Source: Clostridia bacterium (GTDB lineage Bacteria > Bacillota > Clostridia > Christensenellales > CAG-138). From it: DNA of 64,000 nt. The position numbers and the translations under genes are program-made. Location of the stretch: positions 62,001-126,000 of the forward strand of contig JAFYOP010000004.1 in assembly GCA_017547885.1 (NCBI GenBank). The letters are read 5' to 3'. Under the pieces are notes generated by a model. That model had not been told where the DNA came from, ran no database searches, and was given only the letters and a program-made list of their open reading frames with translations. Of the stretch, positions 1-64,000 are shown piece by piece (positions within the stretch are counted from its first letter, which is position 1; the number at the start of each line of letters is the position of its first letter).

Positions 1-143
1 CCACAGCGTCTACCTTGCCGTCGCCGTTTACGTCCTTTGCGCCTTCGGGGTTGTTTGCCTTATATTTTTCAGATACCTTCATGGCGGCCACGGTGGTACC
101 TGCCACTGCGCCTATGCCGAAAAGCTTTTTGAAGAAACCCATG
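1..143 (-). CDS. Small protein with Ca-binding-type loop, 3' part cut by window edge
   Basis: The start codon lies at 143-141 (minus), preceded by a strong AAGGAGG site. The visible 47 residues begin MGFFKKLFGIGAVAGTTVAA, a short basic stretch then a hydrophobic Gly/Ala-rich segment like a signal or membrane anchor. Near the cut end the peptide DVNGDGKVD matches the D-x-N/D-x-D-G-x-x-D calcium-binding loop of dockerin/EF-hand type. The rest of the gene is outside the window, so family and function cannot be assigned. Confidence 0.65.
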
Positions 144-222
144 CTGTAATCCTCCTTGTGTGGTTTGTTCAAATATATTATACCACAAGAAGGATGATGC
201 GGGGCAAAAACTTCCCCATTCA

Positions 223-251
223 TTGACAAAAAACTTACATCATAATACACT
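223..251 (+). promoter_or_regulatory. Sigma-A-like promoter for the SAM hydrolase/ECF genes
   Basis: TTGACA at 223-228 and TACACT at 246-251, with a 17-nt spacer, about 25 nt upstream of the ribosome site of the gene at 277. Confidence 0.55.
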
Positions 252-276
252 GTAATCGTAATGGAGGTGTGCTAAT

Positions 277-1119
277 ATGCAGCCACTTGTGTTTCAAAGC
301 GACTTCGGCCTGGGCGATGGTGCGGTATGCGCCATGTACGGCGTTGCCGAGAGCGTTGACCCTGCCCTCAGGCTGTTTGACCTTACCCACGATATAGAGC
401 CATACAATATCTGGGAGGGCAGCTATCGCCTTATACAGACCATCAGCTACTGGCCCGCAGGCACTGTGTTCGTGTCTGTGGTGGATCCCGGCGTGGGCTC
501 AACAAGGCGCAGCGTTGCCGCCCTCACCAAGGGAGGCCAGGTGATAATCACCCCGGATAACGGCACCCTTACGCATACCCTTCGTCTGGTGGGCATAGAG
601 AGCGTTCGCGAGATCGATGAATCCGTCAACCGCCTGCCCCATACCGGTGAGGCCTATACCTTCCACGGCAGGGATATATACGCCTATACCGGCGCACGCC
701 TTGCCTCCGGGAAGATAGACTTTTCGGGCATAGGCCCCGAGGTGCCTGTGGATTCTCTGGTGTGCCTGCCTATTGTTGACCCGGAGTCTGCAGACGGGCA
801 GATAACCGGCACCATAGACGTATTGGACGTTCGCTTTGGCAGCATATGGACAAACATACCCCACAGCATGCTTAAGGACATGGGCATAAAGTACGGCGAC
901 AGGGTGCAGATAACCATACGCAACGACACCCGAAGCCTGTACCGCAACACAATGACATTTGCCCGCTCCTTTGCGGAGGTATTCGTTGGCGAGCCTCTGG
1001 CCTACATCAACTCGCTGGACTACGTGGCGGTTGCCATAAATCAGGGCTCCTTTGCCCGCGCCTACAATATCGGCACAGGCAACAGCTGGCACATAACCAT
1101 AGGCCCTTCCCCCTATTAG
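277..1119 (+). CDS. S-adenosylmethionine hydrolase / hydroxide adenosyltransferase family (DUF62)
   Basis: This 280-aa protein shows the family's signatures: Asp in the N-terminal SDFG (about residue 9), VVDPGVGS (68-75) followed by the RR pair, and PDNG (93-96). Family members split SAM into adenosine and methionine with an Asp-activated water; related enzymes use halide instead. An ATGGAGGTG site precedes the ATG. The gene is followed after 68 nt by an ECF transporter S component and its energising module, which suggests a link to uptake or salvage of a methionine- or nucleoside-related compound. The link is inference; the enzyme family call is firm. Confidence 0.9.
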   Translation: MQPLVFQSDFGLGDGAVCAMYGVAESVDPALRLFDLTHDIEPYNIWEGSYRLIQTISYWPAGTVFVSVVDPGVGSTRRSVAALTKGGQVIITPDNGTLTHTLRLVGIESVREIDESVNRLPHTGEAYTFHGRDIYAYTGARLASGKIDFSGIGPEVPVDSLVCLPIVDPESADGQITGTIDVLDVRFGSIWTNIPHSMLKDMGIKYGDRVQITIRNDTRSLYRNTMTFARSFAEVFVGEPLAYINSLDYVAVAINQGSFARAYNIGTGNSWHITIGPSPY

Positions 1120-1120
1120 G

Positions 1121-1140
1121 GAGATATGCCGGGCATATCC
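1121..1140. repeat. Near-perfect palindrome between SAM hydrolase and S-component genes
   Basis: GATATGCC at 1123-1130 is mirrored by GGCATATC at 1132-1139, and the flanking GGA/TCC extend the pairing. No T-run follows, so it is not an intrinsic terminator. It could be an operator or an mRNA-processing hairpin in front of the S-component gene. Confidence 0.5.
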
Positions 1141-1187
1141 CACGGCAATTATAATATCAATCACATTACAAAAAGGAGAAATCTGTT

Positions 1188-1739
1188 ATGTGGAAAATCA
1201 ACGTTAAGACCATCGTCGCCATAGGCATAGGCGCAGCGCTGTTCTTTGTGCTTGGCCGCTTTGTAGCCATTCCCAGCCCCGTGCCCAATGTAACCATCTG
1301 CATCCAGTATGGTCTGCTGGCATTCATGGCTGCTCTGTTCGGCCCCATCGCCGGCTGCCTTATCGGCCTCATCGGTCACTTCCTTATCGACCTTAGCTGG
1401 GGCTGGGGCGTATGGTGGAGCTGGGTAATCGCTTCTGCCTGCTTCGGTTTCGTAGTAGGTCTGCTGGGCAACCGCACCCGTCTGGCCTTCGGTCAGTTCG
1501 GCAAGAAGGGCGCCATCAACTTCAACCTGGCTCAGGCTATCGCCCACGCCGGCGCATGGATCGTGATCGCTCCCGTTCTGGACATCCTCATCTATCAGGA
1601 GCCCGCAAATAAGGTATTCATCCAGGGCGGCGTATCCGCACTGTCCAACATCATAACCACCGCCATCGTTGGCACTCTGCTCTGCTTTGCATGGGCAAAG
1701 GCAGTTCCCGACAAGGGCAGCCTCAAGAAGGAAAACTAA
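1188..1739 (+). CDS. ECF transporter substrate-binding (S) component, UPF0397-type
   Basis: This 183-aa, highly hydrophobic protein has about five to six membrane segments. It opens with VKTIVAIGIGAALFFVLGRF and contains FGPIAGCLIGLIGH, both typical of UPF0397 S components of energy-coupling-factor transporters. The S component binds the vitamin or precursor in the membrane. Database names for this family often say riboflavin-type, but the substrate cannot be read from sequence. An AAAAAGGAG site precedes the ATG. The ATPase and T genes follow directly, so this is a dedicated (group I) ECF cassette. Confidence 0.85.
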   Translation: MWKINVKTIVAIGIGAALFFVLGRFVAIPSPVPNVTICIQYGLLAFMAALFGPIAGCLIGLIGHFLIDLSWGWGVWWSWVIASACFGFVVGLLGNRTRLAFGQFGKKGAINFNLAQAIAHAGAWIVIAPVLDILIYQEPANKVFIQGGVSALSNIITTAIVGTLLCFAWAKAVPDKGSLKKEN

Positions 1740-1767
1740 TAAACCAATAACATCGCATCACCGAAAA

Positions 1768-1792
1768 GGGGACGGATCAAAAGTCCGTCCCC
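1768..1792 (+). terminator. GC-rich hairpin between S component and ATPase genes (no T-run)
   Basis: GGGGACGGA (1768-1776) pairs with TCCGTCCCC (1784-1792) around a 7-nt loop. There is no U-tract, so it more likely acts as a processing or stability element allowing unequal expression than as a true terminator. Confidence 0.45.
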
Positions 1793-1815
1793 TAAAAATA
1801 TAACGGGAGTTATGT

Positions 1816-3528
1816 ATGCAGAAAATACCCGTAATAGAATTCAATAACTTCGGATATCAATACAACGCCCAGGCAGAGCCCACTCTCTCCGGCGTTGATT
1901 TGACCATATATAAAGGAGAAAAGGTGCTGATAGCGGGGCCTTCCGGTTCCGGCAAATCCACTCTTGCCCACTGCATAAACGGACTTATACCCTTTTCCTA
2001 CATAGGTGAAATAACCGGCAGCCTTAAGATAAACGGCAAAGAGACAAAGGATATGTCTCTGTTTGAAATATCAAAAACAGTAGGCACGGTGCTGCAGGAT
2101 TCTGATGCTCAGTTTGTAGGGCTTACGGTGGCGGAGGATATAGCCTTTGCCATGGAAAACGACTGCACTCCACATGAAGCAATGCTTCAGCGGGTGCAGC
2201 AGGCGGCAAAGGAAGTTAACGTGCTGGATGTGCTGGCACACGCCCCCCACGAGCTTTCCGGCGGACAGAAGCAGAGGGTGTCCCTTGCGGGCGTGCTGGT
2301 GGATGACGTATCCGTGCTGCTTTTTGATGAGCCTCTTGCAAATCTTGACCCGGCTACGGGCAAGGCTGCCATAGAGCTTATAGACGACATACACAAGCGC
2401 ACCGAGGCCACCATAGTAATAATCGAGCACCGGATAGAGGACGTGCTGCATCGGGATGTGGACCGCATAATACTGGTAAATGAGGGCCGCATAGTTGCAG
2501 ACATGCGCCCGGATGAGCTGCTGTGCTCCAGCCTACTTGGGGATAACGGCCTGCGTGAGCCCCTCTATATTACCGCCCTTAAGTATGCGGGGGTGCAGCT
2601 TACGGAGGATATGTGCCCTGCGTCGATGGATAAAATGCAGCTTTCTGATGAGATGCGTTCACAGGTGCAGAGCTGGTTCAGGGCAACTCCTCCTGCTCCT
2701 GAGAAGCAAAAGGGCGAGGAACTGCTTAAGGCCGACGGCATACGCTTTGCCTATCCCAACGGCAAGGAGACCCTCTGTGGTATAGACTTTGAGCTGCGCC
2801 GTGGCGAGCTTATGTGCATCGTTGGGAGAAACGGAGCGGGCAAGTCCACCTTCTCAAAGGTGATATGCGGCTTTGAAAAGCCACAGGGCGGCGTATTGTA
2901 CCTTAACGGCGAGGATATAGCCTCCCTTACCATAAAGGAGAGGGCGGAGCATATCGGCTACGTTATGCAGAACCCAAACCAGATGATAAGCAAAAACATG
3001 ATAGCGGAGGAAGTAGGCCTTGCCCTTACCCTTGACGGCATGGAGCCTGAGGCCATACAGCAGAAGGTGTTTGATACCCTTAAGATATGCGGCCTGTATC
3101 CCTTCCGCAACTGGCCTGTATCCGCCCTCAGCTTTGGCCAGAAAAAGCGCGTTACCGTGGCCTCCATTCTTGCCATGGGGCCCGACATAATAATACTGGA
3201 CGAGCCCACCGCAGGACAGGACTTCCGCCACTATACCGAGATAATGGAGTTCCTGCTGGAGCTGAACAGGCAGGGTGTCACCATAGTGATGATAACCCAC
3301 GATATGCACCTTATGCTGGAATATGCTTCCCGTGCGGCGGTATTTGCCGACGGCAGGATAATCGCCGACGACAGCCCCGCAAGGCTGCTTACGGACGGCG
3401 ACATAATCAGCCGGGCAAGCCTTAAGGAAACTTCGCTTTTTACCCTTGCGGTAATGTGCGGCATTACGGAGCCCCGGGAGTTTGTTCAGCGGTTTATAGA
3501 CCATGACAGGGAGGTGCGGCAGAGATGA
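1816..3528 (+). CDS. ECF transporter energising ATPase, two fused ABC domains
   Basis: This 570-aa protein has two complete nucleotide-binding domains in tandem. Domain 1 has Walker A GPSGSGKSTL (41-50), signature LSGGQ (147-151) and Walker B VLLFDEP (167-173). Domain 2 has Walker A GRNGAGKST (337-345), a degenerate signature LSFGQ (438-442) and ILDEPTAGQD (460-469). This is the fused EcfA/EcfA' layout that powers group I ECF importers at the cytoplasmic face. It overlaps the T-component gene by 4 nt, implying coupled translation. Confidence 0.92.
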   Translation: MQKIPVIEFNNFGYQYNAQAEPTLSGVDLTIYKGEKVLIAGPSGSGKSTLAHCINGLIPFSYIGEITGSLKINGKETKDMSLFEISKTVGTVLQDSDAQFVGLTVAEDIAFAMENDCTPHEAMLQRVQQAAKEVNVLDVLAHAPHELSGGQKQRVSLAGVLVDDVSVLLFDEPLANLDPATGKAAIELIDDIHKRTEATIVIIEHRIEDVLHRDVDRIILVNEGRIVADMRPDELLCSSLLGDNGLREPLYITALKYAGVQLTEDMCPASMDKMQLSDEMRSQVQSWFRATPPAPEKQKGEELLKADGIRFAYPNGKETLCGIDFELRRGELMCIVGRNGAGKSTFSKVICGFEKPQGGVLYLNGEDIASLTIKERAEHIGYVMQNPNQMISKNMIAEEVGLALTLDGMEPEAIQQKVFDTLKICGLYPFRNWPVSALSFGQKKRVTVASILAMGPDIIILDEPTAGQDFRHYTEIMEFLLELNRQGVTIVMITHDMHLMLEYASRAAVFADGRIIADDSPARLLTDGDIISRASLKETSLFTLAVMCGITEPREFVQRFIDHDREVRQR

Positions 3529-4352
3529 CAAACCTGTTCAACTATATCCCCCGCAGCTCTATAGTACATAAACTCACAGGCGCAACAAAGCTTGCGGCGC
3601 TGCTGCTTTTGACCTTTGCCAGCATGACCTCCTTTGATACCCGCCTTCTTGGGGGCATGGTGATATTTGCCTTTGCCATGTTCGGCGTGTCAAAGATAAA
3701 GCTTAAGGAAGTAGCTCCCGTGCTGTGGTTTACCTTTGTTTTCATGGTGCTGAACAATCTGCTTATATATGCCTTCTCCCCTGAGGAGGGTGTGGCAATA
3801 TACGGCAGCCGCACTGAGATATGCCATCTTTTCGGCATGTACTATATTACATGGGAGCAGCTTTTCTATCAGCTCAATGTGGTGCTTAAGTATCTGGTAA
3901 TGATACCGCTGGTGCTGCTGTTTGTTTCCACCACCAATCCCAGCGAGTTTGCCGCCTCCCTCAACCGCATCGGCGTAAGCTACAAGATAGCCTTTTCCGT
4001 GGCCCTTGCCATGCGCTATATACCTGACGTTCAGAGGGAGTATCACGATATATCCTTATCATTGCAGGCCCGCGGCGTTGAGATGACGGACAAGGAAAAG
4101 CTGCTCAAGCGCATAAAGAATGTAACCACCATACTTTTCCCGCTGATAATGACCAGCATGCAGAAGATAGAGGTTATATCCAACGCCATGGAGCTCAGAA
4201 GCTTTGGCAAGGAGAAAAAGCGCACATGGTACGCCGCACGCCCCTTCCGAAAGGCGGATTACGCCGTAATAGCAGGCAGCGTGCTGGTGGTGCTGTTGTC
4301 GGTGGGGCTCACCTTCCTTAACGGAGGCAGGTTCTACAATCCATTTATTTAA
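3525..4352 (+). CDS. ECF transporter transmembrane (T) component
   Basis: This 275-aa membrane protein of the CbiQ/EcfT family has about five hydrophobic segments and the two cytoplasmic coupling motifs that dock into the ATPases, seen as QARG (181-184) and AMELRSFG (221-228). It overlaps the ATPase stop by 4 nt and ends just before an intrinsic terminator at 4369-4402. With the S component and fused ATPase it completes the transporter. Confidence 0.92.
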   Translation: MTNLFNYIPRSSIVHKLTGATKLAALLLLTFASMTSFDTRLLGGMVIFAFAMFGVSKIKLKEVAPVLWFTFVFMVLNNLLIYAFSPEEGVAIYGSRTEICHLFGMYYITWEQLFYQLNVVLKYLVMIPLVLLFVSTTNPSEFAASLNRIGVSYKIAFSVALAMRYIPDVQREYHDISLSLQARGVEMTDKEKLLKRIKNVTTILFPLIMTSMQKIEVISNAMELRSFGKEKKRTWYAARPFRKADYAVIAGSVLVVLLSVGLTFLNGGRFYNPFI

Positions 4353-4368
4353 CAAAACAAGCATGATA

Positions 4369-4402
4369 AAACCGCCGAAGTCATTCGGCGGTTTGCTTTT
4401 TT
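4369..4402 (+). terminator. Intrinsic terminator of the ECF operon
   Basis: AAACCGCCGAA (4369-4379) pairs with TTCGGCGGTTT (4384-4394), followed by GCTTTTTT. Confidence 0.85.
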
Positions 4403-4410
4403 ATGAGAAA

Positions 4411-4569
4411 TATCTATTCCCGCCCACTACCCCTCCAAAGTACTTTTTTCCTTGCGGAAAAGCCGTGGTAACTGCCAAAAACACATATTAGGCATACAGC
4501 AATCTTGTGAACCGGGCTGCCCATTTCGCCGTAGGGCGAAATATCCTAGAAGGGCGGCGGGAATAGATA
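4411..4569. ncRNA. Candidate structured RNA (or small inverted-repeat element), strand unresolved
   Basis: A perfect 14-bp inverted repeat closes a 159-nt unit: 4411-4424 (TATCTATTCCCGCC) against 4556-4569. Inside are TTTTCC (4446-4451)/GGAAAA (4456-4461) and ATTTCGCC (4523-4530)/GGCGAAAT (4535-4542), with further GCCC/GGGC pairing. Read on the minus strand, the first hairpin has a GCAA (GNRA) tetraloop, which mildly favours a minus-strand RNA. The plus strand instead leads into the 49-aa ORF at 4621. No convincing promoter was found for either strand. A 6S-like rod, a leader RNA or a MITE-like element remain possible. Confidence 0.5.
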
Positions 4570-4620
4570 AATAAAAAAACCATACCTTGTTCCATACTAA
4601 AGCAAAAAAGGAGCTTATAT

Positions 4621-4770
4621 ATGGGCGGCGAAAAACACACCTATCCGGACATGACATCAACCTTTCCCTTTACCGATACCACGGGCCTTATGCAGACTCC
4701 GCCAAAGAATGATGAGGAGCTGGAGGCATATCAGGAGCTGGCGGGCATGGAAATACCAAAGCAGAAATAA
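4621..4770 (+). CDS. Small acidic protein of 49 aa, function unknown
   Basis: ATG at 4621 is preceded by AAAAAAGGAGC at good spacing, and the frame uses the same codons as neighbouring genes. The peptide contains TDTTGLMQTPP then an acidic NDEELEAYQEL stretch and ends GMEIPKQK. It has no membrane segment or cysteine. It sits between a structured element and a terminator hairpin (4782-4812) shared with the convergent ABC gene. It may be a real small protein; no family is recognised. Confidence 0.55.
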   Translation: MGGEKHTYPDMTSTFPFTDTTGLMQTPPKNDEELEAYQELAGMEIPKQK

Positions 4771-4781
4771 CATGACAAATA

Positions 4782-4812
4782 AAAGAGGCATACTTTTTCG
4801 GTATGCCTCTTT
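4782..4812. terminator. Bidirectional terminator between 49-aa ORF and ABC exporter gene
   Basis: AAAGAGGCATAC (4782-4793) pairs with GTATGCCTCTTT (4801-4812). On the minus strand a TTTTATTT tract follows, fitting the end of the exporter gene. Confidence 0.75.
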
Positions 4813-4825
4813 GAATGTGTGTGGG

Positions 4826-6646
4826 TTAGTCCAGATCCACGTGGAACTGGGTCTCGTAAAGCTGCGTGTACAGGCCGCCCTTCTCAAGCAGTTCCTGATG
4901 GGTGCCCTGTTCAACAATGCGGCCTTTGTCTACAACCAGTATGCCGTCCGCCTTGAGTATGGTGGAAAGGCGATGGGCGATAACCAGACAGGTACGTCCT
5001 TTCATGAGGGTCTCCATTGCAGCCTGTATGGAGCTTTCGCTGATAGAGTCCAGGGCGCTTGTTGCTTCGTCCAGTATGAGGATACAGGGACTCTTCAGTA
5101 CCACCCTTGCAAGGCTGAGGCGCTGCTTTTCGCCGCCGGACAGCTTGAGGCCCCGATTGCCTACGGGGGTATTGTAGCCGTCAGGGAAGGACATTATCAC
5201 GTCGTGTATGTTGGCTATCTTGCAGGCGCTGATTATCTCCTGCTCGGTGGCCTTATCCCGGGCAAAGCGAAGGTTGTCCGCAATGGTGCCGTTGAAAAGG
5301 TATGCCTCCTGAGTTACTACGCCTATCTGGCTTCTCAGGAAGGAAAGCTCGATATCGCGTACATCCGTATCCCCTATGCTGACGCTGCCCTCATCCACAT
5401 CGTACAGGCGGGGGATAAGGTTTACTATGGTGGACTTGCCGGAGCCGGAGGGGCCCACTATGGCGTACATCTTGCCGCCGGGTACGGTAAAGGAAAGATC
5501 GGAAAGAATGGGCACGCCGGGAGTATAGGAGAAATCCACATCCTTAAAGGTGATGTCCTTAAAGGCAAGCCAGGGGCGGACGGGTTTTTCGCAGTTGGCA
5601 ATGCCACGCTCCTTGTCAAGATAATCAAATATGCGGGAAAACAAAGCCAGAGAGCGGGTAAAGTCCACCTGTATGTTCAGCAGACTTTCAACGGGACGAT
5701 ACAGCCTGTTGATGAGCGCTACTGTGGCGGTAATGGTACCTACGGTAAGGCCGGTATCACCCTTGGAGATAATGAGATAGCCGCCTGCAAAGTATATGAG
5801 GAGGGGGCCGATCTGGGTAAACATGCCCATAACCACGCGGAACCACTTGCCGCTGCGCTGCTCCTTGAGAGAGAGCTTGGATACCTCGCCGTTTACCTTT
5901 TCAAAGCGGGCGTATTCCTGTTTTTCCCGGGTAAAGAGCTTTATTAGCAGCGAACCTGATACGGACAGTGTCTCATTGACCAGGCTGTTCATCTCGTCGT
6001 GCTTTTCCTGGGACTGGGTGGCAAGCTCATAACGGGTGCGGCCTGCGCTGCGGGTGGGCAGTATCAGCAGGGGGATTATGCATATGCCTACCAGCGCCAG
6101 CTGCCAGCTCATGCTGAACAGGGCAAAAAGCGTGGTGGCAACAGTGAGCACGTTGCTTACAATACTGGTAAGGGTGCCGCTTACCACAGAGGATACGCCG
6201 GAAATATCACTGTTCATGCGGGTGATTATGTCGCCCTGCTTTTCCGTGGTAAAGAAGCTGTGGGGCATGTACTGGAGATGGCGATACATCTCGTTGCGCA
6301 TGTCGTAAATTATCTGCTGGCTTATCCATGCGCTAATGTAGCTTTCCAGTACGCCTATTACCTGAGAGCCCGCAAGGGTAATAAAGGCAAGGCAGATAAG
6401 CCTGATAAGCAGGCTCATATCGGTACCCACCAGCGCCTGATCCACTATGCGGCCGGTGATGATGCTTGGGAACAGACCCACCACGCTGGATGCGGCTATG
6501 GTTACGAATACCAAAAGGAACTGAGGCCAGTATGGCTTAAGGTAACTGCCTATGCGCTTGAGCAAAGCGGGGGTGACGGCGGGCATATTGAGCTTTTCCT
6601 CATCGGTAAGGAAGCCCCTGGGGCCTAATCTTGATGGTCCGGGCAT
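4826..6646 (-). CDS. ABC exporter, fused membrane and ATPase domains
   Basis: The start chosen is the ATG at 6646-6644 (MPGPSRLGPRG), which has AGGAG 8 nt upstream; the open frame runs further upstream but into repeat sequence without a ribosome site. The resulting 606-aa protein has an N-terminal six-helix exporter domain. It is followed by a nucleotide-binding domain with Walker A GPSGSGKST, a Q-loop TQEAYLFNGT, signature LSGGEKQR and Walker B ILDEATSALD. This is the homodimeric or heterodimeric half-transporter type (MsbA/LmrA-like). It stands alone, so the partner and substrate are unknown. Confidence 0.9.
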   Translation of the reverse strand: MPGPSRLGPRGFLTDEEKLNMPAVTPALLKRIGSYLKPYWPQFLLVFVTIAASSVVGLFPSIITGRIVDQALVGTDMSLLIRLICLAFITLAGSQVIGVLESYISAWISQQIIYDMRNEMYRHLQYMPHSFFTTEKQGDIITRMNSDISGVSSVVSGTLTSIVSNVLTVATTLFALFSMSWQLALVGICIIPLLILPTRSAGRTRYELATQSQEKHDEMNSLVNETLSVSGSLLIKLFTREKQEYARFEKVNGEVSKLSLKEQRSGKWFRVVMGMFTQIGPLLIYFAGGYLIISKGDTGLTVGTITATVALINRLYRPVESLLNIQVDFTRSLALFSRIFDYLDKERGIANCEKPVRPWLAFKDITFKDVDFSYTPGVPILSDLSFTVPGGKMYAIVGPSGSGKSTIVNLIPRLYDVDEGSVSIGDTDVRDIELSFLRSQIGVVTQEAYLFNGTIADNLRFARDKATEQEIISACKIANIHDVIMSFPDGYNTPVGNRGLKLSGGEKQRLSLARVVLKSPCILILDEATSALDSISESSIQAAMETLMKGRTCLVIAHRLSTILKADGILVVDKGRIVEQGTHQELLEKGGLYTQLYETQFHVDLD

Positions 6647-6815
6647 GAGAGATGCTCCTGTGTGTGGATTTGCGCTGCTTTTGTTTAAGGCCGGGAGCGC
6701 ATGAGGGCCGCTGTGAAGTGAAGGATATATATTGTTATATAAAGTATACAATAATTGGGGGAGAATTGCCATAAACATATGGACTGCCATAATTTCTTTA
6801 CATGGCAGAAAGAAT

Positions 6816-7056
6816 AAAAATCGCCGCGAACTTAGTGGAGTCCGCGACAGCAGATATTGGGGTAATAAAAACACATATGCCCGGGCGCCGCAGGCGCAGG
6901 CCGCAAAAGGTTGGTAGCGAGAGCGAAGCGTTGTGAGTGCGCTTGCAAAGGAACAGCGGAGCCGAGCGTGACCTTTTGCGGAAAAGGAGGAGCGACGGAA
7001 CGGGTGAGAGGTGATTTAACATAAAAAATCGCCGCGAACTTAGTGGAGTCCGCGAC
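6816..7056. repeat. Two copies of a 33-bp direct repeat flanking a large hairpin block
   Basis: An identical 33-bp block (beginning AAAAATCGCCGCGAACTTAG) lies at 6816-6848 and again at 7024-7056. Each copy can fold on itself. Between the copies, CCGCAAAAGGT (6901-6911) is mirrored by ACCTTTTGCGG near 6971-6981. The stretch 6647-7352 holds no credible gene; open frames there only reflect the repeats. Confidence 0.75.
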
Positions 7057-7060
7057 GACG

Positions 7061-7078
7061 TGGCGCGCCCGGCGCGAT
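7061..7078. repeat. 18-bp copy of the tRNA-Arg 3' end (attachment-site-like)
   Basis: TGGCGCGCCCGGCGCGAT here is identical to 7353-7370, the 3' end of the tRNA-Arg gene including its encoded CCA. The duplicates bracket about 280 bp that contain the 69-bp tandem repeats. That arrangement is what tRNA-targeting integration leaves behind, although no integrase is present. Confidence 0.6.
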
Positions 7079-7088
7079 CACCTAAAGG

Positions 7089-7286
7089 TATCCCTCCGAC
7101 TAACAAAATTCCATCGCTCATGGCTCGAAATTTTGAAGTCTCCGGTATACTCCAGAGTATCCCTCCGACTAACAAAATTCCATCGCTCATGGCTCGAAAT
7201 TTTGAAGTCTCCGGTATACTCCAGAGTATCCCTCCGACTAACAAAATTCCATCGCTCATGGCTCGAAATTTTGAAGTCTCCGGTAT
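7089..7286. repeat. Tandem array of 69-bp repeats, 2.9 copies
   Basis: Units start at 7089, 7158 and 7227; the third is cut after 60 bp. Units are identical as far as read. Each holds CAAAATT...AATTTTG and CCAT...ATGG complementary arms, so each could form a hairpin. The unit length of 69 makes every frame open, which explains the repetitive open frames here. It is not a CRISPR, since there are no unique spacers. Confidence 0.85.
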
Positions 7287-7321
7287 CGAACGGGCACCTT
7301 CTTACGGCAGGGACACGAAAT

Positions 7322-7350
7322 AAAACAGCCACCAATGGTGGCTGTTTTTA
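7322..7350. terminator. Terminator behind tRNA-Arg (bidirectional)
   Basis: AAAACAGCCACC pairs with GGTGGCTGTTTT; T-rich tails follow on both strands. On the minus strand it lies directly behind the tRNA. Confidence 0.75.
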
Positions 7351-7352
7351 TT

Positions 7353-7429
7353 TGGCGCGCCCGGCGCGATTCGAACGCGCTGCCTTATGCTCCGGAGGCA
7401 TACGCTCTATCCGAGTGAGCTACGGGCGC
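7353..7429 (-). tRNA. tRNA-Arg, anticodon CCG, CCA encoded
   Basis: On the minus strand the 77-nt cloverleaf has acceptor GCGCCCG/CGGGCGC, D arm GCTC/GAGC, anticodon stem TATGC/GCATA with loop CTCCGGA (anticodon CCG), T loop TTCGAAT, discriminator G and an encoded CCA. It reads CGG codons. Its 3' end is duplicated at 7061-7078. Confidence 0.93.
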
Positions 7430-7477
7430 TTGCTTGCATATGATAACATTTTTGCCTGTTCAATTCAACCCCTGACC

Positions 7478-8812
7478 CTAAATACCCAATAATGCAAGGC
7501 TTTCCGCTACACTTTTTACCTTCAGGTATTTTACGCCGGGAATATCCGGCAGATTGTCGCTGTGGGGTACTATCATGCGGGTATAGCCAAGGCGGGCGCA
7601 TTCCTGTATGCGCTTGTCCAGGCGGTTCACGGGGCGTATCTCACCTGTGAGGGATATTTCACCTACTATTGCGGTATGGGAGGGGAGTGGAGTTTCGCTG
7701 GCGGCGGAGGCTATTGCCATGGCAACGGCAAGGTCGCCCGCACGCTCCGCAAGGCGAAGACCGCCCACTACGTTGGTATATACATCCTTGTCGCTCAGGC
7801 GAAGGCTTGCTTTCTTTTCCAGCACGGCCAGCAGCAGCACAAGGCGGCTGTTGTCTATTCCTGCAGCCATGCGGCGGGGGTTGGAAAAGGGGGAGGGGGA
7901 AAGCAGCGCCTGAACTTCCACAAGCATTGGCCGTGTGCCTTCCATGGCACAGGTAACGGCGCAGCCGGCAAGGTCTGTGCCGGTGATAAACAGGGTGGAA
8001 GGGTCGGGTATCTCCGCCATGCCGGAGGAACGCATTTCGAATACGCCTATCTCGTCTGTGCTGCCAAAGCGGTTTTTTACAGAGCGGAGCAGACGGAAGG
8101 AATCCTGCCTGTCCCCTTCGAAATACAGCACCGTATCCACCATGTGCTCAAGTATGCGGGGTCCTGCTATTGCGCCGTCCTTTGTAACGTGGCCCACTAT
8201 GAATATGGCGGCAGAGGTGCGCTTTGCCATGCGGGTAAGAAGAGCGGTGGCTTCCCTCACCTGGGATATACTGCCAGTTGCTCCTGAGCAGTCGGGGGAG
8301 TACATGGTCTGTACCGAGTCGATCATTATAAAGTTGGGCTTGGTGCGGTCTGCTTCGCTTTCCACAGCGGTCAGGTCGTTTTCCGCAAGTATGAGCATAT
8401 CGCCGCCCACGCCAAGACGTACGGCACGGAGCTTCAGCTGGGCTGCGGATTCTTCACCTGTAACGTAAAGCACCTTGCCCCGGTCTGCAAGCCTTGCGGC
8501 GGTCTGCATCAGCAGTGTGGACTTGCCTATGCCGGGGTCACCGCCCAGCAGTATTACGCTGCCCGGTACAATGCCGCCGCCCAATACCCTGTCCAGCTCG
8601 CCTATGCCGGAGGACACCCGCCCTGCGGAGGCGGTGGCAACATGGGAAAGGGGGATGGCGCAGGCACCGGAAGAAACGGGAGAGCTTACCGCCACCCGCT
8701 TTTCTTCTATCATGGTATTCCAGCTGCCGCAGCCGGGGCATTTGCCCAGCCATTTGCCGCTTTCATAGCCGCATTCGCCGCAGAAGAATACCGTCTTTGC
8801 GCCCTTTGCCAT
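7478..8812 (-). CDS. radA: DNA repair protein RadA
   Basis: Start at the ATG 8812-8810 (MAKGAKTVFFCGECG); a longer frame upstream lacks a ribosome site and would run into the preceding gene. The 444-aa protein has the N-terminal zinc finger (C11, C14, C25, C28), Walker A GGDPGIGKST (89-98), the RadA-specific KNRFG motif (245-249) and a C-terminal Lon-protease-like domain ending in IGEISLTGEIRPV-type sequence. RadA helps branch migration and processing of recombination intermediates. It follows the beta-propeller gene by 17 nt on the same strand. Confidence 0.95.
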   Translation of the reverse strand: MAKGAKTVFFCGECGYESGKWLGKCPGCGSWNTMIEEKRVAVSSPVSSGACAIPLSHVATASAGRVSSGIGELDRVLGGGIVPGSVILLGGDPGIGKSTLLMQTAARLADRGKVLYVTGEESAAQLKLRAVRLGVGGDMLILAENDLTAVESEADRTKPNFIMIDSVQTMYSPDCSGATGSISQVREATALLTRMAKRTSAAIFIVGHVTKDGAIAGPRILEHMVDTVLYFEGDRQDSFRLLRSVKNRFGSTDEIGVFEMRSSGMAEIPDPSTLFITGTDLAGCAVTCAMEGTRPMLVEVQALLSPSPFSNPRRMAAGIDNSRLVLLLAVLEKKASLRLSDKDVYTNVVGGLRLAERAGDLAVAMAIASAASETPLPSHTAIVGEISLTGEIRPVNRLDKRIQECARLGYTRMIVPHSDNLPDIPGVKYLKVKSVAESLALLGI

Positions 8813-8829
8813 GTATGCTTGTCCTTTCC

Positions 8830-10032
8830 TTAGGGTATTTCTATAAATTTGACTATGTCGCGCTCCCGGGAGGTTACGTCCATCCACATTACGTGGTCAT
8901 CGGATACGCCGAGGAACATGGCCTGTTCGTAATCCTGAGTAAGGCGGTATATCTTGCCGTTGTCAAAGGTATAAACGTATATGCCTTCATCACGGGAATA
9001 GGCAACAAAGTCTGAACCGAGGCCGAATTCTACAACGCCGCTGTCAATCAGGAAGGGGGTGCCGCCAAAGCCCTTCATGCCGTACAGCTGGGTGTCGCGG
9101 CTGTGAACTTCCGTAAGCCAGGCGGTATACTGGGCGTTGCACTCGGGGTCGTGTATGAATGTGCCGGTATTCACTGACTTTACTGTGGAGGAGTTTATGT
9201 AGATATAGTTCAGCACGCTGGTATCAGAGCTGCCGCTGGAGGTTGCTGAGTCTGCCCATATGAGGGAGGTGCCCGAAAGGAAGGGCTTGCTCTGGCCGTA
9301 TACCGAGTTTGTGAACATGGCTACAACAGTGGACTCCATGGTTTCAAGGTCGTATACAAACAGCTTGTCCTTTGTTGTGCCGGTTCTGTCCGTAAAGGCA
9401 ACGTAATTATCCGACAGGAAGGGCTCCGGCTGACCGGAGTAGATATCCTTTACCTTTATGGGCTTAAGGGTGGATGAGGTAAGATCCACCGCCATTATAG
9501 CGCCGCCCTCGTCTATCTTTGCGTCAAGATACACCAGCCACCTGCCGTTGAACTTGGGATACATAAAGTGGAAATTCTGGGGGGAGAGGGACAGCTTTTC
9601 GGCGGAGCGGTCTTCGGGGTTAAAGAAGAACATATCGCTGAAGGCCACGTTTTTGCCGTCCGCGGCCAGCTTGCCTGCGGATATTATCATGCGTCCGTTG
9701 TGGAAGTAGGGGTCGGTAAACCATTTATAGTTTGACGAGCCGTCAAACACCAGCTCCTGAGAGTTGGCGGCAAAGTCGTAGGTTTTCATGGGATGGGGGG
9801 TAGGGGTGGGCTTGGGCGTGGGGGCAGGGGTGGCCTCAGGGGCAAAGGGCGGCCGGTAGTCTATGCCGATAAAGTCTGCGGCCTTGGGCACCGCTATGTA
9901 GAGAATAACGTAAAGCAGCGCCAAAAAGCCCAGCATCACAGCTGTGAGCTTGATGATGGGACCCCAGTTGGATGCGCTGAGGCTGCGCCTTCTGCGTCTG
10001 CGCTTTGCCCTTTTAAAGCGGCGTCTTGCCAT
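8830..10032 (-). CDS. Membrane-anchored extracellular beta-propeller-like protein
   Basis: Start chosen at ATG 10032-10030 (MARRRFKRAKRRRRRR), with AAAGGAG upstream. The 400-aa protein has a very basic cytoplasmic tail (about residues 1-22), one membrane helix (about 30-50), a Pro/Thr-rich linker with repeated PTP, and then about 300 residues of short repeats with YVAFTD-, LIWADS- and FVAYSRD-like strands. These resemble TolB/DUF5050-type propeller blades. It is probably a cell-surface binding or sensing protein. The function is unknown; co-transcription with radA is likely. Confidence 0.75.
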   Translation of the reverse strand: MARRRFKRAKRRRRRRSLSASNWGPIIKLTAVMLGFLALLYVILYIAVPKAADFIGIDYRPPFAPEATPAPTPKPTPTPHPMKTYDFAANSQELVFDGSSNYKWFTDPYFHNGRMIISAGKLAADGKNVAFSDMFFFNPEDRSAEKLSLSPQNFHFMYPKFNGRWLVYLDAKIDEGGAIMAVDLTSSTLKPIKVKDIYSGQPEPFLSDNYVAFTDRTGTTKDKLFVYDLETMESTVVAMFTNSVYGQSKPFLSGTSLIWADSATSSGSSDTSVLNYIYINSSTVKSVNTGTFIHDPECNAQYTAWLTEVHSRDTQLYGMKGFGGTPFLIDSGVVEFGLGSDFVAYSRDEGIYVYTFDNGKIYRLTQDYEQAMFLGVSDDHVMWMDVTSRERDIVKFIEIP

Positions 10033-10165
10033 GGTGTCTCCTTTGGTCAATATATATCCAATTATAGCATGACAAAGTACGCCATATCAACGTGGCATAA
10101 TCAATATGGCGCGGGCTTAATGAAAGGGTAAAATGGCAAAAAATCCTTTATTTATTTTGAATAAA

Positions 10166-10174
10166 TGATATAAT
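10166..10174 (+). promoter_or_regulatory. Extended -10 promoter for the DUF554 gene
   Basis: TGATATAAT (TGn plus a perfect TATAAT at 10169-10174), about 60 nt before the ATG; no good -35 is seen. Confidence 0.55.
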
Positions 10175-10234
10175 GCACAGGTATAAGCCGCAGATTGTGA
10201 ATAAAAAAGTTTACATATTAAGGAGAAACGCAAA

Positions 10235-10912
10235 ATGCTCGGTACTGTAGTAAATACCTTAGCGGTGGTGGTGGGAAGCTCCATAGGCCTGCTGCTGAAA
10301 AAAGGCATACCCCAGAAGATTACTGATGCCGTAATGAACGGCCTTGCCCTGTGTGTTATATTTATGGGAATATCCGGTGCTCTTGAGGGCAGCAAGACCT
10401 TAGCCATGATAGTATCCATGGCGCTGGGCGCCGTGGTGGGCACTCTTCTTGATCTGGACGGCAGGCTGAATAAGCTGGGGGATACCGTTGAAAGCAAGCT
10501 GGCTCCCGGCGGCCAGGGAAAGATTGCCACAGGCTTTGTTACCGCAAGTCTTCTTTACTGTGTCGGTGCCCTTGCCATAGTGGGCAGCCTTCAGAGCGGC
10601 CTTACAGGGGATAGCTCCATGCTGTATACCAAGTCCATGCTGGACTTTATCTCATCCATAGTGCTGTGCGCAAGCCTTGGCGTAGGCGTGCTGCTGTCCG
10701 CCGTAAGCATATTGCTCTATCAGGGCGTGATAACGCTGCTTGCTCAGGCTCTTGCTCCCGTGCTTACGGATATGGTTATTGCGGAGATGACCTGCGTGGG
10801 CAGCCTGCTTATAATCGGCATGGGTCTTAACATGCTGGGCGTTACCAGGATAAAGATAATGAACTATGTGCCCGCTATTTTCATAGTTATCGGGCTGTGC
10901 TACATAATGTAA
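10235..10912 (+). CDS. DUF554 family membrane protein
   Basis: This 225-aa, seven- to eight-helix membrane protein begins MLGTVVNTLAVVVGSSIGLLL and has the family's conserved GTLLDLDGRLNKLGD segment near residues 70-85. The family (YdfK-like) is widespread in Firmicutes as a putative transporter, without an established substrate. TAAGGAG precedes the start. It stands as its own unit with an extended -10 promoter. Confidence 0.85.
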   Translation: MLGTVVNTLAVVVGSSIGLLLKKGIPQKITDAVMNGLALCVIFMGISGALEGSKTLAMIVSMALGAVVGTLLDLDGRLNKLGDTVESKLAPGGQGKIATGFVTASLLYCVGALAIVGSLQSGLTGDSSMLYTKSMLDFISSIVLCASLGVGVLLSAVSILLYQGVITLLAQALAPVLTDMVIAEMTCVGSLLIIGMGLNMLGVTRIKIMNYVPAIFIVIGLCYIM

Positions 10913-11010
10913 AAAATTCGCTATTAATAAGGGTTATCGAAGGGGCTTCACAGTCCCTTTTATTGTATGATGGTTTTTTCACAGTCTGCTTGTATTGTTC
11001 TCGCAAACCG

Positions 11011-11058
11011 TGATAAAATGTATACAGGAAAAGATGGCCCCGATGGGGATACCATCGG
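11011..11058 (+). promoter_or_regulatory. Extended -10 promoter and leader hairpin of the IscU-like/GGGtGRT operon
   Basis: TGATAAAAT (TAAAAT at 11014-11019) with TTGTAT 18 nt upstream. The leader then carries CCGATGG (11040-11046)/CCATCGG (11052-11058), a stable hairpin about 20 nt before the AAGGAGG site. Confidence 0.5.
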
Positions 11059-11087
11059 AGCAAGAGAATATTCAAGGAGGAATTTTC

Positions 11088-11780
11088 ATGCAGTATTCAC
11101 GTGAAGTGGAAGAAATGTATTGCGTTGCAAAGGGCGCAAAGCATGAACCCGCCCCCATACCCGAAGAGGGCAAATGGGTAAAAGCCAAGGAGATCAAGGA
11201 CATCAGCGGCCTGACCCACGGCGTAGGCTGGTGCGCACCCCAGCAGGGCGCCTGCAAGCTGACCCTTAACATCAAGGAAGGCATCATTCAGGAAGCATTG
11301 GTAGAGACTCTGGGCTGCTCCGGCATGACCCACAGCGCCGCCATGGCCTCTGAGATACTTCCCGGCAAGACCATTCTGGAAGCACTGAACACCGACCTCG
11401 TATGCGATGCCATCAACACCGCCATGAGGGAGCTGTTCCTTCAGATAGTATACGGCCGCAGCCAGAGCGCCTTCTCCGAGGGCGGCCTGGTAATCGGCGC
11501 CGGCCTTGAGGACCTGGGCAAGGGCCTCCGCAGCCAGATCGGCACCATGTACGGCACCCTCAAGAAGGGCCCCCGTTATCTGGAAATGGCAGAGGGCTAT
11601 GTTCTGGGTATCGGCGTTGACGAGAACAACGAGATCATCGGCTACAAGTTCGTACACCTTGGCAAGATGATGGATGCCATCAAGAAGGGCGTAGACCCCA
11701 AGGAAGCTTACGAGAAGAACATCGGCACCTACGGCCGCTTTGCAGAGGCCGTGAAGGTTCTGGACCCCCGCAAGGAATAA
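11088..11780 (+). CDS. Iron-sulfur cluster scaffold-like protein (IscU/NifU-N family)
   Basis: Start at 11088 with AAGGAGG 7 nt upstream. The 230-aa protein has the IscU-like cysteine pattern spread through it: Cys in HGVGWCAPQQGACKLTL and in the LVETLGCSGMTHSAA segment, which resembles the IscU GCG/S-x-A-S core. It is longer than classical IscU. It is followed after 13 nt by the GGGtGRT gene, a pairing found across anaerobes. A role in Fe-S or other metal cluster handling is likely but not proven. Confidence 0.75.
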   Translation: MQYSREVEEMYCVAKGAKHEPAPIPEEGKWVKAKEIKDISGLTHGVGWCAPQQGACKLTLNIKEGIIQEALVETLGCSGMTHSAAMASEILPGKTILEALNTDLVCDAINTAMRELFLQIVYGRSQSAFSEGGLVIGAGLEDLGKGLRSQIGTMYGTLKKGPRYLEMAEGYVLGIGVDENNEIIGYKFVHLGKMMDAIKKGVDPKEAYEKNIGTYGRFAEAVKVLDPRKE

Positions 11781-11793
11781 GGAGGGCGGCATA

Positions 11794-12789
11794 ATGGCAA
11801 CTTTTGAAGGTTACGAAAGAAGAATAAATCAGATCAACCCCGTACTGGAACAGTATGGCCTCAAGACCCTTGAAGAGGCAGACGAACTCCTTAAGGCCAA
11901 GGGCATTGACGTACGCTCCATCGTGCTGGGCATTCAGCCCATCGCCTTTGAGAACGCCGTATGGGCATACACTCTGGGTGCAGCTATCGCCGTAAAGAAG
12001 GGCGTTAAGACTGCCGCTGAGGCTGCCGTGTGCATCGGCGAAGGCCTCCAGACCTTCTGCATCCCCGGCTCCGTTGCCGACCAGCGCAAGGTAGGCCTGG
12101 GCCACGGCAATCTGGCAGCTATGCTGCTGAGCGACAGCACAAAGTGCTTTGCTTTCCTGGCAGGCCACGAGAGCTTTGCAGCCGCTGAGGGCGCCATCGG
12201 TATCGCCCGCACCGCCAACAAGGTTCGCAAGGAGCCCCTGCAGGTTATCCTGAACGGCCTTGGCAAGGACGCTTCCTACATCATCTCCCGTATCAACGGC
12301 TTCACCTATGTTGAGACCGAGTACGATCAGTACACCGGCGAGCTGAAGGTAGTAGAGACCAAGGCATTCAGCAACGGCGAGCGCGCAAAGGTACGCTGCT
12401 ACGGCGCAGACGACGTAAACGAGGGCGTAGCCATCATGCGTCACGAGGGCGTAGACGTTTCCATCACCGGCAACTCCACCAACCCCACCCGCTTCCAGCA
12501 TCCCGTTGCAGGCACCTACAAGAAGTGGTGCATTGAGAACGGCAAGAAGTACTTCTCTGTTGCTTCCGGCGGCGGCACCGGCCGTACCCTGCATCCCGAC
12601 AACATGGCAGCCGGCCCCGCTTCCTATGGCATGACCGACACCATGGGCCGCATGCACGGCGACGCCCAGTTCGCAGGCTCCAGCTCCGTTCCCGCCCACG
12701 TTGAGATGATGGGCCTCATCGGCGCAGGCAACAACCCCATGGTTGGCATGACTGTTGCTGTTGCGGTTGCTATCAGCGAAGCAAAGTAA
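11794..12789 (+). CDS. GGGtGRT protein (named for its motif), function unknown
   Basis: This 331-aa soluble protein carries the family-defining SGGGTGRT motif near residue 255, followed by HPDNMAAGPASYG. AAGGAGG precedes the ATG. Codon use is highly biased to the window's preferred codons, suggesting strong expression. It sits 13 nt behind the IscU-like scaffold gene, so the two are presumably one operon and may cooperate. No reaction is established for the family. Confidence 0.85.
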   Translation: MATFEGYERRINQINPVLEQYGLKTLEEADELLKAKGIDVRSIVLGIQPIAFENAVWAYTLGAAIAVKKGVKTAAEAAVCIGEGLQTFCIPGSVADQRKVGLGHGNLAAMLLSDSTKCFAFLAGHESFAAAEGAIGIARTANKVRKEPLQVILNGLGKDASYIISRINGFTYVETEYDQYTGELKVVETKAFSNGERAKVRCYGADDVNEGVAIMRHEGVDVSITGNSTNPTRFQHPVAGTYKKWCIENGKKYFSVASGGGTGRTLHPDNMAAGPASYGMTDTMGRMHGDAQFAGSSSVPAHVEMMGLIGAGNNPMVGMTVAVAVAISEAK

Positions 12790-12807
12790 TATAGCTTAAC
12801 AAAACAC

Positions 12808-12838
12808 AAAGGCATCCGGAATACCGGGTGCCTTTTTT
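12808..12838 (+). terminator. Terminator after the GGGtGRT gene
   Basis: AAAGGCATCCGG pairs with CCGGGTGCCTTT, followed by a TTTTTT run. Confidence 0.85.
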
Positions 12839-12856
12839 CGACTTGTTCCTCCAACA

Positions 12857-12886
12857 GTACCACAAACGGTACTTGTGTGGTATAAT
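12857..12886 (+). promoter_or_regulatory. Extended -10 promoter with overlapping inverted repeats, upstream of the structured RNA
   Basis: TGGTATAAT (TATAAT at 12881-12886). It is overlapped by TACCACA...TGTGGTA (7-bp arms) and, inside that, GTACC...GGTAC. The symmetry suggests a repressor site. The predicted start is near 12893. Confidence 0.6.
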
Positions 12887-12887
12887 T

Positions 12888-13165
12888 TAGGGTAACCAAT
12901 ATAATCCAAGCCATGGTTTTTGTGGTCATATGGCACGGCATAGCTGTGTCATCCTCCATTGCAATACATCCGGTATTGCTGCTGTCGTCTTTCTTGCTCT
13001 GCCGCACCCTATGGCCACAAAAACTCCATAGACCCAAAGCACCGGAATCGGATGAGATTCAAGGGATCGGAGTGCAGGAATAGTGGTGCTATTTCAAACG
13101 ACGACAACGAAGAAGCTCGCCGATTATGCTGCTTTGGGCAGGTTCGGATTACATTGGTTACCCTA
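12888..13165 (+). ncRNA. Candidate large structured RNA or leader, about 275 nt
   Basis: A 20-bp closing helix (19 of 20 paired) joins 12888-12907 with 13146-13165. Domain A closes with TTTTTGTGG (12917-12925)/CCACAAAAA (13015-13023) plus ATGG (12913-12916)/CCAT (13026-13029), and holds GCAATAC (12961-12967)/GTATTGC (12973-12979). Domain B closes with CCCAAAGC (13033-13040)/GCTTTGGG (13131-13138), and holds GAATC/GATTC (13045-13060) and AATAG/CTATT (13079-13093). A promoter lies directly upstream and no terminator follows. It therefore reads into the membrane protein gene 20 nt downstream. It matches no RNA class I can recall; RNase P, SRP and 6S consensus blocks were not seen. Confidence 0.65.
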
Positions 13166-13185
13166 TGGCGCAATAAGGAGGACAT

Positions 13186-13467
13186 ATGGGATTCTTATCG
13201 TATTTATTCGGCCTGCTGAGCTTGCTTTGCTCGGCGGATGCAGCTGTGCTGCACACAGGCATTGCAGATGCGCTGCCATGGTTTACCGGCATGGGGGCGG
13301 CGGTGGCGGGCTGCCTTATCGCCGTGGTGTGGTACTATGAGATAAAGGCCACCGAAAAGGCGAAAAAGCACAGGGCAAAATCCTTTGCCGCAATGCTTTT
13401 TAATGTGATAGCCTGCATACTTGCTGTAAGCCTGCTGATAATGGGCATACTGGAGAGCATAATATAG
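13186..13467 (+). CDS. Small membrane protein of 93 aa, function unknown
   Basis: ATG at 13186 with AAGGAGG at ideal spacing. The protein has three hydrophobic segments (about 1-20, 30-52 and 66-90), with a short basic stretch KATEKAKKHRAKS between the second and third. It lies just behind a 275-nt structured RNA region and 9 nt ahead of the WYL regulator gene, so all are probably transcribed together. No family is recognised. Confidence 0.7.
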   Translation: MGFLSYLFGLLSLLCSADAAVLHTGIADALPWFTGMGAAVAGCLIAVVWYYEIKATEKAKKHRAKSFAAMLFNVIACILAVSLLIMGILESII

Positions 13468-13476
13468 GAGGGGAAT

Positions 13477-14199
13477 ATGTCCAATACCAAGCTTAAACCA
13501 CTGTACCTGATGGATATATTCCGAGAAATGACTGACGAGGAGCATCGCCTTACCGTACCTGAACTGGTGGAAGAGCTGCAGCGGCGGGGCGTGCGCTCAG
13601 AAAGAAAGGGAATATACCGCGACATAGATGCCCTGATAGAATACGGGGCAGATATACGCAAAACCGGTACGGGATACTATCTTGCGGGGCGCGAGTTTAC
13701 AAACAGCGAGCTGCGAACCATATCGTGGGCGCTGAAGAGCGCGGGATTTATCTCCCGGCGGCGCACTGCGCAGCTGATGGAAAAGGTTGCGGCCCTTGGA
13801 GGTCAGCACATGGGCAAAAAGCTCCTCCGTGGAGGAATGGCCGCCCCAAAGAGCGAGAATGACGAGCTTCTCAATGCTGTTGATGTGCTGGACAAGGCCA
13901 TTGCCGCCCGCAGGCAGGTCACCTTTACCTATGACAAGGCAAGGGAGACTACCCTCAGGCGCACGCGCGTAAGCCCCTACGGGCTGATGTTTGTAAAGGG
14001 GGCGTGCTATCTTGCCTGTAATATAGAGGGTAAGGAGGAGCTGAGCTGCCTGCCCGTGTGGCCCATGCGCTCTGTGCGCTCGGACATGAGTCCCTGGAGG
14101 CATTACAGTGAGGTCAGCGACTATCGGGGCGAGTTTCCGCTGGAGGAATTTGCTGCAAAGGCTATAAGAAACGGCCTGTGCGAGGATGCGCCCTATTAA
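13477..14199 (+). CDS. WYL-domain transcriptional regulator
   Basis: This 240-aa protein has an N-terminal winged helix-turn-helix (LTVPELVEELQRRGV.SERKGIYRDIDALIEYG, about 30-60) and a C-terminal WYL-type sensor domain (about 135-210). The latter has TFTYDKA, SPYGLMFVKGACYLAC and the RSDMSPWR segment. Such regulators bind ligands or nucleic acid through the WYL domain and often act as repressors near stress or defence genes. GGAGGGG precedes the start. The gene may control the operon that begins at the structured leader; that is inference. Confidence 0.85.
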   Translation: MSNTKLKPLYLMDIFREMTDEEHRLTVPELVEELQRRGVRSERKGIYRDIDALIEYGADIRKTGTGYYLAGREFTNSELRTISWALKSAGFISRRRTAQLMEKVAALGGQHMGKKLLRGGMAAPKSENDELLNAVDVLDKAIAARRQVTFTYDKARETTLRRTRVSPYGLMFVKGACYLACNIEGKEELSCLPVWPMRSVRSDMSPWRHYSEVSDYRGEFPLEEFAAKAIRNGLCEDAPY

Positions 14200-14209
14200 G
14201 GAGAAAACC

Positions 14210-14614
14210 GTGAAAAAGCTGATAAGTGTTGTGCTGATATGTATGCTGTCCATGGTGCTTCCGGCCTGCGCTGAGAAACAAGCGCAGCCCCGTGAAGAAC
14301 AGTGGGAAATATCTGTTTCCTGTATTACTGACCCTGACCCAGAAGCATATGTGATAACCTACGGCGACGTGACGGTATCCTCCGAGACGGGGATACTTAC
14401 CCTTCAAAACCGCAATGACTTTGATATAGCCGTACATCTGTCCTGCGACGGGCAGGAGGAAAAGGTATTTGAAATACAGCAGGGCGGCGTTTTGGCCTTC
14501 CATCAGGCAGTGAAGGGGGCGGAATATACCGTTGGCCTGCACGCCGATGTGAAAGAGGGAACCGAAATAAAGCTCATGGTTTATGACGGCGAAAGAGCCG
14601 AAGTGCACAAGTAA
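14210..14614 (+). CDS. Small lipoprotein, function unknown
   Basis: A GTG start at 14210 with AAGGAG 6 nt upstream is preferred over an upstream in-frame ATG inside the regulator gene. The 134-aa product begins with a basic signal peptide and a lipobox (VLPAC), giving a lipid-modified cysteine near residue 18. The mature part is rich in beta-strand-like sequence without a recognised domain. It is the last gene of the unit, ending at the palindromic terminator 14613-14636. Confidence 0.75.
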   Translation: MKKLISVVLICMLSMVLPACAEKQAQPREEQWEISVSCITDPDPEAYVITYGDVTVSSETGILTLQNRNDFDIAVHLSCDGQEEKVFEIQQGGVLAFHQAVKGAEYTVGLHADVKEGTEIKLMVYDGERAEVHK

Positions 14615-14636
14615 AAAAGCCCATATGGGCTTTTTT
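14613..14636. terminator. Bidirectional palindromic terminator
   Basis: AAAAAAGCCCAT (14613-14624) is the exact complement of ATGGGCTTTTTT (14625-14636). It serves the lipoprotein gene on the plus strand and the membrane gene on the minus strand. Confidence 0.8.
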
Positions 14637-15132
14637 ATTTGTCGCTTTCACGGGTAACGTATATATGTGCGGCGCCAAATACCACCGCCGCTATAACAAG
14701 CAGCCAGTGCCTGAGGGCAAGTCCGCTCAGCAGGAATATTATCACGGGGATGATTGAGAGCAGTATTGAGAGATCCTTTGATGGCTTTTTAAGATACGCC
14801 ATATAGCATATCCAGTAAGCTATAAGAAGCGATGCATTGCCGAAAAGGTATACAAGCAGGCCTATGATGGAGCCGAAGCCGAACTCCATAAGGCCTATAT
14901 TGAGCACCATCAGCAGCATGCAGGCGTATCTGCCTATGTTCTCAAGCACGAGGGCGGTTTTGTTTACGGAGGGACGCGGTTCGCCCCTGTGCTTTATGGC
15001 GTAAATGATATTGGGTATCAGCATCAATACCACTATGATGAGGCCGAAAAAGTTTATCCAGCCGGGGGATGAGGTGACGAATATGGCGGTGGGGCCGTCC
15101 GCTCCGCCGATTATGCCTATGCTTTGATCCAT
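14635..15132 (-). CDS. Small membrane protein with Na+-decarboxylase beta-like N-terminal signature
   Basis: This 165-aa protein begins MDQSIGIIGGADGPTAIFV, a peptide closely resembling the conserved IGGADGPT segment of oxaloacetate/methylmalonyl-CoA decarboxylase beta subunits (OadB), where it lines the sodium path. The rest is four to five hydrophobic segments unlike OadB and far shorter than that ~400-aa family. It lies 13 nt downstream of sfsA on the same strand. Decarboxylase alpha and gamma subunits are not in the window, so the function is unknown. Confidence 0.7.
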   Translation of the reverse strand: MDQSIGIIGGADGPTAIFVTSSPGWINFFGLIIVVLMLIPNIIYAIKHRGEPRPSVNKTALVLENIGRYACMLLMVLNIGLMEFGFGSIIGLLVYLFGNASLLIAYWICYMAYLKKPSKDLSILLSIIPVIIFLLSGLALRHWLLVIAAVVFGAAHIYVTRESDK

Positions 15133-15145
15133 AATTTTGTCCTTT

Positions 15146-15820
15146 CTATAGTTCCACGGTTATTTCTTTATCTGCGGTCATGCTGTCCTCTGTGATCAAA
15201 CAGTCCACAGCCATGATATTTACACCCGCCCTTGCAGCGTCCCTCAGGGCATCGCCAAACTGAGGATGGGTAGCGTCATTGGGTATCAGGCGGGAAACCC
15301 CTTTCAGCTGCACTATGAAAAGCATCAGAGCCTCCGCGCCGCCCTCCACGCAGGAGATAAGATGGCGTATATGCTTTACTCCCCGCTCTGTGGGAGCGTC
15401 CGGAAACATGGCGGTATCTCCGTCAAAGAGGGTAACGCCCTTTACTTCCACGAAAACAGGCTTTTTACCGTCACGCTCAATGTAAAAATCCAGCCTGGAG
15501 TCTCCATGGCGATATTCGGCTTTTATGGCAGCATCCGGATACAGCTTTGCAAGGTATTCTTTTGCGGCGGCGTTTGGGGCCTGACTGTCCATATTCAGCA
15601 GCACACCCCGGCTGTATACCCCTATGAGGTCATAGCGGGTCTTGCGGGCGGGATTGTCTGAAAGGGCCAGCACCACCTTTGCCCCCGGGATAAGCAGCTC
15701 CCTGCAGCGGCCGGTGTTTTTTACGTGGACCGTTTCAACATGGTCATTCAGCTGCACCGTGGCGATAAAGCGGTTTGGCCGTGATATGAATGATGCGGTA
15801 ACGGTGGATGTATAGTTCAT
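15146..15820 (-). CDS. sfsA: SfsA family DNA-binding/nuclease protein
   Basis: This 224-aa protein is the usual length for SfsA. It has the N-terminal OB-like part with HVKNTGRCRELL and the PD-(D/E)XK-type core: RLDFYIE...FVEVKGVTL, then FPDAPTERGVKHI. Originally linked to sugar fermentation stimulation, the family is now regarded as nuclease-like. AAGGAAG precedes the start. The membrane gene at 14635 follows closely. Confidence 0.92.
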   Translation of the reverse strand: MNYTSTVTASFISRPNRFIATVQLNDHVETVHVKNTGRCRELLIPGAKVVLALSDNPARKTRYDLIGVYSRGVLLNMDSQAPNAAAKEYLAKLYPDAAIKAEYRHGDSRLDFYIERDGKKPVFVEVKGVTLFDGDTAMFPDAPTERGVKHIRHLISCVEGGAEALMLFIVQLKGVSRLIPNDATHPQFGDALRDAARAGVNIMAVDCLITEDSMTADKEITVEL

Positions 15821-15895
15821 AGAGCTTCCTTATCGCTTGGGATAGCATCAATTATAGCAGAAAAGAGCATGGATTCAACAATAAAAAGCGAATAG

Positions 15896-15969
15896 CAGCC
15901 CTTTCGGACGGTGCACCCTACAAAGTACGGGCTGTATTTATGCCGCTGATGTACTTTGTTTTATTTTTT
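15896..15969 (+). promoter_or_regulatory. Attenuator-like leader in front of the glycine reductase locus
   Basis: ACAAAGTAC (15920-15928) pairs with GTACTTTGT (15951-15959), followed by TTTATTTTTT: a terminator placed 18 nt before grdX's start. A competing helix CAGCCC (15896-15901)/GGGCTG (15929-15934) encloses the terminator's left arm. The two could be alternatives. No glycine riboswitch core was seen. Confidence 0.5.
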
Positions 15970-15986
15970 GGAAAGGGGTGAAAAGC

Positions 15987-16379
15987 TTGGAAGAGGCAGG
16001 ATGCGTGATGGTTACGAATAATCCGCTGGTGAAGGAACGGATGGGCAAAACATATCCCGTGATATTTGTGGAGGGCGGGTACAGGGATGTGCTTATAAAG
16101 GTGCGGGATATGGTGCATCTTGGGCACAGGCTTTTTACACATCCCCTTATGGGCAGCATAAAGCCAAACCAAACACCATACCGCACAGTGTGCCTGTCAA
16201 AAAATGTGCATGAATTTTCCATGGAAGATCCACAGATAATATCAAACAGCATAGTGGCGTGCGATAAGTTTGTTCCGGCCCAATATTTTCCTCAAAGCAT
16301 GCTTAAGGATCTGCAGACGGCGGATATCAGCCTGATATGGGGGACAATGGCAAGGGAACAAAACCGAAACATGAATTGA
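15987..16379 (+). CDS. grdX: GrdX protein
   Basis: Start taken as TTG at 15987, 8 nt after GGAAAGGGG; the GTG at 15978 overlaps that ribosome site and is unlikely. The 130-aa protein shows the GrdX pattern: VTNNPLVKE, FVEGGYRDVLIKVRD, GHRLFTHPLMGSIKPNQTPY and a C-terminal MLKDLQTADISLIWGT. GrdX is a small protein of unknown function that regularly opens glycine/sarcosine/betaine reductase operons. grdE follows after 26 nt. Confidence 0.88.
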   Translation: MEEAGCVMVTNNPLVKERMGKTYPVIFVEGGYRDVLIKVRDMVHLGHRLFTHPLMGSIKPNQTPYRTVCLSKNVHEFSMEDPQIISNSIVACDKFVPAQYFPQSMLKDLQTADISLIWGTMAREQNRNMN

Positions 16380-16405
16380 GAAAACAGGTAAGGAGGATTC
16401 TTTTT

Positions 16406-17698
16406 TTGAAGCTGCAGCTCGGTTTTATTAACATCAAGGACGTTTGCCTTTCGGATAAAACAATGGTGGAAAACGGTATTCTGCATGTGAATTCCGACGA
16501 AGTGATATCACATATCATGCAGGATGAGGATGTGAAGGCATGTATAAAAGAAGCATATTTTGACATTGCCCGCCCCGGAGAAAAGGTGCGCATAACCCCT
16601 GTAAAGGACGTTATTGAGCCCCGGGTAAAGGTTGAGGGAAGCGGCGGCCAGTTTCCCGGCGTAATATCCAAGGTTGACGCGGTGGGCTCCGGCAGGACAC
16701 ATGTGCTGAAGGGCATGGCCGTGGTAACGGTTGGGCCTATCGTGGGCTTTCAGGAGGGCATAATAGATATGTGGGGGACGGGGGCTGAGTATACGGAATT
16801 TTCAAAATTGATAAATCTCGTACTGGTATGCCGGCCTGCGGAGGATATACCCCCCCATGAATATGAGCGTGCTCTTCGTATTGCGGGCCTCAGGACGGCG
16901 GCATTCTTAGGGGAATGCGGACGGGAGGTCCAGCCTGACGAGGTGCGGGAATATGAAACCTTTGGCATTAAGCAGGGCATGGAAAAGTTTCCACACCTTC
17001 CCCGGGTAGGCTATGTGCACATGCTGCAGAGCCAGGGTCTGCTCCACGATACCTATGTATACGGTGTGGATGCAAAACAGACCCTCAGCACCATAATAAT
17101 GCCAACCGAGACCATGGATGGGGCAATTATCAGCGGAAACTGCGTATCCGCCTGCGACAAGAATACCACATACCACCATCAGAACAACCCTGTGGTGGCA
17201 GAGCTGTTTGAGGAACATGGCAAGAGCCTCAACTACGTCTGCAATATCATCACCAACGAAAACGTGTACCTTGCGGACAAGGTGCGCTCTTCCGACTGGA
17301 CGGCGAAGCTTTGCCGATTGCTGGATTTGGACGGAGTGATAATATCCCAGGAGGGCTTTGGCAACCCGGACGCAGACCTTATTATGAACACCAGAAAAAT
17401 AGAGCAGCAGGGCATAAAGACCGTTATAATCACCGACGAATATGCAGGCAATGACGGCAGGTCACAGTCCCTTGCGGATTCTGACCCTTTGGCGGATGCG
17501 GTTATAACCGGGGGCAATGCCAATCAGGTGATAACGCTGCCCCCCATGGAAAGGGTAATAGGCACACTTGACTACGTGGACAGGATAGCGGGAGGCCATG
17601 CGGGGTCATTGGCTGAGGATGGCAGTATAGAGGCGGAGATACAGGTCATCACAGGGGCTACAAACGAGATGGGCTTTGGTTATTTGAGCGCAAGATAA
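16406..17698 (+). CDS. grdE: Glycine reductase protein B proprotein, pyruvoyl-forming subunits (GrdE)
   Basis: The TTG start at 16406 has AGGAGG 9 nt upstream and gives 430 aa, the usual GrdE length. Family members are cleaved autocatalytically to alpha and beta chains, the new N-terminal cysteine becoming a pyruvoyl group that forms a Schiff base with glycine. The candidate cleavage site is IISGN/CVSACDKNTT, so Cys246. Together with GrdB it makes substrate-specific protein B. The gene is followed 10 nt later by grdB. Confidence 0.95.
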   Translation: MKLQLGFINIKDVCLSDKTMVENGILHVNSDEVISHIMQDEDVKACIKEAYFDIARPGEKVRITPVKDVIEPRVKVEGSGGQFPGVISKVDAVGSGRTHVLKGMAVVTVGPIVGFQEGIIDMWGTGAEYTEFSKLINLVLVCRPAEDIPPHEYERALRIAGLRTAAFLGECGREVQPDEVREYETFGIKQGMEKFPHLPRVGYVHMLQSQGLLHDTYVYGVDAKQTLSTIIMPTETMDGAIISGNCVSACDKNTTYHHQNNPVVAELFEEHGKSLNYVCNIITNENVYLADKVRSSDWTAKLCRLLDLDGVIISQEGFGNPDADLIMNTRKIEQQGIKTVIITDEYAGNDGRSQSLADSDPLADAVITGGNANQVITLPPMERVIGTLDYVDRIAGGHAGSLAEDGSIEAEIQVITGATNEMGFGYLSAR

Positions 17699-17708
17699 GG
17701 AGGGAGCA

Positions 17709-19019
17709 ATGAGCTATCGTGTTGTGCACTATATAAATCAGTTTTTCGCAAATATCGGCGGCGAGGATATGGCACATGTACCACCTGAGCTTCGGGAGGG
17801 GGCAGTTGGTCCCGGTATGGCGCTGCAGCAGGCATGGAATGGAGGGGCTGAGATAGTTTCCACAATCGTGTGCGGCGATTCATATTTTGCCGAGCATGAA
17901 AGGGAGGCAAGGGAGCAAATACTTGCATGGGTAAAGGACGCAAAGCCTGACATATTCATTGCAGGCCCCGCATTTAACGCGGGACGGTATGGATACGCCT
18001 GCGCAAACATTGCGCTGTCGGTACAGGATGAGCTTAATATACCTGTGCTTACAGGCATGTACGAGGAGAACCCCGGCGCTGATATGAGGGACAAAATTTT
18101 GATCGTATCCACATCAAACAGCGCCGCGGGAATGCGAAAGGCGGCGCCCGCCATGGCGGCTCTGGCTTTTAAGCTTATGAATGGGGAAGAAATAGGCCCC
18201 TCCGTGGTGGAGGGATATATGCCAAACGGCATACGCAAAAACTTTTTTGAAAAGGAGCGGGGGGCAAAGCGTGCGGTAAGGATGCTTATAAGCAAGCTTA
18301 ACGGCAAGCCCTTTGTTACGGAGTTTCCCATGCCCTCATTTGACAGGGTAACCCCCAATCCTGCCGTAAAGGATATGAGCCGCGCAACCATAGCCCTGTG
18401 TACTTCCGGCGGCATAGTGCCAAGGGATAATCCCGACCGAATTGAAGCATCTTCCGCTTCACGCTATGGAGAATACAGCATAGCGGGGGTGGACAGCCTC
18501 ACAAAGGGGGCATACGAAACGGCCCATGGGGGCTATGACCCTGTGTATGCCAATGAAAACCCAAACCGCGTGCTGCCCGTGGACGTACTGCGTGAGCTTG
18601 AGAGGGAAGGCAGGATCGGTAAGCTTTACGATGTATTTTATTCTACGGTGGGCAACGGCACATCTGTGGCAGCATCCAGAGCCTATGCGGAGGAATACGC
18701 AAAAAAACTGAAGGATGCAAATGTGGATGGAGTCATAATGACATCCACCTGAGGCACCTGCACCCGTTGCGGCGCAACGATGGTAAAGGAAATAGAGCGG
18801 GCGGGCATACCCGTGGTGCATATGTGCACGGTGACTCCCATTTCGGTAACCGTTGGGGCAAACAGGATAGTCCCTACAGTGGCAATACCCTATCCCCTTG
18901 GAGATCCATCTCTTTCGGCAGAGGAAGAGTATACTCTTCGCAGGAGGCTGGTACAGAATGCCCTTGATGCCCTGTCCACAGAGGTGGAGGAGCAGCGAGT
19001 ATTTGAAAGACAGGGATAA
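17709..19019 (+). CDS. grdB: Glycine reductase protein B selenoprotein subunit (GrdB), internal UGA = Sec
   Basis: The gene reads through an in-frame TGA at 18750-18752: 347 codons, selenocysteine 348, then 88 more residues in the same frame to TAA. The total of 436 aa fits GrdB. Around the UGA the protein reads STUGTCTRCG, the conserved U-x-x-C-x-x-C of this family. Sec attacks the glycine Schiff base to give a carboxymethyl-selenoether that is handed to GrdA. A perfect helix CGTTGC/GCAACG (18765-18779) lies 12 nt after the UGA and is the likely SECIS stem. AAGGAGGG precedes ATG. Confidence 0.95.
18753..18784 (+). promoter_or_regulatory. Candidate bacterial SECIS element in grdB
   Basis: Directly behind the UGA at 18750, CGTTGC (18765-18770) pairs with GCAACG (18774-18779) around a GGC loop. 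Position and size fit a SelB-recognised hairpin; the loop bases do not need to match E. coli's. Confidence 0.55.
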
Positions 19020-19120
19020 CATGGACGGCAAATAGTTTTTGCCAATTGCCCAAGTACAGATGGAATGTTAAAATATCCCAAAGGGAATATATACCAACAC
19101 CCCAAAAGGAGATAATCTCA

Positions 19121-20062
19121 ATGAGCAAGATATACGATATGATAATACTGGGCGCAGGCCCCGCAGGCCTTACCGCCGGTCTTTATGGCGGCCGTGGCAG
19201 GCGCTCCACCCTGATTATAGAAAAAGGGCAGGACGGCGGTCAGATCGCCACCACCAACGAAATAGAAAACTATCCCGGCCAGCTGCTGGAGGGGGAGACC
19301 GGCCCCAGCCTTGTAAAGCGCATGAGCGAGCAGGCGGAAAAGTTTGGCTGCGAGAGAGTAAGCGATACCATAAAGGCGGTTGAGCTGGATGGTGACGTAA
19401 AGAAAGTAATAGGCGGCAGGGGCGAGTACCTGGGCAAGGCAATAATAATCGCCATGGGCGCCTATGCCCGCCCCATCGGCTGCAAAAACGAAGAGGAATT
19501 CAGGGGCAGAGGCATATCCTACTGCGCTACATGCGACGCCGCCTTCTTTGAGGACCTTGAGGTATACGTTGTGGGCGGCGGCGATGCGGCGGTGGAGGAA
19601 GCCATGTACCTTACCAAGTTTGCCCGCAAGGTAACCATAATCCACCGCAGGGACGAGCTCAGGGCCGCCAGGTCCATTCAGGAAAAGGCCTTTGCAAACC
19701 CGAAGATAGACTTTATGTGGGATACCGTGGTTGAGAGCGTGGACGGCGAGGATGTGCTCAATAAAATGGTGGTAAAGAATACCAAGACCGGCGAACTGAC
19801 CACAATAGAGGCAAATGAAGAGGACGGCTTGTTTGGTCTGTTCGGCTTTATCGGCCTGCTGCCCAACAGCGGCCTGTTTGAGGGCAAGCTGGATATGGAA
19901 AACGGCTATATACTTACCGATGAGGATATGCGCACCAATATCCCCGGTGTATTTGCCGCGGGAGATATCCGCAAAAAGAGCCTCAGGCAGGTGGTCACAG
20001 CTGCGGCGGACGGCGCAATAGCCGCCATGCAGGCAGAACATTACATATCCAATATGGAATAA
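19121..20062 (+). CDS. trxB: Thioredoxin reductase of the glycine reductase locus
   Basis: Start at 19121 with AAAAGGAG upstream. The 313-aa protein has FAD-binding GAGPAG (11-16), the redox pair CATC (C135, C138), the second dinucleotide fold GGGDAA (152-157), HRRDELRA (175-182) typical of NAD(P)H binding, and the C-terminal FAAGDIR motif. It reduces the thioredoxin encoded next, which in turn reduces GrdA/GrdB after each cycle. It lies 101 nt behind grdB and ends before a terminator-like hairpin. Confidence 0.95.
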   Translation: MSKIYDMIILGAGPAGLTAGLYGGRGRRSTLIIEKGQDGGQIATTNEIENYPGQLLEGETGPSLVKRMSEQAEKFGCERVSDTIKAVELDGDVKKVIGGRGEYLGKAIIIAMGAYARPIGCKNEEEFRGRGISYCATCDAAFFEDLEVYVVGGGDAAVEEAMYLTKFARKVTIIHRRDELRAARSIQEKAFANPKIDFMWDTVVESVDGEDVLNKMVVKNTKTGELTTIEANEEDGLFGLFGFIGLLPNSGLFEGKLDMENGYILTDEDMRTNIPGVFAAGDIRKKSLRQVVTAAADGAIAAMQAEHYISNME

Positions 20063-20086
20063 TATCAAACAAAAACTCACAGCATA

Positions 20087-20112
20087 AAAAGGGAGGCGAA
20101 AGCCTCCCTTTT
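20087..20112 (+). terminator. Hairpin between trxB and trxA
   Basis: AAAAGGGAGGC (20087-20097) pairs with GCCTCCCTTTT (20102-20112) around a GAAA tetraloop. The T-run is short (TTTT then GCG), so it may only partly stop transcription and set the trxA-grdA level. Confidence 0.65.
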
Positions 20113-20148
20113 GCGTACTGCAAAAAAGATGAGGAGGATGTTTTTTAT

Positions 20149-20466
20149 ATGCTGGAACTGGACAAGGATACCTTTGATGGGGAGGTGCTTCAGGCGGAGG
20201 GGAAAGTGGTGGTGGATTTTTACGGAGACGGCTGCGCCCCCTGTGCCGCCCTTATGCCCCATGTGCATGTGTTGGCGGAAAAGTACGGCGACAGGCTTAA
20301 GTTTTGCGCACTGAATACCAGCAAGGCAAGGCGGCTTGCAATAAAGGAGAAGGTACTTGGCTTGCCTGTTATCGCGGTGTATGAGAATGGACAGATGATA
20401 GACTCACGGGTAAAGGAAGAGGCAACGCCGGAAAATGTTGAAGCCATGATAAGGCAATATGCTTGA
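20149..20466 (+). CDS. trxA: Thioredoxin of the glycine reductase locus
   Basis: This 105-aa protein has the thioredoxin fold signature [13 protein letters not shown]. The redox pair is C29-A-P-C32, with a Gly before the first Cys in place of the usual Trp of WCGPC. The cis-proline loop is GLPVIAVY. Such variant thioredoxins are typical of amino-acid-fermenting Clostridia. It is the electron donor for the Sec proteins. AGGAGG lies upstream of the ATG. grdA follows after 59 nt. Confidence 0.92.
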
Positions 20467-20525
20467 TTTGCCGGGTAGAACGCCCCGAGAGGCTTTCTAT
20501 AAAAATGAAGGAAAGGAGAAAAAAT

Positions 20526-21002
20526 ATGAGCGTTTTGGCCGATAAAAAGGTAGTGATCATAGGGGATCGTGACGGCATACCCGGTCAGGCTATCGCCGCC
20601 TGTGCGGAATCCGCAGGGGCAGAGGTGGTGTTTTCCTCCACCGAGTGCTTTGTCTGAACGGCCGCAGGCGCAATGGATCTGGAAAATCAGAGGCGGGTAA
20701 AGGAATTTGCCCAACAGTACGGCCCGGAGAACGTGGTGGTTCTTCTGGGCGCTGCTGAAGGCGAGGCTTCCGGCTTGGCCGCTGAAACGGTCACCAACGG
20801 TGACCCCACCTATGCAGGTCCGTTGACAGGAGTCCAGCTTGGACTTACGGTTTATCACGTATGCGAGCCTGAGGTAAAGCAGGAATTCGATCCGGATATA
20901 TACGACCGGCAGGTCAGTATGATGGAGATGGTACTGGACGTGGAGGATATAACAAAGGAAATGTCCGCCATCAGGGATGAATACTGCAAATATATCCACT
21001 AA
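20526..21002 (+). CDS. grdA: Glycine reductase selenoprotein A (GrdA), internal UGA = Sec
   Basis: In-frame TGA at 20655-20657 gives selenocysteine 44 in the sequence ECFVUTAAGAMD, the conserved C-x-x-U redox motif of GrdA. Total length 158 aa, as expected. GrdA accepts the carboxymethyl group from protein B as Se-carboxymethyl-selenocysteine and passes it to protein C, forming a selenide-sulfide with Cys41 that thioredoxin reduces. GAAAGGAG precedes ATG. Downstream of the UGA the mRNA is GC-rich with short complementary arms (GGCC/GGC), so the SECIS is less obvious than in grdB. Confidence 0.95.
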
Positions 21003-21123
21003 ACAGCATACACAGGAGCGGCAGGCGCAATGCTTGCCGCCCTTTTTATATAAAGGGCAAATAAAAAGAGACTTTTGGCGGCAAAATATCTGCATAACCT
21101 ATAATTTAAAAGGAGCAGAAGCT

Positions 21124-22662
21124 ATGAAGAGCGTAATAAAGGGAACGGGATATATATTGGCCCATGGGCCGGACATGATGCTGCACAACGGAACCACACA
21201 GACAATAGAGCGCATAGTAAACCCTGACGGGGAGTATTTGAAGCAGCTGCCGGATCACATCCGCAGCTTTGAGGATGTGCTGGCCTATTATCCCAATCAG
21301 GTGTATATAGGAAACGTTGCCCCTGAAGAACTGGCGGAGGTTCCCCAGCCCTGGTATGACAAGGCCTGCCCTGTAAATGAGCGCTATGGCAGGTTTGGTC
21401 AGATAATGCCCCAGGAGGAATTCCTGCTGCTGATGGATGCCTGCGATGTGTTTGACCTTGTTAGGATGGATACGGAGTTTGTGTCGGAATATAAGGATAA
21501 GCTTGCGGATGATCCCATAGTGGACAGCTCCATAGCGGAGCGCATGAGCGCGGGCACGGATCCAAAGGAGGTTGCCCGCCTTGTGGAGGAGGATGGGGCA
21601 GAGGGACTGTACCATAACGGAAGGCTGGTGGGCTGTGTTCTCAGGGCACACGATATAGATCCCAGCCTGTCTGCCCATGTAATGCTGGAAAACATTGCGT
21701 ATAAGGCATCCTGCGTGCTGGCGCTGCTGACGGCGGTATCCAATGGGGGCATTGACAAGGACGAGATCGAGTATGTTATAGACTGCTCCGAGGAGGCCTG
21801 CGGGGATATGAACCAGCGGGGCGGCGGCAACTTTGCAAAGAGCGCCGCGGAAATAGCGGGGCTGAACAATGCCACGGGCTCTGACTGCAGGGGCTTTTGC
21901 GCTGCCCCTGCCCATGCCATTGTGGAGGCGGCGGCACTGGTGGCATCCGGGGCATACAGGACAGTTGCAGTGACCGCGGGCGGGGCCACCGCAAAGCTTG
22001 GCATGAACGGCAAGGACCATGTAAGAAAGGGCTTGCCTGTGCTGGAGGATATGCTGGGGGGCTTTGCTGTGATAATTACAGCGGATGACGGAATAAACCC
22101 CGAAATAAACCTTAGCATACTGGGCCGCCATACCGTGGGCACAGGCTCTGCCCCTCAGGCGGTAATATCCGCCCTTGTGACGGAGCCCCTTGAACGCAAT
22201 GGCCTTAAAATAACGGATATAGATAAATATTCCCCTGAGATGCAGAATCCCGACATAACAAAGCCCGCGGGGGCGGGGGACGTAGCCCTTGCCAATTATA
22301 AGATGATTGGTGCTCTGGCGGTAAAGCAGGGAGACATTGAAAAGAAAGCCCTTGCAGAATTCATTGCGGAGCACGGCCTTGTGGGCTGGGCACCTACACA
22401 GGGACACATTCCATCAGGTGTGCCGTATATTGGTTTTGCCTGCGATGATATACTCAGCGGCAGGATAAAGCGTGCCATGATAATCGGCAAGGGCTCATTG
22501 TTCCTTGGCCGCATGACAAACCTTTTTGACGGAGTATCCTTTGTGATCCAGGCTAATACTGGAAAGGACAAGGATGCGAAAGCAAATGAAAGCGAGATAA
22601 GGAAGATGATCGCAGAGAGCATGAGCAAGTTGGCAGAAACGCTTCTCGCCGACGAAGAATAA
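21124..22662 (+). CDS. grdC: Glycine reductase protein C, beta-type subunit (GrdC)
   Basis: Start at 21124 (MKSVIKGTGYILAHGPDMM) after AAAAGGAG; the longer open frame upstream overlaps grdA's end. The 512-aa protein has a KAS III/FabH-like thiolase fold core with NQRGGGNFAKSAAEIAG and DCRGFCAAPAHA; the cysteine in the latter is a candidate acyl carrier. Protein C converts the carboxymethyl selenoether of GrdA to an acetyl thioester and, with phosphate, acetyl phosphate. grdD follows after 10 nt. Confidence 0.93.
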   Translation: MKSVIKGTGYILAHGPDMMLHNGTTQTIERIVNPDGEYLKQLPDHIRSFEDVLAYYPNQVYIGNVAPEELAEVPQPWYDKACPVNERYGRFGQIMPQEEFLLLMDACDVFDLVRMDTEFVSEYKDKLADDPIVDSSIAERMSAGTDPKEVARLVEEDGAEGLYHNGRLVGCVLRAHDIDPSLSAHVMLENIAYKASCVLALLTAVSNGGIDKDEIEYVIDCSEEACGDMNQRGGGNFAKSAAEIAGLNNATGSDCRGFCAAPAHAIVEAAALVASGAYRTVAVTAGGATAKLGMNGKDHVRKGLPVLEDMLGGFAVIITADDGINPEINLSILGRHTVGTGSAPQAVISALVTEPLERNGLKITDIDKYSPEMQNPDITKPAGAGDVALANYKMIGALAVKQGDIEKKALAEFIAEHGLVGWAPTQGHIPSGVPYIGFACDDILSGRIKRAMIIGKGSLFLGRMTNLFDGVSFVIQANTGKDKDAKANESEIRKMIAESMSKLAETLLADEE

Positions 22663-22672
22663 GGGTGGAACC

Positions 22673-23818
22673 ATGGGCGAAGAAAGGGAAATCATTGCCA
22701 GAGCATTTAGGGATATGGCCAATGGGCTTGCAGCAGGCTCCTTTGAAAGGCGGCCCCGCATAGCAGTTACCGGTATTGGCGGTGAACATGGGGAAGAAAA
22801 TGTTCTGGAAGGGGCGCTGATGGCGGCAAAGCAGGGTGTGGATGTGTATTATATAGGCACCCTTGAGGGGAAAGGCGTGACCGCGGTGAGGGCGGCAGAC
22901 GAGGATGAATGCCACAAAATAATGGAAAAGATGATGGTAAACGGCGAAATAGACGGTGCAGTTACCATGCATTATCCGTTTCCCATAGGTGTATCCACAG
23001 TGGGACGTGCTGTTACCCCCGCAAGGGGAAGGCAGATGTTTATCGCCAACACCACCGGCACATCCGCCGCCGACAGAACAGAGGCAATGGTGAAAAACAC
23101 CATATGCGGCATAATCGCCGCAAAGGCCTGCGGCATACATGCACCCACGGTGGGGCTGCTGAATCTGGAGGGGACACGGCAGGCCGAGCTGGCATTGAAG
23201 CAGCTTCAAAAGAACGGGTATGACATTCGCTTTGCAGAGTCTGCCAGAGCGGACGGCGGGGCGGTTATGAGGGGAAATGACATGCTGACAGGCTCTGCGG
23301 ACGTAATGGTAATGGACTCGCTTACGGGGAATGTTATGATGAAAATGCTGTCATCCTATACCACCGGCGGCAGTTATGAAGCGATGGGCTGGGGCTACGG
23401 TCCCGGCATTGGTCAGGGCTTTGACAAGCTGATACTTATCCTTTCCAGAGCATCGGGCGCGCCGGTAGCGGCAAACGCCATACTGTACGGAGCAGAGTTG
23501 GTAAAGGGGAGGATATTTGACGTAATGAGGGATGAATTTGCCAAGGTGGAAAAAGCGGGGCTCAGCAGTATACTTTCTCATAGAAAACCAAAGCCCGCAA
23601 GGGATCCCGAAAGTATCCCCATGCCTGCCGCAGAGCCTGTTACTGCCGGCATATCCGGCATAGACGTGATGGATATTGAGGATGCGGTAAGTGCGCTGTG
23701 GAAGCAGGGCATATACGCCGAATCCGGCATGGGATGCACAGGGCCACTTGTGATGGTCAGCGAGGCAAACCGGGAAAGGGCGGCGGAAATACTGAAAAAG
23801 GCAGGCTATACAGGCTAA
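22673..23818 (+). CDS. grdD: Glycine reductase protein C, alpha-type subunit (GrdD)
   Basis: This 381-aa partner of GrdC is related to the PlsX/phosphotransacetylase-like fold: RIAVTGIGGEHGEENVLEGA at the N-terminus, then GRQMFIANTTGTSAADRTEAMVKN, LNLEGTRQAELALK and a C-terminal AESGMGCTGPLVMVS with a conserved Cys. It takes part in acetyl phosphate release, which the cell can turn into ATP through acetate kinase (not in this window). It is the last grd gene; no clear terminator follows. Confidence 0.93.
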   Translation: MGEEREIIARAFRDMANGLAAGSFERRPRIAVTGIGGEHGEENVLEGALMAAKQGVDVYYIGTLEGKGVTAVRAADEDECHKIMEKMMVNGEIDGAVTMHYPFPIGVSTVGRAVTPARGRQMFIANTTGTSAADRTEAMVKNTICGIIAAKACGIHAPTVGLLNLEGTRQAELALKQLQKNGYDIRFAESARADGGAVMRGNDMLTGSADVMVMDSLTGNVMMKMLSSYTTGGSYEAMGWGYGPGIGQGFDKLILILSRASGAPVAANAILYGAELVKGRIFDVMRDEFAKVEKAGLSSILSHRKPKPARDPESIPMPAAEPVTAGISGIDVMDIEDAVSALWKQGIYAESGMGCTGPLVMVSEANRERAAEILKKAGYTG

Positions 23819-23863
23819 AAGCAAGCATCTCTACACAGCGTTTATTTTCACATTCCTCATATT

Positions 23864-23882
23864 CTGATACAATCTGTATCAG
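23864..23882 (+). promoter_or_regulatory. Promoter with overlapping palindromic operator, HTH/SOR-like gene
   Basis: CTGATAC (23864-23870) mirrors GTATCAG (23876-23882) exactly and overlaps the extended -10 TGATACAAT. This is what an autorepressor site would look like. Confidence 0.6.
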
Positions 23883-23898
23883 ACAGGAGGAATAAACT

Positions 23899-24477
23899 AT
23901 GGACTGCGAAAAGATAGGCCTTACCATAAAGACCCTGCGAAAGGAAAAGGGAATGACCCAGCTGCAGCTTGCGGACAGGCTGAACGTCAGCGACAAGGCC
24001 GTATCCAAATGGGAGCGTGGAGTGGGCTGCCCTGATATATCCCTGCTGCCGGAGCTGGCATCGCTCCTTGGGGCAGAGCTTGAGAGCCTGCTCAATGGAG
24101 AAATACGCAGCAGGAGCACGGTGGCGGGCAATATGAAAAAGCTGAAATTCTACGCCTGCCCCCGGTGCGGCAATATACTTACCTCTGAAGGTGATGCCGC
24201 CATATACTGCTGCGGCAAAAAGCTTGCGCCCCTTGCTGCCCAAAAGGACAAGGAGCAGCTCACCATGGAGCGTATGGAAAACGACTGGTTTATTTCAGGG
24301 CCTCATCCTGTGGAAAAGGACCATTACATTGCCTTTGTGGGGATATTAACGGGGGATGGCCTCATGATGAGGCGGCTGTACCCCGAATGGGACATACAGG
24401 CGAGGCTGCCCTGGTGCGCCCATGGCAGGCTCATATGGTACTGCGTACAGCATGGGCTGTTTTACAGGGATTTTTAG
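23899..24477 (+). CDS. XRE-type regulator fused to a superoxide-reductase-like iron domain
   Basis: The N-terminal part is a Cro/C1-type HTH (MTQLQLADRLNVSDKAVSKWERG, about 19-41). A zinc/iron ribbon-like segment follows (FYACPRCGN...IYCCGKKL, about 78-107). The C-terminal part has the pattern of desulfoferrodoxin/neelaredoxin centre II: HPVEKDHYI near residue 135 and CVQHGLF at the end, giving the His, His and Cys ligand positions. The 192-aa protein may sense superoxide or redox state through iron. A palindromic operator overlaps its own promoter. AGGAGG precedes ATG. The domain call rests on motif resemblance only. Confidence 0.75.
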   Translation: MDCEKIGLTIKTLRKEKGMTQLQLADRLNVSDKAVSKWERGVGCPDISLLPELASLLGAELESLLNGEIRSRSTVAGNMKKLKFYACPRCGNILTSEGDAAIYCCGKKLAPLAAQKDKEQLTMERMENDWFISGPHPVEKDHYIAFVGILTGDGLMMRRLYPEWDIQARLPWCAHGRLIWYCVQHGLFYRDF

Positions 24478-24521
24478 CGGACTTGCTTTACAGTTTGTTT
24501 AAACATGGAGAATTGTGACGG

Positions 24522-24536
24522 TGGTATACTTTTTCT
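24522..24536 (+). promoter_or_regulatory. Extended -10 promoter placed for a leaderless mRNA
   Basis: TGGTATACT (TATACT at 24525-24530) ends exactly 7 nt before the ATG at 24537, so the expected transcript starts at the start codon. No ribosome site is present upstream. Confidence 0.5.
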
Positions 24537-25214
24537 ATGGAAAAGAAAACTAACCGAAGAAAAAGAATAGTAACCGCAATAGCCGCAGTGCTTATGGCGG
24601 CTATGCTTCTTCCCTTTGCAGTGAGCGGATACGTAAAGCTGTCCACAAAGGATATGATAGTGAACAGCGAAAATGTAATGGAAGGGGAATACGACTGCAT
24701 ACTGGTGCTGGGCGCAGGCGTATGGTCCGGCGGCAGGCCCTCACATATGCTGAGAGACAGGCTGGATGTGGCGATCGGCGCGTATGAAGGGGGCGGAGCG
24801 CCAAAGCTCCTTATGAGCGGCGACCATGGGCGCAAGGAATACGACGAGGTAAACGTAATGAAGGACTACGCCATAAATGCGGGAGTGCCTTCAGAGGATG
24901 TGTTTATGGACCATGCGGGCTTTTCCACCTATGAGAGCATTTACAGGGCGCGGGATGTATTCCTTGCAAAGCGTGTGCTGATAGTTACCCAGGGGTATCA
25001 TCTGTACAGGGCGCTGTATGTGGCGCGCTCCCTTGGCCTTGATGCGGAGGGGGTGGCGGCAGACCTGAGGACGTACAAGGGGCAGAGCTATTATAGCCTT
25101 AGAGAAGTGTTGGCGCGATGCAAGGACTTTGCCATGTGCATATTCAAGCCCCTGCCCACATACCTTGGGGAAACCATACCCGTATCCGGCAGCGGAGATT
25201 TGACAAACGACTGA
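24537..25214 (+). CDS. DUF218/SanA-like membrane-anchored protein
   Basis: This 225-aa protein has one N-terminal membrane helix (about 9-30) and a DUF218 (ElyC/SanA/YdcF) domain: DCILVLGAGV, then MLRDRLDVAIGAY, KLLMSGDHG, STYESIYRARDVF and LIVTQGYHLYRALYVARSLG. The family is tied to cell-envelope homeostasis, and SanA to vancomycin exclusion. There is no Shine-Dalgarno sequence and the promoter sits right at the ATG. A second DUF218 gene lies at 28476-29228. Confidence 0.88.
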   Translation: MEKKTNRRKRIVTAIAAVLMAAMLLPFAVSGYVKLSTKDMIVNSENVMEGEYDCILVLGAGVWSGGRPSHMLRDRLDVAIGAYEGGGAPKLLMSGDHGRKEYDEVNVMKDYAINAGVPSEDVFMDHAGFSTYESIYRARDVFLAKRVLIVTQGYHLYRALYVARSLGLDAEGVAADLRTYKGQSYYSLREVLARCKDFAMCIFKPLPTYLGETIPVSGSGDLTND

Positions 25215-25223
25215 TATAAACAA

Positions 25224-25254
25224 AAAGAACCGAGCACATCGGTTCTTTTATTTT
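25224..25254. terminator. Bidirectional terminator between DUF218 and Cys-rich genes
   Basis: AAAGAACCGA (25224-25233) pairs with TCGGTTCTTT (25239-25248), with TTATTTTTT behind on the plus strand. Confidence 0.8.
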
Positions 25255-25499
25255 TTGCGTACCATTTCGATCAGTGCCGCGGCTTTTTCGGTTACAAGGG
25301 TGTAGTTTTCTTTTTTATGTGGGATAAGGCAGTTTGAGCAGTCCTTTATGCCGTCGGCGGTATAGGTAAAATTGCCGCCGCACTTTTCCCCCAATGCATA
25401 GAGGGGGCAATAGCAGAACAGACAGCTGAATTCTTCAGTTCCGCTGTGGCAGGGATAATAGGGGCAGGCTGTGTTGGCAAAGAAACGGCTGTTGTCCAT
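25248..25499 (-). CDS. Cysteine-rich small domain protein
   Basis: This 83-aa protein has eight cysteines in the pattern of the Cys_rich_small family: CPYYPCH, FSCLFCYCPLY, KCGGNF and DCSNCLIPH. In other anaerobes the domain appears alone or near cobalamin genes and presumably binds a metal or cluster. No cobalamin gene adjoins it here. It reads away from the DUF218 gene and shares its terminator. Confidence 0.85.
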   Translation of the reverse strand: MDNSRFFANTACPYYPCHSGTEEFSCLFCYCPLYALGEKCGGNFTYTADGIKDCSNCLIPHKKENYTLVTEKAAALIEMVRKK

Positions 25500-25524
25500 G
25501 GTGCTCTCCCGAAAATAGGTATAG

Positions 25525-25533
25525 TGGTATTAT
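25525..25533 (+). promoter_or_regulatory. Extended -10 promoter of the free-standing ncRNA candidate
   Basis: TGGTATTAT (TATTAT at 25528-25533); the start site would fall near 25540, four bases ahead of the first helix. Confidence 0.5.
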
Positions 25534-25539
25534 TTCAAA

Positions 25540-25768
25540 AAGCTAATCCCCAGTCAACACAAAACTGAGACTTGGATGAAAGGTGTTTCTCAGGGGATTA
25601 TCAAGGGATCGCAACCCCTTGATTTTTAAGCCGGCTCTGACGACAGGTGCGTCAGAACGGATGAAAACCGTAAGGTTTTCGTACTTTGCAGGTTTTGCCG
25701 CCCGGAAACACATTTGTGGTTTAGGCAAAACCTGTAATCTCAAAAAAGTCCAAACAGGACTTTTTTGA
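25540..25768 (+). ncRNA. Candidate independent structured ncRNA, about 228 nt
   Basis: Six helices follow one another without gaps: TAATCCCC (25544-25551)/GGGGATTA (25593-25600); TCAAGGG (25601-25607)/CCCTTGA (25616-25622); TCTGACG (25636-25642)/CGTCAGA (25650-25656); GAAAACC (25663-25669)/GGTTTTC (25674-25680); CAGGTTTTGCC (25689-25699)/GGCAAAACCTG (25724-25734); and a perfect intrinsic terminator AAAAAAGTCC (25742-25751)/GGACTTTTTT (25757-25766). An extended -10 promoter lies just upstream. Open frames here have no ribosome site. I do not recognise the class; a mobile-element or REP-like origin is possible. Confidence 0.7.
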
Positions 25769-25778
25769 CACTAAAAAC

Positions 25779-25812
25779 AAAGACCGCCATGGTTCGGTGG
25801 CGGCCTTTGCTC
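25779..25812 (+). terminator. Second hairpin behind the ncRNA candidate
   Basis: AAAGACCGCCA pairs with TGGCGGCCTTT, followed by GCTCTTT; the T-run is weak. It could be a backup terminator or the leader of the short ORF at 25831. Confidence 0.5.
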
Positions 25813-25830
25813 TTTAGGGGGAGAAATCTT

Positions 25831-25953
25831 ATGGTAGGAGTTATTGGTTGCAAGCTTTTCAAGCTTCCCTGTGCCATTATAATAACAGCTGAATGTGGCG
25901 GAAAAATGCACAGCCCGTGTACGTTTCGTAAAGTAAATATTAATAAACCGTGA
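25831..25953 (+). CDS. Possible 40-aa ORF, doubtful
   Basis: ATG at 25831 follows AGGGGGAG at plausible spacing. The peptide has a hydrophobic centre (LPCAIIITAECGG) and three cysteines. There is no recognised family and no strong codon bias, so it may be chance. Confidence 0.25.
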   Translation: MVGVIGCKLFKLPCAIIITAECGGKMHSPCTFRKVNINKP

Positions 25954-25962
25954 CCACGTGGC

Positions 25963-26331
25963 TTATTCGGGAAAAATCGCAGATTTTATACAGTTTGCAA
26001 GGGAATTTGCATCATTGGGGACAAAGCGGACGGCATCCAGCTCATCGGCCCACAGACATCCGTGGGACACCGCCGCAAAGAGGGGCAGGTCCCGCCTCAG
26101 TACTCTTTGGCGGTAGCTTTCATCCTGCTCGGCGAACAGGGGAAAATCCTTTACCGCGATAAGCCTTGCGGCTATGCCCTGAACCGAAAGTATCAGGGCG
26201 GCTTTTTTGATTAGTGCCGTATCCTTTTCATCGAATATTACGGCGCAGTCTCCAAAGCCTTTGTGGGGGTCCAGCAGTATGTACGCTCCACGCTGCATAT
26301 CCTGTGGATCGGGACCGTGGCACATATCCAT
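25963..26331 (-). CDS. Stand-alone transketolase C-terminal-domain-like protein
   Basis: The ATG at 26331-26329 has AAAGGAG 6 nt upstream, and the frame starts 16 nt behind glnN's stop, so the two are co-transcribed. The 122-aa protein parallels the transketolase C-domain: an ALIKKAALILSVQGIAARLIAVKDFPLFAEQDE stretch (here spaced as VIFDEKDTALIKK... then LFAEQDESYRQRVL) and a short terminal part. The real transketolase at 56355 has the same order (VELAVKAAEML, then IFDEQSAEYKESVLP). TPP-binding domains are absent, so it is not an enzyme by itself. It may bind anions or regulate. Confidence 0.6.
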   Translation of the reverse strand: MDMCHGPDPQDMQRGAYILLDPHKGFGDCAVIFDEKDTALIKKAALILSVQGIAARLIAVKDFPLFAEQDESYRQRVLRRDLPLFAAVSHGCLWADELDAVRFVPNDANSLANCIKSAIFPE

Positions 26332-26347
26332 AAGGAGCTCCTTTGCT

Positions 26348-28426
<2,079 letters not shown>

Positions 28427-28475
28427 TGTGTATCTCCAAATTATGCAAAAATTTTATTGGCGTAAGTAAAAGCTG

Positions 28476-29228
28476 CTATATGAGCAGGCCCTGAATCTTG
28501 TAAAGGGTAATGGCAATGCTTTCCCGCATGTAGTTGTTTGGCGCGGAATACCATACGTCCTTTGCGGCGTAGCCTTCCGCCTCGATTCCGTTCATTACTG
28601 CCACACGGCCGGCACGGTAAATGTGAAAGGCGGTGGTTATGTATGCGGCGGAGGCGTTTGGGAAGCGCTCGTCCAGTATCCGGCGGGTGAATTTGAAATT
28701 TTCCCATGTGCTGGTGGATTTGTCCTCCATGGTGATGCGGCTGGGGTCAACTCCGTGGGATACCAGATAATCCTTCATGGCCTGAGCTTCGCTGAGGTTT
28801 TCGCCGTCCCCCTTGCCTCCGGTCACTATAACGTGGGTATCCGGGCTGTGGTCAAGGTATTCGAGGGCGGCGTCAAGGCGATATTTGAGGGTGAGGGAAA
28901 CCCTGTCTCCCCGCACCGCGCAGCCCAGCACTATCAGCACGTCCTTGTTGTACTCCGCCTTTTTTGAGGCGGAGGAAGAGAGCAGCGCCCCCATGATGCA
29001 GAAGAATACCACCGCCGCAGCGTAGATGACGATGAGCAGCGTCTTTATCCAGCGGCCGGGCGGCGTTTGAAACCATGGAAAAAGGCTGTTTTTGAATATG
29101 CCGACTATAAGCATGGGGATGCCCATTATGGCAGGAAGAACGGTGCCCAGATGGCCGTTGCTTACCATGGAGAGCAGAGCCGTATCCAGAGTCAGCAGCG
29201 CACCCAGGGCTATCAGAACTATATGCAC
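28476..29228 (-). CDS. DUF218 (YdcF-like) membrane protein
   Basis: A GTG start at 29228-29226 is chosen because GGGGAGG lies 10 nt ahead; a TTG 24 nt upstream has no ribosome site. The 250-aa protein has three to four N-terminal membrane helices (to about residue 90) and then the DUF218 domain: DVLIVLGCAVRGDR, LKYRLDAALEYL, VIVTGGKGDGE, MEDKSTSTWENFKF and ITTAFHIYRAGRVA. It lies 49 nt downstream of the glnN start on the other side, so it is a separate unit reading the same way. Confidence 0.85.
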   Translation of the reverse strand: MHIVLIALGALLTLDTALLSMVSNGHLGTVLPAIMGIPMLIVGIFKNSLFPWFQTPPGRWIKTLLIVIYAAAVVFFCIMGALLSSSASKKAEYNKDVLIVLGCAVRGDRVSLTLKYRLDAALEYLDHSPDTHVIVTGGKGDGENLSEAQAMKDYLVSHGVDPSRITMEDKSTSTWENFKFTRRILDERFPNASAAYITTAFHIYRAGRVAVMNGIEAEGYAAKDVWYSAPNNYMRESIAITLYKIQGLLI

Positions 29229-29349
29229 GGCTTTTGCACCTCCCCTGCTCAAACTAATCCAATATAAACTATACCATACTTAACGAAAACTTGAAATAGA
29301 ACTCAGTGAAAAACAAACATGAATAGAAGGTAAAATAATGTCATGCGGT

Positions 29350-29378
29350 TTGTAATGGATATGTCTTTGTGATATACT
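29350..29378 (+). promoter_or_regulatory. Promoter of secA
   Basis: TTGTAA (29350-29355), a 17-nt spacer and TATACT (29373-29378) with a TGn extension. Confidence 0.7.
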
Positions 29379-29421
29379 GCTAAGATGTAAAATGCCTAAA
29401 TATGGGCAGACGGAGGAAACC

Positions 29422-32172
29422 ATGGGATTCATAGATAAACTGCTTGGCAATACATCCGAGGCTCAGATAAAAAAGCTGATGCCAATGGTAAAGCGCATAA
29501 ACGCCCTTGAGCCTGAAATGGAGGCATTGAGCGACAAAGAACTGAGGGGGAAAACCGCCGAATTCAAGGCGCGCCTTGCAGAGGGTGCAACCCTTGACGA
29601 CCTTCTGCCCGAGGCTTTTGCCGTGGTTAGGGAGGCCGCAAAGCGCACCATAGGCCAGCGCCATTACGATGTTCAGCTGCTGGGCGGCATTGTGCTGCAT
29701 CAGGGCCGCATCGCCGAAATGAAAACAGGCGAAGGCAAGACCATCACAGAAACCCTGCCCGCATACCTTAACGCCCTTACAGGCCACGGGGTGCATATCG
29801 TAACGGTAAACGATTACCTTGCTCAGCGTGACGCCCAGTGGATGGGCAAGATATACCGCTTCCTTGGCATGAGCGTTGGCTGCATAATACACGAAAAGAC
29901 CAACGATGAGCGCAGGGAGGCATATGCCTGCGACATAACCTACGGCACAAATAACGAGTTTGGCTTTGACTACCTCCGGGACAACATGGTGGTATACCGC
30001 CAGCAGATGGTGCAGCGTGAGCTGAACTATGCCATTGTGGACGAAGTCGACTCCATACTTATAGACGAAGCCAGAACCCCCCTTATCATATCCGGTCATG
30101 GCGAAGAATCCACCGACATGTACGAAAAGGCGGACAGATTCGTACGCAGGCTTGAGCGGGGAGAAAACATAATAAAAATAAGCAAGTCCGACCAGCTGAT
30201 GGGAGTTGAGCAGCCCGAAAGCGGCGACTATATGGCAGATATAAAGGCACGCACCGTGGCCCTTACCCAGCGGGGCATGGAAAAGGCGGAAAAGTTCTTT
30301 GGTATAGAGGATATTTCCGACCCCGCCAATACCGAGCTCAACCATCACATTCATCAGGCCCTCAAGGCCCACGCACTTTTCCAGGTGGATAAGGACTACG
30401 TGGTGCAGGACGGCAAGGTGCTGATAGTTGACGAATTCACCGGCCGCCTGATGCTGGGCAGAAGGTACAGCGACGGACTCCATCAGGCCCTTGAGGCCAA
30501 GGAAGGGGTGACCGTAGAGCGTGAAAACCGCACCCTTGCCACCATCACCTTCCAGAATTACTTCCGCATGTTCAAAAAACTTGCGGGTATGACGGGCACT
30601 GCCAAAACTGAGGAACAGGAGTTTCAGTCCATATACGATCTGGACGTTGTGGAAATACCCACCAACAGGCCCCTAATGCGCAAGGATCACAACGACGTGG
30701 TGTACACCAACGAAATGGCAAAGTTCCGCGCGGTGGTGCAGGAAATAGTAGAGGTGCACAAAACCGGACGCCCCATTCTGGTGGGCACTATATCCGTTGA
30801 AAAAAGCGAGTTCCTTTCCGGCGTGCTTTCCCGTCAGGGCATAAAGCATCAGGTGCTCAACGCCAAGATGCACGCCCGGGAGGCCGCCATAGTTGCACAG
30901 GCAGGTACCTTCGGCAACGTGACCATCGCCACCAATATGGCGGGCCGAGGCACCGATATACTGCTGGGCGGCAATCCCGAGTTCCTTGCAAGGCAGGAGC
31001 TGCTGCGTGAGGGCATGGATGAAAACATGGTGGAGGAAGCCACCGGCCATGCGGATACCGATGACGAGGAAATACTTGCTGCCCGAGCAAGGTATGCGGA
31101 GGTTTACGCAAAGCACAAGGCGGTTACGGATGCGGAGCACGAAAAGGTGGTGGCTGTCGGCGGCCTGCATATAATAGGCACAGAGCGCCATGAGTCCCGC
31201 CGTATAGACAATCAGCTCCGGGGCCGTGCAGGCCGCCAGGGCGATCCCGGCTCCACAAGGTTTTACGTATCCCTTGCGGATGAGCTTATGCTGCGCTTTG
31301 GCGGGGAGCGTGTCCGGGATCTTATGGATAAGCTGAACCCCGAGGGGGATATACCCATCGAGGCGGGCATACTTACCAAGCAGATAGAAAACGCCCAGAA
31401 GCGTGTGGAAAGCTTCAACTTTGACATCCGCAAGAACGTTCTCCAGTACGATGACGTTATGAACCGTCAGCGCGAGATAATCTACGGTCAGCGCCGCAAG
31501 GTGCTCATGGGCGAGGATATAAGTGAATCCGTTCAGGACATGGTGAAGGAATGCGTTGCGCTGCGCTGCGCACAGTATTGCCCCGGCTCACTGCCTGCCG
31601 AGGAGTGGGATAACGAGGGCCTGAGAAACGAGCTTGGTCAGCTTACCGGCTTTGACTGCACAAAGGCCATTGCCGGCATAAAGGATGCAGCTGCCTTTGA
31701 GGAGACTGCTGTAAAGTTTGCGCTGGAGGCCTATGCCGCCAAGGAAGCCGCCATAAATCAGGGCGCGGCTCAGCTGGGCGTGGATGTGGATATGCGTGAG
31801 CTGGAGCGCGTGGTGCTGCTGCGTTCTGTTGACGAGCTGTGGATGGATCACATCGACGCAATGGATCAGCTCAGGCAGGGCATAAGCCTGCAGGCCATAG
31901 GTCAGCAGGATCCTGTCATCGCATACCGCAATGCGGGCTTTGATATGTTCGATGAAATGGTACAGGGCATCCGTGAGCGCACCGTACGAAACCTTTACCA
32001 TATAGTTATCTCTGCCAAGGCGCCTGAGCGCAAGCAGGTGGCAAAGCCCATAGAGACTGCGGGAGACAGTCCTGCCCAGCCAAAGCGCGTGGATAATAAG
32101 ATAAGCCGCAACTCTCCCTGCCCCTGCGGCAGCGGCAAGAAGTATAAGCAGTGCTGCGGCAAGGATAAGTAA
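29422..32172 (+). CDS. secA: Preprotein translocase ATPase SecA
   Basis: Start at 29422 (MGFIDKLLG) after CGGAGG; upstream in-frame codons lack a ribosome site. The 916-aa motor has Walker A MKTGEGKT (100-107), [19 protein letters not shown], the second ATPase half with [15 protein letters not shown] and [29 protein letters not shown]-type motifs, and a C-terminal zinc tail ([13 protein letters not shown]) that contacts SecB or membrane lipids. It drives secretion through SecYEG, whose SecG is at 39513. prfB follows after 47 nt. Confidence 0.97.
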
Positions 32173-32219
32173 GCAAATGTAATAAATAAATTCAACCGTT
32201 CGAAAGGATGTGAAAAAGG

Positions 32220-33321
32220 GTGTTACAGCTTGACGAATACAGGCAGCAGCTTGCCGCCATGAGGGAAACACTTGAAAAGGCAGGTGAATCCCTTTGACGT
32301 GGCAGGGTTAGCCGCGGAAAAGGAAGAACTGGAAGTAAAAATGGGCGCAGCGGATTTCTGGGATGACGTTGAGGCGGCAAACAAGGCCAATCAGCGCATG
32401 AAGGTGCTGAGCGCCAAGATAGAGAAATATCAAAAGCTTCAGAGTGCAATAGAGGACGCCGAGGTTATGGCAGACATGGCGGAGGAAGAGGACGACCAGG
32501 CCATGTACGATGAGCTGGTATCCGATATGCAGTCCATCACCGAAAAGGTGGAGGCACTGAAGCTTGAGACCCTGCTCAGGGGCCCCCACGACAGGCTGAA
32601 TGCTGTGTTGTCCCTTCACGCAGGCGCAGGCGGAACAGAGGCACAGGACTGGGTATCCATACTGTACCGCATGTACACCCGCTACTGTACCAACAGGGGC
32701 TGGAGCATAAATGAACTGGACTTCCTTGCAGGCGACGAAGCGGGCATAAAGAGCGTTACCTTTGAGGTGGAGGGGGATAATGCCTACGGCTACCTTAAGG
32801 CGGAAAAGGGTGTGCATCGTCTGGTGCGTATTTCTCCCTTTGATGCATCCGGCAAGCGTCATACCTCATTTGCATCTCTGGACGTTACTCCCATATTTGA
32901 TGAGGATACCAACGCGGTGGAGATAAACCCCGACGATATCCGCATAGATACCTATCGCTCAGGAGGCGCAGGCGGCCAGAACGTAAACAAGGTCAGCTCC
33001 GCCATACGCATAACCCATTTCCCCACAGGCATAGTGGTACAGTGCCAGAACGAGCGCAGCCAGCTGCACAATAAAGACATGGCAATGCGAATCCTCAAGG
33101 GTAAGCTTCTGGAGCTTGCGGAGCGTGAGCGCATGGAGCAGATGGCAGAAATAAAGGGCGAAATGAAGAGGATAGAATGGGGCAGCCAGATACGCTCCTA
33201 CGTTTTCCAGCCCTACACTCTGGTAAAGGACCACCGTACCGGCGTGGAGATAGGCAACATACAGGGCGTTGTGGACGGCGATATAGATGCATTTATCAAC
33301 GCATACCTTGTTCAGTCCTAA
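32220..33321 (+). CDS. prfB: Peptide chain release factor 2, with programmed +1 frameshift
   Basis: Codons run from GTG 32220 ([16 protein letters not shown]) to CTT 32292-32294, then an in-frame TGA at 32295-32297. Reading continues in +1 from GAC at 32296 to give 366 aa in total. The slippery CTT-TGA-C and an upstream AGGTG match the classic RF2 autoregulation site. SPF (205-207) and GGQ (251-253) then fall within one residue of their E. coli positions, which supports this start. RF2 reads UGA and UAA; in this organism UGA also codes Sec in grdA and grdB. Confidence 0.95.
32281..32298 (+). promoter_or_regulatory. RF2 programmed frameshift site
   Basis: AGGTG (internal Shine-Dalgarno-like) is followed by CTT-TGA-C, with the UGA at 32295-32297. 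Confidence 0.9.
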
Positions 33322-33330
33322 ATACAGCAA

Positions 33331-33363
33331 AAAAACATCCGCATCATGCATGCGGATGTTTTT
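33331..33363 (+). terminator. Terminator of secA-prfB
   Basis: AAAAACATCCGCAT (33331-33344) pairs with ATGCGGATGTTTTT (33350-33363). Confidence 0.9.
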
Positions 33364-33378
33364 ATGTGGGTCAAAGTA

Positions 33379-34005
33379 TTATTCCTTTGGCAGGCTGCGC
33401 TTTTGGATCTCCAGGCGCACCAGCATGACCGCCATAAGGTATACGACAAGTATGACGCATTCTAACGCCAGTGAGCTGTAAGGCCTGGGATAAAGGCTTG
33501 TGGCGGCCAGCGTTATGAGCCTTACGGGGAAATACAGCCCCAGCCATGCCGATGCACTGTAAAACCGCCTGCGAAAGTGTCTTACTTCATCGTTGACGCC
33601 CTTTTTCCGGCAGGTATACTCAAAACCGCCGATAAGCGCTGCCATGGGGATGAAGCTCAATATGGTGAAAACAAGGTTTTGCAGTATCACCATGCACATA
33701 AACTGTAATATTACAGCCATCACTTCCAGAGTAATGAGCATTACCATGATCTGTTCAAAGCTGCCTGCCTTTGCCTGCTTTACCTGAGGAAGGTCGCTGT
33801 CGCTGCTGTAGTCATCGTTGAGAAGGTAGTCTGCCGTTACCTGAAAAAGCCTGCTCAGCTGCAATATGTTCATGGCGTCCGGCATGGCTGCGCCGGTCTC
33901 CCAGCGGGAGACGGCCTGACGGGATACGTTAAGCTTTTCCGCCAGCTCATCCTGAGATATGCCTCTGGATTTTCTAAGGGCAATTATTTTATCTGCCATG
34001 TTCAT
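33379..34005 (-). CDS. XRE-type regulator with membrane domain
   Basis: This 208-aa protein has an N-terminal helix-turn-helix (GISQDELAEKLNVSRQAVSRWETG, about 15-38) and four hydrophobic segments in the C-terminal two-thirds. Such membrane-tethered XRE regulators are common in Clostridia and have unknown signals. TAAGGAGG lies 9 nt before the first ATG. It is a lone gene converging on the prfB terminator. Confidence 0.85.
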   Translation of the reverse strand: MNMADKIIALRKSRGISQDELAEKLNVSRQAVSRWETGAAMPDAMNILQLSRLFQVTADYLLNDDYSSDSDLPQVKQAKAGSFEQIMVMLITLEVMAVILQFMCMVILQNLVFTILSFIPMAALIGGFEYTCRKKGVNDEVRHFRRRFYSASAWLGLYFPVRLITLAATSLYPRPYSSLALECVILVVYLMAVMLVRLEIQKRSLPKE

Positions 34006-34121
34006 TTATAATATCCTCCTTATCCGTATGCTCTCATTGTAGCTGGGCAGGGGATATGCCGCCACCGCATAAACTTTACATTTGCGCAACTATACTTTAC
34101 ACTTGGCTGATCTCGGGCTTT

Positions 34122-34772
34122 TTATACTCTTATTTCAGGCTGCGCAAACAGGGACAATTCCCTTTCAAGCTCCTCATAAAACCGACCCAGATGATACCCG
34201 TCCATCAGCGCATGGTTGCACAGTGTGGCAACGGGCAGCATCTGCCGTCCGTTTACGGGGCGGTATTTTCCCCACGTTATGCGGGGATTGCTGTCCGCGG
34301 GGATGGGGGTGGGCTGAACGACGGAGGTGAAGGCTATATTTGTAACAGTGGAGATGAATATCTGAGGGAGCACGTTTTCCATGTCTCCAAGGCCCTTGCC
34401 TGCGGCTATCTCCGTCTGATGGGCTAGGGCTATGGGAAGGAACTCCTCAAAGGGCATTGCGGGGTCAAGGGTGCAGTAGCCGAATGTACCGTCCGCCCTT
34501 GCCACGGTGTGGTTGGTAAGGCAGGAGGGGTATTCTATTATTTCTCCATCCAGCAGGCGGCGGCGAAACTCGGGTATGGAGTTTGCGGCCTTTGCGGCGC
34601 ACCACATTATGGACATGAACAGAGGATATCCCTTGGCCTTTACCCGCGGGATAAAGTCGGTAATGTCCACGTCCACCGTAACGCCTACATAAGGGTATGC
34701 GCAATCATTAAACAGGGCAAAATGCTCTGCCCTGTTGTATGTTTTCATATCGATTTTGATGTAATCCGGCAT
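34122..34772 (-). CDS. Chloramphenicol acetyltransferase (CatA)-like protein
   Basis: Start at ATG 34772-34770, 1 nt behind the stop of the upstream lipoprotein gene. The 216-aa protein has the CAT fold pattern: N-terminal RAEHFALFNDCAYPYVGVTVDVDIT, the central YPLFMSIMW, SVVQPTPIP and the catalytic-type histidine in CNHALMDGYHLGRFYEELE (H-x-x-x-D-G). Sequence of this kind is often found in CAT-like proteins that do not act on chloramphenicol, so resistance cannot be inferred. Confidence 0.8.
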   Translation of the reverse strand: MPDYIKIDMKTYNRAEHFALFNDCAYPYVGVTVDVDITDFIPRVKAKGYPLFMSIMWCAAKAANSIPEFRRRLLDGEIIEYPSCLTNHTVARADGTFGYCTLDPAMPFEEFLPIALAHQTEIAAGKGLGDMENVLPQIFISTVTNIAFTSVVQPTPIPADSNPRITWGKYRPVNGRQMLPVATLCNHALMDGYHLGRFYEELERELSLFAQPEIRV

Positions 34773-34773
34773 A

Positions 34774-35586
34774 TCAGAATCCAACTCCGTATGTACGTAT
34801 TTCCTTTGTTTTTTCAGCCAAACCTTCTATGGGCAGCTCCTTCATATGGACGGCAAAGGATTTGCTTTCGCCGGGGTCAAGGGGAGCGTTCTTAGTGAAG
34901 TGCCATACGCCCAGGAGCTTGCCGCTTTCATCGTAAAAGCCTGTGTATACAAGGTTGAGTGAGCATTCGCCTTCGGATTCAAGGGAGCCTGTCATGGTGG
35001 TAAAGCCGGGGTAGTTATCCGCAAGAAAAACGCTGCGGGGGGTAACGGGTATGCGCTGAAGGTCGGTCTGCGCGCAGGAAAGCTGTGCCGTCATGGCGGC
35101 AGCTGCGCCGGGGGTAAGGGAGGGATCCGGATTCCACCATGCCACAAAGCCTGTTTCACCGGGCAGCAGCACCGCAATGTCGCTCATTACGGGAAGGTAA
35201 TCGTGGCTTTGAGCTGCGCCGTTTACGGTGAAGGACAAGGTTGCCCCTGTAAGTACTATGGGGCAGTTGCCGGTGTTTTCATATGCTGCCGCGCCGTAAA
35301 GTGTGGGGCCCTCTGCGCCGTCAAATACATATGCTGCCGTATCCGTAACGGTAACCGCGGGGGCAGGGGCGGCCGCAGGGTCTGCAGAGGCAGCGGGCTG
35401 ATTTTCCGTCACCACTTCAAGGCCCTGTACCTCAGCGCTGTTTTGAGGCTGAGGCGTGGGGGCAGAGCCCATGCTGAGGGGGTCTATGGCAAAGAGAGAA
35501 GTTTCTTCATGTTCCTTTTTGCCGCAGCCTGCCATTACAGCAAGGGAAAGCAATATGCAGATGAAAATAATAAAGCTCTTTTTCAT
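34774..35586 (-). CDS. Lipoprotein, function unknown (leaderless start likely)
   Basis: ATG at 35586-35584 starts MKKSFIIFICILLSLAVMAGC; the lipobox VMAGC gives the lipid-modified Cys. An Ala/Pro-rich linker (about 40-75) follows, then a domain of beta-strand character with VAWWNPDPS and GVWHFTKNAPLDPGES, as in FxLYD- or DUF4352-like extracellular modules. The perfect -10 TATAAT (35598-35593) ends 7 nt before the ATG and there is no ribosome site. The acetyltransferase-like gene follows immediately. Confidence 0.75.
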   Translation of the reverse strand: MKKSFIIFICILLSLAVMAGCGKKEHEETSLFAIDPLSMGSAPTPQPQNSAEVQGLEVVTENQPAASADPAAAPAPAVTVTDTAAYVFDGAEGPTLYGAAAYENTGNCPIVLTGATLSFTVNGAAQSHDYLPVMSDIAVLLPGETGFVAWWNPDPSLTPGAAAAMTAQLSCAQTDLQRIPVTPRSVFLADNYPGFTTMTGSLESEGECSLNLVYTGFYDESGKLLGVWHFTKNAPLDPGESKSFAVHMKELPIEGLAEKTKEIRTYGVGF

Positions 35587-35592
35587 ATTCAA

Positions 35593-35601
35593 ATTATACC
35601 A
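35593..35601 (-). promoter_or_regulatory. Extended -10 promoter for a leaderless lipoprotein mRNA
   Basis: Read on the minus strand, TGGTATAAT occupies 35601-35593 and the ATG begins 7 nt further at 35586. Confidence 0.55.
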
Positions 35602-35747
35602 TACTCCGGCCTGCTTTAGATATGGGGAAAAGGGGGAGGGAGCAAAAGCTTTACGATTTTTTTTAAAAGAAATGGGGGAATCCGCTTGTTTTCTTATGGA
35701 AAAGGGGAAAGCTATTCAAATAAGCGATATGCAGAAATGGTAAAATG

Positions 35748-35756
35748 TGATAAAAT
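35748..35756 (+). promoter_or_regulatory. Extended -10 promoter of the pgk operon
   Basis: TGATAAAAT (TAAAAT 35751-35756), 75 nt before the start; a second similar TGGTAAAAT lies 10 nt upstream. Confidence 0.5.
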
Positions 35757-35831
35757 AATCAATGTAAGATTATGATAATATGCCGAAATCCGGGCTTACG
35801 GACAGCGGCTGAAATTTGGAGGTATAAAATC

Positions 35832-37016
35832 ATGGCAAAAAAGACTATTCAGGATGTAGAAGTTAAGGGCCTTAAGGTTCTTGCCCGCGTTGATTACAAT
35901 GTGCCCCTCAACGAGGACGGCAGCATTTCCGACGAAACCCGTATAGTGGCATCTCTGCCTACCGTAAAGTATCTGCTGGATAACGGCGCAAAGGTTATTC
36001 TCTGCTCCCATCTGGGCCGTCCCAAGGGCGAGCGCAAGATGGAGTTCTCCCTTGCTCCCGTGGCAAAGCGCCTTGCAGAGCTGCTGAACGTTAAGGTAAC
36101 TCTCGCTCCCGACTGCATCGGCGAGGAAGTTGAAAAGATGGCTGCCGAGCTGCAGGCCGGCGAGATACTTCTCCTTGAGAACCTTCGTTTCCACAAGGAA
36201 GAGGAAAAGAATGATCCCGAGTTCGCAAAGAAGCTTGCTTCCCTTGCAGAGCTGTATGTTTCCGATGCTTTCGGTACCGTTCATCGCGCCCATGCTTCCA
36301 CCGCAGGCGTAGCCGAGTATCTGCCCGCAGTTGCAGGCTTCCTTATCGGCAAGGAGCTGTCCGTAATGGGCGAGGCTCTGGAAAACCCCGTTCGTCCCCT
36401 GGTCGCCATCCTCGGCGGTGCAAAGGTAAAGGATAAGATCGGCGTTATCACCAACCTGCTCAACAAGTGCGATACCCTTATCATCGGCGGCGGCATGGCC
36501 TACACCTTCTACAAGGCAAAGGGCTATGAGATCGGCGACTCTCTGCTGGACGAGGCCAATCTGGGCCTTGCCAAGGAGCTGATGGAAACCGCAAAGGCAA
36601 AGGGCGTAAACATGGTACTGCCCGTTGACAACGTGATCGCCACCGACTTTGCCGCAGACGCAGAATACAAGCAGGTCCCCGCCGACCAGTTTATTCCCGG
36701 CTGGCAGGGCATGGATATCGGCGACAAGACCAGAGAGATGTTTGCAGAGATCGTAAAGTCCGCAGGCACCGTTATCTGGAACGGCCCCATGGGCGTATTT
36801 GAGTTCCCCAACTTTGAAAAGGGTACCGAGGCTATTGCCGAGGCCTGTGCCGAGAGCAACGCCATCACCATCGTCGGCGGCGGCGACTCCGCCAGCGCCA
36901 TCACCAAGCTGGGCTATGCCGATAAGATCACCCATATTTCCACCGGCGGCGGCGCAAGCCTTGAGTTCCTGGAGGGCAAGACCCTTCCCGGCGTAGCTGC
37001 GCTCAACGACAAATAA
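35832..37016 (+). CDS. pgk: Phosphoglycerate kinase
   Basis: Start at 35832 ([21 protein letters not shown]) after TTGGAGG. The 394-aa protein has [12 protein letters not shown] for substrate binding, [57 protein letters not shown] and the terminal GGGDSASA nucleotide loop. It transfers phosphate from 1,3-bisphosphoglycerate to ADP. Codon use is strongly biased. It is followed by tpiA and gpmI in one operon. Confidence 0.97.
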
Positions 37017-37051
37017 TAAAGAATTTTACTTAAGAAACGGAGATATATACT

Positions 37052-37804
<753 letters not shown>

Positions 37805-37831
37805 TTGCTATTTGATTTAAGGAGAATCGAT

Positions 37832-39376
37832 ATGAAGAAGCTTACCGCCCTCATAATATTGGATGGCTTTGGCCACAGGGAGAGCAAGGAAGGCAACGCC
37901 ATACTTACCGACGGCGCTGCAAATATCACCCGCCTGATGAAGGAATATCCCAACACCCTTATCGCTGCCTCCGGCGAGGATGTTGGCCTGCCTGACGGGC
38001 AGATGGGCAATTCCGAGGTGGGTCACCTGAATATCGGTGCAGGCCGCATCGTATATCAGGAGCTTACCCGCATCACCAAGTCTATCCGCGAGGGCGACTT
38101 CTTTGAAAACTCCGCTTTCCTGGGCGCGGTGGAAAACTGCAAAAAGCATGATTCCGCCCTGCATATTTACGGCCTTACCGGCCCCGGCGGCGTCCACAGC
38201 CATCAGAATCACTTCTTTGGCCTGCTGGAGCTTGCAAAGCGTCAGGGCCTTGAAAAGGTATACGTCCACTGCTTCATGGACGGCCGCGACGTGCCTCCTG
38301 AAAGCGGCAAGGGCTACATCGAAAACTATCAGCAGAAGATCGCCGAGATAGGCGTTGGCAAAATAGCCACCGTAATGGGCCGCTACTATGCCATGGACAG
38401 AGACAACCGCTACGAGCGCGTTGAAAAGGCATACGCTGCGCTGGTATACGGTGAGGGCGTATACGCCACCGATCCCGTACAGGCCATGCAGGATTCCTAC
38501 GACGCAGGCGTTACCGATGAATTTGTACTGCCCGTGGTTATCACCGAAAACGGCGCCCCCGTTGCTACCATCAAGGCAAACGACAGTGTGATCTTCTACA
38601 ACTTCCGTCCTGACAGAGCCCGCGAGATCACCCGCTCCTTCATTTTTGAAGACTTTGACGGCTTTGAGCGCAGAAACGGTTTCTTCCCCGTACATTACGT
38701 ATGCATGACCCAGTATGACAAGACCTTCGGTGACAAGGTTCACGTTGCCTTTAAGCCCGAGGGACTTACCAACACTCTGGGTGAATATCTTGCCGCAAGC
38801 GGCAAAACTCAGCTGCGAATTGCGGAAACCGAGAAGTACGCCCATGTTACTTTCTTCTTCAACGGCGGCGTGGAAGCTCCCAACGAAAACGAAGACCGCT
38901 GCCTCATTCCTTCCCCTAAGGTAGCCACCTATGATCTGCAGCCTGAAATGAGCGCATACGAAGTGGCTGAGGAAGCAGTAAAGCGCATTGAGAGCGGCAA
39001 GTACGATGTAATGATACTCAACTTTGCCAATCCCGACATGGTAGGCCATACCGGCGTTATGGATGCAGCCGTAAAGGCTGTTCACGCCGTTGATGAGTGC
39101 GTTGGCAAGGTACTGGATGCTATCCTCAAGGCGGGCGGACGCGCCATAGTTACCGCCGACCACGGCAACTGCGAGCGCATGTACGATGAAGACGGCGTAA
39201 CCCCCTTCACCGCCCATACCACACTGCCTGTGCCCATGATACTGGTGGATGAGGAAAAGAAGGACGCCAAGCTCCGCGCAGACGGCAGGCTTTGCGACCT
39301 TGCCCCCACCATGCTGTCCCTTATGGGCATGGAGATACCTGCCGAGATGACAGGCAAAAGCCTTATTATTGGCTAA
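37832..39376 (+). CDS. gpmI: Phosphoglycerate mutase, cofactor-independent
   Basis: Start at 37832 after AAGGAG. The 514-aa length and motifs fit iPGM: LIILDGFG (metal Asp), MGNSEVGHLNIGAGR (catalytic Ser in GNSEVGH), GPGGVHSHQNH, MDGRDVPP, NFRPDRAREITR and the C-terminal TADHGNCE metal site. It interconverts 3- and 2-phosphoglycerate using two Mn ions. It ends the glycolytic cluster; enolase is not present here. Confidence 0.97.
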   Translation: MKKLTALIILDGFGHRESKEGNAILTDGAANITRLMKEYPNTLIAASGEDVGLPDGQMGNSEVGHLNIGAGRIVYQELTRITKSIREGDFFENSAFLGAVENCKKHDSALHIYGLTGPGGVHSHQNHFFGLLELAKRQGLEKVYVHCFMDGRDVPPESGKGYIENYQQKIAEIGVGKIATVMGRYYAMDRDNRYERVEKAYAALVYGEGVYATDPVQAMQDSYDAGVTDEFVLPVVITENGAPVATIKANDSVIFYNFRPDRAREITRSFIFEDFDGFERRNGFFPVHYVCMTQYDKTFGDKVHVAFKPEGLTNTLGEYLAASGKTQLRIAETEKYAHVTFFFNGGVEAPNENEDRCLIPSPKVATYDLQPEMSAYEVAEEAVKRIESGKYDVMILNFANPDMVGHTGVMDAAVKAVHAVDECVGKVLDAILKAGGRAIVTADHGNCERMYDEDGVTPFTAHTTLPVPMILVDEEKKDAKLRADGRLCDLAPTMLSLMGMEIPAEMTGKSLIIG

Positions 39377-39457
39377 AAGGTAATTTTACAAGGATAGTTT
39401 GCCCCAAAAGGGGATAAAAAATCCAAAAAACATATGGCTTTTTTATAGAATGCGTGG

Positions 39458-39482
39458 TATAATAGCCCCTGCGTGCTATAAT
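39458..39482 (+). promoter_or_regulatory. Two tandem -10 elements ahead of secG
   Basis: TGGTATAAT (TATAAT 39458-39463) and TGCTATAAT (TATAAT 39477-39482), both of extended type, 31-50 nt before secG. Confidence 0.55.
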
Positions 39483-39512
39483 GAAAGTAATCCATGGGAG
39501 GAAGTATATATA

Positions 39513-39752
39513 ATGGCAGCTCTGAACACAATCCTTAATATCGTACTTATCATCAGCTCTATTGCCCTTATCGCAGTAGTGCTTATGCAGCAGACCAAGA
39601 GCAGCGGCCTCGGCGGCGCTTTCGGCGGCGATACCCAGTCCTTCACTGCCCGCGGACAGGCGGCCAGCAAGGAAGCTAAGCTTCAGAAGATCACCAAGGT
39701 TCTGGCGGTGGTTATTGCGGTAATCGCAATCGCCATGACTATCATCAACTGA
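39513..39752 (+). CDS. secG: Protein translocase subunit SecG
   Basis: Start at 39513, ribosome site GGGAGG. The 79-aa protein has two membrane helices separated by the conserved LMQQTKSSGLGGAFGGD loop, exactly the SecG pattern. It assists SecA cycling at the SecYEG channel. A terminator follows, then rnr. Confidence 0.93.
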   Translation: MAALNTILNIVLIISSIALIAVVLMQQTKSSGLGGAFGGDTQSFTARGQAASKEAKLQKITKVLAVVIAVIAIAMTIIN

Positions 39753-39772
39753 TTTTTTACAGCTTTCAGCAG

Positions 39773-39803
39773 GAGGGTGTGCCGATGCGGCATACCCTCT
39801 TTT
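39773..39803 (+). terminator. Terminator between secG and rnr
   Basis: GAGGGTGTGCCG (39773-39784) pairs with CGGCATACCCTC (39788-39799), then TTTT. Confidence 0.7.
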
Positions 39804-39840
39804 GGTTTGTAAAAGAAAAGGAGAAAAATTACATCAAAGC

Positions 39841-42093
39841 ATGAAAGAAACCATTCTGGATATTATTCGGCAAACAGGCCGCCCAATGGACGGGGAAGAA
39901 ATACTCTCAGCCGCAGGCGGCATGCTTGAAGACGTAAAAGCCGCACTGGAGGAGCTTGCCTCCACGGGGCGTATAATGATAACCCGCAGGGGCAAGGCCG
40001 CTCTTCCCGAGCAGCTGGGACTTACCTATGGACGGGTGCAGTGCAATGCCCGTGGATACGGCTTCCTTATACCTGCAGACGGCAGCGACGATCTGTTTAT
40101 TACAGCCGAAGGCATGGGAGGAGCGCTCCATGGGGATATGGCCTTTGTGCGCCGCACAGACCGGGGCGGCAGAGGACACAGCGACCGCTGCGAGGTGGTC
40201 AGCGTTGTAAAGCGAGCCTCGGATAAGCTTACCGGCACATACGAAAGCGATGGCGAGTTCGGAGGATATGTTATTCCTGATGACCCAAGGGTTGCGATGG
40301 ATGCCATGATACCCCCTGGCAGTGAAAAGGGCGCAAAGCATGGGGATAAGGTGGTGGTAAGGATACTTCAGTATCCGGGCAGCCGCAGGCCCATGATAGG
40401 TGAGGTTGCCGAGGTGCTGGGCAAGGCAGGGGAAAAGGGCATGGATATACTGTCTATCATCCGCCGCCTTGAGCTGCCGGATGAGTTCCCTTCCGCTGCA
40501 ATAAAGCAGGCAAAGGTATTTGGGCAGACAGTAAATGAAGAGGACGTAAAGGGCCGCCGCGATTTTCGCGGCATACTTACCGTAACCATAGACGGAGCAG
40601 ATGCTAAGGATCTGGACGATGCCATATCCCTTGAGCGCACTCCCACGGGGCTTTTCCGCCTGGGCGTACATATAGCGGATGTGAGCCATTACGTACGCGC
40701 AGGGGGCGCAATAGATAAGGAAGCATACAAGCGGGGAACCAGCGTATATTTCCCTGACAGGGTGCTGCCCATGCTGCCAAAGGAACTGAGCAACGGCCTT
40801 TGCTCCCTTAATCCAAACGAGGATAAGCTTACCCTTTCCTGCGTAATGGATATAGACATGCGGGGCAAGGTGGTAAAGCACAGCATATGCGAAAGTGTCA
40901 TCTGCTCTGACCGCAGGCTCACCTATGAGGACGTTAACGCCATGTTCGATGGGGATAAGGCCCTCAGGGCACAGTACAGCGATGTACTGCCCATGCTGAT
41001 GGAGATGCGGGAGCTTATGGGCATACTTCGTGCAAGGCGAGATGCGAGGGGCTCCATAGATTTTGACCTGCCGGAGGCAAAGATAATACTGGATAAGGAT
41101 GGTCAGGCCCGGGATGTTAAGCTGTACGTTCGGGGCGAGGCCAATAAGATGATAGAGGAATTTATGCTGGCGGCAAACGAGACGGTTGCCCGGCATGGGC
41201 TGGACAAGGATATTCCTCTCATGTATCGCGTTCACCATGCCCCCGAAGACAGCCGCATAGAGGAGCTGAACGAGTTTCTTAATACATTGGGCTATAACAT
41301 ACGCAAGGCGGATAACCTGAGGCCTGTGGCTGTGCAGAAGGTGCTGCTTAAGGCGGCGGGAAGTCCCGAGGAAAGCGTCATCAGCCGGGTCACCCTGAGG
41401 GCCATGGCAAAGGCAAAGTACAGCCCCGATTGTGACGGTCACTTTGGCCTTGCGGCGGAGTGCTATTGTCACTTCACCTCTCCAATACGCAGATATCCCG
41501 ACCTTATGGTGCATCGTGCCATTAAGGATGCCATTCACGGCAGGCTCAATGAAAAGAAGCGCAAAAGCTGGCTCAGCCGCCTGCCCGAGGCTTCCAATCA
41601 CTGCTCTGACAGGGAGATAGCCGCTGTGGAGGCGGAGCGTGCGGCGGATGATCTGAAAAAGTGTGAATACATGCAGTATCATCTGGGTGAGGAGTTTGAC
41701 GGAATTATCTCAGGCGTGGTACAGCAGGGCTTCTTTGTGGAGCTGCCCAATACGGTTGAGGGTTTGGTGCGGGTCACATCACTGCTGGATGACAGATACT
41801 TCCTTGAGGAAAAGTATCATCGGCTGGTGGGCCGCGGAGGACGGCAGTTCCGCATTGGCGACAGCGTGAAGGTAAAGGCGGTTGCCGCAAACATGGAGAC
41901 AGGCAAAATAGACTTTGAGCTTGTGGAGGAGCGCAGGCACAAAGAACGCACAAAAAACTCAGAGCGCAAAAAGTCATTCTCCGGGTCGACACAGCATAAA
42001 AAGGATGGTAAAATAGCTAAGCACAAAAGCAAGAGAGGGGGCACCCGGGGTGGCCGAAAAAAAGGGAACAAAAAGGCTGGCAGAAAACCGTAA
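39841..42093 (+). CDS. rnr: Ribonuclease R
   Basis: Start set at ATG 39841 ([16 protein letters not shown]). The nearest AAAGGAG is 17 nt away, rather far, but no better start exists. The 750-aa exonuclease has an N-terminal winged helix, two cold-shock domains, the RNB core ([20 protein letters not shown] with the catalytic aspartates; HIADVSHYV), [14 protein letters not shown] and a C-terminal S1 domain with a Lys-rich tail. It degrades structured RNA and works with tmRNA/SmpB. It overlaps smpB by 44 nt. Confidence 0.96.
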
Positions 42094-42520
42094 GGCGCGC
42101 CATGAATATTTTATAGAGGATACCTACGAATGCGGCATTGCTTTGGCAGGCACCGAGGTTAAGAGTATCCGTGCAGGCAAGGTAAACCTTAAGGATTCCT
42201 ACGCCCAGATTAAAAAGGGCGAGGCGTTTATTATCGGCATGCACATAAGCCCCTATGAGCAGGGCAATATATTCAACCGTGACCCCTTCCGGGAGCGCAA
42301 GCTGCTGCTGCACAAGAGCGAAATACGCAAGCTCCTTACCGCCTCTCAGGTGGATGGCTACAGCCTTATACCCTTGCAGCTTTACCTTAAGGATGGCCTT
42401 GTAAAGCTGGAGCTGGCAGTTGCCAAGGGCAAAAAGCTTTACGATAAACGCAGCGACATAGCAGGCCGCGACGCAAAACGAGAGATGGAACGCCGATTGA
42501 AGGAGGCAAGATTCAGATGA
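42050..42520 (+). CDS. smpB: SsrA-binding protein SmpB
   Basis: GTG start at 42050 inside the end of rnr, with GAGGGGG upstream. The 156-aa protein shows [31 protein letters not shown] and [17 protein letters not shown], the tmRNA-binding surface, and a basic C-terminal tail. It brings tmRNA to stalled ribosomes. Its partner tmRNA is 1.3 kb downstream on the same strand. Confidence 0.96.
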
Positions 42521-43761
42521 AAAAACTGCCCTTTGATAAAGAGCAGATGGAGCGTATAGTAAAGGATCATTCCACGCCCTTTCACATTTACGACGAAAAG
42601 GCAATAAGGGAAAACATCCGTGAGCTGTATAAGGCATTTTCCTGGAACAAGGGTTTTAAGGAATATTTTGCCGTAAAGGCGCTGCCCAATCCCGCCATAA
42701 TGCAGATACTGCATCAGGAGGGCTGCGGCATGGACTGTTCCGCCCTTACCGAGCTTATGCTGGCTGATGCCATAGGCTGCAGTGGGGAGGATATAATGTT
42801 CTCCAGCAACGATACTCCCGGCGAGGATTTTGAATATGCAAGGCGTTTGGATGCCATCATCAACCTTGACGATATTACCCATATAGATTTCCTTGAGCGG
42901 CACGGCGGGATACCTCAGCGTATCTGTTGCCGCTATAATCCCGGCGGAGAATTCCGTCTGGGCAATGACATAATGGGAAACCCTGCTGACGCAAAGTACG
43001 GCATGACCTATGACCAGCTTGAGGAGAGCTTCCGCATACTGCTTGCAAAGGGAGTAAAGGAATTCGGCCTCCACGCCTTCCTTGCCAGCAGTACCACAGA
43101 CGACAGCTATTTCCCAACTCTTGCCCGTGAGCTGTTCACCGTTGCCGCAAGGCTCCATGAGCGCACCGGCGCAAATGTTACCCTCATAAACCTTTCCGGC
43201 GGTATTGGTATACCCTACATGCCCCATGAGCGCAGGGCGGATATTGCCCATATAGGCGCGGAGGTACGCAGGGCATATGAAGAAGTGGTGCCCGAGGGAT
43301 TGGATATAAAGCTTTGCGCAGAGCTGGGCCGCTACGTTACAGGCCCTTACGGCTATCTTGTGACCCGCGCCATACACAAAAAGGACATATACAAGAATTA
43401 CATCGGCGTGGATGCCTGTGCCTGCAACCTTATGCGCCCCGCAATGTACGGCTCATATCACCATATAACCGTGCTGGGCAAGGAAAACGCTCCCGCAGAC
43501 CATGTGTATGACGTGGTGGGCTCACTGTGCGAAAATAACGATAAGTTTGCCATTGACCGCCAGCTGCCTGAGATAGAGATGGGAGACCTTGTGGTGATAC
43601 ACGATACCGGCGCCCACGGCTTCTCCATGGGATACAACTACAACGGCAAGCTGAGAAGCGCAGAGCTGCTGCTTTGTGAGGACGGCGGCGTAAAGCTTAT
43701 ACGCCGTGCAGAGACTCCCGAGGATTACTTCGCAACGCTGGATTTGTCCGTATACAAATAA
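42517..43761 (+). CDS. Diaminopimelate decarboxylase-like PLP enzyme (fold III)
   Basis: This 414-aa protein overlaps smpB by 4 nt (ATGA). It has the alanine-racemase/LysA fold: PLP lysine in [11 protein letters not shown] (about residue 53), [10 protein letters not shown], the Gly-rich LSGGIGIPY and [15 protein letters not shown] (PLP Glu-x-Gly-Arg). The CENND segment stands at the place of the CESTD-type active-site cysteine of LysA. The usual LysA HIGS motif reads HAFLAS here, so substrate preference may differ (meso-DAP, ornithine or carboxynorspermidine). The gene is near lysine/peptidoglycan precursor functions only by this call. Confidence 0.8.
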
Positions 43762-43772
43762 TGTGGTATAAT
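43744..43772 (+). promoter_or_regulatory. Promoter of tmRNA
   Basis: TTGTCC (43744-43749), a 17-nt spacer and TATAAT (43767-43772) with TGG extension; it overlaps the end of the decarboxylase gene. A precursor hairpin GCCCCG/CGGGGC (43793-43809) sits just before the mature 5' end. Confidence 0.75.
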
Positions 43773-43815
43773 AATATTGTCAGTTAAGATGTGCCCCGTG
43801 TTGCGGGGCCTGCTT

Positions 43816-44172
43816 GGGGGCGTACATGGTTTCGACGGGGATCATGGAGGCCGGATAAGCGAGCCGAAGACCCGTGCTTCGTTAAAAATGGGAAAATTTA
43901 AATTTAACTGGCAAATCTGATTTTGCACTCGCTGCCTAATTAGGCAGTGCGTCGGCCCGGGACTTCCCACGGCCCCGGTCACCGGCGTCATTAATGTGGG
44001 GAACCAGCCCGCTTAAGCTTTGCGGTGGGTGGGACTTTATGAAGCTACCAAAGCCCTGATCCTGTTGGTGGGAGCTGATTTGGCAGAGGGAAGGTTAAAA
44101 CATCAACTACGCTCGTAGAAAGTCTTGTTAACAGGTTTTCGGACAGGGGTTCGACTCCCCTCGCCTCCACCA
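43816..44172 (+). ncRNA. ssrA: tmRNA (one-piece)
   Basis: The 5' end GGGGGCG (43816-43822) pairs with CGCCTCC (44162-44168), followed by A and CCA: the tRNA-like acceptor. GTTCGACTCCCC near 44150 is the T arm. The coding part ends GKSDFALAA then TAA at 43937-43939, within the frame that can be read back to GAA at 43892. The exact resume codon is uncertain. The tag's ALAA end is the usual protease signal. It is followed by a strong terminator and then by AT-rich acquired DNA. Confidence 0.95.
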
Positions 44173-44175
44173 AAT

Positions 44176-44217
44176 AAGAACCATAATTTTGATACAGAGT
44201 TATGGTTCTTGTTTTTT
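44176..44217 (+). terminator. Terminator of tmRNA
   Basis: AAGAACCATAA (44176-44186) pairs with TTATGGTTCTT (44200-44210), then GTTTTTT. Confidence 0.9.
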
Positions 44218-44262
44218 ACTTAAAAAGCCTATAATTAGGGCTTTTTCGCTAGTTGATACACA

Positions 44263-44303
44263 AAGAAAACCCAGCCAGGTGTAGTTTCTGGTCGGGTTTT
44301 TGT
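44263..44303 (+). terminator. Terminator-like hairpin in the AT-rich islet
   Basis: AAAACCC and inner GCCAG pair with TCTGG and GGGTTTTT near 44300. There is no gene directly upstream except tmRNA. Confidence 0.5.
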
Positions 44304-44328
44304 GGTTTATATGCTGGTTTTCCTAAAA

Positions 44329-44388
44329 GTTATCGTTGTACCTATTGAGTTATCGGTGTGCTTTTAGGGCTATCGGTGTACCTATTAA
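44329..44388 (+). repeat. Three iteron-like 20-bp direct repeats
   Basis: TATCG(T/G)TGT(A/G)... recurs at 44331, 44351 and 44371, an exact 20-bp spacing, with about 70-85 percent identity between units. The spacing of two helical turns resembles protein-binding iterons. They lie in the AT-rich islet between tmRNA and the Mef leader. Confidence 0.6.
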
Positions 44389-44480
44389 ACTAGGGTTTAT
44401 CATTGTTCTTTTGGCAAAGGATATCTTCCTGAGATGTATATGTTTGTTGTACTGTCCGTGGCTTTTTTCAATTTTAAACG

Positions 44481-44509
44481 TTGTTTAAAACAACTTATTG
44501 TGTTAAAAT
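44481..44509 (+). promoter_or_regulatory. Promoter of the Mef leader
   Basis: TTGTTT (44481-44486), a 17-nt spacer and TAAAAT (44504-44509), 40 nt before the leader peptide. Confidence 0.65.
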
Positions 44510-44549
44510 ACATGCTGATACAAATAAGAGTTTAGGAGGAACCGAAACT

Positions 44550-44576
44550 ATGACAGCCTCAATGCGTTTAAGATAA
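44550..44576 (+). CDS. Macrolide-sensing leader peptide MTASMRLR
   Basis: AGGAGGA lies 9 nt before ATG 44550; eight codons then TAA. The RLR end is the basic-x-basic motif at which macrolide-bound ribosomes stall, and the peptide closely matches known leaders in front of mef and erm genes. Stalling here would free the mef gene from the two hairpins downstream. Confidence 0.85.
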   Translation: MTASMRLR

Positions 44577-44586
44577 GCTGGCAATA

Positions 44587-44623
44587 AAAAAAGCAGAATC
44601 TATCCCCGATGATAGGCTTTTTT
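44587..44623 (+). terminator. First attenuator hairpin of the mef leader
   Basis: CTATC (44600-44604)/GATAG (44611-44615) stacked on GC/GC, flanked by A6 and followed by T6 at 44618-44623. It begins 10 nt after the leader stop. Confidence 0.75.
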
Positions 44624-44737
44624 GTTGTGCTTATTTATACGATATTGAGCATTCATTAGTTACGGTGAGATATAAGTTATTTAACTATACCTTTATTTAA
44701 CTATGTCTTTAATATGAATGTTTCCAAATTGTATGTA

Positions 44738-44780
44738 TGCAGACCAAAAGCCACATTGTGGATTTAGGCCTGCATTTTTT
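44738..44780 (+). terminator. Second attenuator hairpin of the mef leader
   Basis: TGCAG (44738-44742) pairs with CTGCA (44770-44774), with CCAC/GTGG at the tip, followed by six T (44775-44780). It is about 60 nt before the mef start. Confidence 0.8.
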
Positions 44781-44842
44781 ATTGCCTAGAATGCTATTCA
44801 AAATAGAAATTCGAGTAAAATAATATGCAGGAGATAATATAA

Positions 44843-46060
44843 ATGGAAAAATACAACAATTGGAAACTTAAGTTTTATACAATATGGGCAGGGCAGGCAG
44901 TATCATTAATCACTAGTGCTATCCTGCAAATGGCGATCATTTTTTACCTTATAGAGAAAACAGGATCTGCGATGGTCTTGTCTATGGCTTCACTAGTTGG
45001 TTTTTTACCCTATGCGGTCTTTGGACCAGCCATTGGTGTATTAGTGGATCGTCATGATAGGAAGAAGATAATGATTGGTGCTGATTTAATTATCGCAGCA
45101 GCTGGGGCCGTGCTAGCTATTGTTGCATTGTATATGGAGTTACCTATCTGGATGGTTATGGTAGTATTGTTTATCCGTAGCATTGGAACAGCTTTTCATA
45201 CCCCGGCTCTCAATGCGGTTACGCCACTTTTAGTACCAGAAGAGCAGCTTACGAAATGTGCAGGCTATAGTCAGTCTTTGCAGTCTATAAGCTATATTGT
45301 TAGTCCGGCGGTTGCAGCACTCTTATACTCCGTTTGGGAACTAAATGCTATTATTGCCATCGATGTATTGGGTGCTGTGATTGCATCTATTACGGTAGCA
45401 ATTGTACGTATTCCTAAGCTGGGTGATCAAGTGCAAAGTTTGAAACCAAATTTCATACGAGAAATGAAAGAAGGAATGGCTGTACTACGGCAAAATAAAG
45501 GATTATTTGCTTTATTACTCGTTGGAACATTATATATGTTTGTTTATATGCCCATAAATGCTTTATATCCTTTAATCACTATGGAATATTTTAATGGTAC
45601 ACCGATGCATATTTCTATTACGGAGATTGCTTATGCCTCTGGTATGTTGATAGGGGGTCTATTATTAGGGTTATTTGGGAATTACCAAAAGCGAATCTTA
45701 TTAATAACGGCATCCATTTTAATGATGGGGATAAGCTTAACCATTTCAGGATTACTTCCCCAAAGTAGATTTTTCATATTTGTAGTCTGCTGTGCAATAA
45801 TGGGGCTTTCGGTTCCGTTTTACAGCGGTGTGCAAACAGCTCTTTTTCAGGAGAAAATTAAGCCTGAATATTTAGGACGTGTATTTTCTTTAACTGGAAG
45901 TATCATGTCTCTTGCTATGCCAATGGGGTTAATTCTTTCTGGATTCTTTGCTGATAGAATCGGTGTAAATCATTGGTTTTTACTATCAGGTATTTTAATT
46001 ATTTGCATTGCAATAGTTTGCCCAATGATAACTGAGATTAGAAAATTAGATGCAAAATAA
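44843..46060 (+). CDS. mef: Macrolide efflux MFS transporter, Mef(A)-type
   Basis: This 405-aa protein has the same length as Mef(A). Long stretches match my recollection of Mef(A), such as KYNNWKLKFYTIWAGQAVSL, GVLVDRHDRKKIMIGADLII and IKPEYLGRVFSL. Twelve membrane segments and the MFS loop DRHDRKK are present. It pumps out 14/15-membered macrolides. Its DNA is clearly more AT-rich than flanking genes, pointing to transfer. The usual partner msr(D) is missing. Expression is probably macrolide-induced through the leader peptide and attenuators. The exact mef class needs an identity figure I cannot compute. Confidence 0.93.
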   Translation: MEKYNNWKLKFYTIWAGQAVSLITSAILQMAIIFYLIEKTGSAMVLSMASLVGFLPYAVFGPAIGVLVDRHDRKKIMIGADLIIAAAGAVLAIVALYMELPIWMVMVVLFIRSIGTAFHTPALNAVTPLLVPEEQLTKCAGYSQSLQSISYIVSPAVAALLYSVWELNAIIAIDVLGAVIASITVAIVRIPKLGDQVQSLKPNFIREMKEGMAVLRQNKGLFALLLVGTLYMFVYMPINALYPLITMEYFNGTPMHISITEIAYASGMLIGGLLLGLFGNYQKRILLITASILMMGISLTISGLLPQSRFFIFVVCCAIMGLSVPFYSGVQTALFQEKIKPEYLGRVFSLTGSIMSLAMPMGLILSGFFADRIGVNHWFLLSGILIICIAIVCPMITEIRKLDAK

Positions 46061-46350
46061 AATTGCCTTTTGCAAAGTTGAAATACAGTTTTATGGCAGT
46101 ATGCTCCATAGCAACATTCGCGGCAATTCAGGAAGGGGTTTATATTGCGGCAAGTTGTGAAAACAGGTAAGCGGATTCGGGTTTGCAGAATTCCCGGACT
46201 GTGTTTTATTTGGCAGCGGTAATCTGGGGAGTGGTCACTGCGCCCGGGCATTTGGGAGGGAAAAAGGCAAATACACAGGTATATTATTGCAAAAAGCCTC
46301 TCTTTATGATATTCTTACCGTCGGATTTTATAGATATAAGGGGAGTTTTT
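46061..46350. other. Right junction of the AT-rich islet, no gene seen
   Basis: Composition returns to that of the host across about 46060-46250. No inverted repeat, integrase fragment or msr(D) start is visible. A promoter TTGCAA (46287-46292)/TATTCT (46310-46315), 17-nt spacing with TGA extension, serves the transporter at 46351. Confidence 0.5.
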
Positions 46351-47460
46351 ATGCTGAAAAGCATTCGCAATTTTATAAAAAAAGAAACCGTGCTGTGCGT
46401 GGCGGCGGTGTGTGCTGTGGCTACAATGTTCCTTGTGCCGCCGGACGGGGCGTATATCGGGTATATCGACCTTAAGGTGCTGTGCCTGCTGATGTGCCTT
46501 ATGGCGGTGGTGGCGGGCTTTGAGGGCTGCGGTGCATTCAAATGGCTTGCGTATCAGCTGCTGCGCCGCTGCAAAAGCGGCAGGGTGCTGAGCGTTGTGC
46601 TGGTGCTGCTGCCCTTCTTCAGCTCCATGCTGGTTACCAATGACGTGGCGCTGCTTACCTTTGTGCCGTTCACGCTGATGCTTATGGAGCAGATAGGCTG
46701 CGTAAATGCGGTGATACCCATGCTTGTATTGCAGACCATTGCCGCGAATCTTGGCAGCATGGCAACTCCTGTGGGCAATCCTCAGAATCTGTTTTTGTAT
46801 GCGGCATATGAGCTTAGCGCGGGAGAGTTTTTCTCCGCAATGCTGCCATTGACTGCGGTTAGCCTGCTGTGCCTTACGGCGGCGGCTGTACCCGTGCTGC
46901 CAAAGGCTATGGATGAGTATGAGCTTCAGAAAGAAACCCTGAAGCAGCCGCAAAAGCTTATTGTGTATGGGGTATTGTTCCTGCTGTGCCTGCTTACGGT
47001 GTTCCGGGTGCTGCATTATGGCATAATGACGGCGCTGGTTATCATCGGCATAGCCATAATGGAGCCTAAAAAGCTTAAGGAACTGGACATAGCGCTGCTT
47101 GCAACCTTTGTATGCTTTTTCATTGTGTCCGGCAATCTTGGCAGGGTGGAGGCAGTGCGCGGGTTTTTACAGACCCTTCTTGAGCGCAATACCCTGCTGA
47201 CAGCTGCGGCTACCAGCCAGGTGATAAGCAATGTTCCTGCGGCTGTGCTGCTCAGTGAGTTTACCCGGCAGTGGCAGCCTCTGTTGGAGGGCGTGAATAT
47301 AGGCGGTCTGGGTACGCCTATTGCATCCCTTGCAAGTCTCATCACCCTTAAGCTGTATCTGCGCTGGCCCAAGGCAAATGCAGGCAGGTTCCTTGCCGTG
47401 TTTACCGTTGCCAATATAATAGGGCTTGCTGTGCTGCTTGCAGTGGCTATGATTTGGTAG
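46351..47460 (+). CDS. Ion transporter of the ArsB/NhaD/citrate-transporter superfamily
   Basis: Start at 46351 (MLKSIRNFIKKETVLC) after AAGGGGAG; the open frame reaches further upstream without a ribosome site. The 369-aa protein has about ten membrane segments and two inverted half-repeats, each with a conserved Asn loop: MLVTNDVALLTFVP (about 100) and SQVISNVPAAVLLSEF (about 295). Also NLGSMATPVGNPQNLFLY, as in anion/proton exchangers. The substrate is unknown; it stands alone. Confidence 0.8.
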   Translation: MLKSIRNFIKKETVLCVAAVCAVATMFLVPPDGAYIGYIDLKVLCLLMCLMAVVAGFEGCGAFKWLAYQLLRRCKSGRVLSVVLVLLPFFSSMLVTNDVALLTFVPFTLMLMEQIGCVNAVIPMLVLQTIAANLGSMATPVGNPQNLFLYAAYELSAGEFFSAMLPLTAVSLLCLTAAAVPVLPKAMDEYELQKETLKQPQKLIVYGVLFLLCLLTVFRVLHYGIMTALVIIGIAIMEPKKLKELDIALLATFVCFFIVSGNLGRVEAVRGFLQTLLERNTLLTAAATSQVISNVPAAVLLSEFTRQWQPLLEGVNIGGLGTPIASLASLITLKLYLRWPKANAGRFLAVFTVANIIGLAVLLAVAMIW

Positions 47461-47471
47461 ATATGTATTTT

Positions 47472-47502
47472 TACGCCTCCTTCGTGATAATGATGGGGGC
47501 GT
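47472..47502 (+). terminator. Terminator of the ion transporter gene
   Basis: ACGCCTCC...GGGGGCGT helix followed by TTTTTAT. Confidence 0.6.
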
Positions 47503-47584
47503 TTTTATATTTTGTCGGGATGCTTTTATTCGTCATTGGGTGGTTGTATAATAAAGATAATGTATATCTGTGGGGGTTTTTAAT

Positions 47585-48454
47585 ATGCTGTGGCTTATAA
47601 TGGCGGTATTGTCTGCCGTATTTGCAGGAATAACTTCAATACTGGTGAAATGCGGTGTAAAGACCACAGATTCGGACGTGGTAACGGCGCTTAGAACTGT
47701 GGTTGTTCTGCTGTTTTCCTGGATAATGGTATTTGTGGTGGGCTCCGCAGGTGGGATAACCCAGGTCAGTACAAGGTCACTGACGTTTCTTATACTTTCC
47801 GGCTTTGCCACGGGCGCATCATGGATATGCTATTTCCGCGCCCTTTCCATGGGAGACGTAAATAAAGTAGTGCCTGTGGACAAGTCCAGTACGGTGCTTT
47901 CTGTACTGCTGGCCATCATACTTTTCGGCGAAACTCACAACCTTGCTGTAAAGCTGGGCAGCACGCTGCTGCTTGGCGTAGGCATATTGATGATGGTTGA
48001 GCACAAGCAGGCAGAGCAGCATGAAAACAGCTCCAAATGGATACTTTACGCCGTGCTTGGGGCGGTGTTTGCGGCGCTTACCTCTATACTGGCAAAGGTA
48101 GGCATAGAGGGCGTGGAATCAAATCTTGGCACAGCCATACGTACAGGCGTTGTGCTTATCATGTCATGGGCCATAGTCTTCATGAAGGGTAAGCAGCATC
48201 AGGTAAGCAAGGTAAACAGGCAGGAAATGCTTTTTATTGCCCTCTCAGGCATTGCCACAGGGGCATCATGGCTGTGCTATTATTACGCCATACAGAACGG
48301 CATAGTCAGCGTGGTTGTACCCATAGATAAGATGAGCATATTGGTAACGGTATTGTTCTCATACATCGTATTTAAAGAAAAGCTCAGCCGAAGGGCGGCC
48401 ATAGGCCTGCTCCTTATGCTGGTAGGTACTGTAATAATGGCAGTGTGGGGATAA
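47585..48454 (+). CDS. EamA/DMT family transporter with duplicated halves
   Basis: The start at ATG 47585 is preferred to the GTG at 47570, which overlaps the GTGGGGG ribosome site. The 289-aa protein has ten membrane helices in two matching halves, each with TSILxKxG and the pair ATGASWxCYYxA...VVPIDK. It probably exports small metabolites. FprA follows 85 nt later. Confidence 0.88.
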   Translation: MLWLIMAVLSAVFAGITSILVKCGVKTTDSDVVTALRTVVVLLFSWIMVFVVGSAGGITQVSTRSLTFLILSGFATGASWICYFRALSMGDVNKVVPVDKSSTVLSVLLAIILFGETHNLAVKLGSTLLLGVGILMMVEHKQAEQHENSSKWILYAVLGAVFAALTSILAKVGIEGVESNLGTAIRTGVVLIMSWAIVFMKGKQHQVSKVNRQEMLFIALSGIATGASWLCYYYAIQNGIVSVVVPIDKMSILVTVLFSYIVFKEKLSRRAAIGLLLMLVGTVIMAVWG

Positions 48455-48539
48455 TAAGAAGAATAACCATTAAGAGTTATTGAGAACACGGATTGTTTGG
48501 GATATAATCAAAAAAAGCGATAAGATAAGGAGTAATCGA

Positions 48540-49691
48540 ATGAATATTACCGACCACATTAAGTACATCGGCGTAAACGACCATAAGGTGGACCTTTTTG
48601 AGGGTCAGTACATAGTGCCAAACGGTATGGCATACAATTCATACATTATATTGGATGAAAGCATAGCCGTAATGGATTCCGTCAGCGAGGGCTTCGGCGA
48701 GGAATGGCTGGGCAATATCCAAAAGGCCGCAGGCGGCAAGACGGTTGATTACCTTGTGGTCCAGCACATGGAGCCGGATCACTCCGCAAATATATTCAGC
48801 TTTGCCAAGGCATATCCCGAGGCAAAGATAGTGGCCTCTGCCAAGGCATTTGCCATGATGAAGAACTTCTTCGGCACTGCATTTGAGGACAGGCAGGTGG
48901 TGGTGGGAGAGGGCAGCACCCTTTCACTGGGAAAGCATCAGCTTACCTTTGTCACCGCCCCCATGGTGCACTGGCCCGAGGTGATACTGACCTACGAAAG
49001 CACTGAAAAGGTACTGTTCTCCGCAGATGCCTTCGGTAAGTTCGGTGCGCTGGATGTGGAAGAGGATTGGGCATGCGAAGCCCGCCGCTACTATATCGGC
49101 ATTGTTGGCAAGTACGGTGCACAGGTGCAGAGCCTGCTGAAAAAGGCCGCCGGGCTGGAAATCAGCAAGATTTGCCCTCTGCACGGCCCTGTGCTTACCG
49201 AAAACCTGGGATACTACATCAACCTTTACGATATCTGGTCCTCTTACCGCGTAGAGGAAGAGGGCGTTGTAATAGCCTATACCTCCATCTACGGCAATAC
49301 CAAAAAGGCGGTGGAGCAGCTTGCGGCAAAGCTTGAAGAAAAGGGCTGCAAGGTGGCGGTAAATGACCTTGCGCGCTGCGATATGGCAGAGGCGGTGGAG
49401 GATGCCTTCCGTTACAGCAAGCTGGTGCTGGCAACCACCACCTACAACGCAGACGTATTCCCCTTTATGCGCACCTTCATAGACCATCTTACCGAGCGCA
49501 ATTACAGCAACCGCACCGTTGCCTTCATTGAAAACGGCAGCTGGGCGCCCATGGCTACCAAGGTGATGAAGGAGATGCTTTCAAAGAGCAAGAACCTTAC
49601 CTACGCAGAAACCGAGGTAAAGATAATGTCCGCCCTTAACGAAGCAAGCGAAGCACAGCTGGATGCCCTTGCGGAAGAACTGAGCAAGTAA
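48540..49691 (+). CDS. fprA: Flavodiiron protein FprA (O2/NO reductase)
   Basis: Start at 48540 after ATAAGGAG. The 383-aa protein has a metallo-beta-lactamase domain with HMEPDHSA (H76-x-E-x-D-H), APMVHWPE, ADAFG and CPLHGP for the di-iron site, followed by a flavodoxin domain (AYTSIYGNTKKAVEQL, about 253). It reduces O2 to water or NO to N2O, protecting oxygen-sensitive enzymes such as the selenoproteins here. Rubredoxin, its usual donor, is not in the window. Confidence 0.95.
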   Translation: MNITDHIKYIGVNDHKVDLFEGQYIVPNGMAYNSYIILDESIAVMDSVSEGFGEEWLGNIQKAAGGKTVDYLVVQHMEPDHSANIFSFAKAYPEAKIVASAKAFAMMKNFFGTAFEDRQVVVGEGSTLSLGKHQLTFVTAPMVHWPEVILTYESTEKVLFSADAFGKFGALDVEEDWACEARRYYIGIVGKYGAQVQSLLKKAAGLEISKICPLHGPVLTENLGYYINLYDIWSSYRVEEEGVVIAYTSIYGNTKKAVEQLAAKLEEKGCKVAVNDLARCDMAEAVEDAFRYSKLVLATTTYNADVFPFMRTFIDHLTERNYSNRTVAFIENGSWAPMATKVMKEMLSKSKNLTYAETEVKIMSALNEASEAQLDALAEELSK

Positions 49692-49707
49692 CAGGACGCA
49701 ATAATTT

Positions 49708-49740
49708 AAGCCAAGAGGAGTGAGGCCTCTTGGCTTTTAT
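49708..49740 (+). terminator. Terminator of fprA
   Basis: AAGCCAAGAGG (49708-49718) pairs with CCTCTTGGCTT (49726-49736), then TTAT. Confidence 0.85.
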
Positions 49741-49788
49741 ATTTAGCTGATGTATATAGGCATAAGTACGTTATTAGATAAATTGGAA

Positions 49789-50601
49789 TTATAAAGCTTT
49801 ACCACCGGACACTTTTATTACTTGACCTGTAATCATTCTTGCCTGCTCACTTGCAAGGAACAAAACAGTTTCTGCTATATCCTCAGGCTGAATTAATTTT
49901 CCCATTGGAATCAAGGGAACGACCACTTTTTCAAACTCATCATCTATCCATCCTGTTTGCGTTGGACCAGGAGAAACACAATTCACAGTTATTCCATACT
50001 GTGCTACCTCAAGGGCAATACTGCGAGTAAGAGCTTCTAAAGTTGCTTTACTTGCCCCATAAGTAATTTGACCAGCAAAGATTTGGGATGCATCTGTAGA
50101 AGTATTGATGATTCTTCCATAATCGCTATGATGTCTAATGAATTCTCTTGTCATCAAAATACTTCCACGAACATTGACTGCAAATGTATTATCAATCACA
50201 TCCTGTGTAATGGTTTCTATAGTATCACAACCCGTTTCATCATCTGTTGCCGCATTATTAAATAAAACATCAACTCGACCGTATTTTTCAAGAACTGTAG
50301 AATAGATTTCTTTTATAGCATTTTCGCTGGAAATATCACTTTCCAAAATAATGTAATCGGCACCCATTTCTTTGAGTTTAGATTCTACAGCGTTTGCATT
50401 TCCTGCATTTGCTCCGTAATATCTATCCACACCATTTCTATCCATTTTGGTTGCATCAAATGGTCTGAATACTTTCTTATATACTAAAACAACTTTCGCA
50501 CCTTCACGAGCAAAGGCGATCGCTGTTGTTGCCCCGATCCCCCAAGGATTATTTGCGCCTGTAATTATAGCCACCTTATCTTTTAATCCGTAATCAATCA
50601 T
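49789..50601 (-). CDS. Short-chain dehydrogenase/reductase, AT-rich, probably acquired
   Basis: This 270-aa SDR has VAIITGANNPWGIGATTA for the NAD(P) site, the NNAA strand, the catalytic Ser in NTSTDASQIFAGQ, Y-x-x-x-K as YGASK, and the terminal ITGQVIKVSGG. The 35-residue insertion-like region after VVLVYKK (with RNGVDRYYGANAGN) is longer than in FabG. Base use is much richer in A and T than the neighbours on both sides. GAGGTGAT lies before the ATG. The substrate is unknown. Confidence 0.88.
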   Translation of the reverse strand: MIDYGLKDKVAIITGANNPWGIGATTAIAFAREGAKVVLVYKKVFRPFDATKMDRNGVDRYYGANAGNANAVESKLKEMGADYIILESDISSENAIKEIYSTVLEKYGRVDVLFNNAATDDETGCDTIETITQDVIDNTFAVNVRGSILMTREFIRHHSDYGRIINTSTDASQIFAGQITYGASKATLEALTRSIALEVAQYGITVNCVSPGPTQTGWIDDEFEKVVVPLIPMGKLIQPEDIAETVLFLASEQARMITGQVIKVSGGKAL

Positions 50602-50697
50602 TTATATCACCTCGCCAAATTCGTATTTGCCGCTTCAGCTGATTACACACTATCACAGCGCATGATATTACGCAAGAACAGTACTGTAAACATAAAT

Positions 50698-50729
50698 AAA
50701 AAAGCGGATGGTTTCCCATCCGCTTTTAT
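50698..50729 (-). terminator. Terminator of serC-serA
   Basis: Read on the minus strand, AAAAGCGGATGG pairs with CCATCCGCTTTT, followed by TTATTTATG. Confidence 0.85.
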
Positions 50730-50740
50730 GTGTGGATCGA

Positions 50741-51649
50741 TTATTTGAAGCTTTCGATGATGTCCACGATCTCGGCACCGATGCGCTTCTGAGCTTCCTT
50801 GGTGGCTGCGCCGATGTGGGGGGTGCAGGATACGCGGGGATGGCTGTACAGAGCGGCGTTGGTGGCGGGCTCTTCTGCGAATACGTCCAGACCGGCGGCG
50901 CGGATCTTGCCGGATTCCAGAGCTTCCAGCAGGTCATCTTCGTTTACGTTGTCGCCGCGGGAGGTGTTTACAAATACCACGCCGTCCTTCATCTTGGCGA
51001 TGTTTTCCTTGCTGATGAGCTTTACGCCGTTAAGGGAGGGGGTGTGGAGGGAGATGAAGTCAGCCTCTGCGAACAGCTCGTCAAGTTCTACGTACTTCAT
51101 GCCCATCTGCTCTTCGATGCCGGGCACATGGAAGATATCCTGAGCGATGACCTTCATGCCGAGAGCGGTTGCCATGCGGCCCAGCGCCTGACCGATGCGG
51201 CCAAAGCCGATGATGCCCAGAGTCTTGCCGCCCAGCTCGATGCCTGCGCCGTAGGCCTTCTTTTCCCACTTGCCTTCGCGCATGGTGTGGCCTGCCACGG
51301 AGATGAAGCGTGCGCAGGAGAACATGTGAGCCATGGCAAGCTCCGCAACGGAGTTGCTGGAGGCGCGGGGGGTGTTCCTTACGGTGATGCCTGCTTCTTC
51401 GGCATACTTAACGTCGATATTGTCCACGCCTACGCCGCCGCGGATGATGAGCTTGAGACTGCCGCCCTTGGCTGCGTCGATATGAGCGGCGCGAACCTTG
51501 GTGGCGCTGCGAACTACTACCGCGTCAAAGCCCTTGAGAGCCTCGCCCAGCTCTTCGGGAGCGTAGAACTGTTCTACTACTTCGTGGCCCTTGTCCTTGA
51601 GGGACTGGAGGGCGGATTTATCCATACCGTCGGTTACAAGAATACGCAT
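50741..51649 (-). CDS. serA: D-3-phosphoglycerate dehydrogenase, short form
   Basis: This 302-aa 2-hydroxyacid dehydrogenase has VVVRSATKVRAAHID, RGGVGVDNIDVKYAEEAGI, the NAD fold LGIIGFGRIGQALGRMA, the catalytic Arg in NTSRGDNVNEDDL, the Glu region and PRVSCTPHIGAATKEAQKRIG (catalytic His). It lacks the C-terminal ACT domain, so serine feedback is probably absent. It lies 29 nt behind serC in the same operon and feeds serine, the precursor of glycine. Confidence 0.92.
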   Translation of the reverse strand: MRILVTDGMDKSALQSLKDKGHEVVEQFYAPEELGEALKGFDAVVVRSATKVRAAHIDAAKGGSLKLIIRGGVGVDNIDVKYAEEAGITVRNTPRASSNSVAELAMAHMFSCARFISVAGHTMREGKWEKKAYGAGIELGGKTLGIIGFGRIGQALGRMATALGMKVIAQDIFHVPGIEEQMGMKYVELDELFAEADFISLHTPSLNGVKLISKENIAKMKDGVVFVNTSRGDNVNEDDLLEALESGKIRAAGLDVFAEEPATNAALYSHPRVSCTPHIGAATKEAQKRIGAEIVDIIESFK

Positions 51650-51678
51650 AATGATTCTCCTTTGCTGTGGTCGTTAGG

Positions 51679-52776
51679 TTATTTTTTGTAGTTGGCTTCG
51701 AATTCCTTAAGGAAATCTACCAGAGCAACTACGCCTTCCTTGGGCATTGCGTTATAGGTGGAGGCGCGGAGGCCGCCAACGCTCTTGTGGCCCTTCAGGT
51801 TATCAAAGCCTGCCTTCTTGGTGGCGGCTACAACTTCTGCGTCGAGCTCTGCATCGCCGGTTACGAAGGGGATGTTCATGAGGCTGCGGAATTCCTTTTC
51901 AACGGTGCCCTTGAACATCTTGGACTGATCCAGGAAATCGTACATTATCTGGGCCTTTTCGATGTTCATCTTATCCATGGCCTCCAGGCCGCCGATCTTC
52001 TTCAGATACTTGAATACCTGACCGCATACGTAGATGGACCAGCAGTTGGGGGTGTTGTACATGGAGCCGTTATCGGAGTGGGTCTTGAATGCGCAGTAGG
52101 TGGGTACCCATGCAGGCAGCTCGGCGGGATCGCGGATGAGGTCCTCGCGGATGATGGCGATAACCATACCGGCGGGGCCGATGTTCTTCTGTACGCCGCC
52201 GTAGATGAGGCCGTAATCGGCTACATTGCAGGGCTTGGACAGGAACATGGAGGACTGGTCGGATACCAGTATCTTGCCCTTGGTATCGGGCAGCTTCTGC
52301 CAGGTGGTGCCGTGAATGGTCTCGTTTTCGCAGATGTATACGTAGTCTGCGTCTTCGGGAATGTCCAGATCGGAACAATCGGGAATGTAGCTGTAGTTCT
52401 TATCCTTGCTGGAAGCGGCAACGATAACTTCGCCGTACTTCTTGGCTTCGGCAATGGCCTTCTTGCTCCATGCGCCGGTTTCAACATAAACGGCCTTGCC
52501 GTTCTTCATCAGGTTCATGGGGATCATGGCGAACTGAAGGGTCGCGCCGCCCTGAATGAAGAGGACCTTGTAGTTGTCAGGTATGTTCATCAGATCGCGA
52601 AGATCCTGCTCGGCCTCGTCGATTATCTGCTGATATACCTTGGAACGGTGGCTCATCTCCATTACGCACATGCCGGAGCCCTGGTAGTTTAAAAGATTAT
52701 CGCGAACGCTTTCCAGTACTTCTTCGGGCAGTATGGAGGGGCCTGCAGAGAAATTGTAAATACGATCGTACTTCAT
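51679..52776 (-). CDS. serC: Phosphoserine aminotransferase
   Basis: Start at ATG 52776-52774 (MKYDRIYNFSAGPSILPEEVL) after AAGGAG. The 365-aa class V aminotransferase has FSAGPSILP, EMSHRSK, FIQGGATLQFAMIPMN, the PLP lysine in YGGVQKNIGPAG and TPNCWSIYV. It turns 3-phosphohydroxypyruvate into phosphoserine. It heads the serC-serA operon; serB is not seen. Confidence 0.96.
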   Translation of the reverse strand: MKYDRIYNFSAGPSILPEEVLESVRDNLLNYQGSGMCVMEMSHRSKVYQQIIDEAEQDLRDLMNIPDNYKVLFIQGGATLQFAMIPMNLMKNGKAVYVETGAWSKKAIAEAKKYGEVIVAASSKDKNYSYIPDCSDLDIPEDADYVYICENETIHGTTWQKLPDTKGKILVSDQSSMFLSKPCNVADYGLIYGGVQKNIGPAGMVIAIIREDLIRDPAELPAWVPTYCAFKTHSDNGSMYNTPNCWSIYVCGQVFKYLKKIGGLEAMDKMNIEKAQIMYDFLDQSKMFKGTVEKEFRSLMNIPFVTGDAELDAEVVAATKKAGFDNLKGHKSVGGLRASTYNAMPKEGVVALVDFLKEFEANYKK

Positions 52777-52872
52777 TGGACATCTCCTTATTATGTTGTA
52801 GTTATTTTGTGTTGAATCAGCTGCAATAAATAAAACGATAGAAGGGACATGAGTCCTTTTGATGTTACTTGA

Positions 52873-52901
52873 ATTATACATCAGCCTATTATCCATGGCA
52901 A
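52873..52901 (-). promoter_or_regulatory. Promoter of serC-serA
   Basis: On the minus strand TTGCCA (52901-52896), a 17-nt spacer and TATAAT (52878-52873), about 97 nt before serC. The 348-nt gap 52777-53124 holds this promoter and, on the plus strand, TTGACA (52983-52988) for the DUF1508 gene; nothing else is seen. Confidence 0.8.
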
Positions 52902-52982
52902 CAAAAAAGTTGTAGGTTTAGCCAAAAAAAGAATGATAAATTTTTGTTAAACATATGGAGCGACGGTGTTCATGTACGGATA

Positions 52983-53011
52983 TTGACATGAACCATCAAA
53001 TAATATATCTT
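52983..53011 (+). promoter_or_regulatory. Promoter of the DUF1508 gene
   Basis: Perfect TTGACA (52983-52988) with TATCTT (53006-53011) at 17 nt; the -10 is weak. Confidence 0.5.
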
Positions 53012-53124
53012 TAATATATATGGATGAAGCTGAGCATTATGTTATTCATCCCACAGCCGTATTCAGGAATATCCATAGTATACAGCAAGTCCGAAATATC
53101 CAATATTAGAAAGGAAACAGAAAA

Positions 53125-53496
53125 ATGGGAAAATTTGTAGTTAAGACCACCAAGTCCGGCTTTGTTTTCAACCTTAAGGCCGGTAACGGCGAAGTTATCG
53201 CCACCTCCGAGAGCTACAAGAGCCAGGATGCCTGCCTTAACGGCGTAGAGAGCGTACGCAAGTGCTGTGCCGGCGGCGTGGAAGACCAGACCGTGGAAGG
53301 CTTCGAAAAGCTTACCCATCCCAAGTTTGAAGTATATGCCGACAAGGCAGGCGAGTTCCGCTTCCGCCTCAAGGCACGCAACGGCGAAGTTATTGCCGTA
53401 TCCGAAGGCTACAAGGCCAAGCAGTCCTGCATGAACGGTATCGAAAGCGTAAAGAAGAACGCTCCCGATGCAGAGCTGGTAGTATTGGAAGACTAA
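53125..53496 (+). CDS. DUF1508 (YegP-like) protein with two repeats
   Basis: This 123-aa protein consists of two copies of the DUF1508 module: FVFNLKAGNGEVIATSESYKSQDACLNGVESV and FRFRLKARNGEVIAVSEGYKAKQSCMNGIESV. The central NGEVI(A)xSExY and NGIESV motifs are typical. Family members are small, stable proteins often made under stress; the molecular role is not settled. AGAAAGGA lies before the ATG. Confidence 0.92.
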   Translation: MGKFVVKTTKSGFVFNLKAGNGEVIATSESYKSQDACLNGVESVRKCCAGGVEDQTVEGFEKLTHPKFEVYADKAGEFRFRLKARNGEVIAVSEGYKAKQSCMNGIESVKKNAPDAELVVLED

Positions 53497-53506
53497 TAAG
53501 TAAAAT

Positions 53507-53535
53507 AAAAAAGCGGCCTTGTGCCGCTTTTTTTG
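53507..53535. terminator. Bidirectional terminator behind the DUF1508 gene
   Basis: AAAAAAGCGGC pairs with GCCGCTTTTTTT around CTTGT. Confidence 0.85.
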
Positions 53536-53558
53536 TGCATATAAATATGTAATATGGG

Positions 53559-54026
53559 TTAATAAAGCCTTGTGCCGCAGTCTCCGCAGAAGCGGGAATC
53601 GTTGCTGACGGGGGCGCCGCAAAGAGGGCAGGCAGAGAAAGGACGATTGGAAGAGGCGGCAAAGGTGCGAACCTCGTTGAAAAGCTCTGCGGACTGTGCA
53701 CGCATTTCAGAGCGCGCTTCGGCTTCCATGTCTGCCTGATAGCGGGCGGATTCCTGGGCAGCTCTGATGGCTGCTATCTCCTGACGGCAGGCGGCAGAAT
53801 CCAGCTCGCTTTGACGTATTGCCATACATATTTCTGTGGCCTTTTCGTCCATTATCACGCCGCTGTCAAATTTGGTCCATATGTAATCGCCAAGCTGCAG
53901 CTTGAGCTCTTCGATATCGTCATGGTTGCTTCGTATCTGGGCTTTCAGCTTGCTTATTTCCAGCTTGTCGCCGGTTTTGTCCGATACGCTGCGGGCAAAG
54001 CTGCCGATTTTATTGAAAATGGCCAT
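53559..54026 (-). CDS. Coiled-coil zinc-ribbon protein
   Basis: This 155-aa protein begins MAIFNKIGSFARSVSDKTGD, continues as a long charged coiled coil (about 25-120) and ends with a zinc ribbon of two knuckles, CPLCGAPV and CGDCGTRLY. The layout is common in Clostridia (zinc-ribbon domain proteins linked to membrane stress or phage-shock-like functions), but the role is unknown. GGGAGG precedes the ATG. Confidence 0.85.
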   Translation of the reverse strand: MAIFNKIGSFARSVSDKTGDKLEISKLKAQIRSNHDDIEELKLQLGDYIWTKFDSGVIMDEKATEICMAIRQSELDSAACRQEIAAIRAAQESARYQADMEAEARSEMRAQSAELFNEVRTFAASSNRPFSACPLCGAPVSNDSRFCGDCGTRLY

Positions 54027-54140
54027 TCTTTTCCTCCCGGGTATACTGTTTTAGCAAGGTAATTATGCCACACAAAAGAGCTTTGCGCAATATTTTGCGG
54101 TATATCGGGCGCTGCGGGTAATGAAAGAATAAAAAGAATA

Positions 54141-54169
54141 TTGGCGAAATGTGACCTATGCACTATAAT
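54141..54169 (+). promoter_or_regulatory. Promoter of the L,D-transpeptidase gene
   Basis: TTGGCG (54141-54146), a 17-nt spacer and TATAAT (54164-54169). Confidence 0.7.
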
Positions 54170-54209
54170 ATTAAAGATTACATATAAAAATTTACCTGCG
54201 GAGGAATAG

Positions 54210-55277
54210 ATGATAAAGTCAACGCTGAGGAACGCCATGGTGCTGCTGCTTGCTGCTGCCATGCTGCTGCCCGCCCCTGCCTATGCAAGAGACGAGATGC
54301 AGAACACGGACCCGGATAAGTATTATATAGAGGTGGATACCGGCAATCAGGTGGTTACGGTATTTCAAAAGGACGACGAGGGAGAGTATACCCGCATAGT
54401 CCGCCGCTTTGTATGCACCACAGGCAAGACCAAGGGTACCGAAGAGGACCCTGCAAGCCCCACACCCGGCGGCAAATGGAAGATAGGCGCAAGGGAGCGT
54501 TTCGGCAAATTTGCGGCCTTTGAGGGGGAATATTCCAGATACTGGACACAGGTGGTGGGAGGCATATACTTCCACTCCATAATGTTTGGCAAGAGGGATG
54601 TGAATGAGCTTAAAAAATCTCCATTCCGCAACCTGGGCAATGCAGCATCCCATGGCTGCATAAGGCTGTACATAGAGGATGCCAAGTGGCTGTATGACAA
54701 TGCCTGCTTCGGTACCACTGTAAATATCGTGACACGCAGCCGCCAGAAAGGCCTTACCTCCTCCCTTAAGACTGACATGGACTTTGACGAATATGTGGAA
54801 TTTCAGGCCAACATATACGATGAAGAGCCCCTTGAGGACCTGACTGCGTGGATATCCGTTGACAGGACGGAGATGCGCACCGGCAACGGCACCAATGATA
54901 AGCTGATAAAGAAGCTGGACAAGGATACAGAAGTAAAGGTCCTTCAGGAAGGCGACCCCTGGGTAAAGGTAGCGGTAGGCGAACGCGAGGGCTATGTGCG
55001 CCGCTGCTATATCACCTATGAAAAGGGCGTTATGCAGTCCAGAGAAGACGGCTATTTTGTAGCAGGGACCCAGTATCTGTACGCAGAACCAGATACCAAG
55101 GCGGAAAAACTGTATAAGGTCGCCCGCCACAGCACCATCGTTGTTACAGAGGAAGATGTGGATGAGGATGGCAAGTGGGTAAAGGTAAACTACTGGGGAA
55201 CAGAAGGCTATATGCAGCGCAGATATATAAAGACCGGCTGGGCCACCATATATGAAACAGAGGAGGAGCAGGCATGA
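54210..55277 (+). CDS. Secreted L,D-transpeptidase with two SH3-like domains
   Basis: This 355-aa protein has a signal peptide cut near PAYARD (about 27), a YkuD catalytic domain with H122 and SHGCIRL (nucleophile C150), and then two bacterial SH3-type repeats (about 215-275 and 285-345). The repeats are marked by MRTGNGTNDKLI and LYAEPDTKAEKL. It would form or edit 3-3 cross-links or anchor proteins in peptidoglycan outside the membrane. It overlaps the lipoprotein gene by 4 nt. Confidence 0.92.
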   Translation: MIKSTLRNAMVLLLAAAMLLPAPAYARDEMQNTDPDKYYIEVDTGNQVVTVFQKDDEGEYTRIVRRFVCTTGKTKGTEEDPASPTPGGKWKIGARERFGKFAAFEGEYSRYWTQVVGGIYFHSIMFGKRDVNELKKSPFRNLGNAASHGCIRLYIEDAKWLYDNACFGTTVNIVTRSRQKGLTSSLKTDMDFDEYVEFQANIYDEEPLEDLTAWISVDRTEMRTGNGTNDKLIKKLDKDTEVKVLQEGDPWVKVAVGEREGYVRRCYITYEKGVMQSREDGYFVAGTQYLYAEPDTKAEKLYKVARHSTIVVTEEDVDEDGKWVKVNYWGTEGYMQRRYIKTGWATIYETEEEQA

Positions 55278-56179
55278 AAAAGATAAATATAATATCCATT
55301 ATGCTTGCTGTCCTGCTGCTGAGCGGATGCACCCAAATGGTTTACAGCGAGCCTGAACCTACGCCTGTTCCCGTGAAGATGACCGTTATATCCGCAAATG
55401 AGGACTTCTCACAGGCTGTGGAGGCTCAGGCCGGAGTGCAGGTGCAGATAAGTGCTGCGGATAATGATGTGGATGCGGATTTCGATGTTGCGCTGGTATA
55501 CATGCCCGAACCCGGCGATGTGAGCCAGCTGACGGAGCAGGATATTGTATTGACTGATGACACCGCGCTTATTCCGGATAATGTATCCACTGTTGCCGTA
55601 GATAACGACGCGGCTGTTCGTGCCGCATGGGATGCCCTGTACAGCTATCCTTCACATTGCGCTCCTATTCGCATACTTACCCTTACAGAAAGCGGTGCGG
55701 GTCTTTCCCGGGAGCTGTTTGATATCATGCTGGCAGAGGGCAAGCTGCAGGACAAGGGAAACTATATAGAAAGTCAGAGCCAGCAGGCCGCTGAAGAATG
55801 GGTAGCGGAGAGGCTGTCCAATATACCGGTGGGTTTGCTGGATACCATTTATGCCGATACCGAGGAGCTTGCTGTTGCCGCATACAACGCACTGAGAGCC
55901 GCCGAGAGAAATGACTCCGTAGAGGTAATATGCCCTGTTCTTACAGAAAATCTTATAGCCCTTATGGCAGAGGATCACTGGAGCATGGGCGTATGCGTGG
56001 GTGTAAGCATGGAGGCAGGCGCGGCAGCTATGCTGGAGCTGGCCCAGGAGTTTATGGAAACCGGTGAGACAAAAAAGGTATCCATTGAGCCTATGGTAGT
56101 ATATTCCGACGAGGTAAAGGCACTGGTGGATTCCGGAATTACGGATATCACAGAGATTATGCACAATATTGCAAACTGA
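55274..56179 (+). CDS. Lipoprotein with solute-binding-like fold, function unknown
   Basis: This 301-aa protein starts MKKINIISIMLAVLLLSGC, with the lipobox LLSGC. The mature part alternates strands and helices in the manner of periplasmic-binding-protein-like sensors: KMTVISANEDFSQAVEA, VALVYMPEPGD, DNVSTVAVDNDAAVRAAWDALY and MGVCVGVSMEAGAAAMLELA. It has no adjoining permease. It is translationally coupled to the L,D-transpeptidase, suggesting an envelope role. Confidence 0.75.
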   Translation: MKKINIISIMLAVLLLSGCTQMVYSEPEPTPVPVKMTVISANEDFSQAVEAQAGVQVQISAADNDVDADFDVALVYMPEPGDVSQLTEQDIVLTDDTALIPDNVSTVAVDNDAAVRAAWDALYSYPSHCAPIRILTLTESGAGLSRELFDIMLAEGKLQDKGNYIESQSQQAAEEWVAERLSNIPVGLLDTIYADTEELAVAAYNALRAAERNDSVEVICPVLTENLIALMAEDHWSMGVCVGVSMEAGAAAMLELAQEFMETGETKKVSIEPMVVYSDEVKALVDSGITDITEIMHNIAN

Positions 56180-56192
56180 TGCGTATTATTGT

Positions 56193-56218
56193 AAAAGCCG
56201 CCCTTGGGCGGCTTTTTT
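56193..56218 (+). terminator. Terminator of the L,D-transpeptidase/lipoprotein unit
   Basis: AAAAGCCGCC pairs with GGCGGCTTTTTT around CTTG. Confidence 0.9.
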
Positions 56219-56243
56219 GCAGTAAATATAGGGTGTGTTTACC

Positions 56244-56272
56244 TTCACAAAATTAATGGATGGGGGTATAAT
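56244..56272 (+). promoter_or_regulatory. Promoter of transketolase
   Basis: TTCACA (56244-56249), a 17-nt spacer and TATAAT (56267-56272). Confidence 0.75.
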
Positions 56273-56354
56273 ATAATAAGACATATATGGAGTACACATT
56301 TTCTCAGGAGTCAATTCTATATTAATAATACGGGATAAAGAAAGGAACTGAAAC

Positions 56355-58325
56355 ATGAATACTTTGGATACCATGGCTGTAAAGAGCATACGATTTCTGG
56401 CAGCAGATGCCATCGATAAGGCAAAAAGCGGTCATCCCGGCCTGCCCATTGGTTCTGCGCCTATGGCATACACTCTCTGGAAGCAGATGAAGCATAATCC
56501 GGCAAATCCCTCCTGGCAGGGCAGGGACAGGTTTATACTCAGCGCCGGTCATGCTTCCATGCTGGAGTATGCGCTGCTGCATCTCTTTGGCTATGGGGTA
56601 ACCATTGATGATATAAAGAACTTCCGCCAGTGGGGCAGCCTTACCCCCGGTCATCCCGAATATGGCCATACTGTGGGCGTAGAAGCCACCAGCGGACCTC
56701 TGGGCCAGGGCATTGCCATGGCGGTAGGTATGGCAATGGCAGAAGCACGTATGGCGGCCCACTTTAACCGTGAGGGATATCCAGTAGTGGATAACTATAC
56801 CTATGCTCTTTGCGGTGACGGCTGCCTGCAGGAGGGCGTTGCTGCGGAAGCTGTTTCCTTTGCCGGCACTCAAAAGCTTGGCAAGCTGATATTGTTCTAT
56901 GACCGCAACTGCATCACCATCGAGGGCCGCATTGAAAGCACCTTTGATGAGGACGTAAATGGCCGCTTTGCCGCCTGCGGATGGCATGTTCAGGAGCTGC
57001 CCTGCGGCGAGGATATGGATGCTGTGGCAAAGGCCATTGATGTTGCAAAGGCCGAAAAGGACAAGCCTTCCATCATAATCGTAAATACTGAAATAGCATA
57101 CGGTACCCCCAAACAGGGCAAGGCCAACGCCCACGGTGAGCCTCTGGGCGAGGAAAACATAAAGGCAATGCGTGAATTCTATCAGTGGGATTACGCTCCT
57201 TTTGAGGTGCCCGCCGAGGTATACGCACACTTTGATGAGCTTAAGAAGGGCTATGAAGCGGAAGAAGCCAAGTACAACCAGATGTTTGAAGGCTACAAGG
57301 CCGCTTACCCTGAGCTGTACGCAGAGTGGCAGCAGTGGCACAGCGCAGAGCTGCCCCAGGCTCTGCTTAAGGATGAGCGCCTCACCGCAGCGGATAAGCC
57401 CGCCGCGACCCGCGCCACCAGCGGCAACGTGCTTAACGTTATAGCAGAGTACATGCCCAATCTGTTTGGCGGCAGTGCCGACCTTGCTCCCTCCAACAAG
57501 AGCGAGCTCAAGGGCAAGGCATACTTCTCTGCCGAGGAAAGGGACGGAGCCAATGTACACTTTGGCATTCGCGAATTTGCAATGGCTGCCATATGCAACG
57601 GCATAATGCTTTACGGCGGCCTCAGGGCATACTGTGCCACCTTTATGGTATTCTCTGATTACCTTAAGCCCGCAATGCGCATGGCAGCGCTGATGAAGCT
57701 GCCCGTTATCTACATCCTTACCCACGACAGCATCGGCGTAGGCGAGGACGGCCCCACCCATCAGCCCATTGAGCACCTTGCAAGCCTCAGGGCAATACCC
57801 GATACCAACCTGTTCCGTCCCGCAGATATGAAGGAGACTGCAGGCTGCTACATGGCCGCCCTTCAGGGCAACAGGCCCGCCGCAATGGCACTGACCCGCC
57901 AGAACCTGCCCCAGTACGCTGAGACTTCCGTAGAGGGCGTTCTCAAGGGCGGTTATGTGCTTAAGGATTGCGCAGATCCCGAAGTAATAATTATGGCTTC
58001 CGGCTCCGAGGTTGAGCTTGCTGTAAAGGCAGCGGAGATGCTGGACGAGAAGGGCAAGGCTGTTCGCGTAGTATCCATGCCCTGCACCAACATATTTGAT
58101 GAGCAGAGCGCTGAGTACAAAGAGAGCGTACTGCCCTCCGCAGTTCGTGCCCGCGTAGCGGTGGAAGCCGGCTGCTCCATGAGCTGGTATAAGTACGTTG
58201 GCCTTGACGGCGAAGTGGTATGCATCGATCACTTCGGCGCATCCGCTCCCGCAGGCATACTGTTCAAGGAGTTTGGCTTTACCGTAGAAAACGTAGTTGC
58301 CGCAGCCGAAAGGGCAATGAAGTAA
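56355..58325 (+). CDS. tkt: Transketolase
   Basis: This 656-aa full-length enzyme has KSGHPGLPIG near the N-terminus, the TPP motif GDGCLQEGVAAEA (GDG...N type, about 155), the pyrimidine domain FGIREFAMAAICNG (catalytic Glu) with THDSIGVGEDGPTHQPIE, and the C-terminal domain VELAVKAAEMLDEKG with SAPAGILFKEFG. It moves two-carbon units between sugar phosphates in the pentose phosphate pathway. Codon bias is strong. The C-domain is the relative of the small protein at 25963. Confidence 0.97.
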   Translation: MNTLDTMAVKSIRFLAADAIDKAKSGHPGLPIGSAPMAYTLWKQMKHNPANPSWQGRDRFILSAGHASMLEYALLHLFGYGVTIDDIKNFRQWGSLTPGHPEYGHTVGVEATSGPLGQGIAMAVGMAMAEARMAAHFNREGYPVVDNYTYALCGDGCLQEGVAAEAVSFAGTQKLGKLILFYDRNCITIEGRIESTFDEDVNGRFAACGWHVQELPCGEDMDAVAKAIDVAKAEKDKPSIIIVNTEIAYGTPKQGKANAHGEPLGEENIKAMREFYQWDYAPFEVPAEVYAHFDELKKGYEAEEAKYNQMFEGYKAAYPELYAEWQQWHSAELPQALLKDERLTAADKPAATRATSGNVLNVIAEYMPNLFGGSADLAPSNKSELKGKAYFSAEERDGANVHFGIREFAMAAICNGIMLYGGLRAYCATFMVFSDYLKPAMRMAALMKLPVIYILTHDSIGVGEDGPTHQPIEHLASLRAIPDTNLFRPADMKETAGCYMAALQGNRPAAMALTRQNLPQYAETSVEGVLKGGYVLKDCADPEVIIMASGSEVELAVKAAEMLDEKGKAVRVVSMPCTNIFDEQSAEYKESVLPSAVRARVAVEAGCSMSWYKYVGLDGEVVCIDHFGASAPAGILFKEFGFTVENVVAAAERAMK

Positions 58326-58340
58326 TAACATTAATAACAA

Positions 58341-58372
58341 AGACGCCGTCCGGTGGACGGCGTCTGCTATTT
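58341..58372 (+). terminator. Hairpin behind transketolase
   Basis: AGACGCCGTCC (58341-58351) pairs with GGACGGCGTCT (58355-58365); the following GCTATTT is only weakly U-rich, so read-through to the HAD gene is likely. Confidence 0.6.
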
Positions 58373-58386
58373 GGAGAGAAAAGGAT

Positions 58387-59073
58387 ATGATAAAAAACAT
58401 ACTGCTGGATATGGACAATACCATACTGGATTTCACCAAAGCCGAGCGTGTGGCGGCCTCAAAGGCTCTTGCCGCCATGGAAATACAGCCCACGGATGAG
58501 CTGCTGAAAAGATATCACCAAATAAACGAAGAACAGTGGCGGCTGTTTGAACTGGGGGAGCTTGAGCGGGAGCAGGTAAAGGTAAGACGGTATGAGCTGC
58601 TGTTTGATGAGATGGAGATAGCGGCATCGCCAAGGGAGACGGCCAAGGTTTACGAAGGCCTGCTGGGCATAGGCCATTATTTTATGGACGGGGCTGTGGA
58701 GCTGCTGGAAAGGCTAAGCAGAGCATATCGGCTGTACCTTGCCACTAATGGTACGTCCAACGTGCAGAAAAGCAGGATAAGCAGCGCGGATATTTCAAAA
58801 TACTTTCAGGGGATATACATATCTGAGGACGTTGGATACAACAAGCCGGACAAGAGATACTTTGAGGCCTGCTTTAAGGATATACCTGACTTTGACCCGG
58901 CAGAGACCGTCATGATAGGGGACAGCCTTACTTCCGACATAAAGGGCGGCATAAATGCCGGGATAAGGACGGTGTGGTTCAATCACGAAGGGAAAAGCCG
59001 TGATGACAGCATCGTGCCGGATCATGAGGTATACAGCCTTGAGGAAATACCCGGGCTTATGGGACGTATATAG
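58387..59073 (+). CDS. HAD phosphatase, YjjG-like nucleotidase
   Basis: This 228-aa HAD-superfamily protein has motif I DMDNTILDF (nucleophile D8, D10), an alpha-helical cap, motif II ATNG, Lys in NKPDKRYFEA and motif III MIGDSLTSDIKGGINAG. The pattern is that of YjjG-type pyrimidine nucleotidases that clear noncanonical nucleotides. AAAAGGAT precedes the ATG. It probably shares transcription with tkt through the weak hairpin. Confidence 0.88.
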   Translation: MIKNILLDMDNTILDFTKAERVAASKALAAMEIQPTDELLKRYHQINEEQWRLFELGELEREQVKVRRYELLFDEMEIAASPRETAKVYEGLLGIGHYFMDGAVELLERLSRAYRLYLATNGTSNVQKSRISSADISKYFQGIYISEDVGYNKPDKRYFEACFKDIPDFDPAETVMIGDSLTSDIKGGINAGIRTVWFNHEGKSRDDSIVPDHEVYSLEEIPGLMGRI

Positions 59074-59080
59074 CAAAAGA

Positions 59081-59108
59081 AAAAGCACCCTTGCGGGTGC
59101 TTTTGTGT
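59081..59108. terminator. Bidirectional terminator between HAD and Na/Pi genes
   Basis: AAAAGCACCC (59081-59090) pairs with GGGTGCTTTT (59095-59104). Confidence 0.85.
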
Positions 59109-59114
59109 TTTTGC

Positions 59115-60905
59115 TTAGATAGTGAATATGGGATCCAGATACTGCTTGCGCTTTTCGTTGAACACGGCAACGTAGTCTGCGTCGTTGCCCTTGTGGAGCT
59201 CGTGGAGATAAGCGTGGTGATTGGACAGTATCTCTGCGTGGCGGCGGCCCATGAGGAATACCGCAATGCTGGAGCACTGGTCGGCGGCACGGCCCATGAA
59301 GGTAAGCACTTCGATGAAGATGAGGCCCGCGCTGATGGTGCAGGAGCCGTTCTTAAGGCGGAGCAGGTGCTTGTCCTTGAGGGAGGCAACCATTTCGTCG
59401 ATAACCTCTTCCAGAGGCTCTATCTTCTTGGCAATAGACTCTTCCTCAGTAGAGAAAGCCTCCACTGTGGTGTCGATGATCTCAAGGAGAGCGTTGGTCA
59501 TTATGGTAAGCTCTTCTCTGGCGGTTGCGGAGAAGGTGATGCCTTCCTGTACCAGCCTGCCCGCAAGCTCGTCTATCCTGCTGGCATAGTCGCCTATGCG
59601 CTCAAAGTCGGTAACGGACTGGATGAGCATGTTCAGCTCGTTATTGTCGTCGTCCGTTTCAATGTGTCTGGAAAGATGGATAAGATAGTTTTCCGCGGCG
59701 TCCGTAAAGCCGTCCAGGCGGTCCTCTGCGGCGGCTATCTTGGCGGAACGATCGGGGGAATATTCCGAAAGCTGCTGTATGCTGCGGCGGAAGTTCTTGC
59801 GTGCCAGCTCGCCCATCTTTACGGTGGTTACCTTTACCTGATCCAGGGCAACAGGGGGAGAGATGAACAGCTTTTCGTCCAGAGAACGGATCTCGGGATA
59901 CTCATCGGGATCGTCATCCTTATCCTTGATTACCATGGTGGTAAGCTTAACCAGCTGATTGGAGAAGGGGATCAGCACGATAGCGGTGACAAGATTGAAC
60001 AGGGTGGTAAAGTCGGCTATGCCGCCGCTGTCCACTACGCTGTTCCAGATGCCATCCAGCACACCGGTGCGGTGCAGCAGGGTCATGACGATCATGAACA
60101 GTATGGTGCCGATGGTATTGAAGGCGATATGGGCAAAGCCGGTGCGCTTTGCGTCATTATCGGTGCCGATGGAGCAGACGATGGCGGTAGTTATGCAGGT
60201 ACCCAGGTTTATACCCATTATGACGGGGTATATCATGTTAAAGGTAAGAACTCCGGTGGAGGACAGAGCCTGCAGGATACCTGTCATAGCAGAAGAACTC
60301 TGTATGATGAAGGTGGTAACAAGGCCGGTAAGTATGCCCAGGAAGGGATTGTTGGAGAACTTCTGTACGGCGCCTGCAAATGCAGGGGACTCAGCCAGAG
60401 GAGCAACAGAGTCGCTCATCAGCATAAGGCCGGTAAACAGAAGACCAAAGCCCATAAGCATGGTGCCCACGCCGGTGGTCTTTTTCTTTTTGATGAACAT
60501 CAGCAGTATAATGCCTGCTATCATGGCGATGGGAGCCAGCGTGTCGGGATTGAACAGCTCAAGCAGGAAATTGCCGCCGGAATCAATATCCATAAGGCGG
60601 ATAAGCTGAGCGGTAACGGTGGTGCCGATGTTGGCGCCCATTACGATGCTGATAGCCTGGCGAAGGTTAAGTATGCCTGCACCAAGAAGACCAACTGTCA
60701 GCACGATGGTGGCGGTGGAGCTCTGGATAACCGCGGTTACCAGCGTGCCGGTAATTACGCCCATTATCACGCTCTGGGTAACCTTTTCCAGCATGGACTT
60801 AAGGGCTTTTGAGGAGCTGCTCTTAAGGCCGTCGCCCATTATTTCCATGCCGTAGAGGAACATTGCAAGGCCGCCCAGCATGGTTATTACGGTAAATATG
60901 TCCAC
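59115..60905 (-). CDS. Na+/phosphate cotransporter with C-terminal PhoU domain
   Basis: GTG start at 60905-60903 with CGGAGG upstream. The 596-aa protein has a NptA/SLC34-type membrane part. It has two inverted repeats with the signature QSSTATIVLTVGL (about 60) and FIIQSSSAMTGIL (about 200), plus MGANIGTTVTA and GINLGTCITTA. About 230 residues of PhoU-like helices follow (about 355-590), with FERIGDYASRIDEL. It takes up phosphate, or regulates such uptake, at the cytoplasmic membrane. Confidence 0.93.
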   Translation of the reverse strand: MDIFTVITMLGGLAMFLYGMEIMGDGLKSSSSKALKSMLEKVTQSVIMGVITGTLVTAVIQSSTATIVLTVGLLGAGILNLRQAISIVMGANIGTTVTAQLIRLMDIDSGGNFLLELFNPDTLAPIAMIAGIILLMFIKKKKTTGVGTMLMGFGLLFTGLMLMSDSVAPLAESPAFAGAVQKFSNNPFLGILTGLVTTFIIQSSSAMTGILQALSSTGVLTFNMIYPVIMGINLGTCITTAIVCSIGTDNDAKRTGFAHIAFNTIGTILFMIVMTLLHRTGVLDGIWNSVVDSGGIADFTTLFNLVTAIVLIPFSNQLVKLTTMVIKDKDDDPDEYPEIRSLDEKLFISPPVALDQVKVTTVKMGELARKNFRRSIQQLSEYSPDRSAKIAAAEDRLDGFTDAAENYLIHLSRHIETDDDNNELNMLIQSVTDFERIGDYASRIDELAGRLVQEGITFSATAREELTIMTNALLEIIDTTVEAFSTEEESIAKKIEPLEEVIDEMVASLKDKHLLRLKNGSCTISAGLIFIEVLTFMGRAADQCSSIAVFLMGRRHAEILSNHHAYLHELHKGNDADYVAVFNEKRKQYLDPIFTI

Positions 60906-61030
60906 AATTGACCTCCGTAAAATAAATTAATGATCCATATAGTCGGGCAAATCTGCAGCAAAGCGCAAACTTAACCAAATAATACTTTATCCTTTTTTTT
61001 GCAAAAAGTAAAGTATATGAGTAAAATCTG

Positions 61031-61039
61031 TGATATAAT
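61031..61039 (+). promoter_or_regulatory. Extended -10 promoter of the EamA gene
   Basis: TGATATAAT (TATAAT 61034-61039), 37 nt before the ATG. Confidence 0.6.
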
Positions 61040-61075
61040 GTCCAGCGTATGCAAAAATGCCGAAAGGAAAATACA

Positions 61076-62005
61076 ATGGAAAAAACAAAGGGAAAGCTGG
61101 TGGGCCATGTAATGGCGGCAATAGCCATATGCGTGTGGGGCAGCACCTTCATATTCAGTAAAATAATGCTGAGGGATTTTACGCCCCTTCAGATAATGAC
61201 CATGCGTTTTGTGGTGGCATATGTGGTGCTGTGGTGTTTGTATCCAAAGGTGGAAAAGACTACCTTTAAGGACAACCTTGGCATATTCGTGCTGTCGCTT
61301 TTCGGCAATACGGTATACTTCCTCTTTGAAAACAATGCCCTGCGCTATACCCTGGCGGCAAATGTAAGTATTATAGTTGCCTCCGCGCCCATATGGACGG
61401 CAATACTTGCCCACTTCTTTTCAAAGGGCGAAAAGATCCGCCGCAATACCATATACGGCTCTGTTCTTGCCTTTGCGGGGGTCGCGCTGGTGGTGTTCAA
61501 CGGAACCATAGTGCTTAAGTTCAACCCCTTGGGAGATATACTTTCCCTTGGCGCGGCGCTGTGCTGGGCGGTGTATTCCATAATCGTGGTAAAGTACGTT
61601 CACAGGTTCAGCAGCTTTTTCCTCATGCGCCGCTCCACCCTGTGCGCTATTATCGCCAGCATACCTATGCTGATAGTCTCGGGTCAGGCGGATATGCCCT
61701 TTGAGTGCCTGCTGCAGAGGGATACCATGTTTTCCATAATATTCCTTGGCATACTTGGCAGCGGCGTAAGCTACGTGCTGTGGAACATGGCCACAAGAAC
61801 TCTCGGCGTAATCAAGGTAAACGCCTACATATATGTTAACCCCTTTGTCACCATGATAACCGCGGGAATATTCCTGGGCGAACCTGTTACCGTGATGGGC
61901 ATCATAGGCGCGGTGATGATAATCGGCGGCGTGGTGCTGGGCGTGACCGAGCGAAGAAGAGCCGAAGATGTGGAGGAGCAGACGGAGGATATGACTGCAG
62001 AGTAA
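61076..62005 (+). CDS. EamA family transporter
   Basis: Start at 61076 (MEKTKGKLVGHVMAA) with GAAAGGAAAA upstream; the in-frame ATG nine codons earlier lacks a ribosome site. The 309-aa protein has ten membrane helices in two EamA halves, with ICVWGSTFIFSKIML, FAGVALVVFNG and GSGVSYVLWNMATRTLGVIKVNAYIYVNP, and an acidic tail. It is probably a metabolite exporter of unknown substrate. Confidence 0.92.
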   Translation: MEKTKGKLVGHVMAAIAICVWGSTFIFSKIMLRDFTPLQIMTMRFVVAYVVLWCLYPKVEKTTFKDNLGIFVLSLFGNTVYFLFENNALRYTLAANVSIIVASAPIWTAILAHFFSKGEKIRRNTIYGSVLAFAGVALVVFNGTIVLKFNPLGDILSLGAALCWAVYSIIVVKYVHRFSSFFLMRRSTLCAIIASIPMLIVSGQADMPFECLLQRDTMFSIIFLGILGSGVSYVLWNMATRTLGVIKVNAYIYVNPFVTMITAGIFLGEPVTVMGIIGAVMIIGGVVLGVTERRRAEDVEEQTEDMTAE

Positions 62006-62029
62006 AACCAATATAATACGAAAACATAG

Positions 62030-62058
62030 AAAACCGCACCCATTGGGATGCGGTTTTT
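62030..62058. terminator. Terminator behind the EamA gene (bidirectional)
   Basis: AAACCGCACCC pairs with GGGATGCGGTTT, then TTTAAAATT. Confidence 0.8.
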
Positions 62059-62079
62059 AAAATTAAACAAGCGTATAAC

Positions 62080-62856
62080 TTATAGTGTCAGCCCTGCAAT
62101 GTATCCTGCGAGAGCTATTACGGAAAAGAGGGTCCAGCCGATATGCCGTATGGCTATTTCCCAGTCTGAGGGCTCTGCTGTGTCTGCGCTGCGTATACGG
62201 AATGACATGCTCCAGCGGAAAAGCTCATCCGCATAAAGTATGTCAACGGCCGCAAAGATTGAAACGAAAACCGAAAGGAACCACATGCCCCAATTGCCCT
62301 TTGAGGTCAGCTCGGGGCCATTTGCAAGCTGCAGAATATCTGTGGCGGAGGGGGCAAGCTCATCTATGGGGTTGCCGTCCATGTCACGCTCAATGCCGTC
62401 ACTGCCTGTATAGCTGATGGTAAAGCCGTGAAGGTCTCCATTTTCATCAAACAGCAGGGGTTCAGAGGAGGGGCCGCCGCTTTCCATAACTCCGCCGCGG
62501 AAAAATTCTTTGCCCTTTTCCAGTATCTCCACTCCGGTCATGAGGTCTGCCCATTCCTGCTTATCGGGTACGGCGGAAGGGTCTTCCAAGACGGTGTAGG
62601 GGCCGTACGATTTTTCTTCGTAGCTGAAGGTAATTGCTTTATCCGGTGATACCGTAACTGTGGCCTTTTCTCCATGTACTCGGCCCGTGTATATTGTGCT
62701 GCCGTTTTCGGTATTGGGAACGAGTATGGCTTTTTTGTAGGCATAGCCTACGCGGGAGGTTACTATGGAATATGCAATGGTGAAAGCCACCTGCATGGCG
62801 GCTAAAAGGAGCAAAATGACTTTCTGGTAAAGGTTTAGCTTTTTTATCCGCTCCAT
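62080..62856 (-). CDS. Membrane protein with extracytoplasmic domain, function unknown
   Basis: This 258-aa protein has one N-terminal helix (about 10-33), a soluble domain of about 140 residues (about 40-185) with GSTIYTGRVHGEKATVTVSPD and an acidic GIERDMDGNPIDEL part, and two C-terminal helices (about 190-215 and 238-258). The central domain would face outward. AAGGAGG lies upstream of the ATG. No family is recognised. Confidence 0.8.
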   Translation of the reverse strand: MERIKKLNLYQKVILLLLAAMQVAFTIAYSIVTSRVGYAYKKAILVPNTENGSTIYTGRVHGEKATVTVSPDKAITFSYEEKSYGPYTVLEDPSAVPDKQEWADLMTGVEILEKGKEFFRGGVMESGGPSSEPLLFDENGDLHGFTISYTGSDGIERDMDGNPIDELAPSATDILQLANGPELTSKGNWGMWFLSVFVSIFAAVDILYADELFRWSMSFRIRSADTAEPSDWEIAIRHIGWTLFSVIALAGYIAGLTL

Positions 62857-62956
62857 GATGGTCCTCCTTTGTTTTGATGTGGTATGGCTATTAGAATGGT
62901 GTGATTCATTTTTAAATTTGAGCTTATTATAGCATTGGGTATTGGTATAATCAATA

Positions 62957-62986
62957 AACCTCCCAGGCCTTGTGGCCAGGGAGGTT
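62957..62986 (-). terminator. Terminator of rarD
   Basis: AACCTCCC-GGCC pairs with GGCC-GGGAGGTT; read on the minus strand it is followed by TATTGATT. Confidence 0.7.
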
Positions 62987-63003
62987 CTGTGTTTACAAAA
63001 AGT

Positions 63004-63876
63004 TTATTCGGCTTTGGTTTGAGCTGGCTTTTTGCTAAGCAGCCCGATGGAGTATATCACCAGCGCTACGATTACAGCTATAAAGGGAATAAGCTTTTCC
63101 AGAGAAAGGGCTTCTCCGCTCATAAGGCCGATGAGCAGCATGAGGGAGGGGGAGATGTACTGGAGTATGCCCACGGTCTTAAAGTCCAGATGGTTTACGC
63201 CGATGGAGTAAAGTATCATGGGCACGGCAGTGACCGGTCCCGCCAGCATAAGCAGCAGCCCATCCTTGAGGGTAAGGGCGGCTATGGTATTGCCGAACAG
63301 GGTGAATGCAATTATCAGTGCTGCAGGTGCCATGACCAGCGTTTCAATAGCTATGCTGAGGAGGGGATCCACATGGGCAAACTTTTTTACGGAGCCGTAT
63401 GCTGCAAAGGTGAACGCCAGAAGCAGAGCGGTGATGGGAACAGTGCCGAATATCAGCAGTGTGATGATTACGCCGGAGGCTGCGACGCATATGGAGACTA
63501 CCTGCAGCAGGCTGGTTTTTTCTTTGAATATTATGGTGCTTGCGGCAAACACCACCAGAGGATTCATATAGTAGCCAAGGCTTGCGTCAAGTGTGTGTCC
63601 AGAAGCTACGGCGTATATGTAGGTTCCCCAGTTTACGGTTATCAGCAGGGAAGCTATGGTCAGCTTCAGCATGGTGGGCCTGTCCCTGAGCAAAGCCTTG
63701 AACTGATCCATCCTGCGGGTAAGCAGGATAATGGCAGAGGTGAATACAAGGCTGAAAGTTATGCGGCAGCACAGTATCAGCACAGCGGGAACATGGGATA
63801 GAAGCTTCCAGTAAAGGGGAAGCAGACCCCATATGGTATAGGTGAGCATTGTGATGTAAAAGCCGCGGTTTTTCAT
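63004..63876 (-). CDS. rarD: RarD-type EamA transporter
   Basis: This 290-aa, ten-helix protein has the RarD pattern: YTIWGLLPLYWKLL near the start, LLITVNWGTYIYAVASGHTLDASLGYYMNPL, FAAYGSVKKF and the end QYISPSLMLLIGL. RarD proteins were named from chloramphenicol sensitivity but their cargo is unknown. The ribosome site is weak (AAAGGCGG). Confidence 0.9.
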   Translation of the reverse strand: MKNRGFYITMLTYTIWGLLPLYWKLLSHVPAVLILCCRITFSLVFTSAIILLTRRMDQFKALLRDRPTMLKLTIASLLITVNWGTYIYAVASGHTLDASLGYYMNPLVVFAASTIIFKEKTSLLQVVSICVAASGVIITLLIFGTVPITALLLAFTFAAYGSVKKFAHVDPLLSIAIETLVMAPAALIIAFTLFGNTIAALTLKDGLLLMLAGPVTAVPMILYSIGVNHLDFKTVGILQYISPSLMLLIGLMSGEALSLEKLIPFIAVIVALVIYSIGLLSKKPAQTKAE

Positions 63877-63941
63877 GGATTTATCCGCCTTTTGATGTAT
63901 TTTTGGAAATCCATGGAAAGTTTATCACATTTAACGGGATA

Positions 63942-63970
63942 TTGACATAGTTTTCTTGAAGTGATACATA
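63942..63970 (+). promoter_or_regulatory. Promoter reading out of the window
   Basis: TTGACA (63942-63947), a 17-nt spacer and TACATA (63965-63970) with TGA extension; the gene it serves lies beyond position 64000. Confidence 0.55.
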
Positions 63971-64000
63971 GCCGTTGTACTTTAAATATGTAATTGGGTC

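Follow-up and report, generated by a model that had tools for sequence, protein, structure and literature searches.

What is the 278-bp segment of DNA that folds so strongly just ahead of a gene for a small hydrophobic protein in a 64,000-nucleotide stretch of a Clostridia genome (hereafter, the window): a leader RNA of that gene, an RNA with a role of its own, or an element of another kind? The initial annotation drew here a multibranched structure with a closing helix around two domains, and the fold stands: positions 12888-13165 reach -118.5 kcal/mol against a mean of -77.7 (sd 4.8) for 200 dinucleotide shuffles, of which 0/200 did as well (z = -8.5). The opposite strand is equally foldable (-117.9). 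Inverted-repeat searches resolve the structure into a closing stem of 25 nt on each side, 88% complementary (12888-12912 / 13141-13165), and two arms, A (12916-12944 / 12996-13024) and B (13033-13051 / 13120-13138).

The element and its surroundings

Listed from left to right, with terminal inverted repeats abbreviated TIR, the features of the locus are as follows.

12811..12838, plus strand: probable intrinsic terminator of the upstream gene, GGCATCCGG aata CCGGGTGCC then TTTTTT, judged from sequence only
12878..12886, plus strand: extended -10 sequence TGgTATAAT, outside the mobile element
12888..12889, no strand: left TA, probable 2-bp target-site duplication, from comparison of flanks across copies
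12890..12912, plus strand: left TIR, the outer part of the closing helix, common to the full-length copies L001-L004 and also to L016 and L018
12914..13026, minus strand: arm A, with outer helix, conserved internal loops and apical hairpin (inverted repeat and R1 match)
13027..13032, no strand: linker between the arms, unpaired in the minimum-energy fold, with a similar linker in all types
13033..13138, plus strand: arm B, with the anatomy of arm A in inverted orientation (inverted repeat and R1 match)
13141..13163, minus strand: right TIR (inverted-repeat search)
13164..13165, no strand: right TA, probable target-site duplication, from comparison of flanks
13175..13181, plus strand: ribosome-binding site AAGGAGG of the downstream gene
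13186..13467, plus strand: reading frame of a small hydrophobic protein of 93 aa, ATG at 13186, a neighbour outside the element (open reading frame list)

R1 is a covariance model of one arm that was built only from the window's family. It matches arm A on the minus strand (L001:1549-1615, that is, window 12936-13002) and arm B on the plus strand (L001:1667-1733, window 13054-13120), and these are the purine-rich, folded strands of the two arms. Six-frame translation of the 278 bp yields no plausible complete gene.

The extended -10 is present upstream of the element as initially described, accompanied by two overlapping palindromes, AGTACC..GGTACT and ACCACA..TGTGGT. Because a scan with promoter consensus sequences detects no -35/-10 pair at the element, the promoter upstream of it amounts to the extended -10 alone, and transcripts from 12878-12886 would begin inside the left TIR. 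The element then runs, again as described, into the ribosome-binding site of the 93-aa frame, the product of which has only a sub-threshold match to DUF3429. The element falls into no known RNA family, with no Rfam match at either gathering or permissive thresholds in searches that covered the window copy and about 25 loci.

Directly upstream of the element (11082-12789, plus strand) lie a NifU-like frame, recognized by a sub-threshold Pfam match, and then a gene of the GGGtGRT family. Elsewhere in the window, Rfam sRNA_1300, a family described from Enterococcus, matches the plus strand at 44553-44782 with 278 bits, some 380 bases downstream of the tmRNA (43816-44172). A SECIS_4 element (18753-18790, plus strand) begins one base after the end of the reading frame 17709-18752, which is probably read on through its stop to give a selenoprotein.

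Copies, ends and size classes across Clostridia

Five copies at unrelated loci occur in the window's own genome: the window copy, three full-length ones at 89-93% identity and one at 75%; one copy adjoins a glycine riboswitch. By DNA similarity, the element is patchy among relatives (3/61 genomes). Around the window copy, three types agree in length (268-280 nt) and in shape but differ in their ends:

Type I (window): GGGTAAACAATATAATCC
Type II: TACCATCAGTTGACAAG
Type III: (A/C)GGGG(T/C)AT(T/C)CCG

Type III occupies at least 40 places in G020, one of those three genomes, with up to 99% identity, and many of these copies are found where contigs stop, which is what a repeat that interrupts assembly should produce. 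For the types furthest apart, the TIR and the two outer arm helix strands are about 20-50% identical, and each 5' strand pairs with its own 3' strand at -17 to -42 kcal/mol, compared to mostly -7 to -20 when strands are swapped across types.

The repeat GGGTAAAC..GTTTACCC has TA on both sides in L001, L002, L004 and L016, and L003 is flanked by TG/TG at the equivalent place; in L018 and several class-level copies, the flanks do not match, and no empty site was recovered. With the exception of L018 and those class-level copies, the TA/TA and TG/TG flanks point to a probable 2-bp target duplication.

In L003, L005, L019 and L020, arm B and the reverse complement of arm A are homologous along some 53-61 nt (0/1000 shuffles reach the score), and therefore, the two-arm element is an inverted pair of one module. 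In the window copy, this homology is weak (56/1000 shuffles reach the score), and in type III, the arms have diverged past recognition.

At the level of the class, R1 matches are found in 35/396 genomes of the order and 40/391 of Clostridia, often ten or more per genome. Inverted repeats sought around the arms located 84 elements with TIRs, of which 52 are 153-194 bp long and carry one arm, and 30 are 268-293 bp long and mostly two-armed; the lengths concentrate around 157-172 bp for one arm and 271-286 bp for two. The TIRs are of many unrelated kinds, yet the arms are common to them. In G029, the TIR pattern has 69 matches and a reversed-pattern control has none; facing TIRs lie 74-280 bp apart and none of the pairs encloses a gene. 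The gene between two of the G029 copies we take, from its sequence, to be a DeoR-type regulator. A search of six genomes with the end pattern GAGTGTGTT likewise returned one-arm elements and not an IS.

The element is thus dispersed in multiple copies, has TIRs and TA-type flanks, and comes in two size classes, with its fold kept by compensatory change. In this light, the match that the initial annotation had named as its own potential refutation, a decayed insertion element with terminal inverted repeats, turned out to be half right: the TIRs are there, but almost all full-length copies have intact helices, so that decay is not what is seen.

Forty-six one-arm elements with 10-kb flanks allow orientation to be assessed. 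The purine strand is on the G-rich strand in 23/46, and the four possible orientations of the flanking genes, called as crude open reading frames, occur 13, 12, 11 and 10 times; the arms of these elements have no replication-strand or transcription-strand bias. Only 2/46 lie inside a predicted reading frame; the elements are mostly intergenic. Clustering of the reading frames beside copies recovered host genes only, with no recurrent transposase frame and no gene association. Effects of copies that lie ahead of genes on the expression of those genes are plausible, as predictions only.

Several individual arrangements deserve mention. At L111, L112, L114 and L118 (G013), type II ends stand alone without a partner, and two of these lie a short way ahead of a gene; it looks as though the remainder of an element had been lost. 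Type III copies often lie within the loops of apparent intrinsic-terminator hairpins (L078, L082, L084 and L087 in G020, L077 in G084), in the order A-tract, stem, element, stem, T-tract. In G745, an element of one type adjoins the CTAG end of a truncated element of another type and is bordered by CTAG left and right (L263:11250-11550 and L264:6100-6600), and at L269:13800-14250 the arm is a near-perfect palindrome, with the two ends from different TIR types.

Selection on the folded arms

Helices that are not conserved among relatives would have counted against the initial annotation; the covariation across copies strongly supports a conserved structure. Among 82 distinct arms, in an alignment that is biased towards R1, the ten pairs of the model hold in 97.1% of cells vs 59.8% in shuffled data, with 269 double-change cells vs 74. 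The same holds for 46 independent arms that come from genomes of other families, none of which was used in building the model: pairs hold in 88.4% vs 70.5%, and double-change cells number 93 vs 34. Pairs outside the R1 structure covary as well, the closing pair of the apical loop being C-G in 43 arms and G-C in 25. The strands of each type pair natively, and strands swapped between types do so much less well.

The loops CAAGGC / AACG(C/A)AG and G(C/A)AG / CAA are conserved across the class, and at two positions of the middle helix, most arms have tandem GA/GA mismatches, with AA/TT, CA/TG, TG/CA, GG/CC or CC/GG in the others. The exchange of the GA/GA block for a normal dinucleotide pair implies that the purine-rich strand folds by itself. 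The arms are selected as folded single strands; what follows on the role of that folding is conjectural.

Another origin of the covariation could be replication template switching within quasi-palindromes, whereby one arm is rewritten from the other without any selection, and the near-perfect palindrome at L269 looks like such a rewrite. However, template switching would erase mismatches, and the two internal loops as well as the GA/GA blocks persist unpaired throughout the class, so we consider this explanation quite improbable. Somewhat better placed, but still unlikely, is the possibility that in this mobile element the arms work as RNA: once transcribed, they would fold and be bound by a protein, serving as a guide, a scaffold or an RNA intermediate, and the element would spread by an RNA-dependent route. 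The internal loops, which are conserved, and the replacement of tandem G.A blocks by Watson-Crick pairs do look like RNA motifs, G.T wobbles exceed A.C mismatches on the purine strand by 68 to 28, and the two obvious kinds of DNA transposase, Y1 and DDE_3, do not fit. Against this scenario, the TIRs, the TA flanks and the dyad symmetry suit double-strand DNA transposition, and we noticed no promoter conserved with the element, beside the lack of an Rfam match and of a transcription-strand bias. Should the arm work as RNA after all, about a tenth of the sampled Clostridia genomes would carry a multi-copy structured RNA that is missing from Rfam.

The view from the window itself, namely, that the segment acts in cis on the 93-aa membrane protein gene as its leader RNA, be it a riboswitch or an attenuator, draws on its position between an extended -10 and a ribosome-binding site, and on the similar placement of L002 and L004, which stop 40 and 11 nt, respectively, short of an ATG that has a ribosome site. 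This part of the initial annotation has to be given up: an element with TIRs that recurs at many unrelated loci, including the apparent terminator loops in G020 and the place beside the glycine riboswitch, with random orientation among the 46 one-arm relatives and no association with a gene family, is very improbable as a leader. More generally, folded leaders that are spotted by eye may be mobile repeats. About as improbable is the idea that the element is REPIN-like and owes its movement to a single-strand transposase of the Y1 (RAYT/IS200) kind, for which the palindromic, mostly intergenic, multi-copy character and the lack of a visible autonomous partner would speak. Y1 transposases are uncorrelated with the element (10/19 carriers vs 8/19 non-carriers) and absent from the high-copy, near-complete carriers G029, G613, G608, G524 and G492, and TIRs with TA flanks, free of strand bias, are not REPIN-like.

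Mobility and kinship with known repeats

Very probably, then, the window element is a copy of a non-autonomous, MITE-like mobile DNA element that consists of two TIRs and two inverted hairpin arms, contains no gene and was inserted at TA, and the best reading of the whole set is a new Clostridia-wide family of such elements that resembles the ERIC, Correia and CIR repeats. Under this scenario, a DNA-cutting transposase supplied in trans would recognize the TIR ends and insert the element at TA, and the arms would have been retained since they are active as folded single strands, be it in single-stranded DNA, in a cruciform extruded during transposition or in a transcript. In a two-arm element, one purine-rich arm would fold correctly on each strand. 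The element in the window would have landed between the extended -10 and the ribosome site, and its transcription as a long 5' leader would be a by-product of that position.

Several observations count against the MITE-like reading: conserved internal loops are not something that an ordinary MITE would require, no mobilizing enzyme was found, and the target duplication rests on flanks with exceptions. A TA target combined with TIRs suggests an IS630/mariner-like enzyme, which is contradicted by the result of a profile search that found the IS630-type DDE_3 transposase in 0/19 carriers tested. No autonomous partner emerged from the spacing of TIRs in G000, G029 and G128, draft assemblies in which absence is not proof; no IS with a matching TIR was seen, and searches of phages, plasmids and viral contigs with the element gave no match. 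Some of the order-level TIRs (GAGTGTGTTTCTAAAA) recall, as far as we can judge, the IS5 family (IS427/IS1031/IS5 groups). Other candidates were set aside along the way: tRNA-like ends in L136, L141 and L148 (TTCGA motif), where ARAGORN finds no tRNA; group I/II introns, which yield no Rfam match; and lagging-strand, IS608-like insertion, given the even split of the purine strand noted above.

It is conceivable, although we put this forward tentatively and with more doubt than conviction, that the spread of these gene-less elements across Clostridia depends on the conserved folded single strand, as DNA or RNA, and on an enzyme that is neither of the IS630 type nor Y1, with the arm as the invariant recognition module and the ends free to diversify. 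If the arm does drive mobility, this would be an unrecognized way of moving DNA.

We found no description of the element in the literature on MITEs, Clostridia and structured repeats, of which our coverage is incomplete. ERIC, Correia, RUP and CIR are small mobile repeats, most of them with TA ends, and their mobilizers are mostly unknown (PMC2229807; PMC10969869). ERIC/IRU (RU-1) of enterobacteria, at 127 bp, with a 7-bp TIR and TA ends with target duplication, is similarly a small, gene-less, imperfect palindrome with TA at both ends and a mostly intergenic location (PMC2229807), whereas the Clostridia element is 160 or 278 bp long, with lineage-specific TIRs of 15-25 bp, a class-wide distribution, covarying arms and fixed internal loops. 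The Caulobacter CIR shares the two long inverted-repeat arms with a linker, a phylogenetically conserved structure and many intergenic copies (PMC2229807), but is about 110 bp long, with no TIR listed and with a conserved GANTC methylation site; in the Clostridia element, a junction is closed by the TIRs, and conservation falls on internal loops. Correia/NEMIS and RUP are likewise MITE-like, with TIRs and with a TA target duplication (PMC2229807), which in the Clostridia element is probable; the ends of RUP, however, are common to IS630-Spn1, in contrast to the Clostridia carriers tested, all of which lack DDE_3.

The likeness to REPIN/RAYT lies in multi-copy palindromes with no autonomous copy of their own kind nearby, and the difference in the TIRs and TA flanks and the missing link to Y1. 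With riboswitches and other leaders, the element shares a covarying fold that, in the window, is upstream of a gene, but it is mobile, tied to no gene family and free of strand bias. The conserved arm module, the two-size architecture and the class-wide spread set the Clostridia family apart from ERIC, Correia, RUP and CIR. What usually defines a bacterial MITE is a pair of ends taken over from a transposase, the middle being disposable; the Clostridia element reverses this arrangement, its middle being conserved across the class and its ends not.
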